The notes under the pieces were generated by a model. The model saw only the letters and a program-made list of their open reading frames with translations. It had not been told where the DNA came from and searched no databases. The position numbers were made by a program, and so were the translations under genes. Source: Flaviaestuariibacter flavus (GTDB taxonomy: Bacteria; Bacteroidota; Bacteroidia; Chitinophagales; Chitinophagaceae). Taken from it: a DNA stretch of 64,000 bases. Each line of letters starts with the position of its first letter. Within the stretch, counting starts at the first letter, position 1. The stretch spans positions 75,914 to 139,913 of the forward strand of contig NZ_SJZI01000008.1 in NCBI RefSeq assembly GCF_004337505.1, given 5' to 3'. Below, piece by piece: positions 1 through 64,000 of this stretch.

Positions 1-18
1 TTTTATCAGTGGTCAGCT

Positions 19-1608
19 TTACGACTTATGCACTTCACTCGTAAAGTGAAACTCGATATCGGGGTTATTGGTGCGCTCGGTGTTGAGGAACCACTCGCTC
101 TGCGCGAGGTACACCAGTTGGCCGTCCTTGTCTTCCGCTACGTTGTTACTTTTGAAGCGAACGAATTCATCGAGCTTTTTCGGGTCTTTGCTGCTCAGCC
201 AGGTAGCCTTGTAAAAAGGCAGGGAATTGAACACCACCGAAGCACCGTATTCGTGCAGCAGGCGGTACTGGATCACCTCAAACTGGAGCTCACCCACGCA
301 GCCGATGATCTTTTTGTTGCCGCCATACTGGGTGAAGAGCTGCGCCACACCTTCGTCGGTGAGCTGCAGCAGTCCTTTTTCCAGCTGCTTCGTTTTCATC
401 GGGTCTTTGTTCACCACCTCCTTGAATATCTCCGGAGAAAAGGTGGGAATGCCGGTGAAGAAAAAGTCCTCCCCTTCTGTCAGCGTATCGCCGATTTTGA
501 AGTTGCCGGTATCGAAGAGACCGACCACGTCGCCGGGGTAGGCATCATCGACAACGCTCTTTTCACGGGCGAGGAAGGTGTAGGGGTTCGAAAAACGCAC
601 GTCCTTGTCGAGGCGCACGTGGTGGAAATACTTGTTGCGCTCAAAACGGCCCGAGCATACGCGGAGGAAGGCGATACGGTCGCGGTGCTTCGGGTCGAGG
701 TTGGCGTGGATCTTAAAGATGAAGCCGCTGAACTTGTCCTCGCTCACCGCCAGGTGACGTGTATTTGTCTCGCGGTCCTGCGGCGGCGGGGCGATGCGGA
801 TAAAGGCATCGAGCATTTCCTTCACGCCGAAGTTGTTCACAGCAGAGCCGAAGAAAACCGGCGCCACGTCGCCGGCACGATAGGTTTCCGGGTCGAGCTC
901 ACCATAAACGCCGTCGATCAGCTCCACGTCTTCCCGCAGCTGGGCCGCATCGCGCTCGCCGAGGTTGTCGTCAAGCACGGAATCGCCCAGGTCGGTAATC
1001 GAAATGGTATCGTCTTCAGTAGCCTTTGTATTCGCCGTAAAAAGGCGCAGGCTCTTGTTGTGCAGGTCGTATACGCCCTTGAAGTCCTTTCCCTGGTTGA
1101 TCGGCCAGGTCATCGGGTGCAGGGAGATGGATAGCTCTTTTTCAATTTCCTCGAGCAGGTCGAAGCGGTTTTTACCGTCGCGGTCGAGCTTGTTGATAAA
1201 GACGATCACCGGTGTTTTGCGCATCCGGCACACCTGCATGAGGCGGCGGGTCTGCTCTTCCACACCGTTCACCGAGTCAATCACCAGGATAACGGAGTCC
1301 ACCGCGGTGAGCGTGCGGAAGGTATCCTCTGCGAAGTCTTTGTGACCGGGCGTATCCAGCAGGTTGACGAGGGTACCCTGGTACTCGAAGCTCATTACCG
1401 AGGTGGCCACCGAGATACCCCGCTGCCGTTCGATCTCCATAAAGTCGGAGGTCGCCGCCTTTTTGATCTTGTTGCTTTTAACAGCGCCGGCCACTTGGAT
1501 GGCGCCTCCAAAGAGGAGGAATTTCTCCGTCAGGGTCGTTTTGCCGGCGTCGGGGTGCGAAATAATGGCGAATGTGCGCCGCTTCTGGATCTCGGACTGG
1601 TACTTCAT
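19..1608 (-). CDS. prfC: Peptide chain release factor 3 (RF3)
   Basis: This is a 529-residue translational GTPase that recycles RF1/RF2 from the ribosome after peptide release. The G1 P-loop SHPDAGKT is at residues 17-24, followed by the G2/G3 region with DTPGH and G4 NKLD. '[13 protein letters not shown]' is the RF3-type switch I, which separates it from EF-G. The length matches the family (about 530). An in-frame ATG lies 48 nt further upstream, but the family N-terminus begins near MKYQSEI and a TACCTTTG element sits 10 nt before this ATG. It is a single gene, with a small plus-strand ORF divergent upstream. Confidence 0.95.
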
Positions 1609-1618
1609 ATTGCGGGTG

Positions 1619-1626
1619 CAAAGGTA
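1619..1626 (-). promoter_or_regulatory. -7 element of prfC
   Basis: TACCTTTG on the minus strand, 10 nt before the prfC ATG, matches the Bacteroidota TAnnTTTG consensus. Confidence 0.55.
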
Positions 1627-1812
1627 AACGGGAGTTTTGAGTTTGCCGTACCTCATCTGAAGTTTAAGATTTCAGGCGATACACCCCACCTTGTTAAAGC
1701 CGCTTAACAACTTTTGGGGAGCAGCGCCCCACATTTTCCGCAACGGGCAGCATTGGCCGCCTTTATCAAAAAGAGGCACCATTTTCGTCTTACTGGTACC
1801 AAACAAGCTGAT

Positions 1813-2019
1813 ATGGAAAACCAAAGAAACCAGGGGCGCAACACCGGACGCCCGCAAAGCCAACCGGGCCAGAAAGCCCCCGCAGGCTTTGAAGGAATGA
1901 ACTTCGAAGAGCAGCGCGGCCCGCTGAAGAACAGCGATGGCGCTGGTGTTTCTTACGATCACAACGAAAGCATGAAGCAGCGCAACGGCCAGAGTGGACC
2001 GAAGCGCCCGAATAAATAA
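1813..2019 (+). CDS. Small hydrophilic hypothetical protein
   Basis: This 68-residue ORF begins MENQRNQGRN and is rich in Gln, Asn, Gly, Pro and Lys, with no hydrophobic segment, so it is probably cytosolic and disordered. I do not recognise a family. Support for coding is the ATG after an intergenic stretch, chromosomal codon use and a good bidirectional terminator 70 nt after the stop. A longer reading of the frame upstream (from 1714) looks non-coding. The N-terminal half resembles the low-complexity small proteins common in Bacteroidota, which is only an impression. Confidence 0.5.
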   Translation: MENQRNQGRNTGRPQSQPGQKAPAGFEGMNFEEQRGPLKNSDGAGVSYDHNESMKQRNGQSGPKRPNK

Positions 2020-2087
2020 ACGACGTATTTGAGTGAGAAATCCGGGTTAAGTGTGTGTGAATTGGGTTTTCGGAATCTCGTCTCAAC

Positions 2088-2118
2088 AAAAAGCCCCGAC
2101 GTTATCGCCGGGGCTTTT
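2088..2118. terminator. Bidirectional intrinsic terminator
   Basis: An AAAAGCCCCG stem pairs with CGGGGCTTTT around a short loop. It has A/T tracts on both sides and lies between the small plus-strand ORF and the minus-strand lolA-like gene, so it can serve both. Confidence 0.85.
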
Positions 2119-2137
2119 CATTTTTATGTCTTTTCGG

Positions 2138-2806
2138 TTAGCGGAGATCAACAACCTCCACGCCGGGGAATTTCGCCTTGTTGAATACAAACTCCGCATC
2201 CGACGCACCCGAAGCGGGCTTCATGCTGTTGATGGTATAGCTGTATCGGTTGCCGTCCTTGTTGAGGATGCGGGCGCTGTAAAAGGTTTTGGCGCTCTTG
2301 TCGATCCACAGGTACACCTTATGGTAGGGACGTGTTTTGTTGGTCGGGGTCAGCTCGATTTCCTGGAGCGTTTTGCCGGCTTCTTTCTTCTCGCCGTTGA
2401 GCTTATAAAGGAAGTCGCGGTCGTAGAAGTTGGTGAAGAGCTTTTGCGGAGTGATCTCGCCGGTTGCGGTTTCCACATCCTTAACGGTCACTTCGTTGGC
2501 GCTCCGGTCGTAGCTCCAGCTCAGCTTCCCATCTGAAAACAGTTCCATACCGGGAATGGTAACATGGTACTTCTGTCCCTTCATCACAACGGTACCTTTC
2601 TTAGCCGACAGGCTCTTGCCCTGGGCGTTTTCGATCTTATAGGTAAAGGAAGCGCTCGGGGCGGAAAAAGAACGGAAACGGGTGCTCACGGCGTCGAGGA
2701 TCTTCTTGGCTTCCGGGTCGCTGTTGACGGGGTTATTGGAGGTCACTTTTTGAGCCTGTACAGACAGGGCTGCAACGGCGAAAACAAGGGTAGCAAATCG
2801 TTTCAT
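2138..2806 (-). CDS. LolA-like outer-membrane lipoprotein carrier protein
   Basis: This is a 222-residue periplasmic protein with a signal peptide (MKRFATLVFAVAALSVQAQ). The mature part has the LolA/LolB-like half-barrel pattern: 'SASFTYKIENAQGK' strand, 'GTVVMKGQKYHV', 'DGKLSWSYDRSANEV' and a late 'VYLWIDKSAKTFYSARI'. LolA shuttles lipoproteins from LolCDE to the outer membrane. It lies directly downstream of ftsK on the same strand, a common pairing in Bacteroidota. A codon three residues earlier (MST) is possible. The exact LolA role is inferred from family and context. Confidence 0.8.
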   Translation of the reverse strand: MKRFATLVFAVAALSVQAQKVTSNNPVNSDPEAKKILDAVSTRFRSFSAPSASFTYKIENAQGKSLSAKKGTVVMKGQKYHVTIPGMELFSDGKLSWSYDRSANEVTVKDVETATGEITPQKLFTNFYDRDFLYKLNGEKKEAGKTLQEIELTPTNKTRPYHKVYLWIDKSAKTFYSARILNKDGNRYSYTINSMKPASGASDAEFVFNKAKFPGVEVVDLR

Positions 2807-2974
2807 AGTACTCATCAGGATTATAAGACACGTTGGCGTGCCGGTGGTTTAAAAGCCGGGCAAATATAGCCCATTAACGTCCGCCCTTGGGCAAGATATG
2901 TACCGATATAGCCGCGCTGAACCCGGATTAACAGCGTTGTAACGAGGATATTAACCTTAATTAACGAGCCGGCG

Positions 2975-3115
2975 GAAAACAGGGAATATGGAATAAGGAC
3001 CAGGGAAGTGGGAAACCGATCGCGTACTCAATGAAAAAGGCAGCTGCTTATAGCAACTGCCTTACTCTATTTCTAATTTCCTGTTCTTTATTCCCTGTTC
3101 AATTGTTCTTTATCC
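2975..3115. repeat. Inverted word repeats flanking the ftsK terminator hairpin
   Basis: Directly after the ftsK stop come GAACAGGGAATAAAGAACAG-like words (about 3071-3109). A hairpin follows at 3039-3062 (GGCAG-TGC stem with one mismatch, TTATA loop). Mirrored words (AACAGGGAATATGGAATAAG) lie at 2975-3012. The whole block is an extended imperfect inverted repeat in the ftsK-lolA gap and may act as a terminator or 3' stabiliser. Confidence 0.65.
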
Positions 3116-5923
3116 TAACATAATCAGGTGCTCCATCAGCTCCGTCTCCGTCTTAAACAGCACCTCGCGTGCCTTGGAGCCGACGTTCGGCCCGACGATA
3201 CCGGCGCGCTCCAGCTGGTCCATCAGGCGGCCGGCGCGGTTGTAGCCCAGCTTCATGCGGCGCTGCAGCAGCGAAGTAGAACCGATTTGGTTACCCACGA
3301 TCAGTTTTGCGGCATCTTCGAAGAGCGGGTCTTTCTCGTTGGGATCGAAGTCGCCGCTTTTCTCGAGCTCCTTCTCATCCACGTATTCGGGCAGCAGGAA
3401 GGCCTGCGGGTAGCCGCGCTGGTCGGCAATGTAGTCGTTGATCCGCTCCACCTCGGGTGTATCCACGAAGGCACACTGAAGACGCACGAGCTCACCGTTG
3501 TAGGAGATCAGCATGTCGCCCTTTCCGATCAGCTGCTCGGCGCCGCCGGTATCGAGGATGGTGCGCGAGTCGATCTTCGACGACACCTTGAAGGCGATCC
3601 GCGCGGGGAAGTTGGCTTTGATGGTTCCGGTGATGATATTAACCGAAGGACGCTGCGTGGCGATGATGAGGTGAATGCCAATGGCGCGGGCGAGCTGGGC
3701 AAGACGCGCAATTGGCATCTCCACTTCTTTGCCGGCGGTCATGATGAGGTCGGCAAACTCGTCGATTACCAGCACGATGAAGGGCAGGTACTGATGTCCC
3801 TTCTGCGGGTTGAGGCGGCGCTTGGTGAATTTCTCGTTGTACTCTTTGATATTACGCGCACCGGCTTCCTTAAGCAGGTCGTAGCGGTTGTCCATCTCAA
3901 TGCAAAGCGCGTTGAGCGTGGAGATCACCTTCTTGGTGTCGGTGATGATCGCTTCCTCTTCGCCCGGCAGCTTGGCCAGGAAGTGGTGTTCGATGTGGCG
4001 GTAGATGGAAAGCTCCACCTTCTTCGGGTCTACCAGCACAAACTTCAGCTGCGAGGGGTGCTTCTTGTAAAGCAGCGACACGAGGATGGCGTTGAGACCG
4101 ACCGATTTACCCTGGCCCGTGGCACCGGCCATGAGCAGGTGGGGCATCGTGGCGAGGTCGGCAACGAACAGCTTGTTGTCGATCTTCTTGCCGATGGCGA
4201 TGGGCAGCTGCATCCCGCTGTTGCGGAACTCTTCGGAGCCCAGCATGGTTCGCATGCTCACCACCGATTTCTTGTGGTTGGGCACTTCGATACCGATGGT
4301 GCCGCGGCCTGGGATGGGCGCGATGATGCGGATGCCGAGCGCCGCCAGCGAAAGCGCGATATCGTCTTCGAGGTTTTTGATGCGCGAAATGCGGACACCC
4401 GGCGCCGGTACGATCTCGTAGAGCGTTACCGTCGGCCCGATGGTGGCCGATATCTTTTGGATGCTGATGTCGTAGTTGCTCAGCGTGTTGATGATCTGGT
4501 TCTTGTTGGCTTCCAGCTCGGCGGGATCATGCTCCACCCGCTCCGAGCCATGCACTTCCAGCAGGTCGATGTGCGGGTACTTATAGTCGCGCAGGTCGAG
4601 CGCCGGGTCGTAAGGAGCGAGGTCGGCATAGCCTTTACCTTCCTGCAGCACCTCGTGATCAACCGGCTCCGGCTCGGGCTCGGCTTCCTTGATCTCGAGG
4701 GCAAGGCTTTCCACCGCCGCGGCCTTGGGCTCGGGTTTCGGGGGCAGCACCACTACTTTGGGCTGCGGCTCCGGCTCGGGCTCCTGGTCGTGCGTATGCA
4801 GGATGTCGGCAACGATTTCTTTTTCCTGCGGCAGCTCTTCTTCCATCGGTTCGGGTTCCGGCTCGGGGTCCGGAGCCGGCTCTCCTTCCTCTTCGCGCTC
4901 GATCACCTCGAAGGCCACGTTGGCATAGGCATCGTTGACCGAAGGAATGAACTGCATGCTGCCCTCACCTTTCAGCTGGTTGGGCCGCTCGGGCTGGTCT
5001 TCTTCTTCGATGGCGGGCTCGCGCAGCTTGTCTTCAAAGCCCGGGGCGATCATCAGCTTCGCGCCGTTGACCGGCTCCGATTCTTCGCGCTCCTCGTAGG
5101 AAAGCGGTTCGGGAACTTCTTCCAGGAAGGGGCTGTCGCCCGTATCGGCCAGAGCAGGCGCCGGCTTCGGCTTGCGTTCCGGCATTTTGAAGCTGGGGTT
5201 GAACTGCCAGATGAGGTAGGACGCACCCACCACCAGCAGGAGGGCGCCGGTGCCTACCGAGCCGATAAAGCGGCCTAGCCAGTCGGAGATCATATTGCCC
5301 ACGCGTCCACCGAAGGGAAACTCGTAGCCACCCTGGTAGTGCGAAGGAAGAATAAAGGCAAAGGCCACCGATGATATGACCAGGCCAAACGTGATGTACT
5401 TGAGGTTGCGCCATACCGAGAACACCTTGCGCTCGAAGAGCAGGTTGATGGCGCATACAAAGAAGAAGGTGCAGAACAGCAGCGACGAAATGCCGAAGCC
5501 GCGGTAGATGAAAAAGTGCGCTACCCAGGCGCCGAGGCGGCCGAGCAGGTTACTCACGCGCAACTCATCGTCCACCAGGAAGCCGGCGCTGTTCTGGAGC
5601 ACCTTGTCCTGGTCTTCCTTCCAGGTGAAGAAATAGGAAACAAAGGCGATAAACAGGAAGATGGACATCAGCAGCGAAAGGGTGCCGATGATCTTCCAGG
5701 TGCGCTCGTCGCGTGCGAGCTTTTTGAAATCGATGGATTCCTCGCGGTCTTTCTTGAATTTGCCCGAATCCTTACCGGCAGCGTCTTTGCTGCGGGGTGC
5801 GGTCTTGCGTGCCGTTTTGGGTTTGGCAGGCGCGGCCTCCTTTACGTCGGGGGTTTCTGCAGGCACTTCAATTTCATCCGCTGCAGGCGGGGGTGGTGGT
5901 GGGGTTTTCAGCCGGTTCGCCAT
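3110..5923 (-). CDS. ftsK: DNA translocase FtsK/SpoIIIE
   Basis: This 937-residue septal DNA pump has a short Pro-rich N-terminus (RLKTPPPPPP), a Lys-rich stretch and about four membrane helices between residues 75 and 230. A long acidic Pro/Glu linker follows (EPEPEPEP blocks), then the motor domain with Walker A GATGQGKSVG and Walker B LVIDEFADLI. The C-terminal gamma winged helix (GSTSLLQRRMKLGYNRAGRL) reads polarity sequences. It couples chromosome dimer resolution to division. The ATG is 4 nt from a TATCTTTG element, so the start 48 nt upstream is unlikely. Confidence 0.95.
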   Translation of the reverse strand: MANRLKTPPPPPPAADEIEVPAETPDVKEAAPAKPKTARKTAPRSKDAAGKDSGKFKKDREESIDFKKLARDERTWKIIGTLSLLMSIFLFIAFVSYFFTWKEDQDKVLQNSAGFLVDDELRVSNLLGRLGAWVAHFFIYRGFGISSLLFCTFFFVCAINLLFERKVFSVWRNLKYITFGLVISSVAFAFILPSHYQGGYEFPFGGRVGNMISDWLGRFIGSVGTGALLLVVGASYLIWQFNPSFKMPERKPKPAPALADTGDSPFLEEVPEPLSYEEREESEPVNGAKLMIAPGFEDKLREPAIEEEDQPERPNQLKGEGSMQFIPSVNDAYANVAFEVIEREEEGEPAPDPEPEPEPMEEELPQEKEIVADILHTHDQEPEPEPQPKVVVLPPKPEPKAAAVESLALEIKEAEPEPEPVDHEVLQEGKGYADLAPYDPALDLRDYKYPHIDLLEVHGSERVEHDPAELEANKNQIINTLSNYDISIQKISATIGPTVTLYEIVPAPGVRISRIKNLEDDIALSLAALGIRIIAPIPGRGTIGIEVPNHKKSVVSMRTMLGSEEFRNSGMQLPIAIGKKIDNKLFVADLATMPHLLMAGATGQGKSVGLNAILVSLLYKKHPSQLKFVLVDPKKVELSIYRHIEHHFLAKLPGEEEAIITDTKKVISTLNALCIEMDNRYDLLKEAGARNIKEYNEKFTKRRLNPQKGHQYLPFIVLVIDEFADLIMTAGKEVEMPIARLAQLARAIGIHLIIATQRPSVNIITGTIKANFPARIAFKVSSKIDSRTILDTGGAEQLIGKGDMLISYNGELVRLQCAFVDTPEVERINDYIADQRGYPQAFLLPEYVDEKELEKSGDFDPNEKDPLFEDAAKLIVGNQIGSTSLLQRRMKLGYNRAGRLMDQLERAGIVGPNVGSKAREVLFKTETELMEHLIMLG

Positions 5924-5927
5924 AAAA

Positions 5928-5935
5928 CAAAGATA
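5928..5935 (-). promoter_or_regulatory. -7 element of ftsK
   Basis: TATCTTTG on the minus strand lies only 4 nt from the ATG. Transcription would start at or next to the start codon (predicted leaderless). Confidence 0.55.
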
Positions 5936-5982
5936 ATTCGCCCGGCCGGACCGGTAGCGGTTTTCGGCCAATATATTAAAAA

Positions 5983-6369
5983 TTATCGCCGCAGGATACC
6001 CACCAGCAGGGCAATCCAGCCGCCGATGAACAGCAGTCCGCCCAGAGGCGTAATTGCGCCGATGCCGCGCAGCCCCACCTGGTTGGTGGCTTTGAGTGCA
6101 ACGAGCGCATAGAGCGAGCCGGAAAACAGCACGATGCCACCGAGGAACAACCAGCCCGCCCAGTTAAGGGCGCTGCCGCCGAAGCGCTCGTAGAGGATGC
6201 CTGCCAGCAGCAACGCAAAGGCATGGTACATCTGGTACTGAACGCCGGTCTGATAGGTGGCGATCACGTCGGGGCCCACATATTTCTTCAGCCCATGCGC
6301 CCCGAAGGCGCCGAGAATGACGCCGAGGCCGGCGAGTATCGTTCCGAGGGAAAGAAAAGTCTTGTGCAT
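5983..6369 (-). CDS. DUF423 family membrane protein
   Basis: This 128-residue protein has four hydrophobic segments and the family hallmarks 'GAFGAHGLKKY' (residues 21-31) and 'YQMYHAFALLLAG'. It is related to YgdD/DUF423 inner-membrane proteins, whose function is unknown. It stands alone between ftsK and aroK, with a TAGCTTTG element 5 nt before the ATG. Its length is normal for the family. Confidence 0.88.
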   Translation of the reverse strand: MHKTFLSLGTILAGLGVILGAFGAHGLKKYVGPDVIATYQTGVQYQMYHAFALLLAGILYERFGGSALNWAGWLFLGGIVLFSGSLYALVALKATNQVGLRGIGAITPLGGLLFIGGWIALLVGILRR

Positions 6370-6374
6370 TGCAG

Positions 6375-6382
6375 CAAAGCTA
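6375..6382 (-). promoter_or_regulatory. -7 element of the DUF423 gene
   Basis: TAGCTTTG on the minus strand, 5 nt before the start codon. Confidence 0.5.
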
Positions 6383-6392
6383 CAATGAGGAT

Positions 6393-6485
6393 GTGAGATG
6401 TCAGATGTCAGATCTCGGATCCGGTCGTGCGGCAGCCAAATCCGGGATCACCAAACAAATCAGACATCGGAGATCGTAAATCGAA
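6393..6485. repeat. TCAGATC word repeats after aroK
   Basis: Words of the GAGATGTCAGATGTCAGATC type at 6393-6425 face mirrored words (AATCAGACATCGGAGATC) at about 6459-6475, just past the aroK stop. The same word family occurs near 17.1, 42.7, 59.5 and 61.3 kb. Confidence 0.6.
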
Positions 6486-6493
6486 AGATTCCC

Positions 6494-7057
6494 TCACGCG
6501 TGTGCGATCCGGTCCATCAGGTGCGCCAGCTGCAGGTCGTCGGTTTCCACGATGATATCGGCCTGCTGGTAAAAGATCCGGCGGTCGCCGAACTTGCGGA
6601 AAATATAGGCGCGCAGCTGGTCTTCGCCGAGGTCGCGCACCAGCGGCCGCTTGTCGCGCTCCTTCATGAGGCGGGTATGCAGGCATTCCACCGAGCAGTT
6701 GATCCATACGGTGCGGCCCGCCTGCTTCATATAGTCGATATTCTTATAGAAACAAGGCGTGCCGCCGCCGGTGGCCATCACGAATTCGGGATGGCTTTCA
6801 GTGAGCAGGTGCAGGGTTTCCTTTTCTACCTGGCGAAAGTACTCCTCTCCCTCCTCGGCAAAAAGGTCGTTGATGCTCTTGCCTGCGCTCTCCTCGATCT
6901 TTTCATCAAGGTCGATAAACGGTACGCCGAGCGCCGGTGCCAGCTGGCGCCCCCAGTGGCTTTTGCCGCAGCCCATAAAGCCCACCAGGAAGATGCGTCC
7001 CGGGCCGTTGCCGGCGGTATCGGCCGGTGATGTCGTCGTATGGAGGATTTCAGGCAT
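6494..7057 (-). CDS. aroK: Shikimate kinase
   Basis: This 187-residue cytosolic kinase phosphorylates shikimate at the 3-OH in chorismate synthesis. It shows the P-loop GFMGCGKS (26-33), the substrate DxD (D49, D51), the GGG Walker-B-like motif (97-99) and the lid arginine in 'RDKRPLVRD'. About 18 extra N-terminal residues precede the first strand (RIFLVGFMG), so the true start may lie slightly inside. It is 32 bp downstream of the glutaryl-CoA dehydrogenase gene on the same strand, so the two may be co-transcribed. Confidence 0.93.
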   Translation of the reverse strand: MPEILHTTTSPADTAGNGPGRIFLVGFMGCGKSHWGRQLAPALGVPFIDLDEKIEESAGKSINDLFAEEGEEYFRQVEKETLHLLTESHPEFVMATGGGTPCFYKNIDYMKQAGRTVWINCSVECLHTRLMKERDKRPLVRDLGEDQLRAYIFRKFGDRRIFYQQADIIVETDDLQLAHLMDRIAHA

Positions 7058-7089
7058 ACCAGTAAGAACGAAAAATGTGGCGAAAGGGT

Positions 7090-8268
7090 TTACTTGAAAG
7101 CGTTAAAACCGGTGACGTCCATCCCCGTAATCAGCAGGTGCACGTCGTGCGTGCCCTCGTAGGTGATGACGCTTTCCAGGTTCATCATGTGGCGCATGAT
7201 GGAGTATTCGCCGGTGATGCCCATGCCGCCCAGCATCTGGCGGGCGTCGCGGGCAATGTTGGTGGCGATCTCGCAGGAGTTGCGCTTCGCCATCGACACC
7301 TGTTGGGGGGTAGCCCGGCCCTCGTTCATGAGCACACCGAGGCGCCACACGAGCAGCTGTGCCTTGGTGATTTCGGTGATCATCTCGGCGAGCTTCTTCT
7401 GCTGCAGCTGGAAGCCACCGATCGGGCGGCCGAACTGGATGCGCTCCTTCGAATAGCGAAGCGCCGTATCGTAGCAATCCATTGCCGCACCGAGTGCCCC
7501 CCAGGCGATGCCGTAACGCGCTTTGGAAAGACAGCCCAGCGGGCCTTTGAGGCCCTTAACGTTGGGGAAGATATTTTCCTTCGGAACCTTTACGTTGTCG
7601 AATACCAGCTCGCCCGTGGCAGAGGCGCGCAGGCTCCACTTGCCGTGCGTGGTGGGCGTCTGGAAGCCTTCCATGCCGCGCTCTACGATGAGACCGCGGA
7701 TATCGCCTGCCTCATCCTTCGCCCAAACTACCGCCACCTGTGCAAAAGGAGCGTTGGAAATCCACATCTTGGCGCCGTTGAGGATCACGTGGTCGCCGGC
7801 ATCCTTGATATTGGTGATCATGCCGGCCGGGTTGGAGCCATGGTCGGGCTCGGTAAGACCGAAACACCCGAGCCATTCGCCCGAGCCGAGCTTAGGCAGG
7901 TATTTGCGCTTCTGCTCTTCGGAGCCGTAGGCATAAATGGGAAACATCACCAGCGAGCCCTGCACGGAGGCCGTGGAGCGCACACCGCTGTCGCCGCGCT
8001 CGAGCTCCTGCATCATCAGGCCGTAGGAAATATAGTCGAGGCCGCCGCCGCCGTACTCTGCCGGGATGGTGGGACCAAAGCATCCGAGCTCTCCCAGCTG
8101 CTTTACGATCTGCTCGGGGAACTCCGCCCGCTGCGCATAGTCTTCGATGATCGGGGAGATCTCCTTCTTCACGTAATTGCGCACCGTTTCGCGAATCAGT
8201 TTGTGCTCGTCGGTCAGCAGTTCATCTACCAGAAAATAGTCGGGGGATGTGAATTGATCGGTTGCCAT
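7090..8268 (-). CDS. gcdH: Glutaryl-CoA dehydrogenase (acyl-CoA dehydrogenase family)
   Basis: This 392-residue FAD enzyme oxidatively decarboxylates glutaryl-CoA to crotonyl-CoA. It carries the ACAD motif 'FGLTEPDHGSNP'. 'GKWSLRASATGELVFDNVKVP' and 'ARYGIAWGALGAA' are typical of the glutaryl-CoA subgroup, and the catalytic Glu is in 'TYEGTHDVH' near the C-terminus. Glutaryl-CoA is an end product of lysine breakdown and of the animal-type route from 2-aminomuconate. Its place 2 kb from the kynurenine genes fits tryptophan catabolism, but that link is inferred. The ATG lies 5 nt from TACATTTG. Confidence 0.9.
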   Translation of the reverse strand: MATDQFTSPDYFLVDELLTDEHKLIRETVRNYVKKEISPIIEDYAQRAEFPEQIVKQLGELGCFGPTIPAEYGGGGLDYISYGLMMQELERGDSGVRSTASVQGSLVMFPIYAYGSEEQKRKYLPKLGSGEWLGCFGLTEPDHGSNPAGMITNIKDAGDHVILNGAKMWISNAPFAQVAVVWAKDEAGDIRGLIVERGMEGFQTPTTHGKWSLRASATGELVFDNVKVPKENIFPNVKGLKGPLGCLSKARYGIAWGALGAAMDCYDTALRYSKERIQFGRPIGGFQLQQKKLAEMITEITKAQLLVWRLGVLMNEGRATPQQVSMAKRNSCEIATNIARDARQMLGGMGITGEYSIMRHMMNLESVITYEGTHDVHLLITGMDVTGFNAFK

Positions 8269-8273
8269 GCGGG

Positions 8274-8281
8274 CAAATGTA
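8274..8281 (-). promoter_or_regulatory. -7 element of gcdH
   Basis: TACATTTG on the minus strand, 5 nt before the chosen ATG. It also argues against a start 33 nt further upstream. Confidence 0.55.
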
Positions 8282-8376
8282 AGGAAACGGATGCAACGCA
8301 AAAGTCCGCTTTCGGCGGACTAATTAATGTGTTCGGGCTACATGGTATTGCTGGTGGCGTGCCCTCAACAACAGGC

Positions 8377-8967
8377 TTAGCTTTTATTCTTTTTGAAACG
8401 CTCCGCGATCTGCTGCAGCTCGCTGTCGGTGAACTGCCCCGTTTTGCGCAGCACCTTCACGAAGTGCGCGATCTCATCGGGTTCGGCGGGGCAGCCGATA
8501 TTCTCACCGGGCGACTTCTGCGAATCCGCCAGCATTTTTCCTTTGCCGTCGAAGACCAGGAAATACGGAATGCCCTGGTCGTTGCCTTTGTATTGCTTCA
8601 GAAGGTCTTCAGCGCCGGGGTTTTCAAGTGCTTTTTTGTTCGGCGACTCATAGACCGTGAGCCAGCGGATGACATAGTTTTTCTGGAACAGCGGCTTCAT
8701 TTCCGGGTCATCGAGGGCTTTCTCGAGCTTCTTGCACCAGCCGCACCAGGATGCGTGGAAGAGCACCAATATCTTTTTCTTGTCGGCCGCAGCAACCTTG
8801 CGCGCCTCTGCCAGCACGGCGTCGGCAGAAGGGATGGCCGGTGCTTCAGTCTGGATGCCCGATGCAATTCGCGCACCTGCCTGCAGTTCGGGACTGGCAG
8901 CGATCTGGGCGGCAGCGGCGCCGGCCAGGAGCAGGCTTAGGACAGTGGCGGAGAGTATGCGGCGCAT
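8377..8967 (-). CDS. Secreted thioredoxin-like protein
   Basis: This 196-residue protein has a cleavable signal peptide (to about residue 20, AAAAAQ). Its thioredoxin fold has a CGWC redox motif (C75/C78 in HASWCGWCKK) and the cis-Pro in 'QGIPYF' (P134). The pattern belongs to the DUF255/thioredoxin_7-like group of periplasmic disulfide reductases. A near-consensus TACCTTTC lies 22 nt upstream. The substrate is unknown. It stands between gcdH and pyrF as a single gene. Confidence 0.85.
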   Translation of the reverse strand: MRRILSATVLSLLLAGAAAAQIAASPELQAGARIASGIQTEAPAIPSADAVLAEARKVAAADKKKILVLFHASWCGWCKKLEKALDDPEMKPLFQKNYVIRWLTVYESPNKKALENPGAEDLLKQYKGNDQGIPYFLVFDGKGKMLADSQKSPGENIGCPAEPDEIAHFVKVLRKTGQFTDSELQQIAERFKKNKS

Positions 8968-9062
8968 GTGCGTTGTTTTCCGAAAGGTAAGCCAGCCGGT
9001 GACACGTATACTTTCCTGTTATCAATTTTAACAGGACGAAAGCCAGCCGCAAAAACCGGTGC

Positions 9063-9926
9063 TCAGCGTTGCAGCGCGGCGAGGTAGCCTTTCATTTCGT
9101 AGGCGTATTGCTGTGCGATGGCGCCGGCCTCCTGTGCAAAGTCTTCTTTTTCCGAAGCATAGATGATCGCGCGGCTTGCATTTACGAGCAGCCCGCAATC
9201 TTTGTTAAGCGCCTGCTCGGAAATATCTTTCAGCGATCCGCCCTGCGCGCCTACACCGGGCACCAGGTAGAAGTGGTCGGGCGTGAGCTCGCGGATACGG
9301 GCAAAGGCATCGGCCTGCGTGGCACCCACCACGAACATCAGGTTGCCGGCACTCCCCCACTCATTGCCTTTGCGCAGTACAAACTCGAAAAGCTTGCCGT
9401 GCTCCGTGGGCTGTGTGTGTACACCGTCGACGAGGACGTCCTGGCTGCGGCTGCAGTCGAGGAGCTCAAAGTCGCGCGCTCCGGAATTCGAAGTCAGCCC
9501 CAGCAGGATGGTCCACTTGTTTTCATATTCCAGGAAGGGAAGTACCGAATCCGCCCCCATGTAGGGCGCTACAGTAATGGCGTCGAAGGGCATCGCTTCA
9601 AAAAACGCCTTTGCATATTGCGTGGAGGTGTTCCCGATATCTCCCCGCTTCGCATCGGCGATCCTGAAATGCGTGTCCGGGATATAGCGTACCGTCCTTT
9701 CCATCGCATCCCAGCCCTTCAGTCCCTGCGCTTCGTAAAAAGCCGTATTGATCTTATAGGCCACGCAATACGCAAGCGTAGCATCGATGATTGCCTTGTT
9801 GAATTCGAATACCGCGTCGGGCCGTCCCTTCAGGTGCTCCGGCAATTTCTCCGGATCGGTATCGAGTCCTACGCACAGGTAAGTGCCTTTGGAAAAAATC
9901 TGGTCGATCAATTGTTGCCGCGTCAC
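9063..9926 (-). CDS. pyrF: Orotidine 5'-phosphate decarboxylase (type 2)
   Basis: This 287-residue enzyme makes UMP from OMP. It shows the type-2 pattern: 'LCVGLDTDPEKLP' at the N-terminus, the catalytic 'DAKRGDIGNTS' (K93), and the phosphate-binding end 'LVPGVGAQGG' with 'NASRAI'. Its length is usual for type 2 (about 270-290) and longer than type 1. It lies downstream of a composite repeat that starts 15 bp before its ATG. Confidence 0.94.
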   Translation of the reverse strand: MTRQQLIDQIFSKGTYLCVGLDTDPEKLPEHLKGRPDAVFEFNKAIIDATLAYCVAYKINTAFYEAQGLKGWDAMERTVRYIPDTHFRIADAKRGDIGNTSTQYAKAFFEAMPFDAITVAPYMGADSVLPFLEYENKWTILLGLTSNSGARDFELLDCSRSQDVLVDGVHTQPTEHGKLFEFVLRKGNEWGSAGNLMFVVGATQADAFARIRELTPDHFYLVPGVGAQGGSLKDISEQALNKDCGLLVNASRAIIYASEKEDFAQEAGAIAQQYAYEMKGYLAALQR

Positions 9927-9940
9927 GTGAAAAAAGTTAA

Positions 9941-9997
9941 GTAGTTAATTAGTCTATTGGTTAATTGGTCTATTGGTAACTTGTACGCTACCACCTT
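9941..9997. repeat. AATTGG composite repeat, copy 1
   Basis: Built from AGTCTATTGGTTAATTGG words and ending in ACTTGTACGCTACCACC. It is nearly identical to the copy at 13970-14026. It starts 15 bp upstream of the pyrF ATG and is followed directly by an 8-bp tandem array. Confidence 0.8.
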
Positions 9998-9998
9998 G

Positions 9999-10100
9999 CA
10001 TTACCGCATTACCGCATTACCGCATTACCGCATTACCGCATTACCGCATTACCGCATTACCGCATTACCGCATTACCGCATTACCGCATTACCGCATTAC
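9999..10100. repeat. CATTACCG 8-bp tandem array
   Basis: Twelve perfect CATTACCG units plus a 6-nt partial unit. The TAA stop codon of the KMO gene (10097-10099) lies inside the last partial unit. Such a perfect array is expected to vary in length by slippage. Confidence 0.95.
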
Positions 10101-11446
10101 CCTCTCAGCGCCGCCAGGATTCTTTCTTTTACGTCCTCCCGCTTCCAGTTCTCGGCTATATCGGGGTCTTTCATTACTTCCTGCATAATGGCCTCCTGCC
10201 GCTGGCTGTTGCGCAGTGCCTCGCTGTAACGGATATGCGGGCTGAAGGTCACCTGCGAATAGGCAGGAATCCATTGGTCGGGATGCGATTCGTGCACCCA
10301 GGCCTCGATCTTTTTCTGCAGGAGAAACTTCGGGTCGGCGGTGCGGGCGCGCATCTCGGTAAAATTGTTGATGGCCAGGTCGGCGATGGCATCGCCGTCG
10401 GGCTTGCGCAGGGCCTGGTATTCCGCCAGGATGGGCTCCCAGTCGTCGCCCCACTGCTCCATCAGTTCGGCCAGTACGGTACAATCCTCAAAACCCGCAT
10501 TCATGCCCTGACCGAAGAAGGGCACGATGGCATGTGCCGCATCGCCGATGAGCGCGAAGTGATCGCCACGCACCCAGGGGAAACACTTCACGGTTACCAG
10601 CGAAGACGTGGGATTATGAAAGAACTGCCGCGCGAGGTCGGGAACGAGCGGCACCAGGTCGGGAAAAGTCTGCCTGAAAAACGCTTCTACATCCGCCTCT
10701 GTTTTCAGCCGCTCGAACGACGTTTCTCCTTCGAAGGGGAAAAAGAGCGTACCGGTAAAAGAGCCGTCAAGGTTCGGCAGGGCGATGAGCATATAATTGC
10801 CGCGTGGCCAGATGTGGAGCGCGTTCTTTTCAAGCTGGAAAGCACCAGCGGCACCCGCCGGGATGGAAAGCTCCTTATAGCCGCAGTCGATGTAATACTG
10901 CTGGTAATCGAACTTCTGGTGCTGCAGCATATGCGAAAGCCGCGTGGCGGAGTAAGCGCCATCGGCCCCGAAAAGAAGATCAAACGGTACAGTGCTGGTT
11001 TCATTGGGGCCGGCGAAATGCACTTCCTTTTTCTTCCAGTTCACATGGTCGCAGCGCTGGTGAAAATGCAGGTGCACGCCTTCGCGTTCGGCGAGGTCGA
11101 GCAATTTGCAGTTGAGCTCGTGCCGTGACACCGAATTGATATACTGTCCCTCTTTGCCGTAGGGCTGAAAAGCGTGCGAGCCATCCGGCTGGTGCAGGTG
11201 GCGGCCATGCATCGGTATGGCGATCTGCAATACTTCTTCCGCGATGCCGACACCCTGCAGTGCCTTGATGCCGCGGTCGCTCAACGCCAGGTTTATGGAG
11301 CGCCCGGCTTCCACGGTTTCCTTGCGCATGTCGCCCCGCCGCTCGTAGATGCTCACCTCGTAGCCGCGGCGGCGGAGGTAGATGGAAAGAAGCGATCCGA
11401 CGAGGCCGGCACCGGTGATGAGGATGGATTTGGTTGGAGTTGCCAT
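10097..11446 (-). CDS. kmo: Kynurenine 3-monooxygenase
   Basis: This 449-residue FAD hydroxylase converts kynurenine to 3-hydroxykynurenine with NADPH and O2. It has the Rossmann motif GAGLVG (12-17), the KMO signature 'AGRSINLALSDRG', the 'GADGAYSATR' DG motif and the 'GDAAHAIVPFFGQGMNAGFEDC' FAD/substrate motif near residue 300. No strong C-terminal membrane helix is visible, unlike the mitochondrial enzymes. It belongs with the kynureninase, HAO and ACMSD genes that follow. The stop codon lies in a tandem repeat. Confidence 0.95.
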   Translation of the reverse strand: MATPTKSILITGAGLVGSLLSIYLRRRGYEVSIYERRGDMRKETVEAGRSINLALSDRGIKALQGVGIAEEVLQIAIPMHGRHLHQPDGSHAFQPYGKEGQYINSVSRHELNCKLLDLAEREGVHLHFHQRCDHVNWKKKEVHFAGPNETSTVPFDLLFGADGAYSATRLSHMLQHQKFDYQQYYIDCGYKELSIPAGAAGAFQLEKNALHIWPRGNYMLIALPNLDGSFTGTLFFPFEGETSFERLKTEADVEAFFRQTFPDLVPLVPDLARQFFHNPTSSLVTVKCFPWVRGDHFALIGDAAHAIVPFFGQGMNAGFEDCTVLAELMEQWGDDWEPILAEYQALRKPDGDAIADLAINNFTEMRARTADPKFLLQKKIEAWVHESHPDQWIPAYSQVTFSPHIRYSEALRNSQRQEAIMQEVMKDPDIAENWKREDVKERILAALRG

Positions 11447-11526
11447 GGGCGGAGGAACGCAGATTTTATAAGATGCTTATGATTCGCTAAGATACTTTCT
11501 AGTCGTCGATATGACCCGTTTTTAGA

Positions 11527-11934
11527 TTATTGGGGGTTGCCCGGCAACTTCTTCCTATCATTTGAAAATACGCGTCGGCGACATTCGGGTTCAGGCCCGA
11601 AATTCAAAAGCAGGCCAACCTCAACGTCGGTTGACCGAAGGTAATTTACCAATTGCGCTTCATCGGCATCACAAAAATCGTGTGCTGTTTTGAGCTCGAC
11701 TATTACTTTGTCCTCAACCACGATAACTGCATAAAAATTACCCAAAAGTTCACCATCATAATACACACGAACAGGCGCTTCTTCAACACAGTGCAAGCCC
11801 ATCTTCCGGAGCTCTATCAGCAGCGCCCGCTTGTAGATCTTTTCAAGAAATCCGTAACCAAGTTTATTGTAAACGACATAAAAAGCCTTGATGATTTTCC
11901 TCGTTAGATCTGCGTGCAGATAGTTATCGTACAT
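11527..11934 (-). CDS. GxxExxY family protein (PD-(D/E)XK-like)
   Basis: This 135-residue protein has the naming motif at GFLEKIY (about residues 28-34) and a nuclease-like core 'EDKVIVELKTA' with a preceding Glu. The family is widespread and functionally undefined, and is suspected to derive from PD-(D/E)XK nucleases. The gene is AT-rich next to the GC-rich kynurenine genes that flank it on the same strand. It looks like an insertion into the cluster rather than part of the pathway. Confidence 0.82.
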   Translation of the reverse strand: MYDNYLHADLTRKIIKAFYVVYNKLGYGFLEKIYKRALLIELRKMGLHCVEEAPVRVYYDGELLGNFYAVIVVEDKVIVELKTAHDFCDADEAQLVNYLRSTDVEVGLLLNFGPEPECRRRVFSNDRKKLPGNPQ

Positions 11935-12012
11935 GGCCAGCGCTTTTGTCGAAACTAACCAGCGCCAATCATAAAAATCATAGGAAATCAGCGTTCTTTC
12001 CTGTTGTTTTTC

Positions 12013-13284
12013 TCACAACACTTCCCGGATGATCTCCCCGAAGCGCCACACGTCTTCAAAGGAATTATAAAGTGGCACCGGCGCCACGCGGATGACGTTG
12101 GGCTCGCGCCAGTCGGCGATCACGCCGCGCTCGGTGAGCGCCTTGAATACTTCACGGCCTTTCTGCAGCATCAGCAGCGACACCTGGCAGCCGTGCTCAC
12201 CCGCGCCGCGCGGGGTGATGACCTCGATCACCTTCACCTCCTGCGCCGCGTTGATTTCGTCGAGCACATGAAAAAGATAGCCGGTGAGCGTCTTGCTTTT
12301 CTGCGTCAGCGCATCCATGCCGGCCGCGGCGTAGATGTCGAGCGATGCCCGGTGCGCGGCCATCGAAAGTACCGGTGCGTTGCTCAGTTGCCAGCCCTCG
12401 GCAGTGGGGATGGCCTTGAAAAGCGGCTTCATCTGGAAGCGCGTATCCTTTTCATAGCCCCACCAGCCGGCCGCGCGCGGCAGCTCCGTATTTGTACAAT
12501 GCCGCTCGTGGATATAGGCGCCGGCTACAGAACCCGGTCCGCTGTTGAGGTATTTGTAGCTGCACCAGCAGGCGAAGTCCACGTCCCAATCATGCAGTTG
12601 GAGCCGGATATTCCCCGCGGCATGCGCCAGGTCGAAGCCGGCGAGCGCGCCCACATTGTGCGCCACATCGGTGATGGCCTGCATCGGCAACACCTGCCCG
12701 GTGTAGTAATTCACGCCGCCAAACAGCACCAGCGCCAGTTGCGGCCCATGCTGGTTGATGGCATCGATGATGTCTTCCTCGCGCAGGCAGTACTCGCCGG
12801 GGCGCGGCGCCACTTCCACCACCGCCTCTTTCGGATCAAAGCCGTGCAGGCGGGCCTGCGACTCGAGCGCATACTGATCAGACGGAAATGCCTTGGCTTC
12901 ACAAAGGATCTTAAACCGATCTTTCGTGGGCCGGTAAAAGGTGGCCATCAGCAGGTGCAGGTTCACGGTGAGCTGGTTCATCGCCACCACCTCGTGGGGC
13001 AAGGCACCTACGATGGGCGCCAGCAGTGACGGGAAAAGCTCATGGTAATGCAGCCAGGGATTCTTTGCCTGGAAATGCCCTTCCACGCCCAGCTGCGCCC
13101 AGTCGTCGAGCTCCTGCTGGATGTATTCGCGGGTGGATTGGGGTTGCAAACCAAGGGAGTTGCCGGTAAGGTAGACGGTATCCTTTCCGTTGTGCTGCGG
13201 GATGAAAAACTTTTCGCGGAAAGATTTCAGCGGGTCTGCGGCATCCTGCTGCCGGGCGAATTCCAATGTGTTTTCGTATTGCAT
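12013..13284 (-). CDS. kynU: Kynureninase
   Basis: This 423-residue PLP enzyme cleaves 3-hydroxykynurenine to 3-hydroxyanthranilate and alanine. It shows 'YLTGNSLGLQP' near the N-terminus, 'NQLTVNLHLLMATFY', the Asp/His pair 'GFDLAHAAGN' and the PLP lysine K244 in 'CSYKYLNSGPG'. The C-terminal domain (GCQVSLLMLQKG...ADWREPNVIRVAPVPLYN) is complete. It works between KMO (two genes away) and HAO. A TATCTTAG sequence upstream weakly resembles the -7 element. Confidence 0.95.
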   Translation of the reverse strand: MQYENTLEFARQQDAADPLKSFREKFFIPQHNGKDTVYLTGNSLGLQPQSTREYIQQELDDWAQLGVEGHFQAKNPWLHYHELFPSLLAPIVGALPHEVVAMNQLTVNLHLLMATFYRPTKDRFKILCEAKAFPSDQYALESQARLHGFDPKEAVVEVAPRPGEYCLREEDIIDAINQHGPQLALVLFGGVNYYTGQVLPMQAITDVAHNVGALAGFDLAHAAGNIRLQLHDWDVDFACWCSYKYLNSGPGSVAGAYIHERHCTNTELPRAAGWWGYEKDTRFQMKPLFKAIPTAEGWQLSNAPVLSMAAHRASLDIYAAAGMDALTQKSKTLTGYLFHVLDEINAAQEVKVIEVITPRGAGEHGCQVSLLMLQKGREVFKALTERGVIADWREPNVIRVAPVPLYNSFEDVWRFGEIIREVL

Positions 13285-13339
13285 GGCGGGCTAAGATAGT
13301 TCGTGAATCGTCAATCGTTAATCGTGAATGTATTGGTCG

Positions 13340-13510
13340 CGAAGCGACGGCCGGAGGCCGTCATTGCGAGCGTAGCGAAGCAAACTCCCTGACCTTAAAA
13401 CTGATCGAAGCTCGTGAAAGCTTCAATTCGCAACTTCTTTTCAGACATGATCATTCTGCGAAAATGAGGAGTTTGCTTCGCTCTGCTCGCAATGACAGCT
13501 ACGCTGTCGG
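13340..13510. repeat. Inverted pair of TTTGCTTCGCT-type dispersed repeats
   Basis: A 28-bp arm (TCATTGCGAGCGTAGCGAAG..., 13361-13388) is mirrored at 13468-13495, about 80 bp apart. The left arm continues into GGCCGGAGGCCGTC. Other copies are at 33386-33428 and 61246-61277. This fills most of the gap between the kynureninase and deaminase genes. I see no gene in it. Confidence 0.8.
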
Positions 13511-13534
13511 CTGCGCACCTATACAACTTACACA

Positions 13535-13954
13535 TCATCCCTCCACCGTCGCAATCACCTTCAGCTCGATGGCGATCGGAGTAGGCAGGCTTTTCACCTC
13601 AACGGTGGTGCGGCAGGCCTCGATGCTATGGAAATACTCGCCGTAGATGCGGTTATAAACCGGGAAATCCTTTTTCATATTCGTCAGGAACACGGTCACA
13701 TCCACCATGCGGTCCCAGCTGCTGCCGGCGGCCTCCAGCACGGCTTTCACGTTGGCGAAAACAGAATGGCACTCGGCCTCGATGTCGTACGAAACGATAT
13801 TGCCTTCCGCATCCTGCACCAGCCCCGGGATGCTGTTGTCTTTGGCACTCCGCGGCCCGATGCCGGAGAGAAAAAGCAGGTTGCCCACTTTCCGTGCGTG
13901 CGGGTAAGCACCCAGCGGCTTTGCAGCGGTATCGGTCTTGATAATATCTGACAT
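13535..13954 (-). CDS. RidA/YjgF-family protein, probable 2-aminomuconate deaminase
   Basis: This 139-residue protein has the RidA fold: 'PLGAYPHARKVGNLLFLSGIGP', 'VFANVKAVLEAAGSSWDRMVDVTVFL' and the ligand Arg in 'ACRTTVEV'. In Pseudomonas 2-nitrobenzoate degraders the 2-aminomuconate deaminase (NbaF) is a RidA relative. This gene lies directly downstream of the aminomuconate-semialdehyde dehydrogenase gene, so it probably hydrolyses 2-aminomuconate to 4-oxalocrotonate and ammonia. That specific role is inferred from context. A generic enamine deaminase is the alternative. Confidence 0.85.
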   Translation of the reverse strand: MSDIIKTDTAAKPLGAYPHARKVGNLLFLSGIGPRSAKDNSIPGLVQDAEGNIVSYDIEAECHSVFANVKAVLEAAGSSWDRMVDVTVFLTNMKKDFPVYNRIYGEYFHSIEACRTTVEVKSLPTPIAIELKVIATVEG

Positions 13955-13969
13955 CAGGAATTCAGTTTA

Positions 13970-14026
13970 TTAGTGAATTAGTCTATTGGTTAATTGGTCT
14001 ATTGGTAACTTGTTCGCTACCACCTT
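13970..14026. repeat. AATTGG composite repeat, copy 2
   Basis: Shares the AGTCTATTGGTTAATTGG core and the ACTTGTTCGCTACCACC tail with copy 1. It sits 15 bp upstream of the deaminase ATG and is again followed by an 8-bp tandem array, but with a different unit. Confidence 0.8.
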
Positions 14027-14030
14027 TCGG

Positions 14031-14100
14031 CACACTAGCACACTAGCACACTAGCACACTAGCACACTAGCACACTAGCACACTAGCACACTAGCACACT
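14031..14100. repeat. CACACTAG 8-bp tandem array
   Basis: Eight perfect CACACTAG units plus a 6-nt partial unit, ending 2 nt from the stop codon of the aminomuconate-semialdehyde dehydrogenase gene. Confidence 0.95.
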
Positions 14101-14102
14101 TC

Positions 14103-15563
14103 TCACAACTGCACACACACATTTTTCGCTTCCGTAAAAAAACGCAGCGCATCCCAGCCGCCTTCGCGGCCGACACCGGAATTTTTGATTCCACCAAAGG
14201 GTGTGCGCAGGTCGCGGACGAGCCAGCAGTTGACCCAGGTGATGCCGGCATCCACCTTTGCCGCCACGCGGTTGGCGCGGGAGATGTCCTGCGTCCAGAT
14301 GGTGGCCGAAAGCCCGTAATGGCCCGCATTGGCAAGGGCAAGGGCCTCTTCCTCCGTCCTGAACGATTGCAGTGTCACCACGGGCCCGAAGATCTCCTCG
14401 AGGTTGGTGCGGCACTGCGGCCCAAGGCCTTCGATCACGGTCGGCTCGATAAAAAAGCCTTCCGCGCAGCGCCCTTCGGCACGCACAGCATTGCCGCCGG
14501 CGAGGATCCGTCCTCCCTCCCCTTTTGCCGTTTCGATGCAGCCCATCACCTTGTCGAAATGCATCCTGCTCACCACGGCGCCCTGCTTCGTTCCGGGGTC
14601 CATCGGATCGCCGACCTTCAGTGCTTTTACTTCTTCGAGGAAGGCGGTTTTGAATTTTTCATAAATGCTTTCCTCTACAAGAACGCGTGAGCCGCAAAGG
14701 CAGATCTGGCCCTGGTTGGCAAAGGATGACTGCACCGTCGTTTTCAGCATCTTGTCGAAGTCGCAGTCGGCGAAAATGATATTGGGATTTTTTCCGCCCA
14801 GCTCCAGCGACAGCTTCTTGAATACCGGTGCGGCGATCTCGGCGATGCGCGCGCCCGCGCGGGTGGAGCCGGTGAAGGAGATCGCTTTCACCAACGGGTG
14901 CCGCACGATGGCCTCGCCCGCGCCGGGGCCGGTGCCGTGAACGATGTTGAGCACGCCCGCGGGCAGTCCGGCTTCCTGGCAAATCCGCGCCAGCAGGAAA
15001 GCCGTTAGCGGCGTTACTTCCGAAGGCTTTGCCACCACGCAATTTCCCGCCGCCAGGGCCGGAGCGATCTTCCAGGTAAAAAGGTAAAGCGGCAGGTTCC
15101 ACGGCGAGATGCAGCCCACAATGCCGATGGGCTGGCGGATGGTGTAATTGATGGCCTTGTCTTCCATCGTATGCGATTCGGCAGCAAAATGCATGATGCC
15201 GGTGGCAAAGAAGCGGAAGTTGGCGGAAGCCCGTGGAATATCGACGCGCTTCGACAGCCAGAGCGGCTTGCCATTGTCGGTCGTTTCCGCCTCCGCCAGG
15301 GCATCAATGTTTTCGTCGATGAGCGTGGCGATGCGGTTTAAAATACGGAAGCGCTCCTCGGCGGGCGTCACCGACCACTGCGGGAAGGCCTTCTTCGCGG
15401 CGCTTACCGCCAGTTCCACATCCCGCTCATCGCTCTCGGGTATCTGGCAAAAAACCGCACCCGTGGCCGGGTTCACGTTATCGATAAAACGGCCGCTCAG
15501 CGGGCCGGTCAGGTTCCCGTCAATATAGTTTTCGAGATAAGATGGCGTGGTGAGATCAAGCAT
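14103..15563 (-). CDS. 2-aminomuconate-6-semialdehyde dehydrogenase (ALDH8A1-like)
   Basis: This 486-residue NAD-dependent aldehyde dehydrogenase has ISPWNLP (152-158), 'GSTRAG', the general base E254 in 'LELGGKNP' and the catalytic C288 in 'NQGQICLC'. Long stretches such as 'DIPRASANFRFFATGIMHF', 'CISPWNLPLYLFTWKIAPALAAGN' and 'TWVNCWLVRDLRTPFGGIKNSG' match the ALDH8A1/AMSDH group rather than generic ALDHs. It oxidises the ACMSD product to 2-aminomuconate. An in-frame ATG eight codons earlier is also possible. The chosen start fits the family N-terminus. Confidence 0.92.
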   Translation of the reverse strand: MLDLTTPSYLENYIDGNLTGPLSGRFIDNVNPATGAVFCQIPESDERDVELAVSAAKKAFPQWSVTPAEERFRILNRIATLIDENIDALAEAETTDNGKPLWLSKRVDIPRASANFRFFATGIMHFAAESHTMEDKAINYTIRQPIGIVGCISPWNLPLYLFTWKIAPALAAGNCVVAKPSEVTPLTAFLLARICQEAGLPAGVLNIVHGTGPGAGEAIVRHPLVKAISFTGSTRAGARIAEIAAPVFKKLSLELGGKNPNIIFADCDFDKMLKTTVQSSFANQGQICLCGSRVLVEESIYEKFKTAFLEEVKALKVGDPMDPGTKQGAVVSRMHFDKVMGCIETAKGEGGRILAGGNAVRAEGRCAEGFFIEPTVIEGLGPQCRTNLEEIFGPVVTLQSFRTEEEALALANAGHYGLSATIWTQDISRANRVAAKVDAGITWVNCWLVRDLRTPFGGIKNSGVGREGGWDALRFFTEAKNVCVQL

Positions 15564-15590
15564 GGTGCTTCGTATGTTGATTGTCATTTA

Positions 15591-15655
15591 TCTGGAATTT
15601 TTGAATCTGGAATCTATTCCACCTCGATTCCAGATTTTCAGATTCCAGACGATCA
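15591..15655. repeat. TCTGGAATC inverted word repeats between the SDR and AMSDH genes
   Basis: On the minus strand the SDR stop is followed by TCTGGAATCTGAAAATCTGG, a short GAGGTGG spacer, and then mirrored words (ATTCCAGATTC). The AMSDH start lies just beyond. The whole gap between the two genes is one imperfect stem-loop. Confidence 0.7.
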
Positions 15656-16438
15656 GATGCTCCCTGTGCGGCCGCCATCCACCGGGATGCTGGTACCGTT
15701 GACATAGGCAGCCGCCGGTGTGGCGAGGAAGGCCGCCACCGCCGCGATCTCCGCGGGATCGCCGAAGCGGCGCGCGGGAATCTCGGCAATCATTTCGGCT
15801 TCCACTTCGGCGGTGCCGGTACCTTTTTTCTGTGCCGCGTTGTTAACAATCGCCTCGAGGCGGCCGGTGCGCGTGGCGCCCGGCAGCACATTGTTGACGG
15901 TGATCCCGAATTGCCCGAGCTCATTGGCCATCGTCTTGGCCCAGGAGGCAACCGCGCCGCGGATGGTGTTGGAAACACCCAGGTTTTTGAGCGGGATCTT
16001 CACCGAGGTGGAAACGATATTGATGATGCGTCCGTAGCCTTCTTCTTTCATACGTCCCATCACCGCTTTTGTGAGCCGGTGGTTGGTGAGCAGGTGCTGC
16101 TGGAAAGCCTGGAGAAACTGGTCTTCGGTCGCCTCCGTGATAGGACCGGCAGCGGGGCCGCCGGAGTTATTCACCAGGATGTGCACGGGCCCTTCGGCCA
16201 CGATCGACGCGAGCAGCGCCTCCGTTGCGGCGGCATCATTGAAATCGACGACGTGGTAGCGATGCACCTGCTGCAGCGTATTGTCAAGACGCGCTACGGC
16301 GGAGCGGAGCAGCTCTTCGTTGCGGGCCAGCAGGATGCACTGCGCGCCCATCAGGGCCAGCTCGGCGGCGATGGCCAGGCCGATGCCCTGGCTGGCGCCG
16401 CAAACCAGCGCCCGTTTGCCTTCGAGGGTAAGATTCAT
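15653..16438 (-). CDS. SDR-family protein lacking the YxxxK motif
   Basis: This 261-residue Rossmann-fold protein has a GASQGIG cofactor motif (14-20), 'NNSGG' (90-94) and 'INIVSTS' (139-145). Where SDRs carry the catalytic Tyr-x-x-x-Lys, it has S156-N-T-I-R160. The rest of the fold is intact (PGATRTGR, PVDGGRTGSI), so it folds like FabG but may not use the usual catalysis. It is first in the minus-strand kynurenine group, divergent from HAO. Its step in the pathway is unknown. The ATG lies 5 nt after TAAGTTTG, which sets the start. Confidence 0.85.
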   Translation of the reverse strand: MNLTLEGKRALVCGASQGIGLAIAAELALMGAQCILLARNEELLRSAVARLDNTLQQVHRYHVVDFNDAAATEALLASIVAEGPVHILVNNSGGPAAGPITEATEDQFLQAFQQHLLTNHRLTKAVMGRMKEEGYGRIINIVSTSVKIPLKNLGVSNTIRGAVASWAKTMANELGQFGITVNNVLPGATRTGRLEAIVNNAAQKKGTGTAEVEAEMIAEIPARRFGDPAEIAAVAAFLATPAAAYVNGTSIPVDGGRTGSI

Positions 16439-16443
16439 GGCCT

Positions 16444-16451
16444 CAAACTTA
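16444..16451 (-). promoter_or_regulatory. -7 element driving the minus-strand kynurenine genes
   Basis: TAAGTTTG on the minus strand, 5 nt from the SDR ATG. On the plus strand, TATTTTTA (16480-16487) is a one-mismatch candidate for the HAO side, so the 66-bp gap is a compact divergent promoter. Confidence 0.5.
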
Positions 16452-16504
16452 GTTTGTTTTCCGTAAGCGGCGGAGCGCTTATTTTTAGGGCAAATCTTGC
16501 AACC

Positions 16505-17035
16505 ATGGCCGTCACCGCGCCCTTCAACCTGAAGCAATGGATCGATACCAACCGCGAGCTGCTGAAGCCACCGGTGGGCAACCAGTGCGTGTATAAGAAT
16601 GCCGAGAATTTTATCGTGATGGTCGTGGGCGGCCCCAACGCGCGCAAGGACTACCACTTCAACAAAAGCGAGGAACTCTACTTCCAGGTGGAAGGCAATA
16701 TCGTGCTGAAGATCATCGATGAGGGAGTTCCTAAAGACATCCCGATCAACGAGGGCGATATGTTCCTGCTGCCCCCGAACACCCCCCACTCGCCCCAGCG
16801 CGGCGCGGGCACCGTGGGCCTCGTCATCGAAAAAATCCGCAACGAAGAAGAGAACGAGGAAGATGCGTTCATGTGGTTTTGCGAAAAATGCGGCAACAAG
16901 CTTTATGAAGAATATGTTTTTGTAAAAGACATCGTCAGGCAACTCCCGCCCATCATGGAGCGCTTCTACTCAAACGTCGACCTCCGCACCTGCAAGAAAT
17001 GCGGGCACGTGATGGAACCACCGGTGAAGAAATAA
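16505..17035 (+). CDS. haaO: 3-hydroxyanthranilate 3,4-dioxygenase
   Basis: This 176-residue cupin opens the ring of 3-hydroxyanthranilate to 2-amino-3-carboxymuconate semialdehyde. The Fe(II) ligands are H51, E57 and H95, with R47 and E109 as likely substrate contacts. The C-terminal rubredoxin-like site is complete (C126-x2-C129 and C163-x2-C166), as in other bacterial enzymes. It starts the plus-strand group HAO-ACMSD-small protein. A longer reading of the frame upstream is antisense to the SDR gene and is not used. Confidence 0.96.
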   Translation: MAVTAPFNLKQWIDTNRELLKPPVGNQCVYKNAENFIVMVVGGPNARKDYHFNKSEELYFQVEGNIVLKIIDEGVPKDIPINEGDMFLLPPNTPHSPQRGAGTVGLVIEKIRNEEENEEDAFMWFCEKCGNKLYEEYVFVKDIVRQLPPIMERFYSNVDLRTCKKCGHVMEPPVKK

Positions 17036-17040
17036 TTTTT

Positions 17041-17188
17041 TGATGTCTGATCGCTGATGTCTGATTTTTTAGTCAGTCTTACCAATAAAGCTGGAAGTCT
17101 GTAATTATTAGATCCTAGCTCCGGATTTCGACAGGTTATCCCGCACCTTTGCATGCGTCAGCAAAATCAGACATCAGACATCAGCGAT
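17041..17188. repeat. TGATGTCTGAT inverted word repeats between HAO and ACMSD
   Basis: 17041-17067 carries TGATGTCTGATCGCTGATGT and its mirror (AATCAGACATCAGACATC) is at 17163-17188, ending at the ACMSD ATG. About 95 bp lie between them, including CACCTTTGC near 17146, a weak -7-like element. ACMSD may therefore have its own promoter as well as read-through from HAO. Confidence 0.65.
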
Positions 17189-18181
17189 ATGAAGATTGAT
17201 ATTCATACCCACATCATGCCCGAGCGGATGCCCAACTGGGTGCAAAAGTTCGGCTATGGCGAATTCATTCATCTCGAGCACCGCAATTGCAGGGCCTGCA
17301 TGATGAAGGGCGACAAGCTCTTTCGCGAGGTGGAGGACAACTGTTTCAAGCCCGAGGCGCGCCTGCCCGAAATGGATGCCACGGGCGTCACGATGCAGGT
17401 GCTGTCGACCATACCGGTGCTTTTTAACTACTGGGCAAAGCCTGCGGACGCCCTCGAAACCTCCCGCTTTTTCAACGATCATATAGCCGAAACCGTTGAC
17501 CGGTCGCCGGAGCGCTTTATCGGCCTCGGCACGGTTCCCCTGCAGGATGTGGACCTGGCCATCGGCGAGCTGGAGCGCTGCATGACAGAGCTGCGGATGC
17601 CGGGTCTGCAGATCGGCACCAACGTCAACGGGCTCAACCTCGGCGACCCGTCGCTGCTGCCCTTCTTTGAAGCAGCGGAGCGGCTCGGCTGCGCGCTCTT
17701 CGTGCATCCCTGGGAGATGATGGGCGAAAAAGACATCCAGAAATACTGGCTGCCCTGGCTGGTGGGCATGCCCGCTGAAACCACGCGCGCCCTCTGCTCG
17801 CTCATCTTCAGCGGCGTGCTGGAAAAATTTCCGAAGCTGCGGATCGCCTTCGCCCACGGCGGCGGCTCCTTCCCCTACACCATCGGCCGCATCGAGCACG
17901 GTTATGCCGTTCGTCCCGACCTGGTGCAGGTCGACAACACCGTCAACCCGCGCGATTACCTGGGACGCTTCTGGGTGGACAGCCTGGTGCACGATCCCGC
18001 CGCCTTTGCCTTTCTGCGTGCCTCAGTGGGTGATGAGAAGATCTGCGTCGGCTCCGACTATCCCTTCCCCCTCGGCGAACATCATCCCGGCGCGCTCGTG
18101 GAAAACCTGGTGACCGATCCGGGTACGCGTGCTAAATTCCTGTCTGAAAACGCCCTCGACTGGCTGGGCATAAACCGGTAA
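17189..18181 (+). CDS. 2-amino-3-carboxymuconate-6-semialdehyde decarboxylase (ACMSD)
   Basis: This 330-residue amidohydrolase-fold decarboxylase has the metal site H6, H8, H173 and D290 (in GSDYPFP) and the catalytic H223 in 'FAHGGGSFPY'. The spacing matches that known for the Pseudomonas enzyme. 'DIHTHIMPERMPNW' and 'EDNCFKPEARLPEMD' are typical of ACMSD. It diverts ACMS from quinolinate/NAD synthesis into catabolism. The ATG after the repeat is preferred over one 36 nt upstream because the conserved first strand starts here. Confidence 0.95.
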   Translation: MKIDIHTHIMPERMPNWVQKFGYGEFIHLEHRNCRACMMKGDKLFREVEDNCFKPEARLPEMDATGVTMQVLSTIPVLFNYWAKPADALETSRFFNDHIAETVDRSPERFIGLGTVPLQDVDLAIGELERCMTELRMPGLQIGTNVNGLNLGDPSLLPFFEAAERLGCALFVHPWEMMGEKDIQKYWLPWLVGMPAETTRALCSLIFSGVLEKFPKLRIAFAHGGGSFPYTIGRIEHGYAVRPDLVQVDNTVNPRDYLGRFWVDSLVHDPAAFAFLRASVGDEKICVGSDYPFPLGEHHPGALVENLVTDPGTRAKFLSENALDWLGINR

Positions 18182-18183
18182 TT

Positions 18184-18561
18184 ATGCGTCTACTCCTTTT
18201 TGCGCTGTTGCTGCTGACGGCCTTTACGGTCCGCGACCAGAACGACCAGCTTTTCGACAAACGCTGGTATTTCGGCTACATGCGCCTCAACGGGCAGGCA
18301 GTGGAGCCGCCGCTGAAAACGGCGCCGGCAAAGCGTCCCTGGATGTATTTCGGGAAAGATGGTGCCTACCAGCAGGGCATGGACGGGCAGGTCGACAAAG
18401 GCATCTGGAAACTGAATAAGGAGTCGGGACGCATCATAACCACGGTTACGGGCCGCAACGGGAAGCCGGACATCAACGACCTCAGGCTGCTGAAGGTCAC
18501 CGCCGATTCGCTGGAGCTCGAAGACCCCGACGGCGCCGTCCTGGGTATGCTCAGTAAATAA
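18184..18561 (+). CDS. Small secreted hypothetical protein (lipocalin-like)
   Basis: This 125-residue protein has a signal peptide (MRLLLFALLLLTAFT). The mature part alternates short strands ('WYFGYMRLNGQAV', 'MYFGKDGAYQQGMDGQVDKGIWKLNKES', 'LRLLKVTADSLELED'), as in small lipocalin-like or META-type proteins of Bacteroidota. It begins 3 bp after the ACMSD stop and is surely co-transcribed with it. A role in the pathway cannot be read from the sequence. Its 3' end overlaps a convergent gene relic. Confidence 0.75.
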   Translation: MRLLLFALLLLTAFTVRDQNDQLFDKRWYFGYMRLNGQAVEPPLKTAPAKRPWMYFGKDGAYQQGMDGQVDKGIWKLNKESGRIITTVTGRNGKPDINDLRLLKVTADSLELEDPDGAVLGMLSK

Positions 18562-18670
18562 GCGCTTTCCGCATCCGGAAGTTGTGGAGCACCGCGCCGT
18601 CAAGGGGCACCTCCTGCTGTCTTAACACGGTGAATTCGTTGTGTTCGAAAAACGGCCTTGCCGTGATGCG
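18551..18670 (-). pseudogene. C-terminal remnant of a GNAT acetyltransferase
   Basis: On the minus strand a 39-codon stretch reads ITARPFFEHNEFTVLRQQ, then EVPLDGAVLHNFRMRKALIY and a stop. This matches the end of many GNAT acetyltransferases (A-x-PFFEKxGF...QQ-x-V-x-L-RGV-x-L-x-NFxMxK). The acetyl-CoA-binding part is missing. The stretch starts just after the stop of the PaiB-like gene and overlaps the 3' end of the convergent small secreted gene by about 11 bp. It is a truncated relic without a start of its own. Confidence 0.6.
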
Positions 18671-18676
18671 CGGCAC

Positions 18677-19312
18677 TCATTTCGTAAAAAGGCGCTCTTC
18701 GCCGTCCTCCATGATTTTTGCAACGGCCTGCGCTTCGGAATCACCTTCGCGGAGCTTGCCGATGATATTGCGGTAGCTCTCCTGGTCGCGGTTCTGGCTC
18801 ATCTTGAAAACGTGCTCGAGGCTTTCTACGTCCACCTCAAAGCCACGGATTGCTTTTACCAGGCGGCTCGTGTAATCTTTGGGCAGGTTATCGTATGCCG
18901 TGGGAGATGCTGCATTGCCGCCTTCAAAGTGCAGGCTCGTCCTGCGCATCACTTCGATTAATCCTGCGTCGTCAAGAAAACGCATCGGGCCGCGGGCATG
19001 CACCGAGCGGTAGTTCCAGGTGGAACCCTGCTGCGGGTTGCTGTACCAGCTGGCACTGACATAAGCATGCGCGCCACTGAAAACGCACAGCACATTCGGG
19101 TTGGCGCTGAAGGCCAGCTCATGATCGGTCTTGCGCATCATATGACCGGAGAGAAACAGTTTGCCCGCCCGCTCTTCCACCAGCACCGGGATCTGTGTAG
19201 CTACGGGAAGACCTTCCCCGGATACGCCGATTACCATCGCAAAGGGATGTTCGGTAATGAATTGCTTCACGAGCGCTGCATCTTGCTCCTTGAATTCAGG
19301 AAGGTTGTACAT
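18677..19312 (-). CDS. PaiB-like FMN-binding protein
   Basis: This 211-residue protein has the split-barrel flavin fold and the family signatures 'HPFAMVIG' (about 22-29), 'SGHMMRKTDHE', 'VFSGAHAYVSASWY' and 'WNYRSVHARG'. The family is annotated 'FMN-binding negative transcriptional regulator' from Bacillus PaiB, which regulates protease and sporulation genes. In Bacteroidota the role is undefined. The acetyltransferase relic just downstream recalls the paiA (acetyltransferase)-paiB gene pair. Confidence 0.88.
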   Translation of the reverse strand: MYNLPEFKEQDAALVKQFITEHPFAMVIGVSGEGLPVATQIPVLVEERAGKLFLSGHMMRKTDHELAFSANPNVLCVFSGAHAYVSASWYSNPQQGSTWNYRSVHARGPMRFLDDAGLIEVMRRTSLHFEGGNAASPTAYDNLPKDYTSRLVKAIRGFEVDVESLEHVFKMSQNRDQESYRNIIGKLREGDSEAQAVAKIMEDGEERLFTK

Positions 19313-19387
19313 GGCTCAAAAATAAAATGCAGCGCTGTGAACGCTGCATCGAATCTTTTAACTCCGGCAATTCGGGGGATGAATCGC

Positions 19388-20482
19388 TTATTCCACGACA
19401 TCGGCGATCTGCTCAGGATTGAAGTGCGCGTTGCGCATCGACACCGAGCGGGCCACGAGACCGGCAAATTCTTCGAAGGCCGTCCGCGTGATGCGGTCGT
19501 CGGTCATCATCACCGGTACACCGATATCACCACCCTCGCGGATGCTTTGCACCAGCGGGATCTGGCCCAGGAAGGGCAGGTCGTATTCGTCGGCGAGGCG
19601 CTTGCCGCCTTCCTTTCCGAAGATGAAATACTTGTGATCGGGCAGTTCCGCGGGGGTGAAATAGCTCATGTTCTCCACAAGGCCGATGATGGGCACGTTC
19701 ATCTGCGCCTGTCCGAACATGGCGATGCCTTTCTTCGCGTCGGCGAGGGCCACGTCCTGCGGTGTCGTCACTACCACCACACCGGTTACGGGCGCGGTCT
19801 GCATCACGGTCATGTGGATGTCGCCGGTGCCGGGCGGCATGTCGATCACCAGGTAATCGAGCTCACCCCAGTGCACGTCGGTGATGAACTGACGGATGGC
19901 GCTCGAGGCCATCGGGCCGCGCCATACCACGGCGTCTTTTTCGTTCACCAGCAGGCCGATGGAAAGCAGCTTGATGCCATAGCGCTCCAGGGGCACGATG
20001 TAGGCCTTTTCGCCGATCTGCGTCATCATGGGCCGCTCACCGCGCACCCCGAACATGATGGGCACGCTGGGGCCGTAGATATCGGCGTCGAGAAGTCCTA
20101 CCGAGGCGCCGCCGGCCGCCAGGGCCAGGGCAAGGTTGGCCGACACGGTGCTCTTGCCCACGCCGCCCTTGCCGCTCACTACGGCAATGATATTCTTCAC
20201 GCCCGGGAGCACGCTGCTCTTGTCGGCACGGATGGTGGTGGTGCTGGAGGTAAAGTTGACGGTAACATTGGCCTCTTTGTTCACCAGCAGCTTGATGGCA
20301 TTGATGCTGGCCTTCTGCATCATGTCCTTCATGGGACAGGCAGGTGTGGTGAGGACGATGGTAAAGGAAACATCGTTGCCGCTGATCTCCAGATCGCGGA
20401 TCATATTGAGGGTGACAAGGTCTTTGCCGAGGTCGGGCTCCTGTACGTTGCCCAGCGCTTTGAGCACTTCTTCACGGGTCAT
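19388..20482 (-). CDS. Mrp/ApbC-type P-loop ATPase, Fe-S carrier family
   Basis: This 364-residue protein has an N-terminal MIP18/DUF59 domain (about 1-85, with 'TTPACPMKDMM') and an Mrp ATPase domain with the deviant Walker A SGKGGVGKST (103-112), 'DADIYGPSVP' and 'DYLVIDMPPGTGD'. Mrp/ApbC proteins carry and transfer Fe-S clusters. The usual C-terminal CxxC after 'ENMSYF' is absent and reads 'TPAELPDHKY' instead. It is divergent from a carboxypeptidase-regulatory-like gene, with TAACTTTG upstream. Confidence 0.92.
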   Translation of the reverse strand: MTREEVLKALGNVQEPDLGKDLVTLNMIRDLEISGNDVSFTIVLTTPACPMKDMMQKASINAIKLLVNKEANVTVNFTSSTTTIRADKSSVLPGVKNIIAVVSGKGGVGKSTVSANLALALAAGGASVGLLDADIYGPSVPIMFGVRGERPMMTQIGEKAYIVPLERYGIKLLSIGLLVNEKDAVVWRGPMASSAIRQFITDVHWGELDYLVIDMPPGTGDIHMTVMQTAPVTGVVVVTTPQDVALADAKKGIAMFGQAQMNVPIIGLVENMSYFTPAELPDHKYFIFGKEGGKRLADEYDLPFLGQIPLVQSIREGGDIGVPVMMTDDRITRTAFEEFAGLVARSVSMRNAHFNPEQIADVVE

Positions 20483-20513
20483 GGCGGCGGCGTTATTTTT
20501 GTTAACGAATGCG

Positions 20514-20521
20514 CAAAGTTA
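20514..20521 (-). promoter_or_regulatory. -7 element of the mrp-like gene
   Basis: TAACTTTG on the minus strand, 31 nt before the ATG. Confidence 0.5.
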
Positions 20522-20566
20522 GCACAAAGCCGCTTGCCCGGTGGATGCCGAACGGCCGTATCGGGC

Positions 20567-20574
20567 TATTTTTG
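20567..20574 (+). promoter_or_regulatory. -7 element of the 20580 gene
   Basis: TATTTTTG, 5 nt before the ATG at 20580. It lies within 50 bp of the oppositely directed mrp promoter. Confidence 0.55.
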
Positions 20575-20579
20575 AGGTG

Positions 20580-21218
20580 ATGAGAAAATGGCTACCCCTG
20601 CTGCTGCTCCTCTTTTTTGCCCAAAAAGCCAGTGCCCAGTTTGAAGGCGTCAAAGACTCCGTGGTGCAGCTTTACGGCGTTGTTATGACCGCCGATTCGC
20701 TGGTTGGCATCCCGGCCGTGAGCATTACCATCAAAGGCCAGAACCGCGGCACCATCACCAACAACCAGGGCGTTTTCTCCATCGTGGTGCTGAAGGGCGA
20801 TATCGTGGAATTCACCCACGTGAGCTACAAGCCCAAAACCGTCGTCATCCCCCGCGACCTGAAGGAGAACCAGCAAAGCATGGTGCAGCTGATGGTGGAA
20901 GACACGGTGTATCTCCCGGCTACGATCATCCGCCCCCGCCCCACCCCGCAGCAGTTCGGCCGCGACTTCGTCAACACCAAGGTGCCCGATGACGATATCG
21001 AGATCGCCCGTCGCAACAACGACGTGGCCAAGCGCCGCGTGCTGATGCAAACAATGCCTGCCGACGGCCGCGAAGCCACCAATATGCAGTTCCGCAACAT
21101 CGCGAACAAGGCTGTCTACTCCGGCCAGATGCCGCCGCAGAACATCTTCAACCCGGCGGCCTGGGCAGAGTTCATCAAGGCCTGGAAGCGCGGGGATTTT
21201 AAGAAAAAGTCGGAATAG
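20580..21218 (+). CDS. CarboxypepD_reg-like domain protein
   Basis: This 212-residue exported protein has a signal peptide (MRKWLPLLLLLFFAQKASAQ). A transthyretin-like regulatory domain follows ('LYGVVMTADSLVGIPAVSITIKGQ', 'GTITNNQGVFSIVVLKGDIVEFTHVSYKPKTVVIP'), as found at the N-terminus of TonB-dependent receptors and as free-standing proteins. The C-terminal half (residues ~110-212) has no recognised domain. The start follows the -7 element by 5 nt; an ATG 39 nt upstream would overlap it. An AT-rich island begins 45 bp downstream. Confidence 0.85.
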   Translation: MRKWLPLLLLLFFAQKASAQFEGVKDSVVQLYGVVMTADSLVGIPAVSITIKGQNRGTITNNQGVFSIVVLKGDIVEFTHVSYKPKTVVIPRDLKENQQSMVQLMVEDTVYLPATIIRPRPTPQQFGRDFVNTKVPDDDIEIARRNNDVAKRRVLMQTMPADGREATNMQFRNIANKAVYSGQMPPQNIFNPAAWAEFIKAWKRGDFKKKSE

Positions 21219-21303
21219 TAGGGAATTATTCGAACTGAGAATCTTGCAACATGAAATAATCGTCTAATTCAAATCTTTTACATTTAGATCGCAAAACGAC
21301 CAT

Positions 21304-22395
21304 ATGTTGGAAGAAAAAGACATTATCGAATTAGATAGTGATACAGAGGAAGAAGATAATAATGATGGCGGAATATATCCATATGATCCGGCGTTCACAG
21401 ATATTGAAATCGGTGACACGCCATTTACTATTTATGAATATTTACGTCAGCTAAAGAAAGATAAAATTACAATTCAACCTGATTTCCAGAGAAACCAAGT
21501 TTGGAAAATCCACCAGAAAAGCAAGTTTATTGAGTCAATTATTCTAAACTTCCCCCTTCCTCCTATTTACTTAAACGAAACAAAGGAATCTAGATACATT
21601 GTTATTGATGGACTGCAGCGAACTACAGCTCTAAAAGAATATTATGACGGAGCATTTGCGTTAGAAGGTATCGAGGCGCTACCTAAATATAATGGGAAAT
21701 ATTTCAAGGATCTACCTGAAAGTCTTCAATCGAAATTTGAAGATAAAAAGCTCACTGTGTTCGTTTTGAAGCCATCTACACCCATGGTTGTTATTTATGA
21801 TTTATTTAATAGGATTAACACCGGTGGAACTCAATTAAATCGGCAAGAAGTTAGAAACTGTATTTTCATCGGCAAGTCGACCAGATTGCTTAAGGACCTT
21901 TCGGAAAAACCATATTTCCGAAAGGCAATTGATTTCGGTGTGCGCGATAATAGAATGAAGGATCGAGAGGTTGTTCTTCGATACCTCGCGTTTAGATGGT
22001 TCGATTACAACTCTGAATATACTGGGGATATGAGTAGTTATGTAGAGGCAGCTATGCGAAAAATAAATATCATGGAAGATCATCAAATTGACGACATGAT
22101 AGATGACTTCGAAAGAGTAATGAACTGGTCGTTTCGTATTTGGCGACATAAGAACTTCCGTATTCCGACACAACATACCAGAGGTACAATTAATACTGCT
22201 ATTCTAGAGAGCGTCTGCAATTATTTATCATCAAAAGATGACCAATTCTTAGTAGAGAATGAACATATAATTTATCACAATTATTTTACATTGATAGCTG
22301 ATAAAGTCTATTTAGAGGCTGTAACGAAATCAACTGGCAATAGGCAAAAAGTTATCGACCGCTTTCGATTGGCACATTTACTACTAAATCCATAG
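21304..22395 (+). CDS. DUF262 domain protein
   Basis: This 363-residue protein has an acidic start (residues 4-21). The ParB/Srx-like DUF262 fold follows with 'IQPDFQRNQVWK' (57-68), 'IDGLQRT' (101-107, the DGQQR-type motif) and 'FNRINTGGTQLNRQEVRNC' (168-186). DUF262 is the N-terminal NTPase/sensor half of GmrSD/BrxU-type restriction enzymes. The DUF1524 HNH nuclease half is not present: the C-terminus (from ~230) is helical without an HNH motif. It is the first gene of the three-gene operon. I infer a phage- or nucleotide-sensing role. Confidence 0.85.
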   Translation: MLEEKDIIELDSDTEEEDNNDGGIYPYDPAFTDIEIGDTPFTIYEYLRQLKKDKITIQPDFQRNQVWKIHQKSKFIESIILNFPLPPIYLNETKESRYIVIDGLQRTTALKEYYDGAFALEGIEALPKYNGKYFKDLPESLQSKFEDKKLTVFVLKPSTPMVVIYDLFNRINTGGTQLNRQEVRNCIFIGKSTRLLKDLSEKPYFRKAIDFGVRDNRMKDREVVLRYLAFRWFDYNSEYTGDMSSYVEAAMRKINIMEDHQIDDMIDDFERVMNWSFRIWRHKNFRIPTQHTRGTINTAILESVCNYLSSKDDQFLVENEHIIYHNYFTLIADKVYLEAVTKSTGNRQKVIDRFRLAHLLLNP

Positions 22396-22397
22396 AA

Positions 22398-23609
22398 ATG
22401 GTAAATTTTATTCAGATAAACAATTTCAAATGCTTTCAAGAATCGCCGGTGTTCCACTTCGGAAAACTAAATTTATTAACCGGAATTAACGGGCGAGGGA
22501 AATCAACAGTTTTACAAAGTATCCTATTACTTTCTCAATCATTTGAAGCAACTGGAAAAATCGAAAAGCTTGTCCTTAACGGGCGTTATATTCAACTAGG
22601 AAACTTTGATGATATTAAAAATAGCGATACCCCTAGAAATACTGCAATTAGCTTCAATATCGGCGTGAATGATCATCTCAAAGCAAATTTGACTTTTGAT
22701 GAAGATGAAACCGATGACCTAATTGCTAAATCCGGAAAGTATGAAGTCATAGTAAGCGAAGAGTTCGAGGAAATTTCTAAATTGGATCAAATCTTAGGCC
22801 TCTTTCAAGAAAACTTAAAGGACTCTTTCCAAGGCATCCCGGATCCAACTCACATGTTTATCGAATCGAAGAAGATATTTTTCAACCAAGGAATTAAAAA
22901 CATTCACTACATAAGCGCCGATCGATTAGGTCCTGTTAAGTATGTTGACAAAGCAAGATTGAAGGGCGAAGACTTCCAAAATGTTGGACCAAAGGGAGAA
23001 TACGTTTTAAATGTTTTATCGAGGCCGGACTTACCGTCTGTTCATGAAAACTTATATATCGGAGAGAATGCCAACTCAGTCAGACAACAAACAGAGGAAT
23101 GGTTGTCCTACATTCTAGAAGGGGCGAAAATCCGTTTGGAAGGAATGGAAAAATCCAGCAGTGTCCTTTGGATGTTAATTAATAATCGAAATACCTCCCA
23201 TAATTACAAACCGACTAACGTTGGATTCGGCTACAGTTACATTTTGCCACTAATTGTGACTGGTTTGATTGCGCAAAAAGGCGATGTCATTATCATTGAA
23301 AACCCTGAGGCCCACCTTCATCCTAGAGCACAATCTAGAATCGCCGAGTTCTTTTCAAAAGTTGCATCCTGCGGTGTTCAAGTATTTATTGAATCGCACA
23401 GTGAGCACATATTGAATGGCCTACGAGTAAGTGCTTTAAACCCAAATATTTCACTCGATCGAGAGGACATCACTATTCAATATTTCAACGAAAACTTTCG
23501 TCCAACCCTACTGACTATCCAAGAAAAAGGAAAAATAGACAATTGGCCCGCCGGATTTTTTGATCAACAAGAGATTGATTTAGCTAAAATCTTTAAACTA
23601 GGCAAATAG
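22398..23609 (+). CDS. AAA ATPase with DUF3696 C-terminus
   Basis: This 403-residue ABC/SMC-like ATPase has Walker A GINGRGKST (29-37), the signature-like 'NVGFGYSYILPLI' (274-286), Walker B 'VIIIENPEAHLHP' (297-309) and the switch His in 'IESHSEHILNGLR' (331-343). It ends with the DUF3696 signature 'NWPAGFFDQ' (382-390). No Toprim domain is fused, unlike OLD nucleases. ATPases of this type are sensors or motors in many defence systems. The gene starts 2 nt after the DUF262 gene, so equimolar expression is likely. Confidence 0.88.
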   Translation: MVNFIQINNFKCFQESPVFHFGKLNLLTGINGRGKSTVLQSILLLSQSFEATGKIEKLVLNGRYIQLGNFDDIKNSDTPRNTAISFNIGVNDHLKANLTFDEDETDDLIAKSGKYEVIVSEEFEEISKLDQILGLFQENLKDSFQGIPDPTHMFIESKKIFFNQGIKNIHYISADRLGPVKYVDKARLKGEDFQNVGPKGEYVLNVLSRPDLPSVHENLYIGENANSVRQQTEEWLSYILEGAKIRLEGMEKSSSVLWMLINNRNTSHNYKPTNVGFGYSYILPLIVTGLIAQKGDVIIIENPEAHLHPRAQSRIAEFFSKVASCGVQVFIESHSEHILNGLRVSALNPNISLDREDITIQYFNENFRPTLLTIQEKGKIDNWPAGFFDQQEIDLAKIFKLGK

Positions 23610-23612
23610 TGC

Positions 23613-24518
23613 ATGATTGCAGAGCTGTACATAATACCGGAATCTTTTCAGCATAATAACACTTATTCTGCAATTGAAATAGAAAATAAGATAAAGCAAC
23701 TTGCAATTGATTTTACATACATTAATGAACATGCAGACCGGAATAAGCTTTATGTCAACTATGATTTAATTTATGTTGTTAGTTTCTATGGCGATTTTTT
23801 AGTTAGCGACTTCTTTGAGCGCGCCGATGAACTGAAAAAAATCATTGATCGAGACGTAGTCAACGCTCTTCTTGGTTTACTTCAAAGAGCAAATAATAGG
23901 AACTTTACATCCGAAGAAGTCATCCAAGATCTATTACCACTTCATGATCACAATACCTGTCATGGAGTAATAGCGTTTCATAGAATCGATGGTGTAGCAG
24001 AAGAGTCGCAACTGATATACGGGATAGAGGGCTGGTATAAATTTCGAAGGTATTTTTTAGCGCAATATCCGAATCAAGATTTCATAAGTGAATGTAGCAT
24101 ATATTTTCCCAACCTCTATTTTCATCCAAGGGTCAACAATACTGTAGTTGCGATACTTCCTGATTTCGCAAAGTCAATAGTAAAACATCTCGGATATTTG
24201 AATGACGTCTTTTTTTATTACCGCCAAAGGAGATTTGAGAATGAGTCGATCAAATACCAAACACTGACGAGTGAGTGTAATCTAGAAGAGCCAGCGGCGT
24301 CAAAAGACAAAAATTCGGCAAAACGTCAACTCACTTTTACATTTCAAAATAATCGAGGGGAAAATATAGATGTGACTTGCTACCCACATTTGAGACTTTC
24401 ACAAAGTGACAATCTTGGTGATTCAAAACATTATCAATACCGGATATATTTCCATGAAGGTCTACAAGAGATTAGTGAACATAAAATTTTGATTGGTCAT
24501 ATAGGGGTTCATTTATAA
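23613..24518 (+). CDS. Unknown protein of the DUF262/AAA island
   Basis: This 301-residue soluble protein has no signal peptide or membrane segment. I do not recognise a domain. Motif-like stretches are 'LLPLHDHNTCHGVIAFHRIDG' (about 107-127, rich in His/Asp/Cys), 'IYGIEGWYKFRRYFL' (135-149), 'YFPNLYFHPRV' (164-174) and a C-terminal 'YRIYFHEGL...KILIGHIGVHL' (276-301). The intact C-terminal box ends exactly at the stop. It is third in the operon, 3 nt after the ATPase gene, and may be the effector. That is inference. Confidence 0.8.
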   Translation: MIAELYIIPESFQHNNTYSAIEIENKIKQLAIDFTYINEHADRNKLYVNYDLIYVVSFYGDFLVSDFFERADELKKIIDRDVVNALLGLLQRANNRNFTSEEVIQDLLPLHDHNTCHGVIAFHRIDGVAEESQLIYGIEGWYKFRRYFLAQYPNQDFISECSIYFPNLYFHPRVNNTVVAILPDFAKSIVKHLGYLNDVFFYYRQRRFENESIKYQTLTSECNLEEPAASKDKNSAKRQLTFTFQNNRGENIDVTCYPHLRLSQSDNLGDSKHYQYRIYFHEGLQEISEHKILIGHIGVHL

Positions 24519-24530
24519 CGTCTAATCAAC

Positions 24531-27383
24531 CTAATCCAGCAGAAACTTCACATCCTCCAGCGTCAGGCTTTTCACAAAGCCTTCTTCCGCCTGGATCAGT
24601 TCCGACGACAGGTGGCTCTTGCGCTGCTGCAGCTGCAGGATCTTCTCCTCGATCGTGTCTTTACAAATGAGGCGGTAGGCAAATACCGGCCGCGTCTGCC
24701 CGATGCGGTGCGTACGATCGATGGCCTGCTGCTCCACGGAGGCGTTCCACCAGATATCGAACAGGAAGACATAATCGGCCGCCATCAGGTTGAGACCGGC
24801 GTTGCCAGCCTTGAGTGAAAGCAGGAAGACGCGTTCCGGCGACGCCTCGTCGTTGAAGCGGTTACAGAGGCCCTGTCGCGCCTCGGCGGGCGTGCTGCCA
24901 TCGAGACGAAGAAAGGGAATGCGGGCTTTCTGAAGCGCATCGCCAAGCAGGTCGAGCATACCGGTGTATTGCGAAAAGAGCAGCACCTTGTGATCCGTTA
25001 CCAGCTGTTCGAGCTCTTCGAGCAGCACATTGGTTTTTACCGAATCCTGTGTGAACACGTCTTCGTCGCGAACGAGCTCGGCCGAGCAGCACAATTGCTT
25101 GAGGCGGGTAATGCCGGCAAGCACGCTCATCTTGCCCTGCTCGAGGCCCCGCTGCTCGATCTCCAGCAATACGTTGCTGCGGATCTTTTCTTTTACGCTT
25201 TCATAAGCCATCCGCTGGTCGGTGCCCATGCTGCACCAGAGCACCTGCTCGGTCTTGGCAGGCAGGTCGGTAGCCACCTGGTTCTTCGTACGACGAAGGA
25301 TAAAGGGCGCCGTCAGGCGACGCAGCGCGGCGATCTTTTCGGCGTCGCCATTGCGGTCGATGGCATCGGCATATTGCTGGCGGAAGAACTCGCGCGAGCC
25401 GAACATCCCGGGCAGCAGGAAGTGCAGCTGCGCGTAAAGGTCGAAGGTGTTATTCATCACCGGTGTGCCGCTCAGCGCAGCCCGGAAGCGGCCCTGGAGG
25501 CCACAAACGGCGCGCGTGATCTGTGCCGCCGGGTTCTTGATCTGGTGACTTTCATCAAGGATGATCGAGTCGAACATGGTTTGCTCCAGCACTGCCGCAT
25601 GGTTGCGCACCAGGTGGTAGGTGGCGATGAGCACCTGCGGCGGCGCGGCATCGGCGTCGCTGCCTTCGCGCTGAAACAGGCCAACACGCACCGAAGGCGC
25701 AAACTGCTCCCACTCCTGCTTCCAGTTGTACACCAGCGAGGCCGGGCAGATGATCAGGTGCTGCCCGCCCGGCGTTTCCTCCAGCAGGCGGCAGATAAAG
25801 GCGATCGTCTGCACCGTTTTGCCGAGACCCATATCGTCCGAAAGAAGGCCAGAAGCACCCGCGTCGCGAAGCAGCAGCAACCATTCAAAGCCTTTTTGCT
25901 GGTAGGGTCGCAGGCGGGCCTGCAGCAGCGACGGCAGGGGCACCTGCGCATCCTCGCTTTTCTGCCATTGCTGCCAGCGTGTCCACCAGCCGGTATTGAT
26001 CACCGGCTTGAGTACGGATGATTCGCCTTCGTCGCCCGCCAGGGCCAGCCAGCGCGGCACCGTAAACACGTCTTTCTCGATCCGCGCATGGCGGATCAGC
26101 GTCGCCCAGGTATCGAACCATTCGGCGGGCAACACGCCCATGGCGCCGTCCCGTAGTAATACAATACGCTGTCCCGAAAAGATCGCTTTCTGCAGCGCCG
26201 GCAGGGCCACCGCTTCGGCGCCGAAGCGCAGGCTGAAGCGCACGCGGATCTGCGGATCGTCGGGTGCGGAAAGGAGTTCTGTCTCTGTCACCGGCTTGTG
26301 CTCGGAGCAGCGGAAATGCTGCAGCATACTGAGGCCGAGCACGGCAACGTCGCGGTCGAGCAGTTTGTAAAAGGCATTGAGAAACCAGCCCTTGTGCTGG
26401 GCGTCTTTGAAGTCGAGGTGGAAGTAGCCATTGAGCTGGTTGGCGAAGTTGGGATGCAGGGCGCGCAGCTCCTCCACGAAGGCATTTTCCGTTTCGCGGT
26501 GCCGCCGGATAAGCCACTCGCGGCCGCCGGCCTTGCGGCGTTCCTCGGTCTTGCCAACGCCATCGAGCTCGATGCCTTCGTAGTTCCAGGCGGGCGTGAA
26601 CACGAGGTATTTATTCATCATCTCGCTCAGGTAAACGCGGTTTTCCGGAACGCATTCGATGATGTTTTCCTCGAAGCAATTGTTGCGGTTGACGCTGTAT
26701 TGCTTGTCGAGCAAGTCGAGCACCTGCTCGGAAAACTGCAGCGGGTCGCCCTCCCAGGTGCCCGGGCAGGTTTTGTGCAGCCACAGCAGCGTGGCATAGT
26801 CGCGCTGCGCCAGCAGGGCATACTCGTTGTTGCGCTCCAGCAGGAAGTGGTGCCGCAGGAACTGCTCCAGCGGCTCGGGCCCGCCGCCAAGGTCTACCAG
26901 CGTCCGCAGTGCGAGGGCGGCGCCTTCCCGTTCTACAACAAAAGAAAGGCGCGGCTGCTCGGTTAGAAAGCGAAAAGACTGCAGGCGAACACGGGAACCT
27001 TCCAGCGGCACGGCATGCATGAGGCGCAGCGCCGGGGCCTGCTCGCGCAGGGCCGCGAAGCATTCCTGTCCGTAGCGCTGCATCGCCGCCGTGGTGAAGG
27101 CTGCCAGCGTCTGGCTGTTGCGACCTGCCTTGTGCTTTTTGGCCAGCTCTTCGCGCTTCGCTTTGAGCGCCTCCTCAGAAAAAGCGGTCAGCGCCTGCTG
27201 CACGGCTACCGGCGCCGTGCCGAAGTGCTGCTTGATGGCGCGGGTAGTAATTTTTTCAGGGATGCCATAGAGCTTTTTTGCCGGGTCGAAGGACATAAGC
27301 TCGAGGGCCGGCGTCGTCAGCCCGGGGCGGCGCGTTTCCAGGCGTAATACGTAAATTAGGGAGGTAGCTTTGGTGTTTTGCAT
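24531..27383 (-). CDS. SNF2-family DNA helicase/ATPase
   Basis: This 950-residue Swi2/Snf2 protein has a long N-terminal half (1-~480) of the bacterial 'SNF2-associated' type. The helicase core shows motif I 'LSDDMGLGKTVQT', motif II 'ILDESHQIKN' (DESH), 'ALSGTPVMNN', motif V 'LSLKAGNAGLNL' and motif VI 'QAIDRTHRIGQTRPV'. It probably remodels RNA polymerase or protein-DNA complexes, like RapA. GC-rich codon use marks it as native chromosome. It faces the AT-rich island and its stop is 5 bp from the island's right 8-mer. Confidence 0.92.
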   Translation of the reverse strand: MQNTKATSLIYVLRLETRRPGLTTPALELMSFDPAKKLYGIPEKITTRAIKQHFGTAPVAVQQALTAFSEEALKAKREELAKKHKAGRNSQTLAAFTTAAMQRYGQECFAALREQAPALRLMHAVPLEGSRVRLQSFRFLTEQPRLSFVVEREGAALALRTLVDLGGGPEPLEQFLRHHFLLERNNEYALLAQRDYATLLWLHKTCPGTWEGDPLQFSEQVLDLLDKQYSVNRNNCFEENIIECVPENRVYLSEMMNKYLVFTPAWNYEGIELDGVGKTEERRKAGGREWLIRRHRETENAFVEELRALHPNFANQLNGYFHLDFKDAQHKGWFLNAFYKLLDRDVAVLGLSMLQHFRCSEHKPVTETELLSAPDDPQIRVRFSLRFGAEAVALPALQKAIFSGQRIVLLRDGAMGVLPAEWFDTWATLIRHARIEKDVFTVPRWLALAGDEGESSVLKPVINTGWWTRWQQWQKSEDAQVPLPSLLQARLRPYQQKGFEWLLLLRDAGASGLLSDDMGLGKTVQTIAFICRLLEETPGGQHLIICPASLVYNWKQEWEQFAPSVRVGLFQREGSDADAAPPQVLIATYHLVRNHAAVLEQTMFDSIILDESHQIKNPAAQITRAVCGLQGRFRAALSGTPVMNNTFDLYAQLHFLLPGMFGSREFFRQQYADAIDRNGDAEKIAALRRLTAPFILRRTKNQVATDLPAKTEQVLWCSMGTDQRMAYESVKEKIRSNVLLEIEQRGLEQGKMSVLAGITRLKQLCCSAELVRDEDVFTQDSVKTNVLLEELEQLVTDHKVLLFSQYTGMLDLLGDALQKARIPFLRLDGSTPAEARQGLCNRFNDEASPERVFLLSLKAGNAGLNLMAADYVFLFDIWWNASVEQQAIDRTHRIGQTRPVFAYRLICKDTIEEKILQLQQRKSHLSSELIQAEEGFVKSLTLEDVKFLLD

Positions 27384-27400
27384 GGACCGGCGAAGATAAA

Positions 27401-27457
27401 AGTCTATTGGTTAATTGGTCTATTGGTTAATTGGTACTTATTCGCTACCAACCCTTC
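27401..27457. repeat. AATTGG composite repeat, copy 3
   Basis: Two AGTCTATTGGTTAATTGG-type words and the tail ACTTATTCGCTACCAACC. It sits 18 bp upstream of the SNF2 gene start, in the same orientation as the copies upstream of pyrF and the deaminase gene. It is followed at about 27524-27552 by GAACCTCAGAACC words related to those at 47521. Confidence 0.75.
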
Positions 27458-27553
27458 CGGACGCCCGAAATTTTCACTTGTGCTTCAGGGTCGCAGTTTC
27501 CAGATTCCGGTATCCTAACCGTAGAACCTCAGAACCCCACAACCTTAAAACCT

Positions 27554-27561
27554 TATTTTTG
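27554..27561 (+). promoter_or_regulatory. -7 element of the HBDH gene
   Basis: TATTTTTG, 19 nt before the ATG at 27581. Confidence 0.5.
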
Positions 27562-27580
27562 CGGCACTCAAATCTTGCAT

Positions 27581-28471
27581 ATGAAGAAAGTTGCAGTGAT
27601 CGGCGCCGGCACCATGGGAAACGGCATCGCCCACGTTTTCGCCCAGTCGGGCTTTTCGGTTTCACTGATCGACGTGTCGCAGGCCCAGCTCGATAAGGCG
27701 GTTGCTACCATTGGTAAGAACTTCGACCGCCAGGTGGCCAAAGGCAGTGTCACCGAGGAGCAGAAATTTGCGGCCCTTGCCAATATCACCACCTTTACCG
27801 CCATCGCCGATGGCGTGAAAGACGCGGAACTCGTGGTGGAAGCCGCCACGGAAAACGTGGATCTCAAACTGAACATCTTCCGCCAGCTCGATGAGGCCGC
27901 ACCCGCCGGCTGCATCCTTGCTTCCAATACTTCATCCATCTCCATCACGAAAATCGCCTCGGTAACAAAGCGTCCCGAGCTCGTGATCGGGATGCACTTC
28001 ATGAACCCCGTGCCGGTGATGAAGCTCGTGGAGATCATCAACGGCTATGCAACAAAAGCAGAAGTGAGCGAAACGATCGTATCGCTCAGCAAGCAACTGG
28101 GCAAGATTCCCTGCGTGGTGAACGACTACCCGGGCTTTATCGCCAACCGCATCCTGATGCCGATGATCAACGAAGCGATCTCCTGCCTCTTCGAAGGCAT
28201 TGCGGGCGTAGAGGAGATCGACACCGTGATGAAGCTGGGTATGGCGCACCCGATGGGCCCGCTGCAGCTGGCCGACTTCATTGGTCTCGACGTATGCCTT
28301 TCAATCCTGCGTGTGCTCCACGACGGCTTCGGCAACCCGAAGTACGCGCCCTGCCCGCTGCTGGTGAATATGGTAACCGCCGGCAAGCTCGGCGCCAAGA
28401 GCGGCGAAGGATTCTACACCTATACTCCCGGCAGCAAAGACCTTGTAGTCAGTGCAGGATTCAGAAAATAA
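27581..28471 (+). CDS. hbd: 3-hydroxybutyryl-CoA dehydrogenase
   Basis: This 296-residue NAD-dependent dehydrogenase acts on 3-hydroxyacyl-CoA (beta-oxidation or butyryl/PHB metabolism). It has the Rossmann motif VIGAGTMGNGIA (6-17), 'ASNTSSISIT', the catalytic-His region 'GMHFMNPVPVMKLVEII' and 'DYPGFIANRILMPMINEA'. It is a single-domain bacterial enzyme of normal length (about 285-300). The upstream part of the frame to 27431 is repeat sequence and is excluded. Crotonyl-CoA from gcdH would enter this branch after hydration. Confidence 0.95.
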   Translation: MKKVAVIGAGTMGNGIAHVFAQSGFSVSLIDVSQAQLDKAVATIGKNFDRQVAKGSVTEEQKFAALANITTFTAIADGVKDAELVVEAATENVDLKLNIFRQLDEAAPAGCILASNTSSISITKIASVTKRPELVIGMHFMNPVPVMKLVEIINGYATKAEVSETIVSLSKQLGKIPCVVNDYPGFIANRILMPMINEAISCLFEGIAGVEEIDTVMKLGMAHPMGPLQLADFIGLDVCLSILRVLHDGFGNPKYAPCPLLVNMVTAGKLGAKSGEGFYTYTPGSKDLVVSAGFRK

Positions 28472-28901
28472 TACCGGAGAAATACAACACGGCATCCCGC
28501 TCGCGGACGTCCTGTCTTTCGTACGCTGGAAGACGGGACGCCCCGACGCGGAAGCGGAACAGGATCTCTTCGAGGACCTGGGCTGCACCGGCAAAAAGTT
28601 CACCGACCTGGTGGAGCACTTCAGCATGCGCTTCGGTGCTGACGTCAGCAACTACAAGTGGTACTTTCATACCAACGAAGAAGACCACAGCATCGGCGGC
28701 ATGTTCTACAAACCGCCCTACGAGCGCGTGCAGCGCATCCCGGTTACCCCGCTCATGCTTTGGGAGATGGCCAACGCCGGCTACTGGAACATCGAATATC
28801 CCGAGCACGAGATTCCCTCCTCGCGCGTTGATTACCTGATCAACATCCTGCTGTTCATCGCGGGCTGCCTGCTGCTGGCCTACTTAGCACGGAAGTGGTA
28901 G
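28452..28901 (+). CDS. DUF1493 acyl-carrier-like protein with a C-terminal membrane helix
   Basis: This 149-residue protein starts with GTG and overlaps the end of hbd by 20 bp, so it is probably translationally coupled. The core 'LFEDLGCTGKKFTDLVEHFSMRFGADVSNYKWYFH' (about 43-77) is the DUF1493 pattern, a family distantly like acyl carrier proteins. The carrier Ser is not evident. The end (INILLFIAGCLLLAYLARKW) is a hydrophobic helix, unusual for the family, and would tether it to the inner membrane. Function unknown. Confidence 0.75.
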   Translation: MQDSENNTGEIQHGIPLADVLSFVRWKTGRPDAEAEQDLFEDLGCTGKKFTDLVEHFSMRFGADVSNYKWYFHTNEEDHSIGGMFYKPPYERVQRIPVTPLMLWEMANAGYWNIEYPEHEIPSSRVDYLINILLFIAGCLLLAYLARKW

Positions 28902-29309
28902 TGCCTCAGACTACGAGGTTTTTTCTCGCAGAGTTTGCAGAGCGTTTCGCAGAGGGCACGGAGGCTTTTTCTACGACTACCGTTTGGGGAGGCAGTTTTA
29001 CTGGTCGGCTAATGTCCTATGATCCCGGTCAGTGCGTTGCGGGAGCTATGTCTGCCTGCGGCAGGCATCCAATAATTAACGCGTAAAGGCGCAGAATCAT
29101 CGGGCAGTGATGCCTTGACCCAAAAGAGCACACCGGGTGCCCCTGAGCGCCCGGCCCCGCTTAGCGCGCCTTCCGCAACCACGAACTATAAGACTAACTG
29201 CACTTCCAAAAGCAGCAGCGTGACCGCACCCAAGTCCACCTCCCCGAAAATATCCTTAGCGTTAAAAAATACCGCCGTCAGGCAAACCCAGCAGGCCAAC
29301 ACCCACCTC
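28902..29309. other. 408-bp gap without a convincing gene
   Basis: It begins with CGCAGAG-type words (about 28926-28955, CTCGCAGAGTTTGCAGAGCG) after the DUF1493 stop, then GTCTGCCTGCGGCAGGCAT (a short palindrome near 29048-29067). Neither strand gives a long frame with protein-like composition, and I see no structured RNA. Confidence 0.6.
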
Positions 29310-29909
29310 CTACTTCACCGGTCGCACATCAAGTGTATGCATATCCCGCAATTTCTGCCGGCATAATTCCTCATCCTTCTTCGGCACACCGATCACCATG
29401 CGGCAAAAAAGCTGCGCCTCGTTTTCGATGACGGTGCAGCCAAAGCGCTTTACCACCATCATCACATCGTTCATCAGTGTATAATCGAAATTCAGCTCGT
29501 AGTTGACCAGCACCGGCCGCTGAATGAGCGGCGTCAGTTGCAGGGCAAAGGAAGCGGCCGTTTTATACGCGTTGATCAGGCCCGGCACTCCGAGGAGTGT
29601 TCCGCCGAAATAGCGCACCACCACGATAGCCGTATTGGTGACGCCCTTGCTATCCAGCTGCCCCAGGATCGGCTTGCCGGCCGAGCCGGAGGGCTCACCA
29701 TCGTCGGAGGCGCGGAAGTTGTTGCCGTCGGTGCCGATGCGGTATGCGAAGCAATGGTGCGCTGCCTTGGGATGTTCTTCCTTCAGCTCCTTGAGCCGCT
29801 TCTTGAACTCGTCGGCCGAGGCGACAGGAAAGGCATAGGCCAGGAAGGTGCTGCCGCGGTCGCGGAATTCGGCCAGGGCCTCTTTTTCGATCGTGTGAAA
29901 ATGCGTCAT
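29310..29909 (-). CDS. yigZ: YigZ/IMPACT family protein
   Basis: This 199-residue protein has an N-terminal UPF0029/Impact domain ('RGSTFLAYAFPVAS', 'HHCFAYRIG', 'FRASDDGEPSGSAGKPIL', 'VVVRYFGGTLLGVPGLINAY') and a C-terminal DUF1949 ferredoxin-like domain. The bacterial role is unclear: the eukaryotic relative IMPACT inhibits the kinase GCN2, and a peptidase link has been suggested for YigZ. The ATG at 29909 follows TAAGTTTG by 9 nt, so it is preferred over one four codons upstream. It lies just downstream of ribD. Confidence 0.92.
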   Translation of the reverse strand: MTHFHTIEKEALAEFRDRGSTFLAYAFPVASADEFKKRLKELKEEHPKAAHHCFAYRIGTDGNNFRASDDGEPSGSAGKPILGQLDSKGVTNTAIVVVRYFGGTLLGVPGLINAYKTAASFALQLTPLIQRPVLVNYELNFDYTLMNDVMMVVKRFGCTVIENEAQLFCRMVIGVPKKDEELCRQKLRDMHTLDVRPVK

Positions 29910-29918
29910 CAGAGGGCG

Positions 29919-29926
29919 CAAACTTA
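29919..29926 (-). promoter_or_regulatory. -7 element of yigZ
   Basis: TAAGTTTG on the minus strand. It overlaps the stop codon of ribD, so yigZ has its own promoter despite the tight packing. Confidence 0.5.
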
Positions 29927-30985
29927 GTACGGATTCGCGGGATTGCGGTAGCGGTCTACCCGGTCGCCGGCGAAGTGGTCGCTACCCTCCAGCGCACCAC
30001 CCGACGGCTTTGGCGCCGGAATGCCTTTCTGAAGACGCATGCCCGGTGCGGTGATGATCAGCTGCTCGTCCCAAAAGCCGGCATCGATAAAGTGCTGCAG
30101 CACCTGCGCGCCGCCTTCCACCAGCAGGCTGTGTACGCCGCGGCTGTACAGCATACTCCCGAGGCGTTTAATCAGGTTCGGACCGGTCATTGCCTCCAGC
30201 CGCACATATTCAAGGTTGTGGTGCTGCTCGGTGCGCAGCTCGTTCAGCACCAGCGTTGGCTGCTCGCCGTTAAAAAGGTGCAAAGACGCGGGCAGGCGTA
30301 GTTGCCGGTCGAGTACGATGCGTAACGGATCGGGGCCGGGCCAGAGCCGGGTGTTGAGCTGCGGATTGTCGAAAAAAGCGGTATTGGTGCCCACCAGGAT
30401 AGCGCTGTGTGTGGCGCGTAGGTGGTGCACATAGCGGGCCGTAAGGGCGCCGGAGATGGCCACCGGGCGGCCGTTTGCGCCGGCGATAAAGCCGTCGGCG
30501 CTTTGGGCCCACTTCAGCGTGATCCAGGGCCGGTGGCGGGTGTGGGCGGTAAAGAAAAAGCGGTTCAGCTCGCGGCACTCGCTTTCCAGCACGCCGCTGA
30601 TCACTTCGATGCCCGCGGCATGCAGCTTGTCGATGCCCTTGCCATTCACCGAAGGGAAAGGGTCGCGGCAGCCGACCACCACGCGCGGGATGCTTTCCCG
30701 CACGATCAGGTCGGCACAGGGCGGTGTTTTTCCAAAATGCGCGCAGGGTTCGAGCGATACGTACAGTGTGCTTTCCGGAATGAGGTGCCGGTCGGCTTCG
30801 GCCACGGCATTCACGCAATTCACCTCGGCATGCGGACCGCCATAGCGGCGGTGGTAGCCTTCGCCGATGATGCGGTGTCCGTGAACAAGCACCGCGCCAA
30901 CCATGGGGTTGGGCGCAACACTCCCGGCGCCGAGGCGCGCCAGTTGCAGGCAGCGTTGCATATAGGTTTCGTGGCCCGGGGTCAT
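29924..30985 (-). CDS. ribD: Bifunctional riboflavin deaminase/reductase RibD
   Basis: This 353-residue enzyme performs the second and third steps of riboflavin synthesis from GTP. The N-terminal deaminase has the zinc site H52-A-E54, C81 and C90 ('PHAEVNCV', 'PCAHFGKTPPC'). The C-terminal reductase domain follows from ~150 ('WITLKWAQSADGFIAG', 'LVEGGAQVLQHF'). The length is normal and no FMN riboswitch is visible upstream. It is divergent from prmC across 43 bp. Confidence 0.95.
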   Translation of the reverse strand: MTPGHETYMQRCLQLARLGAGSVAPNPMVGAVLVHGHRIIGEGYHRRYGGPHAEVNCVNAVAEADRHLIPESTLYVSLEPCAHFGKTPPCADLIVRESIPRVVVGCRDPFPSVNGKGIDKLHAAGIEVISGVLESECRELNRFFFTAHTRHRPWITLKWAQSADGFIAGANGRPVAISGALTARYVHHLRATHSAILVGTNTAFFDNPQLNTRLWPGPDPLRIVLDRQLRLPASLHLFNGEQPTLVLNELRTEQHHNLEYVRLEAMTGPNLIKRLGSMLYSRGVHSLLVEGGAQVLQHFIDAGFWDEQLIITAPGMRLQKGIPAPKPSGGALEGSDHFAGDRVDRYRNPANPY

Positions 30986-30998
30986 AAGCGGCAGGAGC

Positions 30999-31024
30999 CA
31001 AAAATAAAGAAAGGATTATGTTTG
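30999..31024. promoter_or_regulatory. Divergent -7 elements of ribD and prmC
   Basis: TATTTTTG on the minus strand (30999-31006) lies 13 nt before the ribD ATG. TATGTTTG on the plus strand (31017-31024) lies 4 nt before the prmC ATG. The two transcription units share 43 bp, so their promoters must overlap. Confidence 0.5.
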
Positions 31025-31028
31025 AACC

Positions 31029-31925
31029 ATGAAAAACGGCGAAGCGGAAGCCTGGCTCCGAAACCAGCTCGAAAGCATGTACGACCCCGGCGAAAGCGCC
31101 GCCATTGCCGCCCTGGCGCTGGAGCATGTAACCGGCCTCCGCCGCGGCGAATGGCTGCTGCGCCGCGAAGAGCCGCTCTCCGGCGAAGAAGAGCAGGCGC
31201 TCCGGGATACCGCGGCCCGCCTGCTGCGCCAGGAGCCGATCCAATACATCAGCGGACGCTCCTTCTTCTATGGCCTTGAGTTGTATGTGAATCCTTCCGT
31301 ACTCATCCCGCGCCCCGAAACGGAGGAGCTCGTAGACTGGATCGTGAAAGACTTGCTGGAACTGGGTCTGCCGGTGTTCGACAAAAAAGAAACGGAGGCT
31401 GATGCAACGGCTTTGCTGAAGATCCTCGATGTGGGAACGGGAAGCGGCTGTATTGCGCTGGCGCTTAAAAGCAAGATGCCGCGCGCCGAAGTGTGGGGCT
31501 GCGATGTAAGCGATGAAGCGCTCAACGTAGCCCGTCGCAACGGCTCCGACAATAATATCCGCGTCGACTTCCAGGGCGTCGATTTCCTGGATGAGGCCCA
31601 GCAGCGCCTGCTGCCTTCGGTTGACGTGCTGGTGTCGAACCCGCCCTATATCCCGCTGAAAGACAAAACCTCGATGCACAGCAATGTAGTGGAATGGGAG
31701 CCGCATACCGCCCTCTTTGTGCCCGACAACGACGCGCTGCTCTTTTACCGCGCCATTGCCCGCTTCGCCCCCAGGCGCCTTCACGCGGGCGGGCGCATTT
31801 ACCTGGAAATCCACGAAGACCTCGGGAATGCGGTTGTACAGCTATTCCGGGAAGCCGGCTATGAATCGGTAGAACTACGGAAAGACATGCAGGGGAAGGA
31901 CCGGATGGTGCGGGTAATACGGTAA
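31029..31925 (+). CDS. prmC: Release factor glutamine N5-methyltransferase PrmC
   Basis: This 298-residue SAM enzyme methylates the GGQ glutamine of RF1/RF2. A helical N-terminal domain (1-85) precedes the methyltransferase domain with motif I 'LDVGTGSG' (133-140) and the catalytic NPPY (204-207). 'VLIPRPETEELVDW' is a PrmC signature. The stop TAA lies inside a GGTAATG word repeat. A start further downstream would cut the conserved N-domain. Confidence 0.94.
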   Translation: MKNGEAEAWLRNQLESMYDPGESAAIAALALEHVTGLRRGEWLLRREEPLSGEEEQALRDTAARLLRQEPIQYISGRSFFYGLELYVNPSVLIPRPETEELVDWIVKDLLELGLPVFDKKETEADATALLKILDVGTGSGCIALALKSKMPRAEVWGCDVSDEALNVARRNGSDNNIRVDFQGVDFLDEAQQRLLPSVDVLVSNPPYIPLKDKTSMHSNVVEWEPHTALFVPDNDALLFYRAIARFAPRRLHAGGRIYLEIHEDLGNAVVQLFREAGYESVELRKDMQGKDRMVRVIR

Positions 31926-32042
31926 TGTGATAATGCGGTAATGCGATAATCAGATGTATAGGAAAGCCGCTCCCCGAGCGGCTTTCCTATATGATGGAAC
32001 GGCATTTACCGCATTATCACATTACCGCAATATCACATTCTA
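31923..32042. repeat. GGTAATG word repeats flanking a perfect hairpin (prmC/exbD convergence)
   Basis: Directly at the prmC stop come TAATGCGGTAATGCGATAAT words. A perfect 15-bp stem with a CCC loop lies at 31958-31990 (AGGAAAGCCGCTC arm). Mirrored words (GCATTATCACATTACCGC) run from about 32010 to the exbD stop. The hairpin has no T tract, so it may be a 3' stabiliser or a factor-assisted terminator for both genes. Confidence 0.75.
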
Positions 32043-32438
32043 TTTCACCAGTGCGACCACTTTCGCATTATTCTTTTTCGCAATGGTCATGATGCGGAAT
32101 ACTTCGCCGTAATAGGCGGCGGTATCGGCATTGACCACTACCGAAGGTGTATCCACGGCCTTGCGCTGGAGCTCAATCTGCTGTTTGAGCAGGGTATCGA
32201 TCTGGTTGGTGGCCACGGGAGCGGTACCGATAAAGAACTGGTGGTTCTTATCGATGCTCACGATAATATGTTGCTTTGCCTTTGTATCCTTCCCGCTGCG
32301 CGGGTTGTTGACGCGCACGAGGTTGGGGTTGGCCAGCGTGGCTGCAATGAGGAAGAACAGCAGGAGGATGAACAGGATATCGTTCAGCGGCCCGGTATGG
32401 ATCTCCGTATGCGCCTTTAGTTTTCTTCGGATGTTCAT
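32040..32438 (-). CDS. exbD: ExbD/TolR family biopolymer transport protein
   Basis: This 132-residue protein has one N-terminal membrane helix (about 21-38: LNDILFILLLFFLIAATL) with the conserved Asp at its start (D20, the proton-path residue). A periplasmic domain follows ('VVVNADTAAYYGEVFRIMTIAKK'). It forms the stator of a proton-driven motor with ExbB, upstream by 20 bp. TonB is not in the window. Powering TonB-dependent receptors is the likely role, but Tol-type function is possible. Confidence 0.88.
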   Translation of the reverse strand: MNIRRKLKAHTEIHTGPLNDILFILLLFFLIAATLANPNLVRVNNPRSGKDTKAKQHIIVSIDKNHQFFIGTAPVATNQIDTLLKQQIELQRKAVDTPSVVVNADTAAYYGEVFRIMTIAKKNNAKVVALVK

Positions 32439-32458
32439 AGTGTTACCGGTTAAAAGGC

Positions 32459-33151
32459 TTAGCGGGCGGGCTCCTGGAGCATGTCGAGAAATTCAGCGCT
32501 GGAGGCCTCCATGCGGTTGGCCGTTTTATCCGCCTGTGTGCTGAGGTAGTTGTGTGCGATATAGGCCAGCAGACCGATGATGAGGCCGGACGCAGAGGTG
32601 ATCATCTTGGTATAGATACCGTTGGCCATCGTCTGGATGGTGAAGTCACCGGTGGATGCCAGGTTGTAAAAGAGCTTGAACATACCCACGATGGTGCCGA
32701 GGAAGCCGAACATGGGCGCGATGCCGGCGATCAGCGAGAGCACCGAGAGGTTGCGCTCCAGGCGGTACACTTCCTGTTTGCCCACGTTCTCCATGCTTTT
32801 CTCGATCACGTCAATGTCCTTACCGAGGCGCTGGATGCCCTTGTCGATGATGCGGGCCACGGGGTTGTTGGTGTTCTTGGCGAAGCTGCGCGCGGCGCCG
32901 ACGTTACCGCTCACAATGTGGTCGCGGATGATGTTCATGAAGTTGTCGTCGATCTGCGATGCCTTGCGGATTGCGGCGAGGCGCTCGAAGAACACGTAAA
33001 GCGTCAGCAGGAAAAGTACCGCCAGCGGGATCATCAGCCAGCCCCCCAGGGTCAGCAGCTCGTATAAGCTGATATTTCCGTCGTGGTTGGCATCCGTGGT
33101 AACCTGGGCTGCGCGGGTGGCGGTGTCAAGGGCTTGAAGCAGGTACAGCAT
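32459..33151 (-). CDS. exbB: MotA/TolQ/ExbB proton channel protein
   Basis: This 230-residue inner-membrane protein has three helices: about 30-50, and the pair around 'SVLSLIAGIAPMFGFLGTIVGMFKLF' and 'ITSASGLIIGLLAYIAHNYL' with the family's conserved small residues. It pairs with ExbD directly downstream. The ATG at 33151 is chosen. An upstream start would add 23 basic residues that do not fit the family. TACATTTA upstream resembles the -7 element. Confidence 0.9.
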   Translation of the reverse strand: MLYLLQALDTATRAAQVTTDANHDGNISLYELLTLGGWLMIPLAVLFLLTLYVFFERLAAIRKASQIDDNFMNIIRDHIVSGNVGAARSFAKNTNNPVARIIDKGIQRLGKDIDVIEKSMENVGKQEVYRLERNLSVLSLIAGIAPMFGFLGTIVGMFKLFYNLASTGDFTIQTMANGIYTKMITSASGLIIGLLAYIAHNYLSTQADKTANRMEASSAEFLDMLQEPAR

Positions 33152-33220
33152 AATTCGTCTTTGGGGTCGTAAATGTAGTGTATGCGGGAATAACGCACCC
33201 GGCACGCGCTTATTTTTCAA

Positions 33221-33516
33221 ATTAAGAGGAAAATGAGGAGCGGTTGTTTAAGACCGATGTCGTTTTAACAAGCCGTTGGGGATGCGTAGCCGACAGCAAA
33301 TCAAACTCCGCCACCTTAAGATTGCCTTTCGCGAGCAGCCTCTCGGATAAAGTGGCTCTTGGTTGCTGTCACCCTGCGTAACGCTGGAGTTTGCTTCGCT
33401 CCGCTCGCAATGACGGCCGGAGGCCGTCGTCTCGCTACTTACTTATGCCAAGGGCGTCGCTTGTGCGACGCCCTTGACCTTCAACTTTCATTATTCCTTG
33501 CTCGATATTCGTTATT
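33221..33516. repeat. Dispersed repeats and hairpin after the SPFH gene
   Basis: From the SPFH stop: GAATAACGAATATCGA words (33481-33516), a perfect 11-bp stem (AAGGGCGTCGC arm, TTGT loop, 33450-33475), then a copy of the GGAGTTTGCTTCGCTCCGCT repeat (33386-33428). The remainder up to exbB shows no gene. Confidence 0.7.
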
Positions 33517-34443
33517 CTATTGCCCCGCGTGCTTCACCATCAGCGCCTGGATCTGCTTCATGGTCGTTTCCATGCCCTGCGAGGAGCCGTCGAGGAAGAT
33601 TACGTTGCCCTTGCCGTACTCCGCGAAGTTCTTGATCGCTTCGGTCCACATGCTGAACAGGATCACGTTGGTATCGAGGTTGGCCTGCTTCATCTGTTCG
33701 GCGGCCTCGGTCATGCCGCGGGCCACCTCCTGGCGGAAGAGCGCCACACCCTGGCCGCGCAGACGCGCCGCCTCACGCTCGGCCTCAGCAGCGATCTTGA
33801 TGGCATTGCCTTCGGCCTCGGCCGCTTTGGTTTTGGTAATGAGCAGCGCCTGGCCTTCGTTTTCCGCCGCAGCTTTCAGGTTATTCGATGCCACCACCTT
33901 GCTCATCGAATCAAGAATGGCCTTGTCGAAAGTGATGTCGTTGATCTGCAGGTCGAGCAGGTGGTAGCCCCACTCCTCCAGCACATGATCGATCTCCACT
34001 TTTACATATTCTACAATGTCCTTGCGCAAACCAAGCACCTCCGCCTGTTTCTTCGTCGCTACAAAGGAGCGGATATTGCCTTCGATGGTGCGTACCAGCG
34101 CCTGCATCAGCTCCCGTTCACTCATGAATTTGAAAGCGACCTTCTTGATCGTTTCCTCATCGGCATTTTGAACCGCGTACAACAGCATACTCTTGAAGTA
34201 AACATTGGCCTGGTCCTGCGTTACGGCCTGGAACTCCATCTCCACCGAGCGGTTCTGGATCGACACTTTCTTATACAGCTGCTCCAGCACCGGGATCTTG
34301 AAGTTGAGGCCGGGCCGCACCACGCGCTGGTATTTTCCGAAAAACGTGATGACGCCGATATAACCCTGGTTGATGGTGAAGATGCCGGAAAACAGGATGA
34401 TCAGGAGCAGGATCAGCCACCAGTAGTGTTGCAGGAATTCCAT
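33517..34443 (-). CDS. SPFH/band-7 (stomatin-prohibitin) family protein
   Basis: This 308-residue protein has an N-terminal membrane helix ('WWLILLLIILFSGIFTI', about 8-24). An SPFH domain follows ('INQGYIGVITFFGKYQRVVRPGLNFKIPVLEQLYKKVSIQNRSVEM'), then a helical, Ala/Glu-rich coiled coil from ~200. Such proteins scaffold membrane microdomains and modulate FtsH-type proteases. It is a single gene with words and a hairpin after its stop. The ATG at 34443 fits the hydrophobic start. Confidence 0.9.
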   Translation of the reverse strand: MEFLQHYWWLILLLIILFSGIFTINQGYIGVITFFGKYQRVVRPGLNFKIPVLEQLYKKVSIQNRSVEMEFQAVTQDQANVYFKSMLLYAVQNADEETIKKVAFKFMSERELMQALVRTIEGNIRSFVATKKQAEVLGLRKDIVEYVKVEIDHVLEEWGYHLLDLQINDITFDKAILDSMSKVVASNNLKAAAENEGQALLITKTKAAEAEGNAIKIAAEAEREAARLRGQGVALFRQEVARGMTEAAEQMKQANLDTNVILFSMWTEAIKNFAEYGKGNVIFLDGSSQGMETTMKQIQALMVKHAGQ

Positions 34444-34520
34444 AAGCGAGGTTGTTTTGAAACGGGAAGTTAGCAAGTCGGAACAATACGCGGCTGTATT
34501 TCTCCATTCGGCCGTTGCCG

Positions 34521-35621
34521 CTACACGCGCCGGAACAAAAAGATCTCCACCCGCCGGTTACGCTTTCGCCCGGCGGGTGTTTTGTTATCGGCCACCGGCC
34601 GCATCGGCCCGTAGCCGCGCGTCAGCACGGGCACGCTGAGCGAGTATTCGAGGTGCTGCCCTACGGCCTTCGCGCGGTTTTCGGAAAGCTCCTGGTTGTA
34701 AGCCGTGTCGCCCTGGCTGTCGGTATGGCCTTCCACTACAACGGAATCAAGCCCTCCCGGCCCCACCTTGCGGGTGAGTGAATCGAGCAGGGCCACGGCA
34801 CGCCGGTTCAGCTCGTACGACGCCGTGTTGAATAACACGTCGGGCACCACCAGTGTGTCCACCTGCACCAGGATGTCGGGTGGCAGCACCACCGGCGCCT
34901 GCGGCTTGCGGCTGCAACTGTACATGTGCCGGATCTGGTATTCATGGCGGTCGTTCTCGGAATAAATTGCTTTTTTCTGTTCCTGCCAGTCCTTGCAGGG
35001 ACGCTCGTAAGGATCTTCCGGCAGCAACGACACCGCATCGATAAATACCTGGAAGCGCTCGGTGCGGCCGGCGGCGCCGGTATTCCACTCGCCGCGGCGG
35101 AAATTGCCCAGCACCAGGTAGCCTTCTTCACCCTCACCCGTGTACTCGAACGTGTAACGGATCCAGCCCCTTCCGGCCGGCGCGCGGGCCGCATCGCGGA
35201 AGTAGAGCGTCGCCTTCAGGTCTTTGTTCTCGGTTTTATTGCACAAAAAATCGAAGGGCGAAAACAGCACGCCCATACTGTCGAGCGCACCGGGATAGTC
35301 GGTGCGCACATGGAGCTGCAGGCGGTAGCGGGCCCCGGCGCGTGGCGCGCAAAGCAGGCGTGCGCGGATAAAGCCACGCTGCAGGTTCATCCGCGCATTA
35401 CCCGTAGACACGCTGATATAGCGTGACCCCTCAAAGGCATTTTCCGGGTCCTCGTAGAAATAGGGATAGGTGGGCGTCGTGCTGAGCCATACTTCGGGAG
35501 CACAGTTTTGCTTGTACTCGGTGCAGATATTTTCCTCCTCGAAGCCGCCGTTGAGCAGCAGGCCCTGGGCCCGCCCCCCGGCAGCCGCAAACAGGAACAG
35601 GAAGAGCAGAAGCTGTCGCAT
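34521..35621 (-). CDS. OmpA-family outer-membrane protein
   Basis: This 366-residue protein has a signal peptide (MRQLLLFLFLFAAAGGRAQ). The N-terminal domain (20-230) begins 'LLLNGGFEEENICTEY' and looks like a carbohydrate-binding or jelly-roll module. The C-terminal OmpA peptidoglycan-binding domain has 'LFNTASYELNRRAVALLDSL', 'VVEGHTDSQGDTAYNQELSENRAKAV' and the ending 'KTPAGRKRNRRVEIFLF'. It anchors the outer membrane to the wall and may bind a surface ligand. Confidence 0.88.
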   Translation of the reverse strand: MRQLLLFLFLFAAAGGRAQGLLLNGGFEEENICTEYKQNCAPEVWLSTTPTYPYFYEDPENAFEGSRYISVSTGNARMNLQRGFIRARLLCAPRAGARYRLQLHVRTDYPGALDSMGVLFSPFDFLCNKTENKDLKATLYFRDAARAPAGRGWIRYTFEYTGEGEEGYLVLGNFRRGEWNTGAAGRTERFQVFIDAVSLLPEDPYERPCKDWQEQKKAIYSENDRHEYQIRHMYSCSRKPQAPVVLPPDILVQVDTLVVPDVLFNTASYELNRRAVALLDSLTRKVGPGGLDSVVVEGHTDSQGDTAYNQELSENRAKAVGQHLEYSLSVPVLTRGYGPMRPVADNKTPAGRKRNRRVEIFLFRRV

Positions 35622-35664
35622 ACACGGTAACGCACCGGGACCGGGTGGAAGTATCAACGAATTG

Positions 35665-36906
35665 TTATTCAGCCCAGATGCTGCATAAATGTACGATCGT
35701 TTCCACGGCTTTGTTCATGTCCTGCACGCTTACGAACTCCTTCATCGAATGGATACCCTGCATGCCGGCAAACAGGTTCGGGCAGGGCAGCCCCATAAAG
35801 GAAAGCCGGCTGCCGTCGGTGCCGCCGCGGATGCTTTCCATTTTAAGCTCCAGCCCCGCGCGGCGGATTGCTTCTTTTGCGTGCGCCACCACCTCGGGAT
35901 GCTGGTCGAGCACCTCCTTCATGTTGCGGTACTGCTCCGTCACTTTGAACTCGAAGGTGGCACCCGGGTAGGCCTCCAGAACCAGTTCGGTGAACTCTTT
36001 CAGAAAGTCTTCTTTCGGTTTGAGGAGCTTCGTATCGAAATCACGGATGATGAACTCAAGCGTGCAGCGCTCCGCGATGCCTTCAAAGCGAACCGGGTGC
36101 ACAAAGCCCTGCTTGCCGTTGGTGGTCTCGGGCGAGAGCTCCGTTTTCGGCAGGCGCGCCAGCAGCTCACCACCAATCTTGAGCGCATTTACCAGCTTGT
36201 CCTTTGCGTATCCGGGGTGTGTGATAACTCCGTTGATCGTAATGGTAACGCCGTCGGCGCTGAAGGTCTCGTCTTCGAGCGAGCCGGCCTCTCCGCCGTC
36301 AAGTGTGTAACCGAAGCGCGCGCCGAGACGCTGCATATCTACCTTCGCGGTACCACGTCCCACTTCCTCATCGGGTGTAAACAGGATGCGGATGGCACCG
36401 TGCTTCACCTCGGGATGCGTCATCAGGAAGTGCGCGGCATCCATGATCTCGGCTACGCCGGCCTTGTCGTCGGCACCGAGCAGTGTTGTGCCCGAAGCGG
36501 TGATGATGTCATGCCCGGTGAGTTGTTCCAGGTAAGGAAAGTCGGCCTTGCTGATCACGATCGAGGGATCATCGGGCAGCGCGATATCCTGTCCCGTATA
36601 ATTACGGTGCAACAGCGGCTTTACTCCGGTGCCACTTGCATCGGGCGCCGTGTCTACATGCGAGCAGAAGCAGATCACCGGCACATCCTTATCTACGTTC
36701 GACGGAACCGTCGCATACACATACCCGTGCTCGTCGAGCTCCGCGTCGGCGATGCCCATGGCCTTCAGTTCCTCCACCAGCACCCGGGAGAGGTCCTTTT
36801 GTTTTTCAGTGGTCGGCTGGGTGGTGGACTGCGGGTTGCTTTGCGTATCGATCTGCACGTAACGCATAAAGCGTTCAGCTGCGGTAAAGGCGTAGTTCTG
36901 GAACAT
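35665..36906 (-). CDS. pepT: Peptidase T (tripeptide aminopeptidase)
   Basis: This 413-residue cytosolic M20 dizinc peptidase has the metal motifs 'SHVDTAPD', 'LLGADDKAG' (bridging Asp), 'FTPDEEVGRG' (catalytic Glu pair) and 'GGTDGSRLS', with the dimerisation domain between. It releases the N-terminal residue of tripeptides. The ATG at 36906 lies 4 nt after TACATTTG. Codons further upstream read through GGTAATG repeats and are not coding. Confidence 0.94.
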   Translation of the reverse strand: MFQNYAFTAAERFMRYVQIDTQSNPQSTTQPTTEKQKDLSRVLVEELKAMGIADAELDEHGYVYATVPSNVDKDVPVICFCSHVDTAPDASGTGVKPLLHRNYTGQDIALPDDPSIVISKADFPYLEQLTGHDIITASGTTLLGADDKAGVAEIMDAAHFLMTHPEVKHGAIRILFTPDEEVGRGTAKVDMQRLGARFGYTLDGGEAGSLEDETFSADGVTITINGVITHPGYAKDKLVNALKIGGELLARLPKTELSPETTNGKQGFVHPVRFEGIAERCTLEFIIRDFDTKLLKPKEDFLKEFTELVLEAYPGATFEFKVTEQYRNMKEVLDQHPEVVAHAKEAIRRAGLELKMESIRGGTDGSRLSFMGLPCPNLFAGMQGIHSMKEFVSVQDMNKAVETIVHLCSIWAE

Positions 36907-36910
36907 GAGA

Positions 36911-36918
36911 CAAATGTA
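36911..36918 (-). promoter_or_regulatory. -7 element of pepT
   Basis: TACATTTG on the minus strand, 4 nt before the ATG. Its TTAC end runs into a GGTAATG word repeat. Confidence 0.5.
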
Positions 36919-36975
36919 ATGGGGTAATGTGGTAATGCGGTAATGCGGTAATTGGAGAATGGGGGAATGGGGTAA
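36919..36975. repeat. GGTAATG word repeats upstream of pepT
   Basis: GGGGTAATGTGGTAATGCGG and related units, the same word family as at 9999 and 31923. They lie between the pepT promoter and the slyD terminator. Confidence 0.75.
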
Positions 36976-36994
36976 TAGAAAATGGTGGTACATG

Positions 36995-37020
36995 AAAAAG
37001 CCCCGCGGTGCGGGGCCTTT
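36995..37020 (-). terminator. Intrinsic terminator of slyD
   Basis: AAGGCCCCGCACCGCGGGGC stem-loop followed by TTTTT on the minus strand. It is separated from the slyD stop by GAATATCGA words (37022-37061). Confidence 0.8.
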
Positions 37021-37061
37021 ACTTCGTATTTCGTTATTCGATATTCCTTGATCGATATTCT

Positions 37062-37514
37062 TTACGGCATGATGATGCGCGAGGTCGGAACGATCTCCAC
37101 CAGTTCGAGGTCGAAGATGAGGTCCTGGCCGGCCAGCGGGTGGTTGGCATCGAGCAGCACGGAGTCTTCGCGCACTTCGGCCACCTGCACGGGGAAGGAC
37201 TGGCCCTGGCTGTTATTCATCATCAACTGCATGCCCACTTCAGGCTGCATCTCGGGGGGGAACTGGTTCTTCGGAAACTCGATGAGCATCTCCTCGCTCT
37301 TCTCACCATAGGCGTCCTGCACGGGAATCTCAACCGTTTTCTTCTCACCGGGCTGCATACCCTTCACACCATCATCGAAGCCGCGGATGACCTGGCCGCT
37401 GCCCACTGTGAATTCCAGCGGCTCGCGTCCCTCGGAGCTGTCAAAGGTTTCGCCGCTGCGCAGCTTTCCATGGTAATGTACGCGAACCTTGTCGCCGTTT
37501 TGCACCTGTTGCAT
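37062..37514 (-). CDS. slyD: FKBP-type peptidyl-prolyl isomerase (SlyD-like)
   Basis: This 150-residue protein has the SlyD layout: a split FKBP domain ('VRVHYHGKLRSGETFDSS', 'VIRGFDDGVKGMQPGEKKTVEIP') and an inserted IF chaperone domain ('MLIEFPKNQFP...VAEVREDSVLLDANHPLAGQDLIFDLELVEI'). The C-terminal His/Cys metal tail of E. coli SlyD is absent. It is a cytosolic folding helper. The gene is single and followed by words and a terminator. Confidence 0.93.
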   Translation of the reverse strand: MQQVQNGDKVRVHYHGKLRSGETFDSSEGREPLEFTVGSGQVIRGFDDGVKGMQPGEKKTVEIPVQDAYGEKSEEMLIEFPKNQFPPEMQPEVGMQLMMNNSQGQSFPVQVAEVREDSVLLDANHPLAGQDLIFDLELVEIVPTSRIIMP

Positions 37515-37600
37515 AGTTGTTATTTAATGTGGGCCAAAAGCGGAAAGGTAAGTCTTTACCGCTTTCAGCATGAAAAAACCGGAAATTTGAAGCGCACAAA

Positions 37601-38893
37601 ATGAATACCATGTTTGCACGCTTTTGCCTTGTGGCTCTGCTGTTCGCGGCACCTCTTACGGACGCCGGCGCACAGAAAACGAAGATCAAAATCAAGCAGA
37701 AAGGAGCCGCCACCGCCAAACCGGCCCTGCCGCGGATCATACAACCCGCCGCCGACCGCCCCGACCAGTATCTGCCCCTCCTGCAAGGAAAGCGCGTGGG
37801 CATCCTCGTCAACCAGACCTCGATGGTCGGCCGGCAGCACCTGGCGGACTTTCTCAAATCGAAGGGCGTCAACCTGCAGGTGATCTTCGGACCCGAGCAT
37901 GGCTTCCGCGGCAATACACCCGATGGCGACAAGATCGAGAACAGCACCGACCCTGCCACCGGTGTGCACGTGGTATCACTCTATGGCAAAAAGCTCAAGC
38001 CCGAGCCTGCCGACCTCAGGGATATCGACCTGCTGGTGTACGACATCCAGGATGTGGGTGCACGCTTTTACACCTACATCTCTTCGCTGCAATACCTGAT
38101 GGAAGCTGCGCTCGAGAACGGCGTGCCGCTGCTGATCCTGGACCGCCCCAACCCCGTCGGCAACCTGGTGGACGGCCCCGTGCTCGACCCGAAGTTCAAG
38201 ACCTTCGTTGGACTCCAGCCGGTGCCTATCGCATACGGGATGACGCCCGGTGAATACGCCACCATGCTGCTGCGCGAAAAGATGCTTTCCGAAGAAGCCA
38301 ACCGCGCCTGGGACGTGGTGCAGCGGGCGCGCTACCGGGCCGGTGCCCGCCACTTCAGCCTGCAGGTGGTGCCCTGTGCCAACTATACCCACAGCAGCCG
38401 CTATATCCTGCCAGTGCGTCCCTCTCCCAACCTGCCCGATATGCCTGCGATCTACTGGTATACGTCCACCTGCCTTTTCGAGGGAACGGCCATCACCGAG
38501 GGCCGCGGCACGGAACGTCCCTTCGCCATCGTGGGCGCGCCGCAGCTGCCGAAAAGATTGTATGCTTTCACCCCCCATCCCACAGAAGGCGCGCCGAAGC
38601 CGCGCTATAACGGGCAGGCCTGCTATGGCTGGAACCTCGCTGCCGAGCCCGCCGCAAGCTGGCCGCAAAACTCGGGCAAGCTGCAGCTCCGCTACCTGCT
38701 GGAAGCCTACCGCCTCTACCCGCAAAAAGACAGCTTCTTCCGCGGCACCTTCAACCGCCTCGCGGGCAACGACGTGCTGCAGCAACAGATCAGGGATGGC
38801 AAGACAGAAGCCGAGATCCGCGCTTCATGGGAGCCGGCGCTTTCGAATTTCAAGGCGATCCGGAAGAAGTATCTGCTGTACCCGGAGCAGTAG
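37601..38893 (+). CDS. namZ: DUF1343 exo-beta-N-acetylmuramidase (NamZ-like)
   Basis: This 430-residue exported protein has a signal peptide (to about residue 25, 'DAGAQ'). The DUF1343 domain shows 'GILVNQTSMVGRQHLADFL', 'FGPEHGFRGNTPDGDKIENSTD', 'YDIQDVGARFYTYISSL', 'LDRPNPVGN' and 'FEGTAITEGRGTERPF'. NamZ enzymes release MurNAc from the non-reducing end of peptidoglycan fragments. A murQ gene 14 kb away could use the product. An ATG three codons later is also possible. Confidence 0.9.
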   Translation: MNTMFARFCLVALLFAAPLTDAGAQKTKIKIKQKGAATAKPALPRIIQPAADRPDQYLPLLQGKRVGILVNQTSMVGRQHLADFLKSKGVNLQVIFGPEHGFRGNTPDGDKIENSTDPATGVHVVSLYGKKLKPEPADLRDIDLLVYDIQDVGARFYTYISSLQYLMEAALENGVPLLILDRPNPVGNLVDGPVLDPKFKTFVGLQPVPIAYGMTPGEYATMLLREKMLSEEANRAWDVVQRARYRAGARHFSLQVVPCANYTHSSRYILPVRPSPNLPDMPAIYWYTSTCLFEGTAITEGRGTERPFAIVGAPQLPKRLYAFTPHPTEGAPKPRYNGQACYGWNLAAEPAASWPQNSGKLQLRYLLEAYRLYPQKDSFFRGTFNRLAGNDVLQQQIRDGKTEAEIRASWEPALSNFKAIRKKYLLYPEQ

Positions 38894-38895
38894 AT

Positions 38896-39005
38896 AAAGA
38901 ACGCTGATCCCGCAAGCGGGATACGCAGATTGGTTATGATTTAGGCGGATGCCGCGACCGATATCCGCTTCAATCCTGACAGATCATAAAAAATCTGCGT
39001 TCTTT
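38896..39005. repeat. AACGCAGATT inverted words with hairpin after namZ
   Basis: AAAGAACGCTGAT follows the stop, then the hairpin CCCGCAAGCGGG (38909-38920) and GCAGATT. The mirror AATCTGCGTTCTTT lies at 38992-39005, just before the fmt promoter. Confidence 0.65.
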
Positions 39006-39026
39006 CGCTCCGCCCGACCGCGGGCC

Positions 39027-39034
39027 TACATTTG
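39027..39034 (+). promoter_or_regulatory. -7 element of fmt
   Basis: TACATTTG, 4 nt before the fmt ATG. The start is fixed by the conserved 'LRIVFMGTPEFAV' only five residues inside. Confidence 0.6.
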
Positions 39035-39038
39035 CGCC

Positions 39039-39971
39039 ATGAACTACCAGGACCTCCGGATCGTTTTCATGGGCACACCTGAATTTGCCGTCGCTTCGCT
39101 CGATGCGCTGGTGCAGGCCGGCTGCAACATCGTTGGCGTCATTACAGCGCCGGATAAGCCCGCCGGCCGTGGCATGCAGCTGCAGGGAAGCGCCGTGAAG
39201 AAGTATGCGGTGGAGAAAGGACTGCACCTGCTGCAGCCGGAGAAGCTGAAAGCACCGGAGTTCGTGGAAGCATTGCGTGCCCTCAACGCCGACCTACAGG
39301 TTGTGGTTGCCTTTAGGATGCTGCCGGAGATCGTCTGGAATATGCCGCCCATGGGCACCCTCAACGTACACGGATCGCTGCTGCCGCAATACCGCGGCGC
39401 CGCGCCGATCAACTGGGCCATCATTAACGGTGAGCCCGAAACCGGTGTCACCACCTTCCGCCTCAAGCACGAAATTGACACCGGCGATATCCTGCTGCAA
39501 GACCGTATGCCGATCGGCGAAAACGAAACCGCCGGTGAAGTGCACGACCGCATGAAGGAGCTCGGCGCGGCGCTGCTCGTGCGCACCGTAAAAGGCCTCG
39601 CCGAAGGCAGCATCTCCGAAACGCCGCAGTCGCACCTCGACCCGGCCACGCTCAAACACGCCCCGAAGATCTTTACCGATACCTGCCGCATCGACTGGAC
39701 CCGCACCGTTGCCGATGTGCACAACCAGGTGCGCGGCCTCTCCCCTTTCCCGGGCGCTTTTACAACGCTGAACGGGAAAACGCTCAAGATCTTCCGCAGT
39801 ACCGTTGCGGGCGGAAAAGCTGCGGACATGCCCGGCGAGCCGGACACCGACGGCAAGACCTACCTGCGCTTTTCCTGCGCCGACGGCGATCTCAACATTG
39901 TAGAACTACAACTGGAAGGAAAGAAGCGGATGGGCGTGGAAGAATTCCTACGCGGCTATCGCTTCAGCTGA
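39039..39971 (+). CDS. fmt: Methionyl-tRNA formyltransferase
   Basis: This 310-residue enzyme formylates initiator Met-tRNA with 10-formyl-THF. It shows 'IVFMGTPEFAV' (8-18), 'PDKPAGRG', catalytic H111 with SLLP (113-116, 'VHGSLLPQYRGAAPINWAI') and 'HEIDTGDIL' (144-152). A C-terminal OB-like tRNA-binding domain follows from ~205. The length is normal. Its 3' end overlaps the convergent small gene at 39964 by 8 bp. Confidence 0.96.
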   Translation: MNYQDLRIVFMGTPEFAVASLDALVQAGCNIVGVITAPDKPAGRGMQLQGSAVKKYAVEKGLHLLQPEKLKAPEFVEALRALNADLQVVVAFRMLPEIVWNMPPMGTLNVHGSLLPQYRGAAPINWAIINGEPETGVTTFRLKHEIDTGDILLQDRMPIGENETAGEVHDRMKELGAALLVRTVKGLAEGSISETPQSHLDPATLKHAPKIFTDTCRIDWTRTVADVHNQVRGLSPFPGAFTTLNGKTLKIFRSTVAGGKAADMPGEPDTDGKTYLRFSCADGDLNIVELQLEGKKRMGVEEFLRGYRFS

Positions 39972-40401
39972 CCGGAACATAGGTTTCTGCAAACACGGCG
40001 GCTTCGATGCGGTACACTTCGCTGAACTCCGCGTCGGGCGCCACCAGGTAATCACCGGGCGCACAAAAGATGCGGGCGCCTTGCTGCCAGGGCGAATCGA
40101 ATTCAAACGAAGGCCCATCGTAGCGCGCCGCCCAGCATTCGCCTGCTGCTTCGGCAATACCATTGCCTTTGTCGCGGTAACGCTTGCGAAACGATTCCGG
40201 CTTCACCACGAAGCGCTCCCCACGCGTGCCGGTCACGATATAATCGCCGGGAAAAGCGCGGTTGCGCGTTTCCTCAACGCCATCGATGACAGAAACAACT
40301 TCTTCTTCGCGGTCTGCGACTTTATAGCGAAAATGGCCTTGCTTGCGGTAATGCCGGGGGCCGGCAGCCAGCAAGAGCGCGCGGGCTTCTGCCTGGGTCA
40401 T
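39964..40401 (-). CDS. Hypothetical protein with two PGDY motifs
   Basis: This 145-residue soluble protein has two similar halves around 'FPGDYIVTGTRGERFVVKPESFRKRY' and 'CAPGDYLVAPDAEFSEVYRIEAAVFAETY'. Small PGDY-type proteins occur in phages and bacteria, with no assigned function. The ATG 5 bp past the LysM gene stop suggests coupling; a TTG three codons earlier would overlap that stop. It converges on fmt. Confidence 0.7.
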   Translation of the reverse strand: MTQAEARALLLAAGPRHYRKQGHFRYKVADREEEVVSVIDGVEETRNRAFPGDYIVTGTRGERFVVKPESFRKRYRDKGNGIAEAAGECWAARYDGPSFEFDSPWQQGARIFCAPGDYLVAPDAEFSEVYRIEAAVFAETYVPVS

Positions 40402-40406
40402 CGGGA

Positions 40407-41384
40407 TCAATATTGAACACGCACCTGGAACTTCTCGGCGTCGCCGGTTTCCAGCACGTTGGCGGCAGCGTTGGAGATGCGCACGTCGAAGCCTGTATTC
40501 TGGCGGATGCCGCTCATGCCACCCAGCACTTTGGCATAGATGGTTTTGCTGCCCGCTGTGTTGGATACTTTAACGAGCGTACCCGGTTCCACACCGTCGA
40601 TGAGGATATAATACTTCATATCCTGCCAGCCGCTGGCGGTCTTGAAGATGCCGGAAGTAACGGTGGCATCCTTGCTGGTACCACCTTTTGCCTGCTGCTC
40701 GTATTGCGTGCGGAAGAAGCCACCACGGCCATCGCTGCTGGCGGTGCGCGGTGTTGAAGACGAAGGCGCCGGCGTGGGCACCACCTCTACTTTTTTGGCG
40801 GGAATGACGGCGCTGCCCGGGTCTTCGGTGGGCGGACGCTCGGTCTTCACGGTGGTATCCTTACGCGGCAAAGCGGGCGGGTTCTGCACTTCGGTCGAAT
40901 GCGGCGTGCCGCCCGAAGGCGTTACAGCCACGGCCGGACCGGGCTGCGCGGCACCGAGGTAGCCCACGATCAGCTTCTGGCCGGTGGTGATGGCGTCGCT
41001 CCGGAGGCTGTTCCACTTGCGCAGGTCGGCCATCAGCACCTTGTTGTTTTTGAGGCTCACGCGGTACAGGCCTTCCTTTTCACCCACCGTGTAATACACC
41101 GGCCGGCCGGATGCGGCTGATGCCTGCGAAAAATTAGCGGCGGTGAGCGGGATGTTGATGGTCTGACCGATGTTGAGGCCCTTTGCCATCTCGGTGTTGT
41201 TGAAGGCAGCGATTTCCTTCGGAGAGATTGCATAGAGGCGGCCCACGGAGTACCAGTTTTCTTTCGGTGCTACGGTGTGCACCAGGTACAGGCCTTTATC
41301 GCCATGCTGCACCTGCAGGGCCTGCTGGCTGATGCCGGCCATTGCGAAATGAAGCAGGAAGAGGAAGAAAAAGATCTTTTTCAT
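40407..41384 (-). CDS. LysM-domain exported protein
   Basis: This 325-residue protein has a signal peptide (MKKIFFFLFLLHFAMAGISQ). One LysM is clear ('YLVHTVAPKENWYSVGRLYAISPKEIAAFNN...LNIGQTINIPL', about 33-80). A second, degenerate LysM follows ('VYYTVGEKEGLYRVSLKNNKVLMADLRKWN...GQKLIVGYL'), then a Pro/Thr-rich linker. The C-terminal domain ends 'IRQNTGFDVRISNAAANVLETGDAEKFQVRVQY'. It probably binds peptidoglycan in the periplasm. It is co-directional with the PGDY gene. Confidence 0.85.
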   Translation of the reverse strand: MKKIFFFLFLLHFAMAGISQQALQVQHGDKGLYLVHTVAPKENWYSVGRLYAISPKEIAAFNNTEMAKGLNIGQTINIPLTAANFSQASAASGRPVYYTVGEKEGLYRVSLKNNKVLMADLRKWNSLRSDAITTGQKLIVGYLGAAQPGPAVAVTPSGGTPHSTEVQNPPALPRKDTTVKTERPPTEDPGSAVIPAKKVEVVPTPAPSSSTPRTASSDGRGGFFRTQYEQQAKGGTSKDATVTSGIFKTASGWQDMKYYILIDGVEPGTLVKVSNTAGSKTIYAKVLGGMSGIRQNTGFDVRISNAAANVLETGDAEKFQVRVQY

Positions 41385-41480
41385 GATGGTGACGGTTTTG
41401 TTTTCAGGGTTAGCGGTCACCGGCCCTGAGGCCGGTTTGCGGTGGATCACAAATATGAAGATTATTTTTCAAAAGTACCC

Positions 41481-42899
41481 CTACGTCTGGGTTCCGCCCG
41501 AAGGCCCTTGCGCACGGATGCGCCATTCGCGCGGGTAATAGTTGTTGATGCGGTTGGGCAGTGCGTTGATCCAGCCCAGCGGCGCGCCGGCGAAGGTCAC
41601 CAGCTGCCAGCCGCGTTCGGTGTCGATATGAAAGTCCTGCCGCTGCAGAAAGCGGATCGCGTCGGGGTAGGACAGCTCCACGCGCGGCACCGCGCCTCCC
41701 ACCCGGGGGCTCATGGCCAGCGCATGATCGGGCACGAGCTTGTCGCGGATCGGCTCGCCCACGGCGGTGCCGGCCTGCTGGATATACAGGGCGCTTTGGA
41801 GAATCGAAAAATCGGAGACACGATCTTCCGGAAGGGCCAGCACGCGGCTGCCATGGCGCACAAACTTCAGTCCTTCCGTATCCATCCACTTTTCCAGCGG
41901 CGCCGTTTCTTTCGCGGAAAGCAGGTCGGCTCCTTTCGGTTTGTAGCGCGGCGCGGCGGCCACATCGAGCTTGCGGAAGGCAGCGAGAAAAAAGCCCTCG
42001 CCCCGAATCTTGTCGGGGTAAAACCGGTAGCCCCAGGCGCCCTCCGGCGACCGTACTTCTACAATGCCGGCGTCGGGGCACTGCAGCTGGAGCGGTACTA
42101 CCTGGAAAGTTGTAGTGAGCCAGTCGAGGATTACCTCGTCTTCTTCGGCCGAATACGAACAGGTGGAATACACCAGCAGCCCGCCTTCTTTCAGTGCAGG
42201 CCATACGTCGGCCAGGATGCGCTGCTGGCGGCCCTGGCACAGCTGCACGTTGGCGGGGCTCCACTCGGCGATCGCGTCGGGGTCGCGGCGGAAGAGACCG
42301 CTGCCGCTGCAGGGCGCGTCTACCACGATGACGTCGAAAAAGCCTTCGAGCTTTGCAAAATGCGCGGGATCATTGCTGGTAACGATGCTGTTGCCGGCAC
42401 CCCACTTGGTGAGGTTTTCCGACAGGATGCCCGCGCGGGCCTTGATCACCTCGTTGCTCACCAGCAGGCTGCCCGGGGCGAGCAGCGACTGCAGGTGCGT
42501 GGATTTGCCGCCCGGCGCGGCGCAGAGATCGAGCACCCGCAGCCGCGCCGACAGGTCGGCATGCTGCGCCAGGGCCTGCTCCACGAACATGCTCGAGGCT
42601 TCCTGCACGTAGTAGGCGCCCGCGTGAAAAAGAGGGTCGAAAGTGAAAGAAGGCCGCTCGGGAAGGTAGTAGCCGTAGCGCGACCAGGGAATCCGGCTGG
42701 CGGGATCTAAGATCTCAGATCTCAGATCTGAGATCTTAGATCTGAGATCCTGAAACAGAACACCGGGAGCTTGCGACTTGGCCGGGTTAAGGCGGATGGA
42801 CGTCACCTGGGCGCCCGACTCGTGCACCTGCACAAAGGCGTCGTGGTCATAACCGGGGAGGCCTTCAAGGGAGCGCAGCAGGGCTTCGGGGAGTTTCAT
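41481..42899 (-). CDS. RsmF/NOL1-NOP2-Sun rRNA m5C methyltransferase
   Basis: This 472-residue SAM-dependent rRNA cytosine-C5 methyltransferase has an N-terminal domain (1-100), motif I 'LDLCAAPGGKSTH', the motif-IV cysteine in 'DAPCSGSGLFRR' and the catalytic motif-VI cysteine in 'YSTCSYSAEED'. A C-terminal RNA-binding (PUA-like) part extends to the end, as in RsmF. Residues 51-66 are encoded by a near-perfect palindromic repeat and look inserted. The start at 42899 fits 'MKLPEALLRSLEGLPGYD'. Confidence 0.9.
   Translation of the reverse strand: MKLPEALLRSLEGLPGYDHDAFVQVHESGAQVTSIRLNPAKSQAPGVLFQDLRSKISDLRSEILDPASRIPWSRYGYYLPERPSFTFDPLFHAGAYYVQEASSMFVEQALAQHADLSARLRVLDLCAAPGGKSTHLQSLLAPGSLLVSNEVIKARAGILSENLTKWGAGNSIVTSNDPAHFAKLEGFFDVIVVDAPCSGSGLFRRDPDAIAEWSPANVQLCQGRQQRILADVWPALKEGGLLVYSTCSYSAEEDEVILDWLTTTFQVVPLQLQCPDAGIVEVRSPEGAWGYRFYPDKIRGEGFFLAAFRKLDVAAAPRYKPKGADLLSAKETAPLEKWMDTEGLKFVRHGSRVLALPEDRVSDFSILQSALYIQQAGTAVGEPIRDKLVPDHALAMSPRVGGAVPRVELSYPDAIRFLQRQDFHIDTERGWQLVTFAGAPLGWINALPNRINNYYPREWRIRAQGPSGGTQT
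42704..42749. repeat. GATC-rich palindrome inside the rRNA methyltransferase gene
   Basis: A perfect inverted repeat: the 19-nt arm GATCTAAGATCTCAGATCT (42704-42722), one central C, then its exact complement (42724-42742), followed by TGAGATC. It belongs to the CAGATCT word family found in gaps at 6.4 and 59.5 kb. Here it is in frame and encodes residues 51-66 (DLRSKISDLRSEILDP). Confidence 0.9.
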
Positions 42900-42948
42900 C
42901 AACCGCAAGGTAGCGCAGCAGCGGGAGATAAATGACGGCGCCCCTCCC

Positions 42949-43095
42949 CTCACAAAACTGTGAGTGCGATCCCCGTACGGATTCATACCACTTACAAAAC
43001 TGTGAGCGCCAGTCCGCAGTCAGTTTATGCCATTCACAAAACTGTGAGTGGCACCGCCAGGCTGATCCATGCCACTCACAAAATTGTGAGTTGGC
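42949..43095. repeat. Four palindromes with exact 42-bp period
   Basis: The core CACTCACAAAACTGTGAGTG or a close variant (8-bp stem, AAAC loop) occurs with its ACAAAA at 42952, 42994, 43036 and 43078. The last copy has AAAATTG. The preceding ATGCCA is also shared by the later copies. About 18-20 bp between cores differ each time. The array lies between the rRNA methyltransferase start and the transhydrogenase 3' end. The 42-bp period is four helical turns. Confidence 0.85.
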
Positions 43096-43182
43096 CTCAT
43101 GAGGCCCCCGGCGGGTGTCGGTGTCGCCGCATGGGTAGTGTCGGGGACCCTGAACCGCCGTTGGCGGGTGCGGTCGCTCCTC

Positions 43183-43222
43183 TCCCCTCACCCCCAGCCC
43201 CTCTCCCGGGGGAGAGGGGAGC
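43183..43222. repeat. CCTCTCCC/GGGAGAGG dispersed repeat, copy 1
   Basis: CCCCTCACCCCCAGCCCCTC continuing into a CCCGGGGGAGAGGGG palindrome. It is a widespread bacterial intergenic repeat, with two more copies at 46469-46698. Confidence 0.75.
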
Positions 43223-43266
43223 GCGCATTCTCCACCCCTCTGGCTGAAGCCCGAGGCAAAAACAAA

Positions 43267-43328
43267 GCGGGCAGCCACCCGGCCACCCGCTTCGATATTC
43301 AAAATTCGATATTCGTTATCCGATATTC
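43267..43328 (-). terminator. Hairpin and ATATCGA words after pntB
   Basis: After the pntB stop come GAATATCGGATAACGAATAT words (43291-43328). A GC-rich stem-loop follows (GCGGG/CCCGC outer stem, GCC/GGC inner, 43267-43290) and then TTTG. It probably terminates the transhydrogenase operon. Confidence 0.6.
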
Positions 43329-44909
43329 CTACAGGTTTTTGATCTCCCCGATAAGATCCTGCAGCACCTTTTTGGCGTCGCCGAAAAGCATCGAGGTTCG
43401 CGGCTCGAAGAAGAGGTCGTTTTCGATGCCGGCATAGCCCGGCTTCATAGAGCGCTTGTTCACGATGACCGACTTGGCCGCCTCCACGTCGAGGATGGGC
43501 ATACCGTAGATCGGCGAGCCGGGGTCGCGCTTGGCGGCCGGGTTCACCACGTCGTTGGCGCCCAGTACCAGCACCACGTCGGTGGTGGGGAACTCCTCGT
43601 TGGCCTGCTCCATCTCCTGGAGCTTGTCGTAGCTCACGTCGGCCTCCGCCAGCAGCACGTTCATATGTCCCGGCATACGGCCGGCCACGGGGTGAATCGC
43701 GTATTTCACCTCCACCCCTTTTTCGTTGAGCAGCTTCTCCAGCTCGTGGCAGGCATGCTGGGCCTGCGCCACCGCAAGGCCGTAGCCCGGAACAATCATC
43801 ACTTTATTGGCATAGGCCAGCACCACGGCGGCGTCGGCCAGGTTCACCTCCTTGAAGTGGCCCTGGTCTTTCGACACGCCACCCGCGGCGGCCGTGCTGC
43901 CGCCACCGAAGGAGCCGATGAGCACGTTTTTGAGCGAGCGGTTCATGGCGCGGCACATCAGGATGGTGAGCAGCGTGCCCGCGGCGCCTACGAGGATACC
44001 GCCGGTGAGCATTACCTTGTTGTCGTACAAAAAGCCGCCGCAGGCCGCCGCCACACCCGTGAAAGAGTTAAGCAGGGAGATCACCACGGGCATGTCGGCG
44101 CCACCGATAGGCAGCACGAAGAGCACCCCGTAGGCCAGCGACAGCACCAGCAGGGCGTAGAACAGCACATATACCGAGGTGTTGATCCGGATCAGGTTGA
44201 GCGGCGACTTGAGTACCACCTTGTTGGCGGTATTGGTGAGCGCTCCGTGATCGTAGGTAAATGACGAGGAAATGTTGGAAAGCAGGGTGACGCTGATGCC
44301 GATGAGCGCCGCCAGCAGCGCCAGGTTTACGATGTGCTGACCGCGAAAGGAATAGTCCTTTACCCGGCCATTGAGCTTGCCCCAGGCGATCATGGATCCG
44401 GCAAAAGAAACGGCACCGATGATCAGCCCGACAAAGATCACCGCGAGCTTGCCGTAAGCCACCGGCAGGTCGCCCTGGCCGATGACGGAGAAATCGTCCT
44501 CGATAAGGAAGCCTTCGGTGAAATGGGTCTTGGAAAGATGGTTGAATTCGAGGATCGAGATGAGTGCCGCGCAGGCGCCGCCCATGCCGTTGAAGAGACT
44601 CACCATCTCGGGCATCGCCGTCATCTTCACCTTTCGCGCGCTCACCACGCCGATGATGCTGCCCACCACGAGTGCCAGGAAGATGAGCGGCAGGTTTTGC
44701 AGGCGCACGCGCTCAAAGGAGTTGAGCGGGTTCTGGTAAAGAAAGATGGTACCGAACACGGCGAGGGTCATACCGCCGGCGGCGATGAGGTTGCCCTTCC
44801 GCGCGGTCTCGGGGTGCGAGAGCATCTTAAGACCGATGATGAACGTGATGGAGGCGATGAGATAAATGAACGTAAGTATACTGTCCAGGGCATTGAGATT
44901 TTCTTCCAT
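43329..44909 (-). CDS. pntB: NAD(P) transhydrogenase subunit beta
   Basis: This 526-residue inner-membrane protein has about nine membrane helices (1-330) and a C-terminal NADP(H)-binding domain III ('VMIVPGYGLAVAQAQHACHELE', 'HPVAGRMPGHMNVLLAEADV', 'VLGANDVVNP', 'GYAGIENDLFF'). The length exceeds E. coli PntB (462) because of longer loops between helices ('LSKTHFTEGFLIEDDFSVIGQGD' and the stretch near 220-240). With PntA it couples proton flow to NADPH formation. It is third in a three-gene operon. Confidence 0.95.
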   Translation of the reverse strand: MEENLNALDSILTFIYLIASITFIIGLKMLSHPETARKGNLIAAGGMTLAVFGTIFLYQNPLNSFERVRLQNLPLIFLALVVGSIIGVVSARKVKMTAMPEMVSLFNGMGGACAALISILEFNHLSKTHFTEGFLIEDDFSVIGQGDLPVAYGKLAVIFVGLIIGAVSFAGSMIAWGKLNGRVKDYSFRGQHIVNLALLAALIGISVTLLSNISSSFTYDHGALTNTANKVVLKSPLNLIRINTSVYVLFYALLVLSLAYGVLFVLPIGGADMPVVISLLNSFTGVAAACGGFLYDNKVMLTGGILVGAAGTLLTILMCRAMNRSLKNVLIGSFGGGSTAAAGGVSKDQGHFKEVNLADAAVVLAYANKVMIVPGYGLAVAQAQHACHELEKLLNEKGVEVKYAIHPVAGRMPGHMNVLLAEADVSYDKLQEMEQANEEFPTTDVVLVLGANDVVNPAAKRDPGSPIYGMPILDVEAAKSVIVNKRSMKPGYAGIENDLFFEPRTSMLFGDAKKVLQDLIGEIKNL

Positions 44910-44912
44910 GGC

Positions 44913-45227
44913 TTATTTCTTCTTTTTCGATTTGAACATTTCCAGCATCCGGTCGGTCACTACAAAGCCACCAACAACGTTGAGCGTTCCGAGCACCACC
45001 GCCAGGAAGCCGAGGCTCAGCGCGAGGTAATCGTTCGGCTCGGCACTGCCCATAACGATAATGGCGCCGATGATCACCACCCCGTGGATGGCGTTGGCGC
45101 CGCTCATGAGCGGTGTATGCAGCACCGAAGGCACCCGGCCGATGATCTCGATCCCGACGAAAATCATCAGGATGACGATGTAAAACATTTCGCGGTTGTT
45201 CGCGATCCAGGTCACTATATTATTCAT
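44913..45227 (-). CDS. pntAB: NAD(P) transhydrogenase subunit alpha, membrane part
   Basis: This 104-residue protein has three or four membrane helices and the signature 'IEIIGRVPSVLHTPLMSGANAIHGVVIIGA'. It corresponds to the C-terminal membrane domain of E. coli PntA, encoded here as a separate polypeptide as in many bacteria. It overlaps the upstream alpha-1 gene by 4 bp and precedes pntB by 3 bp, so all three are translated from one mRNA. Confidence 0.93.
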   Translation of the reverse strand: MNNIVTWIANNREMFYIVILMIFVGIEIIGRVPSVLHTPLMSGANAIHGVVIIGAIIVMGSAEPNDYLALSLGFLAVVLGTLNVVGGFVVTDRMLEMFKSKKKK

Positions 45228-46357
45228 GCGGGAGTAGAGTTTGCGGGGTTGATCAATGACTGTACGCGCTCGTGCACCACCTTGCCTTCGTGGGTGGCGC
45301 AGCTGCCTTTTACGAGGTCGTCCTCCCAGTTCAGGTGAAGGCCGCCTTCCTTGCTGGTGAGCAGCGCGAGAAAGTTGAGGATGTTCTTGCCATAAAGCTT
45401 CGAGGCATCGGAAGGCATGGTACCCTGGAGGTTGCTGTTGCCGACGATGGTGATGCCGTTGCGCACCACGTTCTCGTTGTTGCGGGTATAGGGCGTGTTG
45501 CCGCCGGTGGCTGCGGCCAGGTCGATGATGACCGAACCGGCGCGCATCCGGGCAAAAGCTTCTTCGGTAACCAGTATCGGTGCCTTGCGGCCCGGGATCT
45601 GGGCGGTGCAGATGATGATATCCGATTTGGCCACGCTCTCGGCGATGCGCTGGCGCTGCTTTTCCTGGAACTCGGCGCTCTGCTCCACGGCATAACCGCC
45701 TGCTTTCGAAGCATCAGCCGCGCCTTCCACTTCCACGAACTTGCCGCCGAGCGACATCACTTCTTCTTTCACGGCCGGCCTCGTGTCGAATACTTCCACT
45801 ACGGCGCCGAGTCGGCGGGCGGTGGCAATGGCCTGGAGGCCGGCAACGCCCGCACCGAGAATGAGTACCTTGGCCGGCGCGATGGAGCCCGCGGCGGTCA
45901 TGAACATGGGAAAGTAGCGCGGGTAGAGCTGCGCGGCCATCAGCACGGCCTTGTAGCCCGCGATATTGGCCTGCGAGGAGAGCACGTCCATACTCTGCGC
46001 GCGCGTGGTGCGCGGCAGCAGGTCGAGGCTGAAGGCGGTAACACCGGCGTCCGACCAGGCTTGCGCCGTCCGGGGATCGGCCAGGAGCCCGAAAACGCCG
46101 ATGAGCACCTTGCCGGTTGCCAGGGTACGCGCCGGGCGGTGAATGGAAAGGATGATGTCGGCTACGGAAGCGACTTCGTCTCCCGTAGAAATACGGGCTC
46201 CCGCCGCCGTATAGTCCCCATCGGCGGCAAATGCCGATGTGCCGGCACCGGCTTCCACCAGCACCGTGTGTCCTTTTTTTGTGAGCGCCGCCACCGCCTC
46301 CGGCAGCAACGATACCCGCGTTTCAGGGGCCGCTTCTTTCAGCACGCCTATCGTCAT
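45224..46357 (-). CDS. pntAA: NAD(P) transhydrogenase subunit alpha 1 (NAD-binding)
   Basis: This 377-residue soluble domain I has 'GVLKEAAPETRVSLLPEAVAAL' at the start, the RQD-loop region 'SSQANIAGYKAVL', the NAD-binding 'KVLILGAGVAGLQAIATARRLGAVVEVFDTR' and 'IPGRKAPILVTEEA'. It binds NAD(H) and docks on the membrane subunits. The ATG at 46357 begins the conserved MTIGVLKE; the extra 20 upstream codons do not fit. It is the first gene of the operon. Confidence 0.94.
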   Translation of the reverse strand: MTIGVLKEAAPETRVSLLPEAVAALTKKGHTVLVEAGAGTSAFAADGDYTAAGARISTGDEVASVADIILSIHRPARTLATGKVLIGVFGLLADPRTAQAWSDAGVTAFSLDLLPRTTRAQSMDVLSSQANIAGYKAVLMAAQLYPRYFPMFMTAAGSIAPAKVLILGAGVAGLQAIATARRLGAVVEVFDTRPAVKEEVMSLGGKFVEVEGAADASKAGGYAVEQSAEFQEKQRQRIAESVAKSDIIICTAQIPGRKAPILVTEEAFARMRAGSVIIDLAAATGGNTPYTRNNENVVRNGITIVGNSNLQGTMPSDASKLYGKNILNFLALLTSKEGGLHLNWEDDLVKGSCATHEGKVVHERVQSLINPANSTPA

Positions 46358-46468
46358 AAATACATTGGTTTGTGTTACTTGCGAAAGGTAAAGAAAAAAT
46401 ACCCGCCCCTCCGTCAACGTGTAGCCGGTACAAGGGTAAATATTTACGCAAACGATAGCGACGCACTT

Positions 46469-46698
46469 CAGACCTCACCCCCGGCCCCTCTCCGGAGCGG
46501 AGAGGGGTGCCTCTGTTGGACATTCATTACATTTTGTTGCTTTTCTTTTTCCTGAACTTCAAAAGCAAAGAGCGGATGCCTTTGGCACGACTCTTTGTAT
46601 TAGGATCAAACCGTAAGCTGTTTCAAACGATAGTAACGATTGCCGGGAGTCACCCCTCTCCCTCAGGGAGAGGGGTCGGGGGTGAGGTCGGGACGGCG
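46469..46698. repeat. Inverted pair of CCTCTCCC dispersed repeats
   Basis: The left copy (46469-46508, CCTCACCCCCGGCCCCTC...) and an inverted right copy (46650-46698) flank about 140 bp without a convincing gene. Similar CAAACGATAG words lie outside each copy (46450s and 46620s). It fills the gap between pntAA and a methyltransferase gene. Confidence 0.75.
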
Positions 46699-46716
46699 AT
46701 GGGCCAGTGGTAAGAT

Positions 46717-47514
46717 TTAAAAACGCACTGCAAAATGCCGCGGCACCTTGAACTCCTCCCGGAAAAACACGAGCCCCATAAAGAAAAGGTCGACGGTGCA
46801 GCGCACGCGCGGGTGCTGCCGGATCTCTTCCCAGGCCGCTTCCATCTCGCCACTCCAATGAATGTCGTCGAATACGAGTATGCTATCGTTGCCGCAGTGC
46901 GGCAGAAGCTGCTCAAAGTAGCGCACCGTCGGCTCCCGGCGGTGGTTGCCGTCGATATAAGCAAGGTCGACTGTCTCCATACCGGCGAGCAGTTGCGGCA
47001 GCACGTCGTCGAAGTTGCCGACATGCGATAGGATCCTATCAAGACCGAGCGCCGCGAAATGCTGCTGCGCGCGGCCGCGCACGGCGGCGCTGCCTTCAAT
47101 CGTATGCACGGTCGCTTCGGGTACCGCCTTTGCGAGGTAGGCCGTGCTCACACCCAATGACGTGCCCAGCTCGATGATGGTGCGCGGCCGGTAGTGCGCG
47201 GCCAGCCGGTACAGGAAGTGGCTCCACTTCGGCGGCTTCACAGCCGTGCGCGCCAGTTGCGCCACGCTGCGCTGCTTCGTGGCACCGCTGCGCGAGCCCG
47301 CACCGAGGTCTTCGATCGTCAGCACCGTATTGTCGCGGAGCAAGGCCTGCCGGAGCGCTTCTATTTCCACCGGCGGCACATAGCGGGGCCGGTTGTTCAA
47401 AACATCGAGTATGAAGGCAAACACGAAGGGCGAGTGCATGCCGTGTCCTTTACCGTTCATGGCAGTGAGGTAGTAACGGATGTATTTGCGGGCGAGCTGA
47501 AAGGCAGAATGCAT
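46717..47514 (-). CDS. Class I SAM-dependent methyltransferase
   Basis: This 265-residue protein has 'HGMHSPFVFAFI' near the N-terminus and a methyltransferase_24-type core ('IIELGTSLGVSTAYLA', 'VHTIEGSAAVRGRAQQHF', 'VDLAYIDGNHRREPTVRYFEQLLP', 'LVFDDIHWSGEMEAAWEEI'). This O-methyltransferase-like group is common in Bacteroidota. The substrate is unknown. Its ATG is 3 bp after the folA stop, so it is the last gene of a thyA-folA operon. Confidence 0.87.
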   Translation of the reverse strand: MHSAFQLARKYIRYYLTAMNGKGHGMHSPFVFAFILDVLNNRPRYVPPVEIEALRQALLRDNTVLTIEDLGAGSRSGATKQRSVAQLARTAVKPPKWSHFLYRLAAHYRPRTIIELGTSLGVSTAYLAKAVPEATVHTIEGSAAVRGRAQQHFAALGLDRILSHVGNFDDVLPQLLAGMETVDLAYIDGNHRREPTVRYFEQLLPHCGNDSILVFDDIHWSGEMEAAWEEIRQHPRVRCTVDLFFMGLVFFREEFKVPRHFAVRF

Positions 47515-47517
47515 GCC

Positions 47518-48045
47518 TTAGGGGTTCTGGGGTTCTGAGGTTCTGGGGTTCTGGGGTTGGTTGCTCCGTTCCCAAACCTGGAAGCGGTGCTTCGGTGCGT
47601 CGCCATCGGCTTCCACTACGGTTTCGCGAACAAGCTGCCACTCCGCTCCCAGTTCCGGGAAATAGGTGTCGCCGTCGTAATGGTGCTCGATACGCGTAAG
47701 GTATACACGCCCTGCGAGCGGCAGCGCCTCGCGGAAGATCTCGGCGCCGCCGACCACGAAAAGCTCCTTCACATCGCGCGCCTTCGCGGCATCCAGCGCG
47801 GCTTCGAAAGAATGCACCACCTCGGCACCCTCGCGCTGCCAGCCGGCATTGCGGGTGATGACGATGCTGTACCGACCCGGGAGCGGCTTGCCGATCGACT
47901 CGAAGGTCTTACGTCCCATCAGGATGGGGGCGCCCCAGGTGAGGTTCTTGAAGTATTTCAGGTCGCCCGGCAGGCGCCAGGGAAGGCTGTTGTTTTTCCC
48001 GATCACATTGCCGGCGTCGGCGGCCACCACAAGGCTGAGCATCAT
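47518..48045 (-). CDS. folA: Dihydrofolate reductase with a repeat-encoded tail
   Basis: This 175-residue enzyme reduces dihydrofolate with NADPH. It has '[26 protein letters not shown]' with the active-site acid D28, '[18 protein letters not shown]' (NADPH-binding) and '[14 protein letters not shown]'. The family sequence ends near 'FQVWER' (residue 160). The last ~13 residues ([12 protein letters not shown]) are translated from a CAGAACCC word repeat. It overlaps thyA by 4 bp (ATGA), which fits coupled folate/dTMP synthesis. Confidence 0.94.
47521..47559. repeat. GGGGTTCT word repeats at the end of folA
   Basis: GGGGTTCTGAGGTTCTGG and neighbours, four units. They are read in frame as the DHFR C-terminal tail before the TAA. 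Related GAACCTCAGAACC words occur at 27524-27552. Confidence 0.85.
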
Positions 48046-48836
48046 ACGGCAACAGGGGCTTTAATGGCGGGATGCGACTGGTAATTCTCCAGTGTAAAGT
48101 CTTCAAAGCGGAATGCAAAGAGATCCGTGACCTCGGGGTTCAGCTTCATAGTCGGGAGCGGGAAGGGTGCGCGCTGCAATTGTGTATGCACCTGCTCCAG
48201 GTGATTCTGGTAGATATGCACGTCGCCGAAGGTATGCACGAAGTCGCCGGGCTGCAGGCCGCATACCTGCGCCATCATCAGCGTCAGCAGCGCATAGGAA
48301 GCGATGTTGAAGGGCACACCGAGAAATACGTCGGCGGAGCGCTGGTACAGCTGGCAGCTCAGTTTGCCTTCGCTCACATAAAACTGGAACAGCGCGTGGC
48401 AGGGCGCCAGTGCCATCTTCGGGATGTCGGCCACGTTCCAGGCGCTCACCACGAGGCGGCGGCTGTCGGGGTTGGTTTTGATCTGCTGCAGCACGTCGCG
48501 GATCTGGTCGTGGGTATTACCGTCGGCACCTTCCCAGCTGCGCCACTGTTTGCCGTACACCGGGCCGAGATTGCCGTCCGCATCCGCCCACTCATCCCAG
48601 ATCGAGACGCCCTGTTCTTTGAGGTAGGCGGTATTGGTGCTTCCCTGCAGGAACCAAAGCAGCTCGTGGATGATGCTTTTGAGGTGTACCTTCTTGGTGG
48701 TCACCAGCGGGAAGCCCTCCTGCAGGTTGAAGCGCATCTGGTAGCCGAAGGTGCTGATGGTGCCCGTGCCGGTGCGGTCGCTCTTGGCGGCGCCATGGGC
48801 CAGGATGTGCCGCAAAAGATCGTGGTACTGCTGCAT
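48042..48836 (-). CDS. thyA: Thymidylate synthase
   Basis: This 264-residue enzyme makes dTMP from dUMP and methylene-THF. It has '[48 protein letters not shown]', the catalytic Cys in '[14 protein letters not shown]', '[26 protein letters not shown]' and '[10 protein letters not shown]'. The length equals the E. coli enzyme. It is the first gene of thyA-folA-methyltransferase, where DHFR regenerates the THF it consumes. Confidence 0.97.
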
Positions 48837-48961
48837 GCCCGCAAATTAAGGCAGGCCCACGCGGTGCCGGCCATTTTTTACCCACAGGCAACCCCGGCCC
48901 CCCTCCCCTGCGTTTATAAACTCCGAGCCGCCTTCAAATCTAAAAAGGAGGCTTCCCAATT

Positions 48962-49339
48962 ATGAAGTTGAACCGGATCCTGATCGTCGTACCCCTGCTG
49001 CCTTTGCTGACGGCCTGCTACAACAACAAGCGTGAGGCGCTCAACCAGCCGGTTGAAAGCTGCGCCACTACCGCCACCACCTACAGCGGCTTTGTGCAGG
49101 GCGTTATCCAGAACGCCTGCCTCAGCTGCCATGCCTCGGTCGTCGCCGCCTTCTCGGGTCGCGGCGTCGTGCTCGAAGGCCATGCCAACCTGCAACCCTG
49201 GGCACTCAATGGCCAACTGGTAAAGGTCATCAGCCATGCACCCGGCGCGCCGGCGATGCCGCAGGGCGGCCAAAAGCTCGACGACTGCACCATTGCCCGA
49301 ATCCAAAACTGGGTAGCCGCCGGCGCCCTCAACAATTAA
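48962..49339 (+). CDS. c-type heme lipoprotein
   Basis: This 125-residue protein has a signal peptide and a lipobox (LTAC, lipidated C19). A single heme-binding CLSCH follows (C53-x-x-C56-H57), and a Met in 'APAMPQGG' could be the distal ligand. It is a periplasm-facing lipoprotein with a mono-heme cytochrome fold. It is first in an operon with a DUF5777 barrel protein and a YceI protein (spacers 7 bp, then overlap), suggesting an electron-transfer or quinone-related role. The partner is unknown. Confidence 0.82.
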   Translation: MKLNRILIVVPLLPLLTACYNNKREALNQPVESCATTATTYSGFVQGVIQNACLSCHASVVAAFSGRGVVLEGHANLQPWALNGQLVKVISHAPGAPAMPQGGQKLDDCTIARIQNWVAAGALNN

Positions 49340-49346
49340 GATACTT

Positions 49347-50258
49347 ATGAACCTGAGATTACTTTTCCTTACAGGCGCACTTGGCGCCGTCGCCCAGGCC
49401 GGGGCGCAGGACGGCCTCGACTCCCTGCTCGCCGCCGGCAAAAAGCCCGAAACGGTTTACACCACCGCCACCTTCAAGGGCACGCGTGTCATTAACCTTC
49501 AGTCGGTTGAAAAGGCAGCGCCCGGAACGCTCCAGTTGCTCATCCAGCACCGCTTCGGGGCTGTTGACGGCGGGGGTTACGAATTCTTCGGCCTCGACCA
49601 GGCCACGATGCGCCTCGGCCTCGAATATGGCGTTCACCGCGCCTTCGTGGTGGGCATCGGCCGCAGCACCCTCGAAAAGAACTGGGACGCCTACACGAAA
49701 GTGACGCTGCTCCGCCAGTCGACCGGCGCAACACGGATGCCCCTGTCGGCTGCTTATTTCGGAAGCGTGGTCTACCGCAGCCAGCATGACATCGACCCGA
49801 CGCAAAAGAACGGGTCGGGCTACCGCTATTCCTACTGCCACCAGCTGCTGCTGGCGCGGAAGTTCAGCGAGCGCTTTTCGCTGGAACTCGCCCCTACCTG
49901 GATTCACAAGAACCAGGTAGACTTTATCTCCGACGCCAACAACATCTTCGCCGTCGGCGCCGGCGCACGCGTCAAGCTGACACGGCGCACCTCCTTCAAC
50001 CTGGAGTACATCGCCCGCATACCGCCCGCCAACACGGCCTCGCCGGCCTGGAAAAACAACTACAACTCGCTGTCGGTCGGCTTCGATATCGAAACCGGCG
50101 GCCACGTGTTCCAGCTGCACCTCACCAACTCGCTGTCGATGGTCGAAAAAGGATTTATAACAGAATCTTCTGAATCCTGGGGCAACGGCGGGATACATTT
50201 GGGCTTCAATATCTCGAGAGACTTTGTCCTCAAAGGCAAAAAGAAAAAATCATGGTAA
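49347..50258 (+). CDS. DUF5777 beta-barrel protein
   Basis: This 303-residue exported protein has a signal peptide (to 'VAQAGAQ', about residue 20). Alternating amphipathic strands follow with aromatic girdles ('GTLQLLIQHRFGAVDGGGYEFFGLDQATMRLGLEYGV', 'LSAAYFGSVVYRS', 'SFNLEYIARIPP', 'HVFQLHLTNSLSMVEKGFI'). This is the DUF5777 outer-membrane-barrel pattern. It probably sits in the outer membrane. It lies between the heme lipoprotein and YceI genes. Function unknown. Confidence 0.82.
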   Translation: MNLRLLFLTGALGAVAQAGAQDGLDSLLAAGKKPETVYTTATFKGTRVINLQSVEKAAPGTLQLLIQHRFGAVDGGGYEFFGLDQATMRLGLEYGVHRAFVVGIGRSTLEKNWDAYTKVTLLRQSTGATRMPLSAAYFGSVVYRSQHDIDPTQKNGSGYRYSYCHQLLLARKFSERFSLELAPTWIHKNQVDFISDANNIFAVGAGARVKLTRRTSFNLEYIARIPPANTASPAWKNNYNSLSVGFDIETGGHVFQLHLTNSLSMVEKGFITESSESWGNGGIHLGFNISRDFVLKGKKKKSW

Positions 50259-50803
50259 GTAAAATCCTCACCCGCACCCTGCTCGCATCCGTCTTCCTGT
50301 TCGCAGCCGCCAGTGGTCGCGCCCAAAGCGTGGCACGCCTCAGCAACCCGGTGGTTTCCTTCTTCTCCTCGGCGCCCCTTGAAGACATCGAGGCGGTCAA
50401 CAAAAAGGCAAGCGGCGTCGTCGACTGGAGCAAGCGGAGCTTTCTCATTTCGATCCCCATCAAGGGCTTTGAGTTCAGGTCGGGTCTGATGCAATCGCAT
50501 TTCAATGAAAACTACCTCGAGAGCGACAAGTACCCCGACTGCACCTACCGCGGCACGATTTCAGGGCCCGTAGACCTGACGAAGGACGGCGACTACCCGG
50601 TGGTCACCACCGGCGACCTCACGATTCATGGCGTGACACAGCGGCGCTCGATCCCGGCCACCATTTCGGTGCGCAAGGGCATTGCCTCGGTCAGCAGCAA
50701 GTTCAATATCCGCGTGGCCGACCACAAGATCGCGATACCGAAAATGGTGTTCAAGAAGATCGCCGAGGTGGTGGCGGTGACGATAAATTCCAACCTGCAA
50801 TAA
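50252..50803 (+). CDS. YceI-family periplasmic lipid-binding protein
   Basis: This 183-residue protein has a signal peptide (to 'ASGRAQ'). The lipocalin-like YceI fold follows: 'VVSFFSSAPLEDIEAVNKKASGVVDWSKRSFLISIPIKGFEF', 'MQSHFNENYLESDKYPDCTYRG', 'GDLTIHGVTQRRSIPATI'. YceI proteins bind long-chain isoprenoids such as quinone precursors. It overlaps the DUF5777 gene by 7 bp. A good terminator 18 bp after the stop closes the operon. Confidence 0.9.
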   Translation: MVSKILTRTLLASVFLFAAASGRAQSVARLSNPVVSFFSSAPLEDIEAVNKKASGVVDWSKRSFLISIPIKGFEFRSGLMQSHFNENYLESDKYPDCTYRGTISGPVDLTKDGDYPVVTTGDLTIHGVTQRRSIPATISVRKGIASVSSKFNIRVADHKIAIPKMVFKKIAEVVAVTINSNLQ

Positions 50804-50821
50804 GCGGCGAGAGCCGGCAAC

Positions 50822-50853
50822 AAAAAGCCCCGACCATTGCGTCGGGGCTTTTT
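50822..50853. terminator. Bidirectional intrinsic terminator
   Basis: CAAAAAGCCCCGAC pairs with GTCGGGGCTTTTTG. It lies between the YceI gene (plus) and the SRPBCC gene (minus). Confidence 0.88.
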
Positions 50854-50871
50854 GTGTATGGTGGTGCGCGG

Positions 50872-51414
50872 TCATTTTGTTTCGAGACGCTCTTTCAGGT
50901 TGTGGAGGCCGAGACTCAGGTCGTCGCCGATGGCCTTTTCCATACCGAATAAGGGGAGCAGGATGTTGACGGGGTAAGGCATACGGCCATGGAAGCCCCA
51001 GACCACTTCGGATTTGCCGCCTTTCGGATCCACCTGCATCCAGGCATCGCAGCGGGTGTTCATCGGCTTGATGAAGTGCAGGTCGTAGTCGACGCGGCGC
51101 TTGACCTCATCGATGCTCCTGATCGTCTGCTCGCCCTGGCCCACGTCGCTTTGCTGGCTTTCCCAGGCCGAAACAAAGCCGGGTTGTGCGTCGGTGCCAC
51201 GGAACTCCTTCTTCATAGCGGGGTCCATACCGGCCCACTTGCTGTAATCGTTCTGGTTCTTCAGGTACTTGACATAGGTGAAGACGCTGTCGGCCGGGAG
51301 ATTGATGGCGATGCTCCGCTCGACGGTGTATTCTTTCGGAACGAAAAGGGCAGCCACCAGGGCCAGGAGCAGCAGTACGGCGATGGCGATAAAGATTCTT
51401 TTTACGATGCGCAT
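50872..51414 (-). CDS. SRPBCC-family membrane-anchored protein
   Basis: This 180-residue protein has one N-terminal membrane helix ('IFIAIAVLLLLALVAALFV', about 6-24). A polyketide-cyclase/START-like domain follows ('YTVERSIAINLPADSVFTYVKYLKNQNDYSKWAGMDP', 'GWESQQ-type' turn, 'YDLHFIKPMNTRCDAWMQVDP', 'VVWGFHGRMPYPVNIL'). The ligand is unknown. The frame is open for 64 more codons upstream, but those read through a terminator and look non-coding. Confidence 0.85.
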   Translation of the reverse strand: MRIVKRIFIAIAVLLLLALVAALFVPKEYTVERSIAINLPADSVFTYVKYLKNQNDYSKWAGMDPAMKKEFRGTDAQPGFVSAWESQQSDVGQGEQTIRSIDEVKRRVDYDLHFIKPMNTRCDAWMQVDPKGGKSEVVWGFHGRMPYPVNILLPLFGMEKAIGDDLSLGLHNLKERLETK

Positions 51415-51566
51415 ATGCGTGGATTTTGGTTGCGGGCGTAATGATACAAAATCCGGCGCAGGAAGCCAAGCCCGGGCGCCGGTTGTCGACAAACGGCGTC
51501 CTTGGGCTGCCGGGCCGTTCGTTCCATGGGATGAAGGCACCCGGAAGCAAATGGGCCAACAGCACA

Positions 51567-51603
51567 TAAAAAACCGCCGTCCTGTGAGACGGCGGTTTTT
51601 TTT
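51567..51603 (-). terminator. Intrinsic terminator of the small Gly/Leu-anchor gene
   Basis: AAACCGCCGTC pairs with GACGGCGGTTT around a TCACAG loop, flanked by an A/T tract on each side. It lies 13 bp past the stop at 51616. Confidence 0.85.
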
Positions 51604-51615
51604 CATTTATTCCGC

Positions 51616-51870
51616 TTAACGCACATTGGTGTTGGTGGTATGAACGTGATCGCGCGTGTCGCGACGCTTGAGGCCGAGCAAGCCAAGCAGGCCCAGCAGG
51701 CCCGCGAGACCGATCTTGCCGGAGTCGCCATCATCGTCATCGTGGTCGCGATCGGTGGATGCAGTTGTAGTCGTTGTGGTATGATCTGTCGTTTGCGCAG
51801 ATGCCGGGTTGGACACCGCCAGAAATGCCGACACGCCGATTACTGCCAGGATCTTTGATACTTTTTTCAT
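51616..51870 (-). CDS. Small exported protein with a Gly/Leu anchor (WGxxGxxG-like)
   Basis: This 84-residue protein has a signal peptide (MKKVSKILAVIGVSAFLAVSNPASAQ), a Thr-rich then Asp-rich middle ('DHTTTTTTASTDRDHDDDDGDSG') and a C-terminal segment 'KIGLAGLLGLLGLLGLKRRD'. A Gly/Leu membrane anchor followed by basic residues is the pattern of WGxxGxxG small proteins, although the Trp is missing. It may be inserted in the membrane by its C-terminus with an acidic periplasmic part. No partner is evident. Confidence 0.75.
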   Translation of the reverse strand: MKKVSKILAVIGVSAFLAVSNPASAQTTDHTTTTTTASTDRDHDDDDGDSGKIGLAGLLGLLGLLGLKRRDTRDHVHTTNTNVR

Positions 51871-52005
51871 CCGTAGTTGATTTTGTTAAACAATAGCAGG
51901 GAGTGAAACAAGCATCATACCACAGTTGGCCAGCGTTGAGCTGCAACGTCGGCAGTAGAACTACGGGATCAGCTGATAACGCTGCCGGCAGACCGGCTTC
52001 AGACC

Positions 52006-52839
52006 TTACCGGCCCGCCAGGTGCTCCAGAGCTTTCTTCACCGAGCCATGCTGCAGCAGGATATCGCGCGCCTCGCCATAGTCGGCGATGCCGCTGCGTT
52101 CCATCAGCATCTGTACGCCGCGGTCGACGAGCTTTTTATTGGCCAGCTTCATGTTTACCATCTTGTTGTCTTCCACGCGGCCCATGCGGATCATAATGGT
52201 CGTGGAGATCATGTTGAGCACCAGCTTTTGCGCGGTACCGCTTTTCATGCGGGTGCTGCCCGTTACCACTTCCGGGCCGACCACTACCTCCACCGGGAAC
52301 CGGGCAGCGGCGCTGAGCGGGGCGCCCGGGTTGCAGCAAAGCGAGCCGGTGACGATACCGCGTTCGCGGCAGGCTTCCAGGGCGCCGATCACGTAAGGCG
52401 TGGTGCCGCTGGCGGCGATACCGAAAACGACGTCGAGATCGGAAACATGGTGGGCCTCCAGGTCTTTCCAGCCCTGGGCGTTGTCATCCTCGGCCCCTTC
52501 CACCGCATTCTGAATAGCCTGCTCGCCGCCGGCGATAATGCCGACCACGAGGCCGGCGGGCACCCCGTAGGTGGGCGGGCATTCGCTGGCATCCAGGATG
52601 CCCAGGCGGCCACTGGTGCCGGCGCCTATGTAAAAGAGGCGGCCGCCCGCCAGCATTTTTTCAGCGGCGGCTTCCACAAACGCGGTTATCTGCGGTATTG
52701 CTTTCGCTACCGCCGCAGGCACGCCCTGGTCTTCTTCGTTGATGAGGCGCAGCAGCTCGGCTACGGAACGTTGCTCCAGGTGACGATGCGGGGAAGTTGA
52801 TTCGGTGATGCGGAGAAAAGACGTATTGCTTGGTTTCAT
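52006..52839 (-). CDS. murQ: N-acetylmuramic acid 6-phosphate etherase
   Basis: This 277-residue SIS-domain lyase splits MurNAc-6-P into GlcNAc-6-P and D-lactate. It shows 'TESTSPHRHLEQRSVAELLRLINEED', 'AGTSGRLGILDASECPPTYGVP', 'AEDDNAQGWKDLE', 'FGIAASGTTPYVIGAL' and 'GSTRMKSGTAQKLVLNMIST'. It is slightly shorter than E. coli MurQ (298). It probably processes wall-derived MurNAc, which a NamZ-type enzyme (37.6 kb) could supply. A DeoR regulator lies directly upstream on the same strand. Confidence 0.94.
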   Translation of the reverse strand: MKPSNTSFLRITESTSPHRHLEQRSVAELLRLINEEDQGVPAAVAKAIPQITAFVEAAAEKMLAGGRLFYIGAGTSGRLGILDASECPPTYGVPAGLVVGIIAGGEQAIQNAVEGAEDDNAQGWKDLEAHHVSDLDVVFGIAASGTTPYVIGALEACRERGIVTGSLCCNPGAPLSAAARFPVEVVVGPEVVTGSTRMKSGTAQKLVLNMISTTIMIRMGRVEDNKMVNMKLANKKLVDRGVQMLMERSGIADYGEARDILLQHGSVKKALEHLAGR

Positions 52840-52878
52840 TTAGTACAGCTTGGGTACGATTTCAGGTTTATTGAAAGA

Positions 52879-53625
52879 TCACAGCACGTTGCAACCCGCT
52901 TCCCGGAAAAAACGCAACCGGGGATCGGCGGGCGGCAGTTCGGTGATCAGGGTGTTGATCCGTTCCAGGGGACAAACCTGGATGTTTTGCACGGTGCCGA
53001 TCTTTTCGGCGATGCTCAGCGACACCACCCTGGCCGACCGCTCGATCATGGCCCGCTTCACCTGAGCCACCTCGAGGTCATTGTCGGTAAGCCCGTGGTG
53101 CAGGTCGAGCGCGTTGGTGCCGAGGATGCAAAGGTCTGCGTTGAAACTGCGGATGCGGTTCAGCGCATCGCCGCCAACCGCCATCTGTGCCGTGCGCGAT
53201 ATGCGGTCGCCGATAAAGATCACCTCGATGCCCGGGTGGCGAAGGTACTCAAAAGCCACGGGCAGCGAAGCGGTAATGAAGGTAGCACGCAGTCCTTCAG
53301 GCAGGCTGCGCGCCAGCTCGACCACGGTGCTTCCGCCACCGGAAAAAACAAACATACCATCGCGCAGCAGGCGCACGGCTTTCTGGGCGATCACTTGTTT
53401 TTTCTCAAGGGAATAGATGTCGTGCGATTGCAGCACCGGCCGGAAAGATGGCGCCAGCGCGCCGCCATGCACCTTGATGATCTTGCCCATGTCGGCAAGC
53501 TCCTGCAGGTCGCGCCGGATTGTATCTTCCGATACGCTCATTTTCTGGCTCAGGTCGGCCGACAGCACCTTGTTGTGCAGACGTAACTGGTGAATGATAA
53601 ATTCCTGTCTTTCGCGTTTCAGCAT
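52879..53625 (-). CDS. DeoR/GlpR-family transcriptional regulator
   Basis: This 248-residue repressor-type protein has a DeoR winged helix ('RERQEFIIHQLRLHNKVLSADLSQKMSVSEDTIRRDLQELADMGKIIKVHGGA', 3-54) and a sugar-phosphate-sensing ISOCOT domain ('VFSGGGSTVVELARSLPEGLRATFITASLPVAFE', 'LCILGTNALDLHHGLTDNDLEVAQVKRAMI'). It lies 39 bp upstream of murQ on the same strand, so it may control amino-sugar use and its own operon. The ligand is not known. Confidence 0.9.
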   Translation of the reverse strand: MLKRERQEFIIHQLRLHNKVLSADLSQKMSVSEDTIRRDLQELADMGKIIKVHGGALAPSFRPVLQSHDIYSLEKKQVIAQKAVRLLRDGMFVFSGGGSTVVELARSLPEGLRATFITASLPVAFEYLRHPGIEVIFIGDRISRTAQMAVGGDALNRIRSFNADLCILGTNALDLHHGLTDNDLEVAQVKRAMIERSARVVSLSIAEKIGTVQNIQVCPLERINTLITELPPADPRLRFFREAGCNVL

Positions 53626-53786
53626 CGGCGGGAAGCAGTCTTCATTTGCGGGCAAAATAAGCGTGAAACCGCTTATTAACGGAGCAGTGACAGTTGGTTT
53701 CCGCAAAATCCCGCATTGAGTTGCGGAAAGTTTGCAATAGCCTGCATTCGTTTGCAGGTTTGAGTTTGTCTAGGTATGTGAAATGC

Positions 53787-54188
53787 TCAGTGAGCGCGAC
53801 GTAACTGGAGGATCTCCCGCACGACGTCTTTTACGCGCGGAAAGGTCCAGGGCTTGGTGAACATCATCACATGAAACTTGCTGCAGTACATCAGGTCGAT
53901 GGAACTGTTGGAGGTGGTGAATACGGCAACCGGTATCTCCCGGAGCCGTTCATCCCTCTTGATTTCTGCAAGCACTTCACGTCCGCTAACCAGCGGCATG
54001 TTCATGTCCATAATGATCATGGAAGGAAGATCATCCTGCGCAACCGCATCCCGGAGAAAGTCCAAAAGTTCGCGCCCGTTATTAACGGTAATGATCTCCA
54101 GCTCGTTGTTGATTTCGTCGGCGGCTTCATTGAAAATACGGAGGTCGTCTGCATCATCATCCGCCCATAATACGCTGTCCTTATTCAT
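53787..54188 (-). CDS. Stand-alone response regulator (CheY-like)
   Basis: This 133-residue receiver domain has no output domain. The acidic pocket is D10-D12, the phospho-acceptor is D61 ('MIIMDMNMP'), the switch Thr is T91/T92 ('VFTTSNS') and the conserved Lys is K112 ('FTKPW'). Such single receivers in Bacteroidota often serve phosphorelays or bacteriophytochrome-type kinases. No kinase gene is nearby. Confidence 0.9.
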   Translation of the reverse strand: MNKDSVLWADDDADDLRIFNEAADEINNELEIITVNNGRELLDFLRDAVAQDDLPSMIIMDMNMPLVSGREVLAEIKRDERLREIPVAVFTTSNSSIDLMYCSKFHVMMFTKPWTFPRVKDVVREILQLRRAH

Positions 54189-54946
54189 ACGGAGTCAGTT
54201 TTTAGTTCGTTAGCATTCCATAGCTCCGCTACGTCACCTGAAACTCTGAAAGCCGCTGTGGGCCTGAGTATACGGGCGCAAGACCTCTTTTCAACTTCTG
54301 CAAATAAGGATTATTGCAAAAGAAAAAAGGCGCAGGGAACGTAGGAAAGGGATAAGAAAAGTTTGGGGAGATGAGAGTGTTATAAAGATATTATAATTCT
54401 ATCGTTACAACGAAATTTTTTTCCGGTTTTTTTTATGCTTCCGGCACTTTTTTTTCCGGAGGAGCCCCCGGGATAAGCGGCCCCGTACCGACTCTACGCA
54501 TGAACCCTTCTATAATTCAATCGATTGTAGAATTACGGGCCGGGAACAAACCGAAAAACAGAGCGCGAAAAAAATCCCACAAAAAATTTTGATGCCGTGC
54601 AGCTTACCGGTAGCGGGTCATTTTGGAAAATACGGTCGCCAAAAATATTATTCCGCGACAACTATTTCAATTACATGCTCCTATGGATATTCCGGCATCG
54701 ATGAGCAGGGGTTTTCTCTGAAAAGCGACGATTGTGGTACATGAATTGGTGCTTTAAATCTGAAACCGATTGCTATTCCATCCTGGATTCAATCGCTCCT
54801 CCCCCTCCTCCCGCAACTCTCCCCTACCCGCTAAATCGCCGAATGAAACGGATGGCCCCCTTGGCCTGAAGCGTTGGAGAAACACACCAGTTGCCCGGCT
54901 AACCACCGGTAGAACATAGACTCGTTGCTAACCTAAAAAAAACCAC
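54189..54946. other. 758-bp AT-rich gap without a gene
   Basis: It contains runs such as TTATAAAGATATTATAATTC and long T tracts (54410-54455), and an imperfect palindrome around ATCGAT (about 54512-54536, TATAATTCAATCGATTGTAG). No frame looks like a protein and no clear -7 element stands out. It may hold the control region of the T9SS protein gene that follows. Confidence 0.55.
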
Positions 54947-56518
54947 ATGCCTAAACTTTTACGAATTGCAGGAATTGCCGTAGCTTGTCTATATATTTCG
55001 TACCCCGGCTTCGCTCAGACATTTGCGCCAACTGCATCCGCTCTCAACTTTAACACGTTTATGAGAACAACTCTAACAGCAGTATCCGGAAGCATCCAGG
55101 GTCCGTCGGCCACCGGAACCGATCTTTTGCTGAACGGCACATTCGCCGTCAGCACTTCGAGCACTGGAAAATACCCGACCAATACTAATAATTCCAATTC
55201 CAATTATAGTCTCGCAATCGGCGGCCGGATATTTTACAATTCCGGCGGGCTGAGCACTCTGGGGGGTGGCAACTTCCGCATAACAAACGGAACCGGCACC
55301 CGGGTCTGGTACACCAACACGTCGGGCAACCCAACCAATACCAAACTTACAACGGCTGCAGGAACGTTCGGATCGACTCCCGCAATTCAGGCGGGGCAAC
55401 AGCAAACAGCAGGAACGGTGCTCGGCTCCACGGGCATTGATTTCAACAGTGCCTTCGACAATTTTATCGACTACAATTCCCGCATCAGCTCCTGGAAGAA
55501 CAGTACCGACTCTCGGTTGAATAAAATCACCCTTGCCGCCGGCAACAATCCTCATATCACCCTGGTTTCTAACAAAATCAATTATTTAAACCTTTCCAGT
55601 GCCCGGCTTACCAGCCTGGCCAGCACCAACCTCCACCTGGACAACCGGCCAGCCGCCAACCGTATTCTTGTGATCAACGTTGATGTCGCCGGCTCCTACA
55701 CCTGGACCCCCACTCAGATTCCGTCATTTTCCAGCAGCGACGGTGCCTATGTGATTTGGAATTTTTACACCACTTCGTCGCTCGCAATAAATGGCACCCG
55801 CGTCGTAGCCGGCACCGTATTTGCCCCCACTGCTGCTATCAACCTCACCAATACCGATGGCGTGCTCGGCCAGGTGATCGGACAGAGCCTGTCGCTCACC
55901 AGCTCCGTCATCCGGTACCTCCCATTCACCTCAACGTTATCCGATGTGCCCGAGGCCATCATCCTGCCTTTACGTAGCATTCAGCTCCGGGGAATGCGCA
56001 ATGGCAACACGGTAGAACTGTTGTGGGACGTCATCGATGAAGTGGACATAGCCAGTTATACCGTGGAGCGGAGCAGCAACGGCACCGATTTCTCACGGAT
56101 CGGCGAAGTACGGAGCAGTGGCGATCACGCCCGGTACACCTACCAATTCCAAGACCTGCAACCCGAGCTGGCTAGTCCCACCATATTTTACCGCATCCAG
56201 GTTCTCGAAAACAACGGTACGCGGTACTATTCGAAAGTAAAGAGCCTGCAGACGGCCCTGCGCCCCCGCTGGGAAGGCTGGCCCAACCCGGTGCAGAGCG
56301 AGCTCAACCTCTCCTTCGACGCGGTAACAGCCGGCCACGCCCAGCTCCGCCTCGTCAACATGGCCGGCCAGGTGCTGCTGAAACAGGATTTGACCACTCG
56401 TACCGGTTTCAACCTGGTTACCCTGCGAAACCTTGGTGGACTGCTCCCAGGTTCCTATTTTGTAGAAATCCGCAACGAAAAGAACGAACGCCTCGGCTCG
56501 TCCATGGTCATAAAATAA
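54947..56518 (+). CDS. Choice-of-anchor A protein with T9SS sorting domain
   Basis: This 523-residue cell-surface protein has a signal peptide (to 'YPGFAQ', about 24). A 'choice-of-anchor A' domain spans ~30-330, Ser/Thr/Asn-rich with 'LAIGGRIFYNSGG' and 'VAGTVFAPTAAINLTNTDGVLGQVIGQSL'. An FN3-like strand block follows (350-430, 'LLWDVIDEVDIASYTVERSSNGTDFSRIGEV'). It ends with a type A T9SS C-terminal domain ('WPNPVQSELNLSF', 'LRLVNMAGQVLLKQDL', 'LPGSYFVEIRNEKNERLGSSMVIK'). It is secreted by the type IX system and attached to the outside, probably as an adhesive matrix protein. Confidence 0.88.
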   Translation: MPKLLRIAGIAVACLYISYPGFAQTFAPTASALNFNTFMRTTLTAVSGSIQGPSATGTDLLLNGTFAVSTSSTGKYPTNTNNSNSNYSLAIGGRIFYNSGGLSTLGGGNFRITNGTGTRVWYTNTSGNPTNTKLTTAAGTFGSTPAIQAGQQQTAGTVLGSTGIDFNSAFDNFIDYNSRISSWKNSTDSRLNKITLAAGNNPHITLVSNKINYLNLSSARLTSLASTNLHLDNRPAANRILVINVDVAGSYTWTPTQIPSFSSSDGAYVIWNFYTTSSLAINGTRVVAGTVFAPTAAINLTNTDGVLGQVIGQSLSLTSSVIRYLPFTSTLSDVPEAIILPLRSIQLRGMRNGNTVELLWDVIDEVDIASYTVERSSNGTDFSRIGEVRSSGDHARYTYQFQDLQPELASPTIFYRIQVLENNGTRYYSKVKSLQTALRPRWEGWPNPVQSELNLSFDAVTAGHAQLRLVNMAGQVLLKQDLTTRTGFNLVTLRNLGGLLPGSYFVEIRNEKNERLGSSMVIK

Positions 56519-56730
56519 TTACTCGGTTCCACACCGACACGTTGTTTCATTTAGCGATTGTCCGATGAGAGTCTAACCTTGAACAACACCAAACGAGAGC
56601 CCTATTCCTAGGGCTCTCTCTGTTTTAATACGTGTCGTGGGAGGCTTTGGTTTGCTGACTATACAACAAATGATGCCACGCGAAAGATTACGGGTATGGC
56701 ACGGAACGGGATACCGGGCGTTCCCGGAAT

Positions 56731-56757
56731 AAAAAAAGCCTTGTCAAACAAGGCTTT
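56731..56757 (-). terminator. Terminator of tRNA-Val
   Basis: On the minus strand, AAAGCCTTG pairs with CAAGGCTTT around TTTGA and is followed by a T run. It lies directly after the CCA end of the tRNA. Confidence 0.85.
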
Positions 56758-56834
56758 TGGTGGGACGTGGCGAACTCGAATCGCCGACCCCTTCCATGTC
56801 AAGGAAGTACTCTAACCAACTGAGCTAACGTCCC
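56758..56834 (-). tRNA. tRNA-Val (GAC)
   Basis: This 77-nt gene has the CCA encoded. The 7-bp acceptor GGGACGT/ACGTCCC, a D-arm (GCTC...GAGT), the anticodon stem CTTCC/GGAAG with loop TTGACAT (anticodon GAC), and the T-arm GGCGA-TTCGAGT-TCGCC are all present. It is transcribed away from the T9SS gene and ends in its own terminator. Confidence 0.95.
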
Positions 56835-56860
56835 GGGGGGTGTAAAGATAAGTGTTCAAA

Positions 56861-56943
56861 TCATTTTTGATTTGGGATTTCAGATTTTTGATTTCGTTCA
56901 AGGCCCGGCGGTAAATCCAAAATCAAAAATCTAACATCCGGAA
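56861..56943. repeat. GATTTTTGATTT inverted words after proline dehydrogenase
   Basis: After the proline dehydrogenase stop come TTAGATTTTTGATTTTGGAT (minus strand), a CCGCCGGGCCTTG spacer, and mirrored AAATCAAAAATCTGAAATCC words. The layout matches the ends of several other genes in the window. Confidence 0.7.
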
Positions 56944-58167
56944 TCACAAACCGCGTCGCTGCATTTCCTTTTTCAGCAGCATCAGCTCGCGGCCCGTTTG
57001 CCCGCCCACCGACGTGTTCTCCTGCGCACGGCGCATCAGGTAAGGCACTACGTCGCCAATGGGCCCGAAGGGCAGATATTTGCTGACGCTGCAGCCGGCG
57101 GCGGCCAGGTTATAGGTGATGTTATCGCTCATGCCGTACAGCTGGCTGAAATGCACGTGCGGATGGTTGTGCGGCAGCCCCCGCTTTTCCAGCAACTCCA
57201 CGCCCAGCAGGTTACTGCGCTCATTGTGCGAGGCGATGATAACCGATATATTGTCGAGATGCTCGATGCAGAAATAAACGGCGTCGTTGTAGTCGCGGTC
57301 GGTAGCCTCCTTGGAAGGCTGTATCGGCGAGGCATAGCCTTTCTCGGCAGCACGGCGGCGCTCCTTTTCCATATAGGCGCCGCGAACGAGCTTGGCGCCG
57401 AGGGTAAAGCCGCGCTCCTGCGCCGCCTTGAAGGAGTCTTTGAGAAACGCGAGGCGGTCATGGCGATACAACTGTATCGTGTTGAACAGCACTACGGTGC
57501 CACGGTTGTAGCGGTCCATCATGATCATGGTGAGCGCATCCACCGGGTCCTGTATCCAGGTTTCCTCGGCATCCACCAGCACACCGATCCTGCCGCGAAC
57601 CGCCGCCTCGCAGATGCGCAGCATGCGCTCGGTTACGCGGCGCCATTCTTCCTGCTCCGACGCGGGGAGCTGCGCCAGGGCAGCCTCGTATTTTTTCACC
57701 AGCGACGGTGCCGGCGTCTTCTCCATCAGGTCGTCGATCTTTTCCAGCAGCGCAAAGCGCGCAAAGCCGGTGACCTTGATGCTCATATAGGGAATATTGG
57801 GCTGCGTAGCCGCATAATCGATCACGCGGATAAACTCCTGGCAGGCGTGCTCGAAGCTCTCTTCGCCCTCCTTGCCTTCCACGCCGTAGTCGAGAATGAC
57901 CTGTACGTTGGCCTCAGCCAGCTTGTTGGCCACACGGGCCGTTTCCTCGAGGGTTTCACCACCAACAAACTGCCGGAAAATGGTGCTGCGGATAATGCCT
58001 TTTACCGGCAGGCCCACCCGGATGCTCCAGGGCGCCAGCCGCGTACCCAGCTGCACCAGCCAGGGCTTGCCCATGATGCCGAAAAGCCAGTGGGCCTGTT
58101 TGAGTTCCTTGTCGGATTTGGAGGCGAATGCAATCGTCGTGTTGTCGAAGGATAAAGGGGAATTCAT
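56944..58167 (-). CDS. Proline dehydrogenase family protein
   Basis: This 407-residue FAD enzyme oxidises proline to pyrroline-5-carboxylate. It has the beta/alpha-barrel pattern 'VQVILDYGVEGKEGEESFEHACQEFIRVI', 'MSIKVTGFAR', 'GVLVDAEETWIQDPVDAL', 'GAKLVRGAYMEKERRRA', 'VIIASHNERSN' and 'FSQLYGMSDNITYNLAA...KYLPFGPIGDVVPYLMRRAQENTS', all typical of PRODH. It is monofunctional, without a P5C dehydrogenase domain. A TATCTTTG element lies 8 nt before the ATG. Confidence 0.93.
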   Translation of the reverse strand: MNSPLSFDNTTIAFASKSDKELKQAHWLFGIMGKPWLVQLGTRLAPWSIRVGLPVKGIIRSTIFRQFVGGETLEETARVANKLAEANVQVILDYGVEGKEGEESFEHACQEFIRVIDYAATQPNIPYMSIKVTGFARFALLEKIDDLMEKTPAPSLVKKYEAALAQLPASEQEEWRRVTERMLRICEAAVRGRIGVLVDAEETWIQDPVDALTMIMMDRYNRGTVVLFNTIQLYRHDRLAFLKDSFKAAQERGFTLGAKLVRGAYMEKERRRAAEKGYASPIQPSKEATDRDYNDAVYFCIEHLDNISVIIASHNERSNLLGVELLEKRGLPHNHPHVHFSQLYGMSDNITYNLAAAGCSVSKYLPFGPIGDVVPYLMRRAQENTSVGGQTGRELMLLKKEMQRRGL

Positions 58168-58175
58168 ATGCTTCG

Positions 58176-58183
58176 CAAAGATA
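58176..58183 (-). promoter_or_regulatory. -7 element of the proline dehydrogenase gene
   Basis: TATCTTTG on the minus strand, 8 nt before the start codon. Confidence 0.55.
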
Positions 58184-58282
58184 GGTTCTAAGCTTCTAGG
58201 GTTCTATGTTTAAGCGTTGGTTTGATTACCGCCGGGCACAACCACGGACCCTCAGCGCCTCGGAAGCCCGGAACCCTTCTCG

Positions 58283-58290
58283 TATCTTTG
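58283..58290 (+). promoter_or_regulatory. -7 element of the thioesterase gene
   Basis: TATCTTTG, 15 nt before the chosen ATG at 58306. It rules out the ATG further upstream at 58222. Confidence 0.55.
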
Positions 58291-58305
58291 CGGAAATTCC
58301 CGAAA

Positions 58306-58821
58306 ATGCAGACCAGAAAAGCATCCGAGAGCTATACCATGATGACGGAGCTCGTGCTCCCCAACGATACCAACGTGTTCGGCAACCTGATGGGCGGCCG
58401 CCTCATGTACTGGATGGATATCGCCGCGGCCATCGCGGCCCAGCGTCATTGCAACGCCCCGGTGGTAACCGCCTCGGTTGACAATATCTCATTCGAAAAC
58501 CCGATCAAGCTCGGGAATACGGTGCACATTGAAGCGGTGGTCACCCGCGCCTTCAACACGTCGATGGAAGTGCACCTCAAGGTGTGGGGGGAAGACTTCA
58601 CCCAGCAGTTCAAATACAAAAGCAACGAAGCCTACTATACGTTTGTGGCACTCGACCCCAACCGCCGTCCGCGTGTCGTGCCCCAACTCGCCCCGGAAAC
58701 CGAAGAAGAGCAGAAGCTATTCGAAGGCGCCCTGCGCCGCCGCCAGATACGCCTGATCCTCGGTGGCAAGATGAAGCCGGACGATGCCGTGGAATTGAAA
58801 GCGCTGTTCGTGAAAGAGTAA
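58306..58821 (+). CDS. Acyl-CoA thioesterase (YciA/hotdog family)
   Basis: This 171-residue protein has the hotdog fold with 'MTELVLPNDTNVFGNLMGGRLMYWMDIAAAIAAQRH' (the N-x-x-G-x-x-x-G-G helix with the catalytic Asp), 'VTASVDNISFENPIKLGNTVHIEAVVTRAFNTSMEVHLKVW' and a C-terminal tail rich in charged residues. It hydrolyses acyl-CoA esters. Specificity cannot be told. The TAA stop is the first triplet of a TAATTGG word repeat. Confidence 0.9.
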   Translation: MQTRKASESYTMMTELVLPNDTNVFGNLMGGRLMYWMDIAAAIAAQRHCNAPVVTASVDNISFENPIKLGNTVHIEAVVTRAFNTSMEVHLKVWGEDFTQQFKYKSNEAYYTFVALDPNRRPRVVPQLAPETEEEQKLFEGALRRRQIRLILGGKMKPDDAVELKALFVKE

Positions 58822-58963
58822 TTGGTTAATTGGTCTATTAGTTAATTGGTAAGGGTCGTTTCACAACGACCCTTACTTGTTTTACCGACCAGCCTTATGA
58901 TGATACCATCGCAGGCCGGTAGACCTATTGTTCGCCGCGAACCGGTTACCAATAGACTAATCA
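58819..58963. repeat. TAATTGG inverted words around a terminator (thioesterase/dps convergence)
   Basis: TAATTGGTTAATTGGTCTAT words begin at the thioesterase stop (58819-58850). A hairpin AAGGGTCGT/ACGACCCTT follows at 58851-58874. Mirrored words (ACCAATAGACTAATCA) end in the dps stop codon (58961-58963). Confidence 0.8.
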
Positions 58964-59425
58964 CTTTAAGTAGGCGGAATACATCCATACCAGCTTCTCC
59001 TGCCCGCGGATATAGTCGCTCATGAGTGCGGCGGTGCCTTCATCCCCCGCTTCACCTGCTGCTTCGGCTATACTGCGTTGCAGCACCAGCAACGACTGGA
59101 AAGAGTCCAGGATGCTTTGCATCGCTTCGTTGCCGCCAGACACATTTTTTGCGGGCTTGATCTCTGATGTTGCGATATAGTCCTGGAAGGTGTGCAGGGG
59201 TGTATTCCCGAGGGTAAGAATACGCTCCGCGATCTCGTCCACTTTTACCAGCAGGTCGTTGTACAGCTCTTCAAACTTGGCGTGCAGCTCAAAAAACTTC
59301 TCGCCGGTAATGTTCCAGTGAAAGCCGCGGGCATTGATATAAAACACCTGGTAATTCGATAACAATTTGTTCAGTTGCTCCGAGAGCTTCTTCGATTGCT
59401 CCGTATCGAGTCCGATGCGATTCAT
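58961..59425 (-). CDS. dps: Dps family ferritin-like protein
   Basis: This 154-residue DNA-protecting mini-ferritin forms 12-mers that oxidise and store iron. The inter-subunit ferroxidase residues are H36 ('GFHWNI'), H48 ('ELHAKFEELY'), D63 and E67 ('KVDEIAERIL'), with spacing as in known Dps. The N-terminus is short, with little Lys, so DNA binding by a tail is doubtful. A TATTTTTG lies 24 nt upstream. Stress control is expected but not visible. Confidence 0.93.
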   Translation of the reverse strand: MNRIGLDTEQSKKLSEQLNKLLSNYQVFYINARGFHWNITGEKFFELHAKFEELYNDLLVKVDEIAERILTLGNTPLHTFQDYIATSEIKPAKNVSGGNEAMQSILDSFQSLLVLQRSIAEAAGEAGDEGTAALMSDYIRGQEKLVWMYSAYLK

Positions 59426-59449
59426 GATCTGAATTTATTGCCTGTGCTT

Positions 59450-59457
59450 CAAAAATA
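59450..59457 (-). promoter_or_regulatory. -7 element of dps
   Basis: TATTTTTG on the minus strand, 24 nt before the ATG. Confidence 0.5.
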
Positions 59458-59470
59458 AGACCGCACCATG

Positions 59471-59583
59471 GATCTCAGATCTCAGATGTCAGATCTCAGA
59501 TCGGGCCGCAAAAAATAAAAAGAACCGCATTGCGGTTCGTCAGAAAGTCAATCCATCGCCAGGTTCAGATCTGAGATCCCAGA
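59471..59583. repeat. CAGATCT words flanking a terminator after the acyltransferase gene
   Basis: After the stop (minus strand): TCTGGGATCTCAGATCTGA, then the hairpin GAACCGCA/TGCGGTTC (59521-59539) with a T-rich tail, then GATCTGAGATCTGACATCTG-type words (59471-59502). It is the same word family as the palindrome inside the rRNA methyltransferase gene. Confidence 0.75.
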
Positions 59584-60357
59584 TCACGACGCCAGTTTCT
59601 CCGCCGTCTTCCAGTGATGTGCGCCCTGCAGCATGTGCTGCTTGCTTTGTTCGATGGCGTCCATCACCTGTGCCAGGATCTGCTCCGGTGTGTCTTCATA
59701 ATTGATCTGCATCGGCGGCTTGAATGTAACGCTCAGCAGGGTCCCTTTTTTCTTGAATTTGAGGCCTTTCTTGTTGAAGGCGCGCCAGAAGCCCTGGATG
59801 ACCACGGGGATCACCACGGGCCGCATTTGCTTGATGATATAGGCTGTTCCCTTGCGGCCGGGCGCAAAGGGCTTGGTGGTGCCCTGCGGGAAGGTGATCA
59901 CCCAGGCGCGGTCGAGGGCGCGCTGGATCTTGCGCGTATCGGACGGATCGAGGCCGCGGCGCGTTTCATTACCGTCCTTTTTCCAGGTACGCCTAACCGT
60001 GAGTGCGCCGGCAAGGGTAAAGAGCCGGCTGATCCAGGAGCTCTTCATCGTCTCTTCGGCGGCCACGTAATAGACGCGGGTAAATGGATTGAGCAGGTAA
60101 TAGGGAACGCCCAGCTTATTCTTCTTGCGCCATTTCACCGCGCAGAAAATGTGCAGGAAGGTGATGACGTCGGCAAAATAGGTCTGATGGTTGGACACGA
60201 AAAGAACGTTGCGCTTCGGCAGGTCCTGGATGTGCTCGGTACCGCGGATCCGCAGCTTGTTCACGATCATCAGGCCAGGATAGGTGAAGATACCCACCAG
60301 CGCATAAAGCAGTTTACGCACGAGCGTAAACTCCGCTAGTTTTTTCCAGATACTCAT
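59584..60357 (-). CDS. PlsC-like lysophospholipid acyltransferase
   Basis: This 257-residue membrane-associated acyltransferase probably acts in phosphatidic-acid or related lipid synthesis. The motif I region is 'VSNHQTYFAD': the His (57) to Asp (63) spacing is five residues, one more than the canonical HX4D. Motif III reads 'TFPQGTTKPF' instead of the usual FPEGTR. 'VIPVVIQGF' matches motif IV. The differences suggest a divergent subfamily with an unknown acceptor. It is a single gene, convergent with the words and hairpin after it. Confidence 0.85.
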   Translation of the reverse strand: MSIWKKLAEFTLVRKLLYALVGIFTYPGLMIVNKLRIRGTEHIQDLPKRNVLFVSNHQTYFADVITFLHIFCAVKWRKKNKLGVPYYLLNPFTRVYYVAAEETMKSSWISRLFTLAGALTVRRTWKKDGNETRRGLDPSDTRKIQRALDRAWVITFPQGTTKPFAPGRKGTAYIIKQMRPVVIPVVIQGFWRAFNKKGLKFKKKGTLLSVTFKPPMQINYEDTPEQILAQVMDAIEQSKQHMLQGAHHWKTAEKLAS

Positions 60358-60477
60358 TGGTCAAGCAATTGGCGGTAAAGGTACGTGTTTCGGAATTGTT
60401 AAGTATTGCCGCGACGGGGCAGCACGCTGTGCATTTCCGTTACTTCGACCGTCTTACCGGTAAGAAAACTTCTTTGT

Positions 60478-61197
60478 ATGAAAAAACTGTTCCTCGCTCT
60501 TTTCGCCGCCACCACCCTGCTGGGCGCGTCTGCGCAAACCAACATGAGTACCAACCCCTACCCACGCACCATCACCGTCAACGGCTCGGCCGAGCAGGAG
60601 GTGATCCCCGACGAGATCTATGTGAACGTAGACCTGAAGGAATACGATAAGAAAGGCCAGGGTAAGGTAGCGCTCGACGGCATCCGCCGCGACTTCCTCA
60701 ATGCCGTACGGGCCGTTGGCCTGCCCGATTCGGCAGTGACCATCGCCGCCTACGATGGTCTTAACCCGTGGTGGCAGCGCAAGAAAAAGAAAGACGAGCT
60801 CTATGCGACCATCACCTACCAGGTGAAGCTCAGGAGCAGCCGCATGCTCGACGATCTCGTTGGCCGCCTCGACGACAACGCCACACAGAACTTTTATATC
60901 GCCCGCGTTGACCACAGCCGCCTGGCCGAATACCGCAAGCAGCTGAAGATTGCCGCCGTAAAAGCGGCAAAGGAAAAAGCCAAGTACCTGGCCGAGCCCA
61001 TCGGCGAGCGCATCGGTGAAGCGGTAACGATCAATGAACCGGTAGAATTCGGCGGGCCCATCGTATACAACCAAGCCGCCAACGTGCGTTACAAAACCGC
61101 CGCGGTTGAAATGGGCGGCGGCGACGATTCCAACCAGCCCGACTTCCGCAAGATCAAGCTTAAGTATGATGTGACGGTTGTGTTTGCGTTGAAATGA
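60478..61197 (+). CDS. SIMPL/DUF541 periplasmic protein
   Basis: This 239-residue exported protein has a signal peptide (MKKLFLALFAATTLLGASAQ). The SIMPL domain shows 'RTITVNGSAEQEVIPDEIYVNVDLKEY', 'VALDGIRRDFLNAVRAVGLPDSAVTIAAYDG', 'YQVKLRSSRMLDDLVGRLDDN', 'AAVKAAKEKAKYLAEPIGERIGEAVTINEP' and a final 'LKYDVTVVFALK'. Bacterial members are linked to oxidative-stress tolerance, with unclear chemistry. The start is chosen at the signal peptide. The frame upstream lacks protein character. Confidence 0.9.
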   Translation: MKKLFLALFAATTLLGASAQTNMSTNPYPRTITVNGSAEQEVIPDEIYVNVDLKEYDKKGQGKVALDGIRRDFLNAVRAVGLPDSAVTIAAYDGLNPWWQRKKKKDELYATITYQVKLRSSRMLDDLVGRLDDNATQNFYIARVDHSRLAEYRKQLKIAAVKAAKEKAKYLAEPIGERIGEAVTINEPVEFGGPIVYNQAANVRYKTAAVEMGGGDDSNQPDFRKIKLKYDVTVVFALK

Positions 61198-61245
61198 GAG
61201 AAAGCACTGGGGTATTCCTTTTAAGAATGACGCAGCCATAGATGG

Positions 61246-61277
61246 GGAGATTGCTTCGCTGCGCTCGCAATGACGTC
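61246..61277. repeat. TTGCTTCGCT-type dispersed repeat
   Basis: GGAGATTGCTTCGCTGCGCT followed by CGCAATGACG. It is a further copy of the repeat at 13.36-13.5 and 33.39 kb. ATCAGACATCGGACATCAGA words follow at 61302-61324. Confidence 0.75.
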
Positions 61278-61332
61278 CCCGGTACAAAAACGCCTCTCTA
61301 AATCAGACATCGGACATCAGACATTCCCAAAT

Positions 61333-61365
61333 AAAAAAAGCCCCATCCTTACGGACGGGGCTTTG
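61333..61365. terminator. Intrinsic terminator of rpsA
   Basis: AAAGCCCC and GGGGCTTT arms around TCC-TTAC-GGA, with A/T tracts on both sides. It lies 20 bp past the rpsA stop and can also stop plus-strand transcripts. Confidence 0.85.
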
Positions 61366-61385
61366 TATTTTAAGAAAGCTCAGAA

Positions 61386-63326
61386 TTAAGCCTCGGGCTT
61401 GTTGTCAGCCGGGTTGTTCTTCTCTTCTTTCTGCAGGCGCTCCTTGATCTGGGCGAGGGCACCCAGGTCGCCGAGGGTGGCCTTCTCTACCTTGCTCTGG
61501 AGGTTCTTCACCGCCTTGTTGGTCTGCTCGGCATTGGCGCGCGCTTCCTTGCGGACGGCGTCCTTCTCCTCTGCCTTGGCAGCTTCCCAGGTGCGGGTGT
61601 GCGAAACCACGATGCGCTTCTCATTGCGATCGAACTCGATCACCATGAAGGGAGCAACCTCGTCGGCGCCTACGCTCTTACCATCTTCCTTAGCCAGGTG
61701 ACGGTTGGGCGCGAAGCCTTCCAGGCCATAGGGCATCTGCACGATGGCGCCTTTGTCGTCCTTGCGGATAACGGTGCCTTCATGCACGGTGCCGATGGCG
61801 AAGGTGTCCTGGAGCGTATTCCAGGGATCTTCTTCCAGTTGCTTGTGACCCAGCTGCAGCTTGCGGTTGTCCTTGTCGATGCCAAGGATAACAACCTCGA
61901 TCTGCTGGCCCACTTTCGTGAACTCGCTGGGGTGGTTGTAGCGCTTCAGCCAGCTCAGGTCGGAGATGTGGATCATACCACCGATGCCCTGGCTCAGCTC
62001 AACAAACACGCCGTAAGGAGTGATGTTCTTAACCGTGCCGGTGTGGCGGCTGCCTTCGGGGAAGTTGATCTCGATATCGTTCCAGGGATCCTGGCTCAGC
62101 TGCTTGATCGAGAGGCTCATCTTGCGGCTGTCCTTGTCGAGGGTAACGATCTTGGCTTCATGCTCGTCGTTGAGCTTGAAGAACTCCTTCGCGTTGATGG
62201 GGGTATTGGCCCAGGTAATTTCCGATACGTGCACGAGGCCTTCTACGCCCGGCATGATCTCGAGGAAAGCACCATAGTCTTCGATGTTCACTACGCGGCC
62301 CTTGAGGGTAGCGCCTTCGTGGATGTTCTCCGGAAGTACGTCCCAGGGATGCGGGGTGAGTTGCTTGAGACCAAGCGAAATACGCTTCTTCTCGTCATCG
62401 AAATCAAGCACAACAACGTTGAGCTTCTGGTCGAGCTTGAGCACTTCGCTCGGGTGGTTGATACGACCCCAGCTGATGTCGGTGATGTACAGCAGGCCGT
62501 CGAGACCACCGAGGTCCATGAACGCACCGAAGTCGGTGATGTTCTTGACGGTACCTTCCAGTACCTGGCCTTTTTCCAGCTGGCCGATGATCTGGGCGCG
62601 CTGTGCTTCGATATCGCTCTCGATGAGGGCTTTGTGCGATACAACGGCGTTCTTGATGGCTTCGTTGATCTTCACCACCTTGAATTCCATCGTCTTGCCT
62701 ACGAACTGGTCGTAGTCGGTTACAGGCTTCACGTCGATCTGCGAACCCGGCAGGAAGGTCTCCATACCGAAAACGTCTACGATCAGGCCGCCCTTCGTTT
62801 TGGAGGTAACGGTACCGGTAACGATTTCGCCGGTCTTGTGTACTTCAACGATGCGCTCCCAGGCACGCGTGATGCGGGCTTGCTTGCGGGAAAGGTTGAG
62901 GTTGCCGTCGCGGTCTTCTTTCTCAACAACCATTACTTCTACTTCATCACCGACCTTCAGGCCCTGGATGTCGCGGAATTCATTGAGGGAAACGAGGCCG
63001 TCCGACTTAAAGCCGATGTTCAGCACTACGTCGGTCTTGGTGATACCCACCACGAGACCTTTGATGAGCTCGCCGTCGTTCAGTTGTACAAACGTGCTTT
63101 CATACACTTTGTCGTACTTCTGCTGCTCGTCTTTGCTGTAGGTAGCTACGTTGCGCTTGTCGATGCTCCAGTCGAAGTCATCGTGAGCGGTTTCCACTAC
63201 CGGGGCGGGAGCCGGCTTTGCTTCTGCGGCAGGTGCATTTGTTGTCGCGGTAGCAGCTTCGGCAACCGGGGTTGCTGCAGCCTGCTCCTGGCCTTCCGCG
63301 TTTTGGTTAACAATATTTTCTTCCAT
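61386..63326 (-). CDS. rpsA: 30S ribosomal protein S1
   Basis: This 646-residue protein has an Ala/Pro/Glu-rich N-terminal extension (~1-60) followed by consecutive S1 RNA-binding repeats, recognised by 'GLVVGITKTDVVLNIGFKSDGLV', 'GTVTSKTKGGLIVDVFGMETFLPGSQ', 'GTVKNITDFGAFMDLGGLDGLLYITDISWGR', 'GRVVNIEDYGAFLEIMPGVEGLVHVSEI', 'GTVKNITPYGVFVELSQGIGGMIHISDLSW' and 'GTVIRKDDKGAIVQMPYGLEGFAPN'. S1 recruits mRNA to the ribosome. The start follows from the TATCTTTG element 30 nt upstream. Confidence 0.96.
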   Translation of the reverse strand: MEENIVNQNAEGQEQAAATPVAEAATATTNAPAAEAKPAPAPVVETAHDDFDWSIDKRNVATYSKDEQQKYDKVYESTFVQLNDGELIKGLVVGITKTDVVLNIGFKSDGLVSLNEFRDIQGLKVGDEVEVMVVEKEDRDGNLNLSRKQARITRAWERIVEVHKTGEIVTGTVTSKTKGGLIVDVFGMETFLPGSQIDVKPVTDYDQFVGKTMEFKVVKINEAIKNAVVSHKALIESDIEAQRAQIIGQLEKGQVLEGTVKNITDFGAFMDLGGLDGLLYITDISWGRINHPSEVLKLDQKLNVVVLDFDDEKKRISLGLKQLTPHPWDVLPENIHEGATLKGRVVNIEDYGAFLEIMPGVEGLVHVSEITWANTPINAKEFFKLNDEHEAKIVTLDKDSRKMSLSIKQLSQDPWNDIEINFPEGSRHTGTVKNITPYGVFVELSQGIGGMIHISDLSWLKRYNHPSEFTKVGQQIEVVILGIDKDNRKLQLGHKQLEEDPWNTLQDTFAIGTVHEGTVIRKDDKGAIVQMPYGLEGFAPNRHLAKEDGKSVGADEVAPFMVIEFDRNEKRIVVSHTRTWEAAKAEEKDAVRKEARANAEQTNKAVKNLQSKVEKATLGDLGALAQIKERLQKEEKNNPADNKPEA

Positions 63327-63356
63327 AAAAATTCCCGAGGGGTTTATTCGGGGGTG

Positions 63357-63364
63357 CAAAGATA
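63357..63364 (-). promoter_or_regulatory. -7 element of rpsA
   Basis: TATCTTTG on the minus strand, 30 nt before the ATG. The leader contains a small CCCGA/TCGGG stem (about 63333-63351). Confidence 0.55.
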
Positions 63365-63408
63365 AGAAAAAGGGCCGGTCGGAAGCCCGGCAGGCGCGCC
63401 TTTTTCGT

Positions 63409-63416
63409 TAAGTTTG
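63409..63416 (+). promoter_or_regulatory. -7 element of the PagL-like gene
   Basis: TAAGTTTG, 7 nt before the ATG at 63424. Confidence 0.55.
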
Positions 63417-63423
63417 GCGGCTC

Positions 63424-64000
63424 ATGTTCCGAAACTGCTGCCTTTTGCTCCTGCCCCTCCTGGCGGCCCTTCGCGGCCATAGCCAGGCACCCGAATACGC
63501 GGCCGGCGGCGCCTTCCACCTCGGCTCTTTCATCACCAAGATGAGCAAGGCCGATGTGCTCAAAGACTCCTACAGCTCTTTTGTCCAGGGTGAATGGAGC
63601 GCGTCCACCCCCCTTTCGGCCCGCACCCGGCTCGGCGCCACGCTCCTGCATGGCAATTCGGGCGGAAAGCGGTACCTCGGCACAGTCAGCGCGGCCCTGG
63701 GCTTTGCCGACCGCCCCCTGCTGGGCCACCGTGCCTGGCGCCTCCACGGCCGCCTTGCCGCCGGCCTAGGCTGGATCGGCAAGCCCTACGACCCGGAAAC
63801 GAATTTCAAGAACACCCTGCTGGGCTCCCACCTTAACGCTGCGGTGCAGCTCTCCGTCTACCAGGAGCTCCGCATCGGCAGGCATTGGTCCTGGAACAGC
63901 GGCGTTTCTTTTCTGCATCTTTCCAACGGCCTCAGCACCCTGCCCAACCTGGGACTCAATATCCCGGCGCTGCATACCGGCGTCCTGTACCGCTGGGCCG
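63424..64000 (+). CDS. Acyloxyacyl hydrolase / PagL-like lipid A deacylase (5' part)
   Basis: The gene is open to the end of the window, with 192 residues visible. It has a signal peptide (MFRNCCLLLLPLLAALRGHSQ). The mature part shows beta-barrel strands with 'LGWIGKPYDPETNFKNTLLGSHLNAAVQL' and the PagL catalytic motif at H165-x-S167-N ('FLHLSNGLSTLPNLGLNIPAL'). PagL removes the 3-O acyl chain of lipid A in the outer membrane. The C-terminal strands, with a possible catalytic Glu, lie beyond the window. I assign it from the His-Ser motif and the downstream PNxGxN. Confidence 0.8.
   Translation, partial: MFRNCCLLLLPLLAALRGHSQAPEYAAGGAFHLGSFITKMSKADVLKDSYSSFVQGEWSASTPLSARTRLGATLLHGNSGGKRYLGTVSAALGFADRPLLGHRAWRLHGRLAAGLGWIGKPYDPETNFKNTLLGSHLNAAVQLSVYQELRIGRHWSWNSGVSFLHLSNGLSTLPNLGLNIPALHTGVLYRWA

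Follow-up and report, generated by a model that had tools for sequence, protein, structure and literature searches.

In-frame heptamer-word arrays in a variable loop of an RsmF-type rRNA methyltransferase of Flaviaestuariibacter flavus and its Chitinophagaceae relatives

A 64,000-nucleotide stretch of the Flaviaestuariibacter flavus genome (hereafter, the window) contains an intact gene for an RsmF-type 16S rRNA methyltransferase, within which seven-base words form a palindromic array. How did repeat DNA of this kind come to lie in the reading frame of the enzyme, and does the same happen in other lineages and other genes? The reading that we favor, at a probability of roughly 0.78, is that a heptamer-word element of the kind found between the genes of this genome settled in frame in a loop of RsmF that tolerates it. 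The features on which the analysis is based are listed in Table 1.

Table 1. Features of the window (coordinates in the window; strand given where assigned)
Feature	Position	Strand	Basis or remark
Intact 472-codon gene for an rsmF-type 16S rRNA methyltransferase	41481..42899	-	ORF, Pfam, motifs DAPCSG and STCS
In-frame heptamer array, GATCTNN units, residues 51-66	42704..42749	-	TRF, lag-7 score
Perfect palindrome, 19-nt arms and 1-nt centre, inside the rsmF array	42704..42742	.	Palindrome search, DNA fold
Variable linker NPAK to IPWSRYG, recurrent array site in orthologues	42693..42776	-	36/153 genes, pLDDT
Second hot loop, following EDEVILDW; own genome below the array threshold	42069..42119	-	Orthologue arrays
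fmt (methionyl-tRNA formyltransferase) loop, heptamers in some relatives, none here	39630..39653	+	Orthologue arrays
Intergenic two-arm heptamer element, same words as rsmF array	6390..6482	.	Fold z -0.59, not better than shuffles
Intergenic heptamer element, same words, starts at upstream stop codon	59471..59585	.	Fold z -2.87

The array in the rsmF gene of the window

The RsmF protein of the window matched the Pfam families PF17125, PF01189, and PF13636 and carried the sequences DAPCSG and STCS, which we take to be its catalytic motifs. The earlier note on this DNA had described a perfect 19-1-19 palindrome of CAGATCT words coding for residues 51-66 of the enzyme, and both points were confirmed: the frame runs through the array uninterrupted, and window positions 42702-42749 encode DLRSKISDLRSEILDP as these residues. 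The array had also been placed behind the N-terminal domain, which proved incorrect, as it lies inside the match to the Pfam N-terminal RsmF domain (residues 2-100). TRF assigned the array a period of 7 with 6.6 copies, and its best stretch matched itself at lag 7 in 19 of 21 positions. The window has 13 occurrences of CAGATCT where 5.2 would be expected, and 0 of 100 shuffles reached the observed count.

Among perfect palindromes of the window whose loop measures 0-11 nt, this one was the longest, and the DNA strand was predicted to fold at -17.5 kcal/mol (z -6.0). Its perfection adds little beyond the array, because AGATCT is self-complementary and only two spacer-base pairs must match; it was therefore dropped as independent evidence. 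At the third unit of the reverse arm, the usual word would be read in frame as the stop codon TGA, but TTA is present instead, and the spacer paired with this unit in the other arm is altered to match, for which chance alone would suffice in about one case of four.

The linker that holds the array is 29 residues long in the window protein. An AlphaFold model of this protein (471 residues, with the start Met left off), computed from an alignment of the protein itself with 39 of the 62 candidate orthologues, had a mean pLDDT of 87.9, falling to 54-55 at model residues 41-60. In the alignment with 3m4x and 3m6u, the two best solved relatives, both were gapped in this stretch.

Other palindromes are located beside the gene. 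Just upstream of rsmF, CTCACAAAACTGTGAG is present four times (three with one change) at an exact spacing of 42 bp (window 42949-43090), which corresponds to about four helical turns and resembles an operator array; at up to one mismatch, these four places were the only ones in the whole assembly. A palindrome of similar look, CTCACCCCCAGCCCCTCTCCCGGGGGAGAGGGG, lies at 43187-43219 between rsmF and the next ORF, presumably a transhydrogenase-like gene.

Heptamer elements across the genome

The in-gene words of the window are those of the dominant intergenic family of its genome. Three successive GATNTNN units (GATNTNNGATNTNNGATNT) had 420 matches in the assembly (3.96 Mb, 86% complete), the reversed control had 0, and this was the highest count among 118 genomes including the own genome. 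The intergenic copies reported earlier near 6.4 and 59.5 kb were both found again (Table 1). As to whether such intergenic elements are strong hairpins, the two tested gave a mixed picture (z -0.59 and -2.87), and this idea was not retained.

The arrangement of the repeats was analyzed in 860.5 kb, consisting of the window and 40 further stretches (733 genes by a simple caller, 86% coding; about 1 kb is counted twice because two fetched stretches overlap the window). This sample contained 58 period-7 arrays, of which 41 were intergenic, 15 were at a gene end, and two were deep inside genes (rsmF and icmF), while the other lags from 4 to 16 gave 0-7 arrays each, except lags 8 (42), 14 (15), and 16 (31). 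The period-8 arrays show that octamers are repeated in this genome too, and none of the 153 rsmF linkers described below had a period of 8. In the window, TRF found octamer tandem arrays at 9998-10101 (GCATTACC, 13 copies), 14030-14100 (GCACACTA, 8.9 copies), and 36916-36976 (GTAATGGG, 7.6 copies), the first two of which have 16-base units with GTCTATTG close by.

Sixty-seven GATNT elements were identified in the same sample: 46 in co-directional gaps, 12 in convergent gaps, six in divergent gaps, two deep inside genes, and one at an edge. Apart from rsmF, the deep location was a chance chain in clpX (L286:2115), which was set aside as no member of the period-7 array set. Divergent gaps held fewer elements than their share (6 of 64, where such gaps make up 100 of 471; p 0.02 by gap count and 0.0004 by bases). 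Among the 46 elements in co-directional gaps, 28 started within 20 nt of the upstream stop codon and 13 lay within 20 nt of the downstream start codon, with the stop nearer than the start for 33.

Two non-overlapping arms were recognized in 24 elements, in 22 of which a GATNT arm was followed by its complement, and 51 further arms stood alone. The unit GATTT was on the loop side in 13 and 17 of the 24. Arm identity in these 24 elements was 0.863 within and 0.793 between elements, a difference reached in 0 of 3000 permutations; a first comparison (15 elements, p 0.0046) contained three overlapping pairs, and the larger set replaced it without overlaps. Overall, the element lies mainly in intergenic DNA 3' of genes and often has two arms, which evolve together.

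Recurrence of arrays in RsmF and other proteins

Of 188 rsmF genes, 154 were left after the removal of those shorter than 330 residues and those more than 95% identical to a kept gene, and 153 were usable, window included, after one linker shorter than 36 nt was removed. An array was scored when a 21-position stretch had at least 16 matches at lag 7, with the linker taken from NPAK to PW. By this threshold, 36 of the 153 distinct genes carried a period-7 array in the linker and 117 were below it. The remainder of the same genes passed at lag 7 in 13 of 2833 segments (lag 14, 12; lags 8 and 12, one each), far below the proportion in the linker (Fisher p 8e-38). All 13 were located around a second RsmF loop, after EDEDILDW and before WGIVE, in other orthologues. 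The earlier note, which dealt with one gene, understated the case: arrays are found in the same RsmF loop across many lineages.

A period-7 signal might stem from chance or, as a by-product, from the repetition of codons or peptides. A peptide repeat would give a period divisible by 3, and the linkers passed at none of lags 4-6, 8-13, and 15 (0/153 each; lag 14, 22/153), which refutes the by-product reading and makes this explanation as a whole extremely improbable.

Linkers with an array had a median length of 25 residues, against 15.5 for those below the threshold. Their words depend on the lineage (AATGGTSA, AATTCTC, AAATCNG, AACGTSA, CACGATT), and the encoded peptides differ as well. Complementary stems scoring 10-19 were found in ten linkers among the first 96 distinct rsmF genes, where control segments reached at most 7-10, and some of these stems pair an arm on the N side with its complement on the C side. 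Three linkers below the threshold (L027, L032, and L178) were nevertheless heptameric by eye. Short-loop palindromes (stem of at least 7) occurred in 8 of the 117 below-threshold linkers and in 39 of 2320 control segments (p 0.0014). Palindromes of the CCCTCTCCTTTGGAGAGGG and CCCCCCTTGGGGGG type were seen in the rsmF linkers L056, L068, and L128 and the icmF linkers L297, L298, and L304, the same linkers that hold heptamers in other genomes. One short-loop palindrome, traced genome-wide, had four exact places in 2 of 10 genomes, the own genome of L056 not among them.

These data also bear on whether the array serves RsmF or its mRNA, either as a translation-tuning hairpin or as a selected flexible spacer. 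The strong fold of the window palindrome (z -6.0) and the recurrence at one loop speak for such a role, but the 117 of 153 genes without an array above the threshold, the variation of the encoded peptides between lineages, and the low-confidence predicted structure at the site speak against it, and we regard a function as unlikely.

The window protein is 71% and 73% identical to its two nearest relatives, L010 (G016) and L011 (G011), with which it forms a fully supported clade. Neither relative has a period-7 array above the threshold, and their linkers comprise 24 and 16 residues against 29 in the window. Together with the pLDDT of 54-55 at the site, the two sisters below the threshold support the earlier proposal that word repeats can enter coding sequence and be tolerated in a loop, and the 110-gene alignment contained no orthologue encoding the same residues. 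Because the nearest relatives differ along the whole linker, a target-site duplication or an empty site is unreadable.

On a FastTree tree built with both loops removed, the array state required 24 changes, a count that mixes gains and losses, comes from a tree without bootstrap, and misses decayed arrays under the threshold; strongly supported branches force 16 of them. Shuffled labels required a mean of 32.6 changes and in 0 of 500 cases as few as 24, so that the trait is clustered on the tree. Among pairs 80-99.5% identical in which both had arrays (at least 15/21), 8 of 12 length differences were multiples of 7 residues, compared with 6 of 28 in other pairs. These steps are suggestive of length change by whole units in frame, in pairs that share lineages and include some duplicate records.

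Heptamers in frame were first noticed in fmt in the flanks of rsmF loci of five genomes. A period-7 array was present in the fmt loop before HAPKI in 10 of 60 usable genes and in 0 of 553 control segments (p 4e-11), where five of the ten cases had raised the question beforehand and, of 30 loci fetched later, L245 and L259 pass. The 60 genes were obtained from 85 by removing 13 without the anchor (including L044, whose loop is heptameric by eye) and 12 near-duplicates.

The gene that holds the second deep array of the own genome encodes B12-binding, MeaB, and methylmalonyl-CoA mutase domains, and we take it to be icmF; the array is located in the inter-domain linker ITNAENG...PVLGITGTGG. Lag-7 scores of this linker were 18 in the own genome, 17 in L292, 16 in L290, 15 in L288 and L300, and 9-10 in seven others; six more linkers, for which a wider stretch was read, scored 8-11. 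Thus 3 of 18 genomes reached at least 16/21, and lags 6, 8, and 9 gave at most 14.

Of 38 period-7 arrays in 400 kb from five other genomes, two were wholly inside a called gene, the first at the start of its gene and the second in a glycosyltransferase. Four stretches of genome G134 (L225-L228) contained 30 heptamer arrays in 80 kb with many words (AATGGTC, AACGCTT, TTTGTGG); none of these arrays was wholly inside a called gene, and many touched a gene end. In-gene arrays are rare overall, in a survey that covered only the genes that came into view.

Origin of the arrays and comparison with known repeats

If in-gene words were always copied from an abundant family of the host, they should be common elsewhere in each genome. 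AATGGTSA was found at 288 places in G134 and 164 in G212 (controls 8 and 39), at only 1-18 places in thirteen further genomes with a word of this kind in the rsmF linker, and at none in G045, while 6-10 places were counted in G000, G012, G015, G016, and G037, whose linkers do without it. Similarly, AACGTSA had eight places in G015 against 1-4 in genomes having it in rsmF, and the G010 word AATTCTCAATTCTCAATT was found in rsmF only, in a genome 62% complete. How closely the in-gene word follows the vocabulary of its host thus varies: an intergenic source of the first units agrees with the counts for the window, G134, and G212 and disagrees with those for G010, G015, and several low-count hosts, and the rule that the words are always copied from an abundant host family is contradicted by G010 and the low counts.

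This unevenness favors a purely local birth, in which the loop is unconstrained and period-7 arrays grow from chance seeds by slippage with no intergenic transfer. The lineage-dependent linker words agree with such a birth, as does a survey (Mrazek 2007, as told in PMC4679880) in which heptanucleotides outnumbered the other long simple repeats of most genomes and were ascribed to polymerase slippage. In contrast, the in-gene words belong to the dominant intergenic family in the window and are abundant in G134 and G212, and the complementary arms at both ends of some linkers (stem 10-19) need more than direct slippage. We therefore hold purely local birth to be a real but less probable explanation, one that overlaps the best supported reading, which allows either source of the first units. 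A single ancestral array in the loop as the source of all the in-gene words is less likely still. The clustering of the trait on the tree, the class replacement at one site in Nostoc, and the heptameric look of L027, L032, and L178 speak for it, but 117 of 153 linkers are below the threshold and shorter, both sisters of the window are below it too, and arrays recur at the second RsmF loop, in Fmt, and in IcmF.

In that best supported reading, heptamer elements establish themselves neutrally in tolerant loops and turn over there by gaining or losing whole units. A short stretch of units would arrive from an intergenic copy or arise locally, and would then grow and shrink by slippage in whole units, while copying between the arms, through template switching at the hairpin, may keep the two arms alike. 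Selection would act only against changes that shift the frame, create a stop codon, or disturb structured parts by insertion, so that arrays would survive in length-free loops. The insert in RsmF would then be 16 residues of flexible peptide for which no function is needed. A broader view has about an even chance of being right: protein loops of Chitinophagaceae would be a standing habitat of heptamer stem elements, where the words current in each lineage keep entering the same small set of tolerant loops in housekeeping enzymes (RsmF twice, Fmt, IcmF, and others), so that the linker peptides are largely translated intergenic repeats. The frame would be kept, since three heptamers add up to 21 bases.

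The closest parallel in effect is found in the palindromic repeats of Rickettsia and Wolbachia (RPE/WPE), which lie in frame inside preexisting genes at solvent-exposed parts of enzymes, with different element groups at one site, hot spots considered, repeats of 100-150 bp, and the same insertion sites in all Rickettsia orthologues examined (PMC3767692). The RsmF palindrome likewise sits in frame in a preexisting gene. It differs in being a 46-nt array of heptamer words whose order varies between copies, with no 100-150 bp family, and in that the words vary by lineage, most orthologues are below the threshold, and the host belongs to Chitinophagaceae. The likeness to Rickettsia drawn in the earlier note therefore holds at the level of the effect and not for the element itself, a period-7 array of lineage-varying words and no fixed 100-150-bp palindrome; the RsmF array works like the protein-coding palindromes of Rickettsia but belongs outside that family.

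Period-7 repeats of TAACTGA are mainly intergenic with some copies in ORFs, occur in Beggiatoaceae, cyanobacteria, and a few Bacteroidetes, where one set lies near the end of purC, and consist of a single fixed word located mostly just before start codons, the ORF copies being mainly at protein ends (PMC4679880). The present arrays share the tandem period of 7 of heptanucleotide simple repeats, but are made of GATCTNN units and many other words, lie more often behind stops, often have two arms, and recurrently hit internal protein loops. In the Nostoc trnL intron, heptamers (Class I, TDNGATT; Class II, NNTGAGT) are described on both sides of the P6b stem, with unit-wise length change and replacement of one heptamer class by another at one site (PMC4476775). 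The 24 elements with two complementary heptamer arms in our 860.5 kb resemble this arrangement, and tandem TDNGATT, as given there, also reads GATTTDN, close to our inner GATTT unit; P6b belongs to a group I intron RNA of cyanobacteria, however, whereas the rsmF array is part of an uninterrupted protein-coding frame. The REPs tagged with GTAG/CGTC are small palindromes of 20-40 bp mainly downstream of genes, some in genes, with a proposed transposase link (PMC3733652). Our elements are likewise mainly 3' of genes with some inside genes, but they are tandem heptamers. Searches of the open-licence literature turned up no account of in-frame heptamer arrays recurring in proteins of Chitinophagaceae.

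In-frame repeats inside genes are already known from Rickettsia and Wolbachia. In the present case, the repeat unit is not a multiple of three, the enzymes are conserved, the phylum is another, and the same loops are involved in many lineages, which suggests that seven-base repeats repeatedly become parts of ordinary proteins. The loops of RsmF, Fmt, and IcmF are parallel natural trials of repeat DNA becoming protein, in which movement of heptamer hairpins and their birth in place by slippage become testable against each other. These repeats in the loops may also account for the unalignable linkers in some of these proteins.
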